A stretch of 23,258 nucleotides of DNA from a virus: positions 1-23,258 of IMG/VR virus record IMGVR_UViG_3300003885_001113, one strand, 5' to 3'. The notes beneath the pieces are model-generated. The model ran no database searches. It was not told where the DNA came from and saw only the letters and a program-made list of their open reading frames with translations. Shown here in pieces: positions 1 to 23,258 of this stretch (positions are counted from its first letter, which is position 1; the number at the start of each line of letters is the position of its first letter). The position numbers and the translations under genes were made by a program.

Positions 1-40
1 GGAGTTACGCTCTTCGGGTCTACACCCTAGCCAGCCATCA
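1..40 (-). repeat. Partial copy of the recurring intergenic spacer
   Basis: This is the downstream side of the first pentapeptide gene. It matches base for base the spacer found at 6541-6573, including the stretch that reads as a short GGGT/ACCC hairpin on the - strand. In the other copies this spacer always precedes another pentapeptide gene, so another family member probably lies just left of the window. That last point is inference. Confidence 0.7.
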
Positions 41-598
41 TTATGCCTGAACCTGCCGACATAAATATTCCGGTAGCTTCGTGTGCTCATCAATATGAGC
101 AGCTTCAATCTGAGCCCTAGTGAGTCCTGTGGCTCCCTCGAGGTCGGCGCCTTCCAGATTAGCCCCATCCATGTGGGCTCTTTCCATGTGGGCTCTTCCA
201 AGGTGAGATCCATCCATGTGGGCGCCTTCCAGGTTGGCTCCCTCCAAGTTGGCGCATCGCAGTTTGGCGCCCCGCAAGTCGGCTCCTTTCAGGTTGGCTT
301 TCCGCAAGTTGGCGCCCTTCATGTTTGCTTCACACATGTTGGCTCCCTGTAGGTGGGCGCCGGTTAGGTGGGCGCCTTCCATGTGGGATCCATCCAAGTT
401 GGCGCCCTCGAGGTCGGCTCCATCCAAATTGGCGCATCGCAGTTTGGCGCCCCGCAAGTCGGCTCCTTTCAGGTTGGCTTTCCGCAAGTTGGCGCCCTTC
501 AGATCGGCCCTGTGTATCACGCATAGGTCTGCGTAACTCCTTGCTTTTCCTATGATATCGGGTTTCCCATCATCGAATATGATCTTGTATGTTTTCAT
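41..598 (-). CDS. Pentapeptide-repeat protein A (185 aa)
   Basis: About 25 consecutive pentapeptide repeats (A-N/D/H-L/M-x-G) fill residues 31-155, enough for roughly six coils of a right-handed quadrilateral beta-helix. The N-terminal cap begins MKTYKII and carries IIGxAxSYAxxCVxH, shared with the other copies. The C-terminus has the family ending GLTRAQIEAAHIDEHTKLPEYL plus CRQVQA. Some pentapeptide proteins (Qnr, MfpA) mimic DNA and bind gyrase, but the target here is unknown. The start follows AAAAGGAG with a 4-base spacing and overlaps the stop of the preceding pentapeptide gene (ATGA). Two 73-bp segments, 249-321 and 429-501, are identical and exactly 180 bp apart, so the gene grew by duplicating 12 repeat units. 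No signal peptide or membrane segment is visible, so a cytoplasmic location is likely. Confidence 0.9.
   Translation of the reverse strand: MKTYKIIFDDGKPDIIGKARSYADLCVIHRADLKGANLRKANLKGADLRGAKLRCANLDGADLEGANLDGSHMEGAHLTGAHLQGANMCEANMKGANLRKANLKGADLRGAKLRCANLEGANLEGAHMDGSHLGRAHMERAHMDGANLEGADLEGATGLTRAQIEAAHIDEHTKLPEYLCRQVQA
249..501 (-). repeat. Internal 73-bp direct repeat (249-321 and 429-501)
   Basis: The two 73-bp stretches are identical and offset by 180 bp, which is 12 x 15 bp, so the pentapeptide frame is preserved. Both encode the same run of repeats (GANLRKANLKGADLRG and onward). Identity at synonymous positions argues for a recent duplication rather than protein-level convergence. 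Confidence 0.85.
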
Positions 599-1149
599 TT
601 TTCTCCTTTTGCCCCGCTTGGGAAGTCTCCGAAGGTGTGGGGCTGGCAGGCGTCGGAGTTACGCTCTTCGGGTCTACACCCCCATAAATATTCCGGTAGC
701 TTCGTGTGCTCATCTGTGTTAGCAGATTTAACTTGAGACCTAGTGAGCCTTCCTGCGCCTTCCAGATTGGCTCCCTTTAGATTGGCTCCCTGAATGAATG
801 CTTCCTCGAGGTTAGCTCCCTGGAGGTTGGCGCCTTCCATGTTGGCTTCCCGCAGATTGGCGCACCACAGGTCGGATTCCCGCATGTTGGCTCTTTCCAG
901 GTGGGCTCCCTGTAGATGGGAGCCCTCCAGGTGGGCGCCTTCTAGATTGGCGTCCTTGAGGTGGGATCCCCCCAGGTTGGCGCATTCCATATGTGCGCCC
1001 CGCAGGTCTGCTCCCTCGAGGTTGGCGCCTTCCAGGTTGGCGCCGGTTAGGTGTGCCTTGTGTATCACACAGAAAGCTGCGTAGCTCTCTGCTTCACCGA
1101 TTATTTTATTTTTGTCAAAGCACGAGTTGAATATAATTTCGTATTCCAT
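595..1149 (-). CDS. Pentapeptide-repeat protein B (184 aa)
   Basis: Same architecture as the other copies but with a divergent cap (MEYEIIF...KIIGEAESYAAFCVIHKAH). About 22 pentapeptides follow, then RLTRSQVKSANTDEHTKLPEYL. The start at 1149 is chosen because GGAGGGAGAAG lies just upstream; an open extension to 1275 merely reads back through the spacer and the previous gene's end. The C-terminal tail (WGCRPEERNSDACQPHT and onward) is unusual. A deletion just after the LPEYL codons removed the stop seen in copies A and E, so translation runs through the intergenic spacer, its hairpin and the next ribosome binding site, and stops overlapping the next ATG. The tail is therefore probably functionless sequence. 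The biochemical target is unknown. Confidence 0.87.
   Translation of the reverse strand: MEYEIIFNSCFDKNKIIGEAESYAAFCVIHKAHLTGANLEGANLEGADLRGAHMECANLGGSHLKDANLEGAHLEGSHLQGAHLERANMRESDLWCANLREANMEGANLQGANLEEAFIQGANLKGANLEGAGRLTRSQVKSANTDEHTKLPEYLWGCRPEERNSDACQPHTFGDFPSGAKGEK
599..628 (-). promoter_or_regulatory. Leader hairpin upstream of pentapeptide gene A
   Basis: Read on the - strand, a short stem (TTCCC/GGGGC, one G-U pair and an unpaired end) sits immediately before AAAAGGAG. It is the weakest member of the six-copy leader family, but it keeps the GGGGC arm, the position and the adjoining Shine-Dalgarno. It lies inside the 3' end of the preceding gene's extended reading frame. Confidence 0.5.
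629..682 (-). repeat. Conserved intergenic spacer block, copy 2
   Basis: This block recurs with very few changes at 1170-1217 (shortened) and 6508-6570, and partly at 1-30. It holds a 6-bp inverted repeat, CCGAAG (629-634) and CTTCGG (666-671), and a smaller GGGT/ACCC hairpin. Here it is read as protein at the end of pentapeptide gene B, because the family stop codon has been deleted. Confidence 0.75.
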
Positions 1150-1906
1150 TTTTTTCTTCTCCCTCCGTAGTGTGGGGCTGGCAGGCGTCGGAGTTACGCT
1201 CTTCGGGTCTACACCCCCATAAATATTCCGGTAGCTTCGTATGCTCATCTGTGTTAGCAGATTCAATCTGCTCACACGTGAGCCCTATAACTCCACGTAG
1301 GAAGGCGCCTTCGATGTGGGTGCCCCGCAGATCTGCGCCACGCACATTGGCTCCTTCCATGTGGGTGCCTTTCATGTTGGCGCTCCGCAGGTTGGCGCCA
1401 CACATGCCGGCGCCTCCCATGTTGGCTTCCAGCAGATCGGCTCTTTCCATATGTGCGTTCCATAAGATGGCGTCCTCGAGGTGGGCTTCCCGCATGTTGG
1501 CTCCATCCAGGTGAGCTTCATACAAGTTTGCGCCTCCCATGTTGGCTTCCCGCAGATCAGCTCTTTCCATATGTGCGCCCTGCATAGAGGCGTCATACAT
1601 ATTGGATTTCCGCAGGTTGGCTTCCTCCAGGTGGGCGCCACACAGGTTGGCGCCTTCCATGTTGGCGTCCTCGAGGATGGCGCCCTTCATGTTGGCCCCC
1701 TGCATATTGGATCCTTCCAGGTGGGCGCCCTTCATGTCGGCGTCCTCCATATGGGCGCCACACAGATCGGCGCCTCCCAGATTGGTTTCCCGCAGGTTGG
1801 CGCCTTCCATGTGTGCCTTGTGTGTCACACAGAGAGCTGCGTAGCTCTTTGCTTCACCTATGATTGAGGGTTTCCCATCATGGAATATGATCTTGTATGT
1901 TTTCAT
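1115..1906 (-). CDS. Pentapeptide-repeat protein C (263 aa)
   Basis: The cap begins MKTYKIIFHDGKPSIIGEAKSYAALCVTHKAH. Around 38 pentapeptides follow (about nine coils), then the ending GLTCEQIESANTDEHTKLPEYL. It starts after TAAAGGAG at a 5-base spacing. As in copy B, the normal stop is missing and the frame continues through the spacer (WGCRPEERNSDACQPH and onward), ending at 1115, 35 bases inside the next gene. The repeats are methionine-rich at the central position. A 48-bp block at 1679-1726 is also present in copy E at 6874-6921, a sign of exchange between paralogues. It follows the recombination genes after a 92-base gap. Its role is unknown; DNA mimicry is possible by analogy with MfpA and Qnr. 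Confidence 0.9.
   Translation of the reverse strand: MKTYKIIFHDGKPSIIGEAKSYAALCVTHKAHMEGANLRETNLGGADLCGAHMEDADMKGAHLEGSNMQGANMKGAILEDANMEGANLCGAHLEEANLRKSNMYDASMQGAHMERADLREANMGGANLYEAHLDGANMREAHLEDAILWNAHMERADLLEANMGGAGMCGANLRSANMKGTHMEGANVRGADLRGTHIEGAFLRGVIGLTCEQIESANTDEHTKLPEYLWGCRPEERNSDACQPHTTEGEEKNGIRNYIQLVL
1170..1217 (-). repeat. Conserved intergenic spacer block, copy 3 (shortened)
   Basis: Same sequence as the 629-682 and 6508-6570 blocks from GTGTGGGGCTGG through the GGGT/ACCC hairpin. The CCGAAG arm and the GC leader hairpin next to the ribosome binding site have been deleted, leaving a plain GGAGGGAGAAG site for pentapeptide gene B. Confidence 0.7.
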
Positions 1907-1998
1907 TTTTTCTCCTTTACCCTACGCGTGCTTAGCCCGACTGACCACATCTGGACGTCCCCCGCACCGCTAAGCGCCCACCCCTACGCATGGGGTAT
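1907..1998 (-). other. Structured 92-base gap between recombination and pentapeptide genes
   Basis: It contains a 7-bp inverted repeat, GCTTAGC (1930-1936) and GCTAAGC (1969-1975), and a CCCC/GGGG hairpin at 1981-1995. A short direct repeat, CCCTACGC, flanks the region. No T-run follows either hairpin on the - strand, so I do not call a terminator; it may be a processing or regulatory structure. Confidence 0.4.
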
Positions 1999-2661
1999 TT
2001 ATCTAACCGTAACAGTCTTTTTTGAATATACCAGCACCCCAGGATAATGGAGCGAGTCCTTTAGCGACCTTACCAAGGCTCCCATTACAGTATCCTTGAC
2101 GTCTATTACCTCAAGAGAAGCCTCACTGTTAGCCACAGCTTTAACCAGTGCTAATAAGTCAGTGACTTCATATTTCCATGTTAGCCTTGTGCTTATCCCT
2201 TCAGGATTTTTATCCTTTTGGATATAGTTGTTAAGCTGATTGGTTTTCTCTTCTAACACTTCATTTGCCAACTCAATTTCCCCCTCATCTTCAAGTTGTG
2301 TCGCAAGCGCAAGCTGAGCTTCCTCTTGTTGTTTCAAAAGGATTGACTCTTGTTTCAGTTGTAACTCAAGCCTTATTCGCTCTTGCTCCGCCAAATAAAA
2401 ACTCATCTTGCTACGGAGAAGGATATCAGCTTCCTCAATGGGCTTCAAAATCTTCTTCCTTTCACTTGTCAGAGCTTTGTGTGCTTGATTTGCCTTATCC
2501 ACTAACGGCTTAAAAAATTCGTTAACGGCCTTTTTCCGGGTTTTTATTTTTTTAGCCAATATCCCGGCTATATCCATAGTCTCTTTAGAATTTACTTCAA
2601 AATCAATAATCTTAATTTTTATTTCATTAGCTTCATTAGACATTGCTTGTTCATTGTCCAT
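1999..2661 (-). CDS. Coiled-coil protein of the recombination cassette (220 aa)
   Basis: A long charged helical stretch (residues 30-145) contains KKIKTRKKAVNEFFKPLVDKA and a Q/E-rich coiled coil around residues 90-125. A compact C-terminal part follows with RLTWKYEVTDLLALVKAV and an ending close to GVLVYSKKTVTVR. In my recollection, proteins of this layout occur beside RecT- or ERF-type genes in many phages with no assigned activity. A recombination accessory role is inferred from position. It starts one base after the nuclease stop, so it is translationally linked to it. No catalytic motif is visible. Confidence 0.75.
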   Translation of the reverse strand: MDNEQAMSNEANEIKIKIIDFEVNSKETMDIAGILAKKIKTRKKAVNEFFKPLVDKANQAHKALTSERKKILKPIEEADILLRSKMSFYLAEQERIRLELQLKQESILLKQQEEAQLALATQLEDEGEIELANEVLEEKTNQLNNYIQKDKNPEGISTRLTWKYEVTDLLALVKAVANSEASLEVIDVKDTVMGALVRSLKDSLHYPGVLVYSKKTVTVR

Positions 2662-2662
2662 T

Positions 2663-3268
2663 TTAATCCCCCAGTAGATTGTTTTCGTTCCTGAATTTCC
2701 AGACAGATAATGCTGCCTGAAATAAATTCCAGCTCTGTAATATTTCCTTTGTTTTTAGCACGTACAGGTTATACTTATAATTTTTCAGGTGCAATATGGC
2801 ACATTTAAGGGAGCTATCTCCTAATATTCCCCAGTATGCGGCCACTTGTATGTGTGCCGCTGGCGCAAGGACACCAGTTTTTATTTCCAGGACATACTCC
2901 TTGTCGTTTAGGCTGCCAATCCTATCAAGAGTTCCCGCAACAAGAAGTTGCTCGTGGCATATCCTCTGCTCGGTTTTATTAACTTTAAAGCCAGATTCTT
3001 TTTTGAATTTTTGATATTGTTCGACATAAGGGAGAATGTCTTGCGGAATAAACTCAACGTCAACGACATTATTGTCAAGTTGTTCAAGGATTAAGTGAAC
3101 AATCAATCCCCGAGCAGCACCGGTTGAAAATGGCGACAAAGAATATAATCCAGTGTCTTTTAAAACTCGCGTAACCGATGGAATCGTCAGGCCATCCAGT
3201 TCATACACGTGTGTTTTATGTTCCCCGTTTTTGTTGGTTTTGCTTTCAAAAAACTCAAGCTTAGGCAT
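2663..3268 (-). CDS. PD-(D/E)XK nuclease, RecB/Cas4-like (201 aa)
   Basis: The nuclease signature is clear: GTLDR at residues 112-116, LEIKTG at 127-132 (the D, E and K of the active site) and QVAAY at 141-145, with an upstream conserved histidine in RGLIVH. This family comprises metal-dependent DNA exonucleases. In phages they resect DNA ends to give single strands for an annealing protein, and the ERF gene lies immediately upstream. The start at 3268 (MPKLEFF) is preferred because AGGAGG lies 11-12 bases before it; a start at 3289 (MRRFLK) is possible but has no clear site. It overlaps the ERF gene by 8 bases, consistent with coupled translation. Confidence 0.82.
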   Translation of the reverse strand: MPKLEFFESKTNKNGEHKTHVYELDGLTIPSVTRVLKDTGLYSLSPFSTGAARGLIVHLILEQLDNNVVDVEFIPQDILPYVEQYQKFKKESGFKVNKTEQRICHEQLLVAGTLDRIGSLNDKEYVLEIKTGVLAPAAHIQVAAYWGILGDSSLKCAILHLKNYKYNLYVLKTKEILQSWNLFQAALSVWKFRNENNLLGD

Positions 3269-3932
3269 GTTCTTTAAAAACCTCCTCATTGTCTTTGATA
3301 CGTTGTTTCATAGCATTCCAGACATTAACCTGGTCCTCATGTTTTAATATCTCGTTTGACTTCTCAAAGCCGAACCGGTTTAATACGGCTCGATATCCAG
3401 CCTCGCCCAGGGTTTCTTTGTAATCTTTCATCAAGTTGAGGAATTTAAAATTGGTGGTAGTTTCTTCCGGTTTTTTGTTTTTCTCTACCGCTAATTCATG
3501 CGTTTCATTCTCAGTGTCTTTTGGCTCCTCTGTGGTAATGCAGAAAAGCTGAATCAAGGCATATTTTTGTGCAGCGGACATCGCCTTATTTGACCCTTTA
3601 TCTCCGCTATCCATCGCCTCGCCGAGTGTTATCACTTCTATAAATGATCCATCTTCTGCTGCACAAGTATATTTTACCTTAATTATTGTGTATAGCAGCA
3701 GCCCGCCGCTTTTGCTTTTTCGCTCTTCACGGATATGTTCCAAAACTTGTGGATAGCAGAATACTTTATTTGTAGATAAAGCCAAATTAACAGCATTATA
3801 TAAGTCATCAATCCCCCTAAACCTGTAATTTCCTTGACCTGGCGAGCTATTCCTTTGATTTTTCCCTATGGCTCCAATTGCCGCCATTACCTTGGGGATT
3901 GCTTCGTAAATTAACTTTTTTTGTTCTTCCAT
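3261..3932 (-). CDS. erf: ERF-family single-strand annealing protein (223 aa)
   Basis: Residues 36-48 (YRFRGIDDLYNAV) and 104-130 (GEAMDSGDKGSNKAMSAAQKY) match the hallmark segments of ERF recombinases such as P22 Erf. These form rings on single-stranded DNA and promote annealing for genome circularisation and repair. The C-terminal third (after about residue 140) is a charged linker plus a small helical domain, typical in layout. It starts at 3932 in a TAATG overlap with the XRE gene. No ordinary Shine-Dalgarno is present; a run of ten Gs ends five bases before the ATG and may serve as one. With the nuclease it forms an end-resection and annealing pair. Confidence 0.92.
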   Translation of the reverse strand: MEEQKKLIYEAIPKVMAAIGAIGKNQRNSSPGQGNYRFRGIDDLYNAVNLALSTNKVFCYPQVLEHIREERKSKSGGLLLYTIIKVKYTCAAEDGSFIEVITLGEAMDSGDKGSNKAMSAAQKYALIQLFCITTEEPKDTENETHELAVEKNKKPEETTTNFKFLNLMKDYKETLGEAGYRAVLNRFGFEKSNEILKHEDQVNVWNAMKQRIKDNEEVFKEHA

Positions 3933-4276
3933 TATTCCCCCCCCCCTGGCGTAGTGGTTTGTCTTAGCTGCTTAATTAGGTTATCCAATTCCTGTGTGTA
4001 GCGCATATTTGCAATAGCTTCTCCCCGCTTCTCTGCCCGTGAGATATCATCTTCGGTAAGCTTTACTGCCTGAGACTTTTCGCTATTAAGCAGGCTAACA
4101 ACTGATACTCCTAGCCCGTCAGCAATTTTGCATAGCGTCCCAACGGTCGTGTTGGGGAGGCTGCCTGTCTCCATCCTAGATAGATACTCACGCTTTATTC
4201 CACATCTCTTCTCTAGGGACTCCTGTGTCATGCCTTTTTCACGTCTGATTTCTTTGATTTTAGCTCCAAATTTCAT
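3932..4276 (-). CDS. XRE-family helix-turn-helix regulator (114 aa)
   Basis: Residues 3-62 form a lambda-repressor-like DNA-binding domain (KIKEIRREKGMTQESLEKRCGIKREYLSRMETG and onward, ending DGLGVSVVSLL). The rest is a short charged helix, with no peptidase domain of the LexA/CI kind. It probably represses or activates phage promoters, and candidate operators are the inverted repeats in the divergent region near 8220-8325. Lying mid-block rather than beside the divergent promoter is unusual for a master repressor. It starts at 4276 after GGAGGTAAATC and overlaps the membrane-protein stop by 4 bases. The last codons lie in a ten-G tract, so slippage would change the C-terminus. Confidence 0.88.
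   Translation of the reverse strand: MKFGAKIKEIRREKGMTQESLEKRCGIKREYLSRMETGSLPNTTVGTLCKIADGLGVSVVSLLNSEKSQAVKLTEDDISRAEKRGEAIANMRYTQELDNLIKQLRQTTTPGGGE
3937..3946 (-). repeat. Ten-base homopolymer (G10 on the coding strand)
   Basis: Ten consecutive C on the + strand are ten G in the mRNA. They encode the final glycines of the XRE regulator and end five bases before the ERF start codon, in the position of a Shine-Dalgarno sequence. Such tracts are prone to slippage in replication and in sequencing. Confidence 0.85.
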
Positions 4277-4479
4277 GATTTACCTCCGTAAAATTGTTGA
4301 TTTACCTCCGACTGCCCGGCCATAGCAGTCATCACCTGCCAGGTCATCGCAAACACTACCGCCATAGCTGCTAGCCCCATCATCATGCCAATCGATATCC
4401 GGACTGCCTTGCTGAACTGAGCAGCCTGCTTCCAACGCTGCTCCGGCGCCCACTCCCGAAATTCATTTCTGTAACACAT
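4273..4479 (-). CDS. Small single-pass membrane protein (68 aa)
   Basis: One hydrophobic helix at about residues 28-52 (ISIGMMMGLAAMAVVFAMTW) follows a charged N-terminal part (REWAPEQRWKQ). No cleavable signal peptide motif is present. It starts at 4479 after AAGGAGGTTTATAC, a strong ribosome binding site, and couples to the XRE gene by an ATGA overlap. I do not recognise the family. A host-membrane role such as exclusion or signalling to the neighbouring regulator is speculation. The length and composition do not match a classical holin. Confidence 0.72.
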   Translation of the reverse strand: MCYRNEFREWAPEQRWKQAAQFSKAVRISIGMMMGLAAMAVVFAMTWQVMTAMAGQSEVNQQFYGGKS

Positions 4480-4556
4480 GTATAAACCTCCTTATGTTTT
4501 ATGTTATCCAGCCCCTCCCAGAGCTTGCGCCCTGGGCGCTCATTTCCCAATGCTGG

Positions 4557-4754
4557 CTACCCTCTTTGGTTCGGCTTACCCCTGTGATCCGCAGGTTGAG
4601 CAAACCCCGCTAGTTTGCGCAGCCAATCCCTGGCTGCTTGTTCTGTTTTGAAGCCTCGTTCCATGATCTTCCCTGAAGCGGTGCAGCTAATGAACCACTC
4701 TAGTCCTTCAGGGAATCGCCCATATACCACATAGAACTTAGTTTTTATCCTCAT
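4557..4754 (-). CDS. Small conserved-type phage protein (65 aa), unknown
   Basis: A compact alpha/beta-looking protein (KTKFYVVYGRFPEGLEWFISC, then KTEQAARDWLRKLAGF) with a basic, proline-containing tail. It starts after GGAGGTGGAAC, a good ribosome binding site. I do not recognise it. The TEQAARDWL segment resembles small proteins with an amphipathic helix, but no function follows. The 77 bases before the next gene hold a GC-rich imperfect hairpin near 4520-4540. Confidence 0.65.
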   Translation of the reverse strand: MRIKTKFYVVYGRFPEGLEWFISCTASGKIMERGFKTEQAARDWLRKLAGFAQPADHRGKPNQRG

Positions 4755-4786
4755 GTTCCACCTCCAACCACTTTGTGCCCTTCTCT

Positions 4787-5065
4787 TTACTCATCAAACA
4801 AGATGTCGGCGCCTTCAATTAGAGCCTCCAGCCTTTTTTTTGCAATTTCAGGTGACAAACAACCACCGTCAGAATCAAAAATCGGGCACTCAGGACACTC
4901 CACAGAATCATCTTGAACCAACTTCCGGCAAAATATGTTCCGTGAATAAAAATATTGTCTTAGAAAATCATATTTATAGCCGGCCAGTGTTGGTTTCAGG
5001 CTAATTAAAACAGATAAATACTCAAACTCCTTCAGCATATCTTGTTCCGTTATTTTGCTCATCAT
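4787..5065 (-). CDS. Small cysteine-containing protein (92 aa), unknown
   Basis: Four cysteines lie in the second half (FCRK, then VECPECPIFDSDGGC), with spacing that could bind a metal. The rest is helical, with an acidic C-terminus. The start at 5065 (MMSKITEQ) is chosen because AAAGGAG lies directly upstream; the longer open frame to 5134 reads backwards through the shared hairpin leader. An alternative start is the next ATG at 5062. Function unknown. Confidence 0.68.
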   Translation of the reverse strand: MMSKITEQDMLKEFEYLSVLISLKPTLAGYKYDFLRQYFYSRNIFCRKLVQDDSVECPECPIFDSDGGCLSPEIAKKRLEALIEGADILFDE

Positions 5066-5095
5066 TTTCTCCTTTGGCACCGTGGGGGCGTTGTA
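5066..5095 (-). promoter_or_regulatory. Leader hairpin upstream of the cysteine protein gene
   Basis: On the - strand ACGCCCC, a 3-base loop and GGTGC precede CCAAAGGAG. It matches the other leaders except for one mismatch in the stem (C opposite U) and a shorter loop. It shows that the leader is not restricted to pentapeptide genes. Confidence 0.5.
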
Positions 5096-5099
5096 ACTT

Positions 5100-5639
5100 C
5101 TATGATCGAAAAAAATCTCTTTTTGGCCTGCCAACGTAATGTTTATCTTTTATTATTTTTATGAGGGCGAGCCACACGGCCCCCTCATCATCGACTGATA
5201 GTCTCCTAGTATCAACGTGGTCGTAGGCGTTTTGGGCTTCAGTCCGGCCTTTAGGATTGAAAGTATCGAAAATCTTTTGTGCTAGCCCTTCAATCCCGCT
5301 GGCTCTGAAGATTTTCTCAGTCTCTTTTCCAGAGAGGCTTATTTTTTTCACTTCCTCTTTTTTTGGGGCTTCTGGGGCTTCTGGGGCTTCCAGTTCCACC
5401 GAAAGAAGCTCGTCGATTGCGGCCATTAGTATGTTCACGTTTCCAGGCCGTGTGGCCGAGAAACTCAAGCCGCGGTAGGTTCCGGAGTTCCGGCCCCGAA
5501 CATCATCCGCGTCCGTGGTGATGTATCCGGCCTGCTGAAAACTTCGGTTATATAGATATATTCTTTTTTTCCGTGACTTTTCCCATATTTTTGCATCTTC
5601 TATTTTTTCAGCTCTATTTTTTAATTCTTCGTGTTCCAT
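5100..5639 (-). CDS. Hypothetical protein with an EAP-repeat linker (179 aa)
   Basis: Two parts are joined by a linker of repeated EAP units (EAPEAPEAP, residues 84-92). The N-terminal part is basic and begins with a coiled helix (MEHEELKNRAEKIEDAKIWEK). The C-terminal part (residues 100-179) is helical with a basic end. It is translated from a good site (AAGGAG) whose bases also contain the stop codon of pentapeptide gene D, so the two are tightly coupled. I do not recognise either part. Some composition resembles nucleic-acid-associated phage early proteins, but that is only an impression. Confidence 0.65.
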   Translation of the reverse strand: MEHEELKNRAEKIEDAKIWEKSRKKRIYLYNRSFQQAGYITTDADDVRGRNSGTYRGLSFSATRPGNVNILMAAIDELLSVELEAPEAPEAPKKEEVKKISLSGKETEKIFRASGIEGLAQKIFDTFNPKGRTEAQNAYDHVDTRRLSVDDEGAVWLALIKIIKDKHYVGRPKRDFFRS

Positions 5640-5651
5640 TTCTTTTCTCCT

Positions 5652-6476
5652 TCATAAATATTCCGGTAGCTTCGTATACTTGTCTATGTGAGCAGATTCA
5701 ATCTGCTCACACGTGAGCCCTATAACTCCACGTAGGTCTGCTCCCCTAAAATTGGCTTCCCGCATATCGACGTACCGCATGCGGGCGCCTTCGAGGTGGG
5801 CTTCCAGCAGATCGGCTCTTTCTATATGAGCGCACCACATGTTGGCTCCACGCAGGTTAGCGCCCCACAGGTTGGCTCTTTCCATGTGGGCGTTCCATAG
5901 GATGGCGCCCTTCAGGTTGGCGCCTACTAGATTGGCTCCACAAAGATGGACTTCATACATATTAGCGCCCCGCATATCGGCTATTTCAAGATCGGCGTCC
6001 TCGAGGATGGCGCCATATAGGTCAGCGTCCCGCAGGTTGGCTTCCCGCAGGTTGGCGCCCTTCATGTGGGTTCCCCGCAGGTTAGCGCTTTCCAAGTTGT
6101 CGCTTTCGAGGTCGGCTTCACGCAGGTTGGCTCCCTCCAGGTTAGCGCACCACAGGTCGGCTTCACGCAGGTTGGCTCCCTTCATGTTGGCTCCACGCAG
6201 GGTAGCGCCCTTTATGTCGGCTCCTTCCAGGTGGGCGCCCTTCATGTCGGCGTCCTCCAGGTGGGCGCCACACAGATCGGCGCCTTCCAGATTGGTTTCC
6301 CGCAGGTTGGCGCCTTCCATGTTGGCACACCACAAGTTGGCTCCCTCGAGGTGGGCGCCTTCCAGGTGGGCGCCTTCCATGTGTGCCTTGTGTGTCACGC
6401 AGAGGTCTGCGTAGCTCTTTGCTTCACCTATGATATCGGGTTTCCCATCATCGAATATGATCTTGTATGTTTTCAT
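5652..6476 (-). CDS. Pentapeptide-repeat protein D (274 aa), the longest copy
   Basis: The cap MKTYKIIFDDGKPDIIGEAKSYADLCVTHKAH is followed by about 42 pentapeptides (roughly ten coils), then GLTCEQIESAHIDKYTKLPEYL and an immediate stop. The start at 6476 follows CCAAAGGAG at a 5-base spacing; an open extension to 6641 is only spacer. The stop codon overlaps the next gene's ribosome binding site, so the spacer found after copies A and E is absent here. Repeat composition is close to A-N-L-x-G/E with many alanine-glycine turns. A 23-bp palindrome lies near its 3' end. Similar blocks occur in copy C, such as the ten pentapeptides near the N-terminus. The target is unknown. Confidence 0.9.
   Translation of the reverse strand: MKTYKIIFDDGKPDIIGEAKSYADLCVTHKAHMEGAHLEGAHLEGANLWCANMEGANLRETNLEGADLCGAHLEDADMKGAHLEGADIKGATLRGANMKGANLREADLWCANLEGANLREADLESDNLESANLRGTHMKGANLREANLRDADLYGAILEDADLEIADMRGANMYEVHLCGANLVGANLKGAILWNAHMERANLWGANLRGANMWCAHIERADLLEAHLEGARMRYVDMREANFRGADLRGVIGLTCEQIESAHIDKYTKLPEYL
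5688..5710. repeat. 23-bp palindrome in the 3' end of pentapeptide gene D
   Basis: Arms GTGAGCAGATT and AATCTGCTCAC are perfectly complementary around one central base. In mRNA this could fold as a stem of ten or so pairs. It encodes the CEQIESAH part of the family ending and recurs perfectly at 7447-7469 and with one mismatch in copy C near 1250. Confidence 0.8.
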
Positions 6477-6509
6477 GAGTTCTCCTTTGGCCCCGTGGGG
6501 GGCGTCTCC
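6477..6509 (-). promoter_or_regulatory. Leader hairpin upstream of pentapeptide gene D
   Basis: On the - strand GACGCCCC, a CCAC loop and GGGGC form a 5-bp perfect stem (6490-6494 with 6499-6503), followed directly by CAAAGGAG and the start codon. It is one of the clearest members of the leader family. Confidence 0.65.
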
Positions 6510-6570
6510 GAAGGTGTGGGGCTGGCAGGCGTTGGAGTTACGCTCTTCGGGTCTACACCCTAGCCAGCCA
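6508..6570 (-). repeat. Conserved intergenic spacer block, copy 4 (complete)
   Basis: The most complete copy. It has the CCGAAG/CTTCGG inverted repeat (6508-6513, 6545-6550), the GGGT/ACCC hairpin, and the bases leading to the stop codon of pentapeptide gene E. It connects gene E with gene D. Confidence 0.75.
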
Positions 6571-6573
6571 TCA

Positions 6574-7131
6574 TTATGCCTGAACCTGCCGACATAAATA
6601 TTCCGGCAGTTGCGTATGCTCATCAATATGAGCAGCTTCAATCTGAGCCGCTGTGAGCCCTACTGCTTCCCGCATGTAGGCTCCGGTTAGGTTAGCTTTT
6701 TCCAGGTTGGCGCATTCCATGTTGGCGTACCATAGGTCGGCTTCACGCAGATCGGCTCTTTCCAGGTGGGCGCCTTCTAGATTGGCGCCGGTTAGGTAGG
6801 CTCCTTCCATGTTTGCTTCCTCGAGGATGGCGCCCTTCATGTTGGCTCCCTCGAGGTGGGCTCCCTCGAGGTTGGCGCCCTTCATGTTGGCCCCCTGCAT
6901 ATTGGATCCTTCCAGGTGGGCATACCCCATGTTGGCTCCCTCGAGGTGGGCTCCCTCGAGGTTGGCGCCCTTCATTTTGGCTTCCCGCAGGTGGGCGCCA
7001 CGTATGTCGGCGTCCTCCATATGGGCGCCACACAGATCGGCCCTGTGAATCACGCAGAAGTCTGCGTAGCTCTCTGCTTTTCCTATGATATCGTGTTTCC
7101 CATAATTTCTTATGATCTTGTATGTTTTCAT
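6574..7131 (-). CDS. Pentapeptide-repeat protein E (185 aa)
   Basis: The cap MKTYKIIRNYGKHDIIGKAESYADFCVIHRAD is followed by about 25 pentapeptides, then GLTAAQIEAAHIDEHTQLPEYL and CRQVQA. It has the same length and tail as copy A, which suggests they are the closest pair at the ends. Two 48-bp segments (6838-6885 and 6928-6975) are identical and 90 bp apart, a duplication of six pentapeptides. It also shares a 48-bp block with copy C. It starts after CCAAAGGAG in a hairpin leader. Function unknown; gyrase or another DNA-binding protein is a possible partner by family analogy. Confidence 0.9.
   Translation of the reverse strand: MKTYKIIRNYGKHDIIGKAESYADFCVIHRADLCGAHMEDADIRGAHLREAKMKGANLEGAHLEGANMGYAHLEGSNMQGANMKGANLEGAHLEGANMKGAILEEANMEGAYLTGANLEGAHLERADLREADLWYANMECANLEKANLTGAYMREAVGLTAAQIEAAHIDEHTQLPEYLCRQVQA
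6838..6975 (-). repeat. Internal 48-bp direct repeat in pentapeptide gene E
   Basis: Positions 6838-6885 and 6928-6975 are identical, offset 90 bp (6 x 15), so reading frame and helix register are preserved. Like the 73-bp repeat in copy A, it indicates recent expansion by unequal exchange. Confidence 0.8.
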
Positions 7132-7162
7132 TTATCTCCTTTGGCCCCGTCTGAGGCGTTTC
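7132..7162 (-). promoter_or_regulatory. Leader hairpin upstream of pentapeptide gene E
   Basis: On the - strand the stem is GCCTC (7153-7157) with GGGGC (7144-7148) around an AGAC loop. The T in the 5' arm pairs as G-U in RNA, so the base change keeps the fold. CCAAAGGAG follows directly. Confidence 0.65.
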
Positions 7163-7180
7163 AGATTATTTTTTTACAAA

Positions 7181-7390
7181 CTAAAAAATACACGGAACTA
7201 ATTTTATTAGAATTTTCGCTTCTTCTACCGTGAGCGCTCTATTCTGCTCACTGTAGCCTGAGCGTAGGTGAAGCATCACACTACGATGTGTTATCCCGCA
7301 TTTTTCCGCTATTTTTCGAAATGAGTGTCCTTTAGCCCGCAAACCGAGAATTTTTAGTCTTTTTGTTCCTTTGTTGAATGTATTTCCCAC
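7181..7390 (-). CDS. Small helix-turn-helix protein (69 aa)
   Basis: Residues 10-45 (KRLKILGLRAKGHSFRKIAEKCGITHRSVMLHL) form a helix-turn-helix of the sigma-region-4/LuxR or homeodomain-like kind, where a glycine-helix turn precedes a recognition helix. It has no other domain. It is probably a small DNA-binding regulator or recombination-associated protein. The start is GTG at 7390, 5 bases after GGAG; the ATG two bases upstream opens only a 12-codon frame. Its leader hairpin directly abuts the degenerate end of the preceding pentapeptide gene. Confidence 0.72.
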   Translation of the reverse strand: MGNTFNKGTKRLKILGLRAKGHSFRKIAEKCGITHRSVMLHLRSGYSEQNRALTVEEAKILIKLVPCIF

Positions 7391-7422
7391 ATTTTCTCCT
7401 TTGGCCCCGTTTGGGGCGTCTC
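7391..7422 (-). promoter_or_regulatory. Leader hairpin upstream of the small HTH gene
   Basis: On the - strand GACGCCCC, an AAAC loop and GGGGC form a perfect 5-bp stem (7404-7408 with 7413-7417), followed by CCAAAGGAG. The preceding pentapeptide frame fuses into this leader right after its LPE codons. Confidence 0.65.
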
Positions 7423-7525
7423 TGGTAGCTTCGTATGCTCATCTATGTGAGCAGATTGAATCTGCTCACACGTGAGCCCTTCGGCGCCACGCAGGTGAGC
7501 TTCATACAAGTTTGCGCCTCCCAAA
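7420..7525 (-). pseudogene. Out-of-frame C-terminal remnant of pentapeptide gene F
   Basis: Immediately after the stop of the 129-residue frame, another frame reads ANNLGGANLYEAHLRGAEGLTCEQI and on to HTKLPE. This is the normal family ending. Adding two bases (GC) at about 7531-7534 would join it perfectly to the upstream ADLWC. The final YL and spacer are gone, and the frame runs into the hairpin leader of the HTH gene. It is either a real mutation or an assembly error. Confidence 0.75.
7447..7469. repeat. 23-bp palindrome in the remnant of pentapeptide gene F
   Basis: Same perfect 11-bp arms as at 5688-5710, with the central base changed to its complement. The identical position relative to the gene end suggests inheritance by duplication. 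Confidence 0.8.
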
Positions 7526-7915
7526 TTATTCGCACCACAGGTCGGCGCATCGCAGTTTGGCTTCCCGCAGGTTGGCGCCTTTCAGGTTGGCTTCCCATGC
7601 GGGACCGCTATCTGTCATTTTCACATCAGCTGGAAGCATGATTCCCATATATATTTCCTCGGGAGTATATTTTGTACTCAATTTTTTTGTCATTTCGAAC
7701 ACAGAATCGATCATTTCGATTATCTCTGCTATCTCTTTCTCAGTATGATCATCATACTGACAGTCGTAGTTTATTTCTTGTATCTTGTTGTGGATATTTA
7801 GAAATTCTTTCCGGGAATAAAAGGCCCGATAGTGAGCTTCAGTGGGTCTTTTCTTCCCTTCTGCGAAATTATTTTTAGCCGCTTCAATTTTTTCTATCAT
7901 CTCTTCGTGTTTCAT
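7526..7915 (-). CDS. Helical domain fused to truncated pentapeptide repeats, F (129 aa)
   Basis: Unlike the other copies it has a different N-terminal domain of about 105 residues, highly charged and helical (MKHEEMIEKIEAAKNNF, then EIAEIIEMIDSVFEMTKKL). Five pentapeptides follow (EANLKGANLREAKLRCADLW) before a premature stop. The remaining repeats and the GLTCEQI...LPE ending are present downstream in another frame, so the original protein was probably about 165 residues. It starts after AAAAGGAG at a 5-base spacing, with the hairpin leader. I do not recognise the N-terminal domain; the fusion could attach a different effector to a pentapeptide scaffold. Programmed shifting is unproven. Confidence 0.75.
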   Translation of the reverse strand: MKHEEMIEKIEAAKNNFAEGKKRPTEAHYRAFYSRKEFLNIHNKIQEINYDCQYDDHTEKEIAEIIEMIDSVFEMTKKLSTKYTPEEIYMGIMLPADVKMTDSGPAWEANLKGANLREAKLRCADLWCE

Positions 7916-7951
7916 TTTCTCTCCTTTTGGCCCCGTACGGAGCGTCTCTGA
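7916..7951 (-). promoter_or_regulatory. Leader hairpin upstream of pentapeptide gene F
   Basis: On the - strand the stem is GCTCC (7939-7943) with GGGGC (7930-7934) around a GTAC loop. The T pairs as G-U at a different position from the leader at 7132. CCAAAAGGAG follows. Confidence 0.65.
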
Positions 7952-8167
7952 TTATTCCTCTTCGAAAGCTCCCGTGAACGCTTCGAGGTCTTCGGTGCAG
8001 ACCTGCCCCTCATATGCCCCATCATCATATACTGCTCCGCTCTCCGTCACGATGACGGGAGACCCGCTCGAACACTCGAAAATAGACCCATCATCGAGCT
8101 TTACTTCTCCGCCCCAGTTTCCGAAATCCCAATATCTCTCACCTTCATACTTTGCATACCGTTCCAT
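7952..8167 (-). CDS. Small acidic protein (71 aa), first gene of the leftward block
   Basis: A short acidic protein with many G, D and E residues (KLDDGSIFECSSGSPVIVTESGAVYDDGAYEG), probably a small beta-rich fold. It starts at 8167 after AAAAGGAG; the longer open frame to 8233 has no site. It lies nearest the divergent control region, so it should be the first gene expressed leftward. Phage early genes in this position often encode host-takeover proteins, but nothing in the sequence names a function. Confidence 0.65.
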   Translation of the reverse strand: MERYAKYEGERYWDFGNWGGEVKLDDGSIFECSSGSPVIVTESGAVYDDGAYEGQVCTEDLEAFTGAFEEE

Positions 8168-8221
8168 TTCTTTTCTCCTTTTGTTGGTTGTTTGCGATTG
8201 TGACATATCATAGGTGCAAGT

Positions 8222-8252
8222 TAAGTGCCACACCTATCTTTTCAGGCACTTA
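8222..8252. promoter_or_regulatory. Inverted repeat, candidate operator
   Basis: TAAGTGCC (8222-8229) and GGCACTTA (8245-8252) are perfectly complementary 8-bp arms with a 15-base gap. It lies 55-85 bases before the first leftward gene, a fitting place for repressor binding or for an RNA hairpin in the leader. Confidence 0.5.
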
Positions 8253-8301
8253 GATACGAAACCTGTAATCTACCTCTATTTACATCTTTGGCACAGCCTG
8301 G

Positions 8302-8323
8302 TTTCAGGAATTAAATCCTGAAA
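8302..8323. promoter_or_regulatory. Perfect 22-bp dyad, candidate repressor operator
   Basis: TTTCAGGA and TCCTGAAA flank a 6-base centre (ATTAAA). The size and symmetry suit a dimeric helix-turn-helix regulator such as the XRE protein encoded at 3932-4276. No T-run follows, so it is not a terminator. Confidence 0.5.
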
Positions 8324-8415
8324 TCGCTAATGAATAAAATCAATACTTTAGTTTTTTCTGATACCATTAAACCCTACAGCCCCACAGGATGGTATGACTC
8401 TTGATTTTCAGGTAT

Positions 8416-8447
8416 TTATCCCCACCCTAAATTACAACTTATCCACA
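8416..8447 (+). promoter_or_regulatory. DnaA box pair, possible replication origin element
   Basis: TTATCCACA at 8439-8447 is a perfect consensus DnaA box. TTATCCCCA at 8416-8424 differs by one base, in the same orientation 14 bases away. The surrounding sequence is AT-rich. A host-DnaA-dependent phage origin is possible, but no initiator or helicase gene is in the window. Confidence 0.35.
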
Positions 8448-8523
8448 ATTCCGCTATAACCCCTACCGCCGCAAGAAACGGCACAATCCTTGAAACAGGG
8501 AAACTATACCCTATTCCACGTCA

Positions 8524-8552
8524 TTGACACCCCATTCTTTTTCCGGTATCAT
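8524..8552 (+). promoter_or_regulatory. Strong sigma-70 type promoter for the rightward genes
   Basis: TTGACA (8524-8529), a 17-base spacer, and TATCAT (8547-8552, one mismatch to TATAAT). Transcription should begin near 8559-8560 and read into the terminase genes. Its closeness to consensus suggests use by host RNA polymerase without an activator. Confidence 0.8.
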
Positions 8553-8559
8553 GAAAATA

Positions 8560-8857
8560 CATAGCAGGCGGCCACTATCGTGAGGAACCCGGATGAGAGA
8601 GCGTACATATGTACCCCTCCTCCCGAGCGACGCCGAAAAACTGAAAGAGAGCGGCGGGAAATAGCTACGTGGTCACGGATGCAGCACCAGAGACCACCGC
8701 GAATATCACGTTTATACCGTCCTGACGTACTATTCCCCCCACACCCCCTTGGGGGACTACGTCCGCTCTCCTCGCCCTTCTTCGCCCCACACACTTCCCG
8801 TCCACCCCCATTGGGTGCACCTTGACTTTCTCTCCCCATCTCAGATATTATATTTTC
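8560..8857 (+). other. GC-rich structured leader before the terminase genes
   Basis: A segment of about 260-300 nt between the predicted transcription start and the first gene. It has a 12-bp palindrome GTACATATGTAC (8603-8614), GTGGTC/GACCAC arms (8669-8674, 8692-8697), a CGCCG/CGGCG pair and a CCCCC-TT-GGGGG hairpin (8744-8755). A reading frame from GTG at 8580 to 8825 is R/P-rich with no ribosome binding site; I treat it as noncoding. It may be a regulatory leader or a packaging-related site. Confidence 0.4.
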
Positions 8858-9382
8858 ATGCCTCGAAAACGGAAACTATCTGAAAACCCTCGAAAAATTC
8901 CTACTCTTTCTATGGATATCCCCATCTCCGACCCCCTCTGTCTCGCGCTCGTTCGTGTCGGTTACTCCCAAACCCAAATCGCTGATATGTTTGGCCTATG
9001 TCACCAGGCCATCCATAATCGTCTGTCCAATCTGGGGTTCACTAACACCCAGGAGAAGCGCCGGATGCTCGAGGAATTCCGAAAGAAAAAGGTGGATTTT
9101 CTTACAGAGCGAGAGATGGAGGTCTGGGATGCTATGACGCCCGAGAAGCTGAAGCGGGCGAGTTTTTCGCAGCTGATCATAGGCTTTGGGATCATTGATG
9201 AGCGGCGGCGACTTGAACAGGGGCTGAGCACACAGAACGTTGGGGTTGTAGGGGCTGTGCTGGATATGAGGAAGCTGGTAGCAGAACTGGAGGCGAAGTC
9301 AGCGATGGACGTCCAGGCTGAGGGTGCACCGGCTCCCGATGACAGCGGCAGTAGGCAGGAGCATGAAAAAGAAGGCGCATGA
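8858..9382 (+). CDS. Putative small terminase subunit (about 174 aa)
   Basis: A helix-turn-helix at residues 36-60 (YSQTQIADMFGLCHQAIHNRL) follows a basic N-terminus. A helical middle and an acidic, flexible C-terminus (EGAPAPDDSGSRQEHEKEGA) complete it. DNA-binding N-terminus, oligomerising middle and position before the large terminase fit a small terminase that recognises phage DNA for packaging. The start is uncertain: ATG at 8858 is used here, while TTG at 8822 in the same frame would add 12 residues; neither has a clear ribosome binding site. It could instead be a transcription regulator, since the fold alone does not separate these. Confidence 0.6.
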   Translation: MPRKRKLSENPRKIPTLSMDIPISDPLCLALVRVGYSQTQIADMFGLCHQAIHNRLSNLGFTNTQEKRRMLEEFRKKKVDFLTEREMEVWDAMTPEKLKRASFSQLIIGFGIIDERRRLEQGLSTQNVGVVGAVLDMRKLVAELEAKSAMDVQAEGAPAPDDSGSRQEHEKEGA

Positions 9383-9414
9383 TGTGTCCATGACATGGGG
9401 TTCACGCTGACAGA

Positions 9415-9438
9415 GGGGGTCGGGTCGGGGGGGGAGGG
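9415..9438 (+). other. G-quadruplex motif between the terminase genes
   Basis: Four G-runs of 5, 3, 8 and 3 bases, separated by TC, TC and A, satisfy the G3-N1-7 pattern on the + strand. A GGGCGCCC palindrome follows (9436-9443). It lies in the 115-base gap after the small terminase gene, where phage packaging sites are often found. Confidence 0.6.
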
Positions 9439-9497
9439 CGCCCGTGGAGGCTGAAAGTTCAGGGTAAGGAAGCGAAAAAAACAAAAAGGGAATTAAG

Positions 9498-9668
9498 ATG
9501 GGAGATAAGAGATGTGGGGAGTGTAAGAAGGTAGAGGTATGTATGATACAGCGTTATTTTTTAGGAGCGAAGGATAAGACATATGGGATGATAGGGTTTA
9601 AGTTGGAGGATCTTAGGGGATTTATAGGGGAGCGATGCGAACATTTCGATAGGCGGCAGAAGAAGTGA
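9498..9668 (+). CDS. Small Cys-rich protein between terminase genes (56 aa)
   Basis: Reads MGDKRCGECKKVEVCMIQRYFLG and ends FIGERCEHFDRRQKK. The pattern CxxC, then C at +6, then a late CxxxF and H gives four cysteines plus a histidine in 56 residues, consistent with a small zinc-binding fold. An AGGGA site lies 7 bases before ATG, and the stop overlaps the GTG start of the large terminase (GTGA), so it is translationally coupled. Codon choice is purine-rich, like the gap before it. I do not recognise the family; a packaging accessory is inferred from position only. Confidence 0.72.
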   Translation: MGDKRCGECKKVEVCMIQRYFLGAKDKTYGMIGFKLEDLRGFIGERCEHFDRRQKK

Positions 9669-11224
9669 GAAATAAATACACACAGTTACTAGAGAAGGCA
9701 AAGGCGAAATTAAGAGAGCTTGAGGATAGCGATCCATTTTGGTTCTATGAGCCAAGCACAGGAGTTTTAGCGGAGGAGCAGGGAGAGTTTTTGCGGGAAT
9801 ACCTTAAGCCGGAAGATATTCCTGCTAAGCTTGACAGTCAAATGGATGCGCATCTTTGCACAGCAGAGATAATAGGAGTATCTGGTGGGAATCAGAGTTC
9901 AAAAAGTTGCACTGGCTGCATAGAAGACTTAATCCTAGCGACAGGAGAGCTTCCGTTATCACTGAAAGATGTTTATCCTAAAGAAAAGTTACCGAAGAGT
10001 TTTCCTCAACGGATAAGAGTGACAGGGGTAAGTGAGGATCAGTTACAGAATTCCGTGTTCCCTTTATATAGGTTTTGGGCGCCAAGGCAATACTTAAAAG
10101 GGGGTAGTTGGGAGAAAAGCTTTGCCTCAGGCAAAAACACACTTTATTTATATAGGAACGGCAAGGAGATTTCCAGTATAGAATTTAAAACTAATCGCCA
10201 GGATGTAGAGACATTTCAAGGGCCTCCACTAACAAAAGCAACCTATGACGAAGAGCCAAAATCAGCAATTTACGAAGAGAACCTGGTTCGATTTACTACT
10301 TCCGATAGATTAAGAGTTCAGTTTAACTGGACGCCGACCCAAGGATTAACCTGGGCGACAGATTTGTTTGATAATTACGAGGATAGCGAAGGGAACAATG
10401 TTGAAAAATTTGAATTGTGTCCTGTCCTAAACCCAAAAGCTAACCTTGAGACACTGAGAAGCATTTATGATAAAATACTGAAACAATATGGTTATGACGT
10501 ATTAAAGCGGCGGCTTCTAGGGAAAGCAATTTCTCTGAGTGGGCTTGTTTATGGTGGGTTATTCTCACGGGCACACATCATTCCAGCAGAGACGCTTTAT
10601 AAAAACGGTAAGCTTGACTATACTAAGTATATAGTATACCGTGGGTTAGATCCACATTTAGTTACCCCGACATGGGGAGTTGAGGTTGCTGTCGATAGGG
10701 AAGGGTTCCATTATGTAGTGGGAACATATACTGGTGATGGTGATACCGAGGTCGTGAAGCGTGAATTAGCGGAACGGGCAAAAGCAAGAAACTATAGACT
10801 TGGCAAGACCAAATGTGACAAATCGGCTGATTCTACGATTCACGCATTAAGTGATAGGAACATTTTTCAAGAGTTGGGCCGTGGCAAAAACGCTATTCCT
10901 GCTCTTGATACTTCCGATAAGTTTATAGGGTCTATCCATGCGGGGGTTGACCAGATTAAGCAACTTCTTCTCCCTGACATAAGAACAAACAAACCGCGTT
11001 TCTATATTTTAGATTTACATGAGAATAAACCACTTATCCAAAGTATGCGTTTGTTGGAGCGTGATACATACGCAAATGAGGATAAGATGGGGCCAAAGGA
11101 TAGGATAGCCGAAGGACGGCATCATGCACATGCGGCTCTGCGATACGTGTTTCAGATGCGATTAAACTGGATACCTGAGAGCGTTTGTGTGCCGCAACCT
11201 GAACCTGAAGGGGCTTATATCTAA
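9665..11224 (+). CDS. terL: Terminase large subunit (519 aa)
   Basis: The packaging motor ATPase and nuclease that pumps DNA into the prohead. The ATPase part has a Walker A-like loop at residues 71-81 (GVSGGNQSSKS) and a Walker B with catalytic glutamate at 194-198 (YDEEP). The C-terminal half has an RNase-H-like nuclease look (YRGLDPHLVTPTWGVEV, later DRIAEGRHHAHAALRYV). Length is typical. The Walker A loop has serine where the consensus GxGKS/T normally has glycine before lysine. The start is GTG at 9665 in a GTGA overlap with the small Cys-rich gene. The portal follows with a TAATG overlap. Confidence 0.9.
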   Translation: MRNKYTQLLEKAKAKLRELEDSDPFWFYEPSTGVLAEEQGEFLREYLKPEDIPAKLDSQMDAHLCTAEIIGVSGGNQSSKSCTGCIEDLILATGELPLSLKDVYPKEKLPKSFPQRIRVTGVSEDQLQNSVFPLYRFWAPRQYLKGGSWEKSFASGKNTLYLYRNGKEISSIEFKTNRQDVETFQGPPLTKATYDEEPKSAIYEENLVRFTTSDRLRVQFNWTPTQGLTWATDLFDNYEDSEGNNVEKFELCPVLNPKANLETLRSIYDKILKQYGYDVLKRRLLGKAISLSGLVYGGLFSRAHIIPAETLYKNGKLDYTKYIVYRGLDPHLVTPTWGVEVAVDREGFHYVVGTYTGDGDTEVVKRELAERAKARNYRLGKTKCDKSADSTIHALSDRNIFQELGRGKNAIPALDTSDKFIGSIHAGVDQIKQLLLPDIRTNKPRFYILDLHENKPLIQSMRLLERDTYANEDKMGPKDRIAEGRHHAHAALRYVFQMRLNWIPESVCVPQPEPEGAYI

Positions 11225-13089
11225 TGCCTGAAACTGGACAAAATTTATCACAAACCGACAAACAATTGCTTGACAAAATCTGTAAATGGAAAACCGAGTC
11301 AGGTGATTTGCGCTCCGAATTAGACCGGCGTTGGACAAAAAGCATGAAGCTTGTTAAAGGTATCTGGTCATCTGATGAACCATCCAAGAGTCATGTCCGG
11401 CAGAAAGAAAAGACTTGTTACCGTAAGATACATGCTATAAAGTGGCGATTTATGGCGGCTATGTATCAAGCTTTTCTAAAGGATTTAGATAGTTTTAAAA
11501 TCAGTGGCCGCGATACTTTACGCGACACTCATAAAGCATCCATCCTGCAACTTATAACTGAGTGGCGCAGGGATGGTATGCTGAGGACACAAAGCCTGTT
11601 TAAGCAATTACTGTGCGGGTTCGCCAACATATTCGACATGGGAGTAGCGGTTGCGAAAATGACTTGGGAGTATTTACCAGAACAAGGCAAGGATGGCCCA
11701 AGGTTCAAGCTTTGGCCTAACGAACAATTTTACCCTGATTTCTTTGCGGAAACCAAAGAGGAAATGCGTTACTGTATCTTTGAGTCGTTTATGACAAAAG
11801 AAGATATGGAAGCTAAGAATTACGACAATATAGAGAAAGCGCTTGCAACTCTTCCGCCACAAAGTGACGTTCGGGCTGTTCGACAAGCCGGTCAGCCTGA
11901 CACTCTACAAAACCCACAGAACACAGAATATCCAGAGGCAGGAAAATATGCCGAGGGTAACAAAGATATTGTCCCAGCCAGGCATAGCGTCCTGGAGGTT
12001 TTCTATAAAGAAGATAATAAAATAATGTTTACTGTTGTGAATGGCGATAATGTTGTGCTTCAGCAACCAGACGAGAGCCCCTATGGAGACACTTATGATA
12101 TGCTAATTATTGGGGAATGTTTGCTTGAAGCCCACAAATTAATAGGCGAAGATTTCCCGTCCCCTATGGAGGGGTCAGCTGAGAGTATTAATTACTTTCT
12201 TAATATGCGGAAAGATAATATTGCATTAACTTTGTCGCCGCAAAAAAGAGTTAATCGCTTTGCGAATGTTGATTTAAAGGCTTTGCTAAACCAAAAGGCT
12301 GGCGGTATTGTCATGATGGATGATATTGATAAGTCAACTATGCCAGAAATTACACCTGATGTTACACGACCAGCATACATGGAAGCGGCAGCAGATGAAG
12401 CTATGATGCAGGAAATAAGCGGGTTTACACCTCCAATATCCGGAACAATTGGAGCAGACATAAAAGCAACGGTTGCAAGGATAAATTATGCTGAGGCTAA
12501 CGCTAAGATAGAACTCTATATAGCAATTGTTGGAGAAACGTTTATCCGTGATTTCTTTTCTACATTAGCAAGACTTATCCAGCGCTTTGAGACAGATGAG
12601 ACCATTTTTTCTATTGCGAACGATACCTTTAGGCAGAAGCAGCAAAACCCATTTATCCCAGATCAATATGACCTGGATTTTGAAGCTGATTGCATTATAA
12701 ACGTAGGAACAAGCATAGTTGGTCGTGAACTTGAAATACAGCAATTACTTTTAGTTATGGATAGAGCGAACATGGCAAATCAAAGCTCCATACAATTGCT
12801 AACTATAGGCGCTCAACCACCAGGTGGTGTTGAGTTATTTAATACAAACTATTTCCTGAAAAAAATATTAAATAAAATAGGGCAAAAGGATTATAGTGAG
12901 GCTATTTACCGATTATCACCACCACCTCAGCAGGGACAAGGCGGACAAAACCCGTCTATTGCTGGCTTAGGACAGCCGCAGATTGGCGGTAGAGAGACAC
13001 TTGCTGGCTTAGGACAGCCGCAGATTGGCGGTAGAGAGACACTTGCTGGCTTAGGACAGCCGCAGATTGGCGGTAGAGAGACACTTTAA
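11224..13089 (+). CDS. Portal protein (621 aa) with a repeated tail
   Basis: The dodecameric ring at the capsid vertex through which DNA enters and leaves. Its position after the large terminase, its length and the segments KLWPNEQFYPDFF and FPSPMEGSAESINYFLNMRKDNI match podovirus-type portals. Residues about 580-621 consist of three identical 14-residue units (AGLGQPQIGGRETL) after a glutamine/glycine/proline-rich linker, an unusual portal C-terminus. It begins at the TAATG of the terminase stop and ends in another TAATG with the next gene. The tail is likely flexible and exposed. Confidence 0.88.
   Translation: MPETGQNLSQTDKQLLDKICKWKTESGDLRSELDRRWTKSMKLVKGIWSSDEPSKSHVRQKEKTCYRKIHAIKWRFMAAMYQAFLKDLDSFKISGRDTLRDTHKASILQLITEWRRDGMLRTQSLFKQLLCGFANIFDMGVAVAKMTWEYLPEQGKDGPRFKLWPNEQFYPDFFAETKEEMRYCIFESFMTKEDMEAKNYDNIEKALATLPPQSDVRAVRQAGQPDTLQNPQNTEYPEAGKYAEGNKDIVPARHSVLEVFYKEDNKIMFTVVNGDNVVLQQPDESPYGDTYDMLIIGECLLEAHKLIGEDFPSPMEGSAESINYFLNMRKDNIALTLSPQKRVNRFANVDLKALLNQKAGGIVMMDDIDKSTMPEITPDVTRPAYMEAAADEAMMQEISGFTPPISGTIGADIKATVARINYAEANAKIELYIAIVGETFIRDFFSTLARLIQRFETDETIFSIANDTFRQKQQNPFIPDQYDLDFEADCIINVGTSIVGRELEIQQLLLVMDRANMANQSSIQLLTIGAQPPGGVELFNTNYFLKKILNKIGQKDYSEAIYRLSPPPQQGQGGQNPSIAGLGQPQIGGRETLAGLGQPQIGGRETLAGLGQPQIGGRETL
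12961..13086 (+). repeat. Three perfect 42-bp tandem repeats at the portal 3' end
   Basis: Units 12961-13002, 13003-13044 and 13045-13086 are identical in DNA and encode AGLGQPQIGGRETL each time; the stop codon follows at once. Perfect identity implies recent expansion, and copy number may vary between relatives. Confidence 0.93.
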
Positions 13090-13427
13090 TGCGTAATTAT
13101 GAAGATTTAACAGACGATGAACTCAATGAACTCTGCCAGAAGATTGATTGGGCTGAAAAGTTAAGTAGTGATAAAGAATGGTATTTGCTAGTAGAGATTA
13201 AGAATAGACAAATAAAACAATTATCTAGGCAGATTAGTTATATAACTCTGTCCGCTGATATCCTGGATGAAAAATATTTGCAGAAAATGAATGATATAAG
13301 GTGCCGGATACGTAACTGGATGAATTTTGTTAGCGAAATTGAGCAGTTATTGGCCGAAGGAATAACCTGTAGAGAGAACGAAGGTATTTTTGGTGAAATA
13401 TTGGAGAGGAAGTCAGAAAGCGCTTAA
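13089..13427 (+). CDS. Small helical protein downstream of portal (112 aa)
   Basis: All-helical and charged (MRNYEDLTDDELNELCQKIDWAEKL, later EKYLQKMNDIRCRIRNWM). It starts in a TAATG overlap with the portal stop. I do not recognise it. Small helical proteins in this position sometimes assist assembly or head completion, but nothing here is diagnostic. Confidence 0.65.
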   Translation: MRNYEDLTDDELNELCQKIDWAEKLSSDKEWYLLVEIKNRQIKQLSRQISYITLSADILDEKYLQKMNDIRCRIRNWMNFVSEIEQLLAEGITCRENEGIFGEILERKSESA

Positions 13428-13442
13428 GTTAATAAAAGCGCT
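13419..13442 (+). other. Hairpin in the gap before the scaffold gene
   Basis: AGCGCTT (13419-13425) and AAGCGCT (13436-13442) form a perfect 7-bp stem with a 10-base loop, overlapping the end of the preceding gene. A second small stem, CCCAT/ATGGG, lies in the same 78-base gap. There is no T-run, so I call it an mRNA processing or stability structure at most. Confidence 0.4.
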
Positions 13443-13505
13443 ACTAAAAATCGGTTAACCCATCCGTAATGGGCTCACGGAACCTTACCGGAAAAAGGAG
13501 ATATA

Positions 13506-14399
13506 ATGTCGGAAGAAACAACGGAAACTACAGCAGAGTTAGGTACATACATTAATCATGATGCCAATTCAGCTTTAAATGAATTAGACAAAAGAAACGA
13601 TCCTGTTGAGTCAGAAGAGACGGAGACTTCCCCCGAAGAGGAAGATACGGAGACCTCTTCCGAAAAAGAGGTAACAGAGGAAGACACAGAAGAAGAGACG
13701 GAGGCTTCCCCCGAAGAGGAAGATACGGCCCAAAAGGGCAGGCCGAAAAAAACAGTCCCTATAGATGCTTTGCATGAGGAACGGGAAAAGAGAAAGGACC
13801 TTCAACGGGCGCTTGATAATACAAACCGGCAACTCTTAGAGGTTCAACAGTCAATCAAGCAAGCACAGAGCGAAAAGGAAGCAGGAATTCCTCCCGAAGA
13901 TGAATATGAACGTAAGGAATGGGAGCGTGACCGTGAAATATCTGCGCTAAAGAAAAGAGTGGCCACCAATGAACAGGCAAATCAGCAGAGGACACAAGAC
14001 CAGGAAAGAAAAAACCTGATTGACAGAATCGATCTTGTGGACAAAGAGTTGGGTGAAGAAGGGTATTCTGGATTTAAAAACTTTACGCCATTAATTACAC
14101 AGGAATTGAATACCCTTATTGCTGACGATCCTGCAAATAGATCGCTAGATTCTCAAGAAGGATGGAAAAAGATTTACAAGGAAATCGTTTTCCCCCGAGC
14201 CAAAAAAATGTTTTTAAAGCAAGACAAGAACCGCATTTTTGCTGAGAAAACGCGGTTGAAGGAAAAAGCTAACCTAAGCGCTTCTCCTGGAAAATCTGCA
14301 AAGCAAAAAGAAAAAAAGAAAGAGGAAGATAACTTTGATAACTACCAAAAAGAGCGGAAATTAGAATCTGAAAAGAGGAAAAATGACACTCTTTGGTAA
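13506..14399 (+). CDS. Capsid scaffolding protein (297 aa)
   Basis: The composition is typical of phage scaffolds: an acidic E/T/S-rich N-terminal third (residues 30-75, with repeated SPEEEDTE), a coiled-coil middle (ALHEEREKRKDLQRALDNTNRQL) and a strongly basic C-terminus (KQKEKKKEE and KERKLESEKRK). The C-terminal basic end usually contacts the coat protein. It lies directly before the capsid gene and starts after AAAAAGGAGATATA, a very strong site. An imperfect duplication in the acidic region (about 13620 and 13702) suggests length variation. Confidence 0.82.
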   Translation: MSEETTETTAELGTYINHDANSALNELDKRNDPVESEETETSPEEEDTETSSEKEVTEEDTEEETEASPEEEDTAQKGRPKKTVPIDALHEEREKRKDLQRALDNTNRQLLEVQQSIKQAQSEKEAGIPPEDEYERKEWERDREISALKKRVATNEQANQQRTQDQERKNLIDRIDLVDKELGEEGYSGFKNFTPLITQELNTLIADDPANRSLDSQEGWKKIYKEIVFPRAKKMFLKQDKNRIFAEKTRLKEKANLSASPGKSAKQKEKKKEEDNFDNYQKERKLESEKRKNDTLW

Positions 14400-14412
14400 T
14401 GGAGGATTATAA

Positions 14413-15381
14413 ATGGCTCTTAATTGGATTGACCAAGGGGGCTACTTAAGTAACGGCAAACTAAACCATATTTTTAGAAAAGTGGCGCAACCTCTGCTCC
14501 GGTTCAGACAGTTTGTCGGCTACAAAGAAGCCTTTGGTAAACATGAAGGGGAGTCTGTAAACTGGGATAAAGCCGGGAATATTGATACCTACGGCGGTAA
14601 ATTAGTAGAGACTCAAACCATGCACGAAGCTGGTTTTGCTATTACCCAGGGCACCCTTACTGTGACTGAGTATGGAAATAGCATTCCGTTCACAAGTAAG
14701 ATGGAGTCTCTATCTGAATTTGAATTAATTCAGTTAATAAAAGACACTCTCATGAACGATGCCGTAAAATGTATAGACGGCGAGGTGGAGCGGAGTTTTA
14801 ACCAAACAGCTTTACGGTACGTGGCTACCGCTACTGATGCTGCTACTGTAACTACTGACGGAACTGCAACCGCCGTGAACACAAGCATCCTTAATGCCTA
14901 TCATTTCAGGAAGATGAAGCTGGAATTACAAATCCGGAATGTCTCTGGATGGGGAAGCATGGGAGGCGATTATGTGTTTATTTGCGATCCAGTAACACTG
15001 GAAAGCCTTTTGGGTTCACTGGAGACTATTAATTCTTATACCGAAACTGGATACAAGAAAATTCTATCTGGTGAAATTGGAAGGTTGTACGGTGTTAGGA
15101 TTGTGGAAGACCGTTTCGCAACACGGTTTGTCTATGATTCAACTGCCAGAACAGCTACCGCAATAACTTGGGCTCAAGGAAAGGCGCTGCCCGGTTATAT
15201 GTTTGGCTCCCCGACCGTCAGGGAGGCTGTGGTATATAATCTGGAACTCCGCAAGAAATTAATTACTGATTACGGACGTTCACATGGGTTAGCCTGGTAT
15301 TTCCTTGGTGGCTGGAAAGAAGAATATGGTGTAAACGAAGCCAGCAATTCCAGAATCATAAAATGGGATAGCGCCAGCTAA
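14413..15381 (+). CDS. Major capsid protein (322 aa), HK97-fold type
   Basis: Follows the scaffold at 13 bases with a GGAGG site. Residues 40-110 show the pattern of N4-gp56-like coat proteins (GESVNWDKAGNIDTYGGKLVET, then TVTEYGNSIPFTSKME), leading to a helical spine (FELIQLIKDTLMNDAVKCIDGEVERSF) and a beta-rich A-domain-like part with VFICDPVT. The length suits a T=7 type coat without a cleaved delta domain, in keeping with the separate scaffold and no protease gene. The family assignment is my recognition from the pattern, not a search. Confidence 0.82.
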   Translation: MALNWIDQGGYLSNGKLNHIFRKVAQPLLRFRQFVGYKEAFGKHEGESVNWDKAGNIDTYGGKLVETQTMHEAGFAITQGTLTVTEYGNSIPFTSKMESLSEFELIQLIKDTLMNDAVKCIDGEVERSFNQTALRYVATATDAATVTTDGTATAVNTSILNAYHFRKMKLELQIRNVSGWGSMGGDYVFICDPVTLESLLGSLETINSYTETGYKKILSGEIGRLYGVRIVEDRFATRFVYDSTARTATAITWAQGKALPGYMFGSPTVREAVVYNLELRKKLITDYGRSHGLAWYFLGGWKEEYGVNEASNSRIIKWDSAS

Positions 15382-15393
15382 AGGAGGTTTACA

Positions 15394-15903
15394 ATGAGAT
15401 ATGATGAAGCCAAATACGGAGTTATTAACCGTAAATGGTTTGGTTTAACTAAAAAACATGGCGGGGATGCTGCTGATGGTTATACTTTCGGCACAACCGA
15501 TGCTACCACGCAAAGTCATTTAGCCTACTGGTATCCACGCGGCCCAATAAATATCCGTAAATTTGGCGCCAAGGTGCTAGCAAGTATTGTTGCTGGCTCC
15601 CAGGATTATACTGATATAATTACGGCAAAGTTATTAACAAGAGGCGCTTCTGCCTCTATCGGAGGAACGTTCAGTTTTGATATTGATGGAGGAACAATTG
15701 CTCCTCATACATTTTCCTCTGTTGAAGGTTTGGCTACTAAATGCAAAGCCGGTGAATATATTGCCATTAAAACTGGCACTCCATTAACCAATGACGGGAC
15801 AGCGGCTAATACAGCCACTACTTCCGGTACGGTAGCTTTCTTTGTTGATTGGATGCCTCGGTATGATGGCTCTTCTGATTGGGACACAAATCCAAGTAAC
15901 TAA
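15394..15903 (+). CDS. Capsid-associated or decoration-like protein (169 aa)
   Basis: Placed 12 bases after the capsid gene with a perfect AAAGGAGG site, implying high expression. Glycine-, threonine- and alanine-rich with short beta stretches (GGTFSFDIDGGTIAPHTFSS, TATTSGTVAFFVDWMPRY). No known enzyme motif. Position and composition fit a head decoration or head-fibre protein. I do not recognise a named family. Confidence 0.62.
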   Translation: MRYDEAKYGVINRKWFGLTKKHGGDAADGYTFGTTDATTQSHLAYWYPRGPINIRKFGAKVLASIVAGSQDYTDIITAKLLTRGASASIGGTFSFDIDGGTIAPHTFSSVEGLATKCKAGEYIAIKTGTPLTNDGTAANTATTSGTVAFFVDWMPRYDGSSDWDTNPSN

Positions 15904-15910
15904 TTAAACC

Positions 15911-15934
15911 ATGGGGCGGGGAAACTCGCCCCAT
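15911..15934 (+). other. Strong hairpin at the left border of the glycan cassette
   Basis: ATGGGGCG (15911-15918) and CGCCCCAT (15927-15934) form a perfect 8-bp stem with an 8-base loop. No T-run follows on the + strand, so it is not a classic terminator. It sits between the capsid module and the AT-rich cassette and may set mRNA stability or partial termination. Confidence 0.5.
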
Positions 15935-15943
15935 TGAGGTTTC

Positions 15944-17002
15944 ATGAATATTGTAATGTTATCCAGTCACGCCTGCATTCGGGTTCAAAAAATGGCTTTG
16001 CCATTACTTGAAAAAGGGTATCAAGTTCATCTTATTGCTAACAAAAAACCCCAGTTCCATGAGCAATACAAAACATTTTGTCAGTATGGAGATTTAGGAC
16101 AGTTAATTGAATCTATAAAAGTATATAGTAAAATAGCTGATGTATTTCATGCCCATAATGAACCTAGTTGGTTTGTAACAATAGTTAAAGAAAATACCAA
16201 TGTGCCTGTCATTTTAGATGTGCATGATTCGTTTTTGGCTAGAATGACATCTGAAGAAGAAGATGCTGCAAGAGATAAAGGTGAAGAAACATACAGGGTT
16301 ATTACTGATGAACGCAATAATTTTCAGTTGGCAGACGCTCTTGTTTTTCCTTCAGATTCATTAAAAAAGCTTGTGACGGAAGAGTTTAATTTGTCGCAAC
16401 CAACGATAACTCTTCCTAGTTATTTGCCGAAACGATTATATAGATATGATTGCAGGGAATGGCTCGGGGGATTAGTTTATGAAGGTAGAGTTGATCTTGG
16501 AAAAGATATTGAGAAAAATTATAAACAAAGAGGTTTTAAATATTGTGACTATGAGGAATTAGCAAAGCAAGCATTTAGTCTCGGCATAGATTTTCATTTA
16601 AGAACTACCAGAGAAGATGCTGATTTTGTTAATACTTATAGTGAAATAGCTTTTGTACATAAACCGGCGCCTATATCAGAACTTATTAAGCATTTAACTA
16701 AGCATGACTGGGGATTAGTTGGCAATCTGGATCATACCCCTGAATGGGAAATAGCTTTCCCTAATAAACTTTTTGAGTATATAGCAGCTAGCGTTCCTGT
16801 AGTATCCATTAACGCCAAAGAATGTTCTGAATTTGTCAAGAAACATGACTTAGGGATAGAGGTGGAATCGCTTGAAGAATTACGGGATAGATGGCCTCAG
16901 CATAGAAGTTTTAGGGGAAAATTAATTAAAAAGAGACAACAATTTACAATGGAGAATAATATAAAACCATTAGAGGAGTTATATGCAAGTTTCACAAACT
17001 AA
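15944..17002 (+). CDS. GT-B glycosyltransferase (352 aa), first cassette gene
   Basis: A two-domain GT-B enzyme of GT4-like type. The N-terminal half has MLSSHACIRVQKMALPLLEKG and DVFHAHNEP (66-74) with LDVHD (91-95). The C-terminal donor-binding half has FPNKLFEYIAASVPVVS (272-288), typical of nucleotide-sugar binding. It should transfer a sugar to a glycan, lipid or protein acceptor; donor and acceptor cannot be read from sequence. Base composition turns markedly AT-rich here compared with the capsid genes. Start after GAGG at 15936-15939. It overlaps the methyltransferase gene by 20 bases. Confidence 0.82.
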   Translation: MNIVMLSSHACIRVQKMALPLLEKGYQVHLIANKKPQFHEQYKTFCQYGDLGQLIESIKVYSKIADVFHAHNEPSWFVTIVKENTNVPVILDVHDSFLARMTSEEEDAARDKGEETYRVITDERNNFQLADALVFPSDSLKKLVTEEFNLSQPTITLPSYLPKRLYRYDCREWLGGLVYEGRVDLGKDIEKNYKQRGFKYCDYEELAKQAFSLGIDFHLRTTREDADFVNTYSEIAFVHKPAPISELIKHLTKHDWGLVGNLDHTPEWEIAFPNKLFEYIAASVPVVSINAKECSEFVKKHDLGIEVESLEELRDRWPQHRSFRGKLIKKRQQFTMENNIKPLEELYASFTN

Positions 17003-17597
17003 TAAGGTAATAGAATATTGGGATTCAGTAGCAGAAAATAATTGTCCTACCAAAACAAATATTATTTGTGATAATTGGCATAAAAGACAACAAATAGTTA
17101 GACATTTACTTAAATATAATTTTATTGGGAAAAAAATTATAGAAGTAGGATGTGGGATTGGAATAACCGCAGCAACTATTAGGTTTGCGGCTGGAATGCC
17201 AAAATATTCTGGTTTTGATATAAGCCAAAGATTTTGTAATGTAGCAAAACACATATTAAACTTGAATGTCAAATATGGTGAAATAATAGATATCCCAGCA
17301 GAAAGTTGTGAATTTGATTGTATATTTTTATTTGATGTTTTAGAACATATTGGAGTGACAGATAGACAGAAGGCATTCATGGAAGTAGATAGAGTTTTAA
17401 AAGATAGCGCTATGATATTTATTAATAATCCAATTACTAAAAGTGGTCATCCTGAACAATTTGATTATGGATTTGATGAAAATGATTTGGCTCATTTATG
17501 CAAAACTACTTCGGCAAGAATTGAAGAAGTCAGCATAATAAGAATAAAACCAAAGAACAAATTGTATGAATATCAATTTATTGTTCTAAAAAGGTAA
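16983..17597 (+). CDS. SAM-dependent methyltransferase (204 aa)
   Basis: Class I methyltransferase fold: motif I IIEVGCGIG (52-60), GFDIS (77-81) and FDVLEHI (117-123), the last typical of small-molecule and sugar methyltransferases. Within a glycan cassette it probably methylates a sugar, either as a cap or in nucleotide-sugar synthesis. No DNA-methyltransferase catalytic motif (NPPF, PC) is visible. It overlaps the previous gene and precedes the next by 3 bases, so they are co-translated. AT-rich codons match the cassette. Confidence 0.82.
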   Translation: MQVSQTNKVIEYWDSVAENNCPTKTNIICDNWHKRQQIVRHLLKYNFIGKKIIEVGCGIGITAATIRFAAGMPKYSGFDISQRFCNVAKHILNLNVKYGEIIDIPAESCEFDCIFLFDVLEHIGVTDRQKAFMEVDRVLKDSAMIFINNPITKSGHPEQFDYGFDENDLAHLCKTTSARIEEVSIIRIKPKNKLYEYQFIVLKR

Positions 17598-17600
17598 CTA

Positions 17601-18479
17601 ATGAAACATATTCAAATAATTACACCATTTAAAATGCAATGGTTATCTGGTTACAGAAAAATATTCTCAGATTTTCGTGTAACAATATCAGATAGTCCAC
17701 ACCCAGAGGTTAATCCTGATGTAATGATGTTCATGTGGGCGGATTTACAGACAAAAGATTTTATTAATAATTATCACAAAAAGAGTAAATATGTCGTGTT
17801 TGTCCGGCGATATGAATTATTCTTTTTTGATATGATTTCCATAGACTGGGATAAAGTTGATGAAATAATTATGGTAAATGATGTCTTGGCTCAAGAGTTT
17901 GAGGAAATTACCAACAGAACCCCGCATGTTATTTACAACGGCGTAATCCCTGAAGAGTGGACTTATAGGGAAAGAGGACATGGAAAAAAGATTGCCTGGG
18001 TTGGATTTATTAATTCTAAAAAAAACTTACAGTTAGCATTGCAAATCTTAAATGAATTGCCAAAAAATTATGAATTTCACATAGCTGGAACTGTTCAGGA
18101 TGCATTTATTATGCTTTACCTCAGGAAGATGGCAGAACTTATGGAGCTAAAAAATATTATCTTCTATGGACAGGTTAAAAACATGAATGAATGGTTAGAC
18201 GATAAGAACTACATTTTGTCAACAGCTATTTCTGAAGGTTGCCCAAATAATGTAATCGAGGCTATGGCCAAAGGAATTAAGCCAATTATACATATGTGGC
18301 CTGGGGCAGATATACAATTTCACAAACATACATTTATAACGGCAACCGAAGCAAAAGGAATGATAAGCCCCGGGTCAGAATATGACAGTGTAAAATACCG
18401 TCATTTAATAGAAATATATTTCGGGTTAGATACTTTCAAAAAAGTGAGGGAACTCGTGGAGGGTTTATGGGGAAAATAG
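17601..18479 (+). CDS. GT4-family glycosyltransferase (292 aa)
   Basis: Carries the EX7E motif: E212 and E220 in SEGCPNNVIEAMAKGIKPI, with KNLQLALQILNEL (141-153) in the typical GT4 donor domain. The N-terminal acceptor domain is short (about 120 residues against the usual 170), so this is a compact member. It likely adds a sugar to the same glycan as the flanking enzymes. It overlaps the dehydrogenase-like gene by 13 bases. Confidence 0.82.
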   Translation: MKHIQIITPFKMQWLSGYRKIFSDFRVTISDSPHPEVNPDVMMFMWADLQTKDFINNYHKKSKYVVFVRRYELFFFDMISIDWDKVDEIIMVNDVLAQEFEEITNRTPHVIYNGVIPEEWTYRERGHGKKIAWVGFINSKKNLQLALQILNELPKNYEFHIAGTVQDAFIMLYLRKMAELMELKNIIFYGQVKNMNEWLDDKNYILSTAISEGCPNNVIEAMAKGIKPIIHMWPGADIQFHKHTFITATEAKGMISPGSEYDSVKYRHLIEIYFGLDTFKKVRELVEGLWGK

Positions 18480-19246
18480 TAAAAGCTATTGTTGTGGGGC
18501 TTGGTGAAATTGGTATGCCTTTATATGAGATACTCAAATATGTATACGCCGATACAATTGGGTATGATAAGGATTTTATTATAAAAAATAGAGTCAAGGA
18601 AAATTTCAATTCTAAAGAGATGCTCGTTCATAATTGCGAATATCTTAATATATGTATTCCATATGAGGAGAATGACTTTTTTTATGACGTTGCCAAATAC
18701 GTATATTACAGTAATGCAAAATATACAATCATTCATACTACGGTTCCAATAGGAACGACCAAAAAAATACAGGAATTTTTGCCAGTGAATTTGCTCAACT
18801 CAAAAATTGTTCATAGTCCTGTTATGGGACGTCATGACAATATGAAAAGTAGTCTCTATAATACCGTAAAGTTTATTGGTGGAAATAAGAAAGATACGGA
18901 AGCTGTTGCCGAATTTCTTAATGGAGCAAAGATTTCATGTTACCAAGTAGATAAAGCAAAAACAACAGAAGCGCTTAAATTGTTTTCATTAAGTAGATAT
19001 GGTTTAGATATCGCTTTTGCTGATTATGAGAAACAAATTTGTAATGAATTGAATATTCCTTGGGAAGCAGTAAATTATTGGACATCCATATATAATTTGG
19101 CTGTGCCAAAAAATCTAAAAAGATCATACATAAAACCACCTGAAGGAAAAATCGGCGGACATTGTGTTATCCCTGGAGCAAAAATGCTTCATAATCAGTA
19201 TCCTAATCCTATGTTAGTGGAGGTCTTAAAATGCGGGAAAAAATAA
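18467..19246 (+). CDS. Shortened nucleotide-sugar dehydrogenase-like protein (259 aa)
   Basis: Resembles UDP-glucose/GDP-mannose dehydrogenases. It has an N-terminal Rossmann segment ([10 protein letters not shown], residues 9-18), TTVPIGTT (91-98, equivalent to STVPPGTT), and IGGHCVIPG with a cysteine (C233) at the position of the catalytic thiol. At 259 residues it lacks the C-terminal substrate-binding domain of the usual enzyme of about 420. It may bind NAD(P) and act on a different substrate, or work with a partner. The frame is intact and overlaps both neighbours, so it looks maintained rather than decayed. Confidence 0.72.
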
Positions 19247-19644
19247 CGATATGGGGGCCAAGCAATATATATAATAGCGCAAAACTTGGAAGTAATGTTC
19301 AGGTTGGCGCTTTTACTGAAATTGGAGAAAACGTCCAGGTTGGAAATGGCGTAAGGATTGGATTTAATTGTTTCATTCCAGAAAATATTAAAATAGAAAA
19401 TAAAGTATGGATTGGGCCAAGAGTAACATTTACTAATGATATGTATCCACCTTCAGGGAAAGATAAGTGGAAAACTACGTTAGTAAAAAACTGTGCCCGT
19501 ATTGGTGCAGGAGTAACAGTTTTACCTGGAATAATTATCGGAGAAGGAGCCCTGATTGGCGCAGGTTCAGTTGTAACAAAAAATGTGCCAGCAGGGGAAG
19601 TTTGGGCTGGTAATCCAGCAAAAAAAATTAATGGTGAGAAATGA
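19231..19644 (+). CDS. Left-handed beta-helix acetyltransferase (137 aa)
   Basis: Hexapeptide repeats ([LIV]-G-x4) run through most of the protein ([22 protein letters not shown] and later [23 protein letters not shown]), ending [16 protein letters not shown], a classic acyltransferase end. It probably O- or N-acetylates a sugar. Its length is short for the class but complete. It overlaps the dehydrogenase-like gene by 16 bases and the GT9 gene by 4 (ATGA). Confidence 0.88.
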
Positions 19645-20657
19645 AAAAATGTTTAGTGATCCGGTGGGGAGCGTTTGGCGACCATATCTTCCTGACACCC
19701 ATATATCCATTGCTTAAGGCTGATGGGTGGCATATTACAGTCTATACCAGCAAAGCGGGACTATCCATACTTAAGAACAACCCGCATGTTGACAAAATTA
19801 TTAGACGCCCGGTTGAGTTCAGGAGAGATAATGTTACTAAAGATGAATTGGACAAGCACTGGGCAGAAGTAAGTAACGGTTATGATAGAGTAATTAATTT
19901 TTCAGGCTCCATAGAAGGGGCTTTATTAAAAACAATCCATAGCAAAGATATCTTGTTGAGCAAAGAAAAGTTGATGGAGCTCTGCAATATAAACTATTAC
20001 GATCGAATGCTAGAGATTGCTGGATATCCAGAGAAAAGTGGAGCCAAGGCAGAGCTTTATTTTTCTAACATGGAAAAGAAATTATCCAAAAAGTTTAGGG
20101 ATAAATGGGTTGGCAAATTCCTGATTATATGGCCATTAAGTGGGTCGAGTTCACACAAGGCATACCCATGGGCTGACTTATTGGCTAGCGACTTATTGGC
20201 TAGATATGATGATATCGTAATCATAACAACGGGGGATGCTCTATGCGGGCTGATTAATTTCCCGCAGCATGATAGAGTTAGGAATTTTTCGGGTCAATGG
20301 TCGTTCAGAAGAGCAATGAGTATTGTTCCCCATGCCGACTTAGTTGTGGGTGGAGACACTGGACTGTTACATGTTGCTGGTTGCTATGATGTCCCGAAAG
20401 TTTTAATGCTGACCACAAACACTAAAGAATGTTTAGCTAAACATTGGGATAATGTAACATGCGTATCGGCTAATGTCCCCTGCCAGCCGTGCTTTAAATT
20501 GCATTATTCTATGAAAACCTGCAATTATTATAAAACAGCATCTGGGAAACCTGTTGCCCCGATGTGCACCTTACATTTAAAGCCTCAAAAAGTATTTGAA
20601 GCAATCGAAAAATATTATCTTAACTGGAAGGAGAAAAAATATGCCAGGGGCATTTGA
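19641..20657 (+). CDS. GT9 heptosyltransferase-like glycosyltransferase (338 aa)
   Basis: N-terminus [19 protein letters not shown] (nucleotide-binding loop) and C-terminal [23 protein letters not shown] with the diagnostic GGDTGxxH motif place it in glycosyltransferase family 9, which includes LPS heptosyltransferases. Two cysteine-rich stretches near the end ([16 protein letters not shown]) are common in this family. Its acceptor may be host LPS core. Codon use is less AT-rich than the rest of the cassette. Overlaps the next gene by 17 bases. Confidence 0.86.
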
Positions 20658-20997
20658 GTATCGTGGAGCCAGGCGACTCTATGTAGAGGACGGCAAAGCT
20701 TACACATCTGAATACAAGCGACAAGAGCTTGACTATGTTACGTTAGAGCCCGTTGGAGAGGAACATGAGCCAGCACAAATTCTTTCGGAATTGCCTGAGC
20801 CTGGGAGTTCTGGAGATAAATACATTGGGAAAAAGAAGGATGGGAATGAAGTGGTTATTGGGAATCGTGAGCAAATGAAAAATATTTTGCTTCGGCACCA
20901 TCTTAAAGATTTGCTAAGTAAATATAAAGTTACGATTGTAAAAGGTAAAACTAAAGAAAAAGTAGTAGATGAAATATTAAATATTCTTGGTTATTAG
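20641..20997 (+). CDS. Small virion-module protein (118 aa), unknown
   Basis: Start at 20641 (MPGAFEYRG) is chosen because GGAGAAAAAT precedes it; the open frame to 20596 has no site. The first part is polar and proline-rich. The C-terminal 40 residues (LRHHLKDLLSKYKVTIVKGKTKEKVVDEILN) resemble SAP- or HeH-like DNA-binding helices seen in small phage virion proteins. A head-completion role is inferred from position. Confidence 0.65.
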   Translation: MPGAFEYRGARRLYVEDGKAYTSEYKRQELDYVTLEPVGEEHEPAQILSELPEPGSSGDKYIGKKKDGNEVVIGNREQMKNILLRHHLKDLLSKYKVTIVKGKTKEKVVDEILNILGY

Positions 20998-21006
20998 GAG
21001 AAGAGA

Positions 21007-21906
21007 ATGGCAGCGCCTAGCGCACCAACTTTAATTTCCATAACAACAGAAGCGTTGCTTAAGGCTAAAACCTTTAATTCGATTAATTTGAGCAGAGCGC
21101 AAGACGAATGGATGGAGGAAATTAAGAACGATATTTGGATGCTTGTGAAGAAATCAAGGTATTTACAAACATCTAACATATTTGTTATTACCAATGGCGA
21201 AGGGTTAATCTCATACCCATCAGACTTTTCCTCCGACCTGAGCCTGGCCAAAATGGATTGCACTCATTTTGGGGTTTGTCAGGCTGGTGGTAGCGTAACA
21301 ATAGCAAAGTTGGCTTCCGATGAAGATATGTCCGAGTCATATTCCATTGGCAGAGAAATTATTGTTTATTTGACAACGGACAAAACATCTACCTATAGCG
21401 GATTTATTACCGCTTTCGATGAAAGCACAAAAATTGCAACTTTCGCTCCTGCTATTACTATTAGCGCAGGAACAACTTACAGCTATATGATTATAGATAG
21501 CTACGAGCCTATAGAGGGGCCAAAACACATAATCAGACTGGACGAACTTTATAATTATGCAAACAGGGGAATACCGAGAAGCTTTTACCCTATTGGGAGC
21601 AATGATTATGGCAGTTTTTATTTGTATCCGGTTCCTTATAGGACAAGTTCTGTTCCTTGGGCAATAAGACAACGGTATTATGCTAATCTTATGACCCTTG
21701 ATTTGTCTGGCACATTAATAGCGACACTATATTTGCGGTGGCGCAGCTTGTTTGTGCAAGGAGTTTTTGCTAACGCTTTACTTGACATTGATGATAACCG
21801 CGCAAACATAGAATTTCAAAAATACAGAGCAATGTTACAAGTGTTTATCGCAAGGGAACAATACGGCATGGATTTGAGCGACATGCAAATAATAGTTAAA
21901 GTATAA
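21007..21906 (+). CDS. Head-tail adaptor/gatekeeper-like protein (299 aa)
   Basis: Helical N-terminus (RAQDEWMEEIKNDIWMLVKKSRYLQTS), a beta insertion (residues 95-165), and a helical C-terminus with FYLYPVPYRT and WRSLFVQGVFANALLDIDDNRANIEFQ. This layout resembles podovirus adaptor proteins (P22 gp4/T7 gp11-like) that bind under the portal. Start follows AGGAGAAGAG. Recognition is by pattern, so the name is provisional. Confidence 0.68.
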   Translation: MAAPSAPTLISITTEALLKAKTFNSINLSRAQDEWMEEIKNDIWMLVKKSRYLQTSNIFVITNGEGLISYPSDFSSDLSLAKMDCTHFGVCQAGGSVTIAKLASDEDMSESYSIGREIIVYLTTDKTSTYSGFITAFDESTKIATFAPAITISAGTTYSYMIIDSYEPIEGPKHIIRLDELYNYANRGIPRSFYPIGSNDYGSFYLYPVPYRTSSVPWAIRQRYYANLMTLDLSGTLIATLYLRWRSLFVQGVFANALLDIDDNRANIEFQKYRAMLQVFIAREQYGMDLSDMQIIVKV

Positions 21907-21908
21907 AA

Positions 21909-22172
21909 ATGTATAAGTCAGCGTCATTAATTTTAAGTAATACCGCGCTCATTAATCATCTAAATGATTATATGTTGAGTGAGAATGGTAATCTGGATTC
22001 GTTTCCATCATATATTCTTTGGGAGAATCCTGAAGGCAAATGGTATATCCAGAGGGAAAATCCGCAATACACGCTCAGGTATGCTAGAGGGGACAGCGAT
22101 CCTGCAACTGCTTGGACAAATAGGGCAACACAGGTTTATAATCGGTATTCAGTGGAATTTAACGAGTTTTAA
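21909..22172 (+). CDS. Small phage protein (87 aa), unknown
   Basis: Begins 2 bases after the adaptor stop with no clear ribosome binding site, so it probably relies on coupling. Aromatic and asparagine-rich (PSYILWENPEGKWYIQRENPQYTLRYARG), likely beta. A minor head-tail component is inferred from position only. Confidence 0.62.
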   Translation: MYKSASLILSNTALINHLNDYMLSENGNLDSFPSYILWENPEGKWYIQRENPQYTLRYARGDSDPATAWTNRATQVYNRYSVEFNEF

Positions 22173-22174
22173 AA

Positions 22175-22414
22175 ATGTCAAAGCCACGACAGAAATTAAT
22201 TATTTTAAAAGAAAAACAGTGGGCTTACCCAAAAGTATTTATTGAGGTTGGCGGTGGATATGTACGTATCGAGTTTGAGCAATTTATGGGGGCGTTTAAG
22301 GCTGAAATGGGGAATCCAATTAAATATCAAACAAAAAAAGCTTTAGATAAAGCTATAGATGTGGCTTTTGAAAAAATTAAAGGAAAAATGAGAGATGCTA
22401 CGGAACAAATATAA
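22175..22414 (+). CDS. Small lysine-rich protein (79 aa), unknown
   Basis: Begins 2 bases after the previous stop. Beta-strand start (KLIILKEKQWAYPKVFIEVGGGYVRIEF) then basic helices (KTKKALDKAIDVAFEKIKGKM). No known motif. Overlaps the fibre gene by 20 bases. Confidence 0.62.
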   Translation: MSKPRQKLIILKEKQWAYPKVFIEVGGGYVRIEFEQFMGAFKAEMGNPIKYQTKKALDKAIDVAFEKIKGKMRDATEQI

Positions 22415-23003
22415 ATTACTTTTATTATTCTTTATTCTCATGGCCTGTGCTATGCCAAGTTGGGCAAAGTGGAAAATGAACCCGCACACGCGTAACCGTG
22501 ATTATTATACGGATGACGCGCTATCAATTAATGGTGTAACCGTTGATGACACAGCCATAACCACAGGTTTTATCCTGAAGTATGATGGTTTACAATTAAT
22601 TTACAGCGCTGATATTGGCGGTGCAGGTCTCTGGGAGGTCTTTGGTGGTAACACTCAGCTTATAAATGCTGATGATATAGACTTTCAGCTTAAAAAAGCT
22701 ATTGATATGCTATTTGACAATGGAGCGACGCTACCCGCAGCTTCAGAAGAAGGTCAAGTGTTTATTCATACACCCACAGGCCGAGCGGTCAAGATGGTCT
22801 ACAGTGGCGGTCAATGGAATCCAGAAGTATCATACGGAACTATGACGGTCTATGTAGATAAAACCGATGGGACGGATAGTCTGGATAATGGGTTTGGGGC
22901 GGACGCTGACGCTTTCGCTTCCTTACAGTTTGCGATAGACGCTATTCCTGGTGGTGTTGGTGGTAATGTAACAATAAATAGACCTACAACGAAAACGTTA
23001 TAA
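22395..23003 (+). CDS. Tail fibre/spike protein, N-terminal part (202 aa to frame break)
   Basis: Starts with a basic-hydrophobic segment (LLLLFFILMACAMPSWA, then K) that looks like a cleavable secretion signal. It then carries the phage-fibre-like phrase KWKMNPHTRNRDYYTDD. Later parts (FASLQFAIDAIPGGVGGNVTIN) resemble the start of a right-handed beta-helix fibre. The frame stops at 23003, but the next frame carries an obvious continuation, so the real product is longer. The signal peptide is odd, since virion proteins assemble in the cytoplasm; a membrane insertion or mis-set start cannot be excluded. Confidence 0.7.
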   Translation: MLRNKYKLLLLFFILMACAMPSWAKWKMNPHTRNRDYYTDDALSINGVTVDDTAITTGFILKYDGLQLIYSADIGGAGLWEVFGGNTQLINADDIDFQLKKAIDMLFDNGATLPAASEEGQVFIHTPTGRAVKMVYSGGQWNPEVSYGTMTVYVDKTDGTDSLDNGFGADADAFASLQFAIDAIPGGVGGNVTINRPTTKTL

Positions 23004-23258
23004 TCCGTGGTAAGCGGCCCTCGGGAGATTATACTATCTCAGTGAAAGGAACGTTGTCCCTACAAGAAACGGTTACAAGCGCAACGGTGGCGGCGGGTTC
23101 TGGAGCGACCCAGGGAACAGTCACAAAAGTCGGCGCTTTTGCCGGAAATTCTTATTCTAATCTCCTATGTTATTTCGTTACCGATAATGCCTATAGGGTT
23201 ATAGATTCTCATACAGATGATGTGCTTACTCTCGTTGGAACTGCTCCTTCATCCACTG
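22982..23258 (+). pseudogene. Fibre continuation in another frame, cut by the window edge
   Basis: Reads TYNENVIIRGKRPSGDYTISVKG and continues openly (TLSLQETVTSATVAAGSGATQ) to the window end. It follows in sense on the VTIN segment of the upstream frame, so a 1-base insertion (or 2-base deletion) near 22976-22981 separates them. It may be a true break, a programmed shift, or an assembly error. Confidence 0.65.

Follow-up and report, generated by a model that had tools for sequence, protein, structure and literature searches.

Genes of the locus

The window, by which we mean the whole stretch of 23,258 bases analysed here, is the IMG/VR virus record IMGVR_UViG_3300003885_001113, which is itself a fragment. 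Six consecutive open reading frames without internal stops, all belonging to glycan-enzyme families, occupy positions 15944-20657 of its plus strand. To their left lie a scaffold gene (13506), the major capsid protein (MCP) gene (14413) and a gene for a protein of 169 amino acids (15394), and to their right a small gene (20641) followed by an SU10-type adaptor gene (21007). Five of the six junctions tallied, the one between GT9 and the next gene included, are overlaps of 4-20 nt, with the 3 nt gap between MT and GT4b as the sole exception. The first-pass annotation had described six overlapping, AT-rich glycan genes between capsid-associated and adaptor genes, and we recovered all six frames, the families it named and the composition (35.0% GC in the glycan genes versus 42.3% in the virion genes). 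The features are as follows.

14413..15381, plus strand: MCP, type 1 (PHROG 1357 major head protein, 1.2e-16); left boundary of the exchanged block
15394..15903, plus strand: putative decoration protein (type A), 169 aa, with an all-beta model; first gene of the exchanged block
15911..15934, plus strand: terminator-like hairpin with an 8-bp GC-rich stem (dG -23 kcal/mol, z -5.0)
15944..17002, plus strand: GT4a, GT-B glycosyltransferase, family 4-like (Pfam Glyco_transf_4, 3.8e-7)
16983..17597, plus strand: MT, class I SAM-dependent methyltransferase (Pfam Methyltransf_11, 1.3e-12)
17601..18479, plus strand: GT4b, GT-B glycosyltransferase, family 4-like (Pfam Glyco_trans_1_4, 9.2e-11; phrog_2170 glycosyltransferase, 1.1e-12)
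18467..19246, plus strand: DH, short NDP-sugar dehydrogenase-like protein (NCBIfam NDP-sugDHase TIGR03026, 2e-11; PHROGs, 9.1e-11; weak in Pfam)
19231..19644, plus strand: LbH, left-handed beta-helix acyltransferase (Pfam Hexapep, 1e-20; phmmer against PDB, QdtC 3fs8, 5.8e-28)
19641..20657, plus strand: GT9, heptosyltransferase-family glycosyltransferase (Pfam Glyco_transf_9, 2.7e-11; TIGR02195, 2.5e-9)
20641..20997, plus strand: small gene between GT9 and adaptor, no Pfam family match
21007..21906, plus strand: SU10-type head-tail adaptor (Pfam SU10_adaptor, 1.1e-7); right boundary

Since the portal, too, is of the SU10 family (SU10_portal 1.9e-16), the window carries both the portal and the adaptor of the SU10-like structural module and is, judged from these genes, a phage related to SU10-like podoviruses. 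This uncultured, short-tailed phage shares with the SU10-like/C3-podovirus module (Escherichia PTXU04 and Bas95; Vibrio 219E41 and 1.232.O) the order terminase-portal-scaffold-MCP-adaptor and a homologous MCP. The MCP is up to 63% identical to that of environmental relatives, and ∼36% identical to those of PTXU04, Bas95 and the Vibrio podoviruses. At a position like that of the window's small gene, relatives have genes of 149-174 aa.

The predicted enzymes

Three of the six genes encode glycosyltransferases. Homologues of GT4a are 43-57% identical and sit in the same genomic place, while those of MT are 32-34% identical. GT9 scores above the Glyco_transf_9 cut-off and carries the D-T-G-x-x-H motif; many of its phage relatives have ETGxxN in place of this canonical DTGxxH.

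DH keeps the motifs GxGxxG, TVPxGTT and GGHC, and structure comparison (VIA) gave a Z of 16.1 to 3g79. The protein ends ∼25 residues past GGHC, without the C-terminal nucleotide-sugar domain that is the third of UDP-sugar dehydrogenases, and it scores far under the TIGR03026 cut-off for the three-domain UDP-sugar 6-dehydrogenases. Because this domain is absent though the dinucleotide-binding and GGHC motifs are kept, we call DH only dehydrogenase-like and regard its substrate as uncertain. LbH is nearest to NDP-aminosugar N-acetyltransferases of the QdtC/WlbB type (in the PDB, 3fs8 at 5.8e-28 and 3mqg at 8.1e-20). In two relatives (L067 and L065) DH and LbH form a single fused protein, which supports a common pathway for the two. 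This fusion raised the idea of a programmed frameshift joining them in the window, which we rejected, as the overlap offers just six A and lacks an in-frame canonical slippery site; we prefer to read them as separate genes coupled in translation.

Glycan genes across the phage lineage

Relatives were gathered with anchors independent of the cassette (TerL, adaptor and MCP) and fall into two capsid types, type 1, which is that of the window, and type 2, which is SU10_MCP-like. Counting loci where 2.5 kb or more could be read past the MCP gene, the window included and near-duplicates kept, a glycosyltransferase lies in the MCP-adaptor interval in 37/38 type-1 and 27/27 type-2 loci (64/65 in total), and none of the 65 has one upstream of MCP. 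When loci are clustered at 90% MCP identity, the proportions are 19/20 and 12/12 (31/32 in total). Only the cultured Vibrio phage 219E41.1 departs from this. Likewise, the interval holds just small genes in Escherichia PTXU04 and Bas95 and in Vibrio 1.232.O (MCP ∼36%); unlike in the window, no interval gene of these cultured type-1 relatives is annotated as, or matches, a glycosyltransferase. Relatives lacking the cassette, which the first-pass annotation proposed to examine, do exist in culture; nearly all environmental relatives have glycosyltransferases here. That annotation had also held that its view of an acquired, glycan-modifying cassette would fall if the same genes sat in this place across a broad lineage, with matching composition and no effect on glycans; the first half of this, the shared place, is what we observe.

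In a Pfam tally of the interval, Glyco_trans_1_4 accounts for 18 of 121 ORFs and Glycos_transf_1 for 14, and the families present include glycosyltransferase, methyltransferase, radical-SAM, sulfotransferase and hexapeptide. Among the 25 families listed for 120 control ORFs taken from other parts of these contigs there is no glycosyltransferase. All glycosyltransferase matches of 16 long relatives fall inside the interval, although for two of them this requires the contigs to be circular. GT9 is the most constant interval gene in the type-1 lineage, with homologues of 37-45% identity in most type-1 contigs. Other positions vary: three relatives (L015, L073 and L090) carry a Gfo/Idh oxidoreductase and a sulfotransferase between GT4b and GT9, where the window has DH and LbH. 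In the type-2 group a glycosyltransferase abuts the adaptor gene, and in this sister group the gene behind MCP encodes a different protein of ∼100 aa, for which a decoration role is not established.

The wide variation of interval content could mean that the MCP-adaptor gap is a neutral hotspot that tolerates cargo, glycan genes being common cargo with no shared role, and HNH endonuclease-like ORFs have also inserted there (L015 and L017). This explanation is very improbable given that glycan-related genes occur in 31 of the 32 MCP clusters, that GT9 is conserved at the level given above, and that reading frames stay open with a composition adapted to each phage.

GT9, DH, GT4b and the sulfotransferase had no relative in 50,697 phage records, viral contigs scanned with single cassette proteins gave none, and a TerL profile search of genome contigs gave none. 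The MCP query led to a single contig from a Thaumarchaeota MAG bin (L100), too little for naming a host.

Base composition

The glycan genes of the window are 7.3 points lower in GC than its virion genes; GT9, at 40.3%, is near the latter. Across 23 contigs the glycan genes are lower in 22, with a mean deficit of 3.3 points, and their GC tracks that of their own phage (r = 0.93 over a range of 33-61%, the related contigs not being independent points). As low GC is lineage-wide and follows each phage's own GC, it is therefore no evidence for recent foreign import. The base-composition scan suggested earlier confirms AT-richness in the window and finds the deficit shared by the lineage. The first-pass annotation's acquired cassette, read as a recent foreign import, is not supported, in view of this composition and of the glycosyltransferases in the same place in 64/65 loci. 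The deficit of the window is among the largest of the contigs compared, so the block may have been exchanged more recently between members of the lineage.

Exchange of the decoration gene together with the enzymes

The gene behind MCP is modelled as an all-beta, jelly-roll-like protein (pLDDT 76). Its model has weak fold similarity to the Pam1 capsid chain 7eel_H (Z 7.6) and weak similarity to a tailed-virus turret protein, the best PDB fold match having a Z of 8.7. These matches point weakly to a jelly-roll-like beta fold and to nothing narrower, and from its position, size and predicted fold we infer that it is a decoration protein. Relatives of this type-A protein also sit directly behind MCP.

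Comparison of close relatives suggests where the block begins. Through the capsid gene the DNA of L015 and L018 shows ∼80% identity, which ends within the last MCP bases and restarts at the sulfotransferase gene. Between these boundaries L015 has decoration gene A, GT4a, MT, GT4b and an oxidoreductase, and L018 has only decoration gene B. A third phage, L068, has an MCP 97% and a GT9 91% identical to those of L015, and between the same two boundaries a third, unrelated block, made of another decoration-like gene, an MptE-like/methyltransferase fusion and a radical-SAM/SPASM protein. Thus three phages that have in common their MCP and, downstream, their sulfotransferase and GT9 genes carry three unrelated blocks of decoration gene and enzymes, or decoration gene alone, and the exchange point is exactly the end of the capsid gene, each block opening with a different decoration gene. 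The pattern recurs in the two 43.5-kb contigs of L076 and L053, where MCP is 94% and the adaptor 83% identical, and decoration gene A with four enzymes has no counterpart; the tail-fibre genes of this pair differ as well.

Over the wider lineage the type-A decoration gene precedes GT4a in 7/7 type-1 MCP lineages that have GT4a, although in one of them (L096) only a C-terminal-like remnant of it is recognisable. The cassette type of the window turns up at scattered places on the MCP tree, with at least 5 changes. The nearest MCP relative of the window (L064, 63%) has an MptE-like/radical-SAM/sulfotransferase/GT9 set, and its decoration-like protein is related to that of L068 (28%, E 1e-4). An independent-pairs test was underpowered, its 3 informative pairs on supported branches all pointing in the same direction (p 0.25). 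Taken together, the decoration gene behaves as a member of the cassette in these sequence comparisons, and the exchanged unit should be read from 15394 onward, not from 15944. Adjacent genes can, of course, be co-exchanged without functional coupling.

If virion proteins are glycosylated, the acceptor could also be another part of the particle, such as a tail fibre, a head fibre or MCP itself. The cassette adjoins MCP as well and lies upstream of the tail genes, in the type-2 group a glycosyltransferase abuts the adaptor gene, and the mycobacteriophage glycans described in PMC12363180 are on capsid and tail tube. However, MCP is 94-97% identical despite a complete change of cassette, which makes the co-exchanged decoration protein the likelier cassette-specific acceptor, and we consider acceptors other than the decoration protein distinctly improbable.

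A hairpin behind the decoration gene

In all type-A phages that were folded, a GC-rich hairpin separates the decoration gene from the first of the enzyme genes (gap energies of -17 to -32 kcal/mol), and hairpins also follow decoration genes B and C. The MCP-decoration gap of the same phages has no comparable structure. The position recurs among phages while the sequence differs; measured against shuffled versions of each gap, z-scores run from -0.6 to -5.2, so that taken singly the hairpins vary in strength. U6-U7 follows the stem in L015, L073 and L068, as in intrinsic terminators, whereas the U-run of the window is poor. A partial terminator lies behind the capsid gene of T7. The simplest reading is that the hairpin acts as a partial terminator which would lower enzyme expression relative to the capsid proteins. 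A private promoter of the cassette was also considered and rejected, promoter-like sites numbering 45 versus 41 in shuffles (sd 6.6).

Proposed function

We propose, with a probability of about 0.6, that the block 15394-20657 is a late-expressed virion glycosylation module whose acceptor is probably the decoration protein. Virion glycosylation is favoured by the position of the block, by co-exchange, by the missing flippase, polymerase and lipid-carrier transferase, and, in 16 long relatives, by the scarcity of integrases and the lack of the thymidylate-synthase family. According to this model, the block would be transcribed within the late operon of the capsid genes, and the hairpin that follows the genes for the abundant capsid and decoration proteins would reduce expression of the enzymes. 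GT9 is predicted to attach a conserved sugar, and GT4a and GT4b to attach sugars modified by the DH-like, acyltransferase and methyltransferase proteins, in an order of steps that is presumptive. The acceptor would most probably be the decoration protein encoded immediately upstream, since its gene moves between phages as a unit with the enzyme genes. The benefit may lie, for instance, in evading factors that bind the capsid, in a changed adhesion to surfaces or in particle stability. The first-pass annotation had placed the genes in the late structural module and named glycosylation of virion proteins as one possible role; both are supported indirectly, by position across the lineage and by co-exchange with the decoration gene.

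Its other proposal was that the host envelope is modified to block superinfection. On this rival view the enzymes would alter the LPS core or a surface polysaccharide late in infection, so that superinfection is blocked or released progeny do not adhere to spent cells. Most proteins known to be related to GT9 and LbH act on LPS or polysaccharides: the typical member of the GT9 family is an LPS heptosyltransferase (TIGR02195 2.5e-9), and LbH is similar to acetyltransferases of O-antigen sugars. In the pair L076/L053 the change of cassette is accompanied by different tail-fibre genes, and a coupling of the cassette to receptor choice is possible. Against this, a Pfam and membrane-segment check of the cassette found no flippase, polymerase, polyprenyl-phosphate or other lipid-carrier transferase or GtrA/GtrB-type membrane protein, and the six proteins have no clear transmembrane segments. 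The decoration gene is inside the exchanged block in 3/3 alleles, late expression would leave little time for such a change, and an integrase was found in 1/16 long relatives. Envelope modification thus gains no specific support and is unlikely.

Gtr and O-acetylase genes of temperate phages serve lysogenic conversion, and like them the window genes are phage-borne glycan-modifying enzymes. The window cassette, however, lies in the virion module with no integrase found nearby, and Pfam recognised neither a GtrA flippase nor a GtrB membrane transferase among its six proteins; lysogenic conversion of the gtr type is unlikely. DNA hypermodification by the glycosyltransferases is highly improbable. 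Virus-encoded glycosyltransferases glycosylate DNA in other phages, as stated in PMC12619734 (citing Pyle 2024). In the present case the genes belong to the virion module and vary together with a gene putatively for the capsid surface, and a search of 16 long relatives, whose records are fragments, found no member of the thymidylate-synthase/hydroxymethylase family.

Virion glycosylation, the reading we prefer, is already known in phages. In mycobacteriophages (Che8, Corndog, Myrna), glycosyltransferases encoded by the phage add glycans to the capsid and tail-tube proteins (PMC12363180, citing Freeman et al. 2023). Virion glycosylation shields mycobacteriophage particles from antibodies. In mycobacteriophage Maravista the enzymes are near the genome end (PMC11256854). 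The likeness is that phage-encoded glycosyltransferases are proposed to modify virion proteins. The differences are that glycans have been demonstrated there and are predicted here from genes, and that the multi-enzyme set of the window podovirus immediately follows a putative decoration gene, with which it is exchanged. The Maf flagellin glycosyltransferase/MptE-like family is absent from the window; putative MptE-like and methyltransferase proteins take the position of the window's enzymes in L064 and L068. We found no description of an exchangeable, decoration-gene-linked multi-enzyme glycan cassette in podoviruses in the literature searched, a partial coverage that leaves out most subscription papers. 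If virion glycosylation is confirmed, such a cassette would be what is new here.

With this in mind, one may tentatively go further, at somewhat less than even odds, and suggest a modular capsid glycotype system in environmental SU10-like podoviruses. In it, on a near-constant capsid, the decoration protein and its dedicated glycosylation pathway would be swapped as a unit, like bacterial O-antigen or flagellin-glycosylation loci, under selection on the sugar coat of the head in the environment. If this is true, the heads of a widespread environmental podovirus lineage would routinely be sugar-coated by the phages' own enzymes, and coat types would be exchanged like bacterial serotypes. The capsid would then be selected by something outside the host cell, be it adsorbing surfaces, predators, capsid-binding proteins or particle loss. 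With a likely acceptor named and closely related phages carrying three alternative coats, the idea is directly testable.

Repeat proteins of the window

The window carries five pentapeptide-repeat proteins and one related shorter ORF (best match to Pfam Pentapeptide, 1.9e-77), most of the six sharing the N-terminal segment MKTYKIIF..GKP.IIG.A.SYA..CV. Their GC content is 54-57%, against about 40-45% in the surroundings. Such multiplication of pentapeptide-repeat genes is unusual in a phage; proteins of this kind can act as DNA mimics. The C-terminal end of the portal protein is repetitive, with three near-identical copies of LAGLGQPQIGGRET.

41-1906, 5652-7131, 7526-7915, minus strand: the five pentapeptide-repeat proteins and the related shorter ORF
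about 12960-13089: portal C-terminal repeats, 3 x 14 residues

Capsid and glycan genes of related loci

In the related viral locus L096, the major capsid protein gene (8714-10648) is split into two frames of 118 aa and 216 aa by an insertion that is probably an intron or homing element and carries an HNH-like ORF oriented opposite to the capsid gene. HNH-like ORFs were also found between the glycan genes of L015 and L017. L100 (JAGWFS010000009.1), a locus that combines a capsid gene of type 1 with a GT9-like gene, lies on a contig assigned to a Thaumarchaeota MAG, which may reflect either binning contamination or an archaeal virus. In a single type-2 relative, an unclassified ORF between portal and scaffold, outside the usual interval, is possibly glycan-related (L008:13569-14363).

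Within the glycan interval itself, three relatives encode very large proteins (676-1060 aa) joining glycosyltransferase-like domains to others, including methyltransferase domains in L092, and five encode radical-SAM proteins, some with SPASM.

L088:4962-8072: very large protein
L092:10930-14112: very large protein
L049:7971-10001: very large protein
L003:17659-18741: radical-SAM protein
L028:7795-8865: radical-SAM protein
L033:7269-8357: radical-SAM protein
L064:5019-6011: radical-SAM protein
L111:2370-3389, minus strand: radical-SAM protein

Because SPASM enzymes frequently modify peptides, the radical-SAM/SPASM proteins of these relatives may represent a second kind of virion-protein modification.
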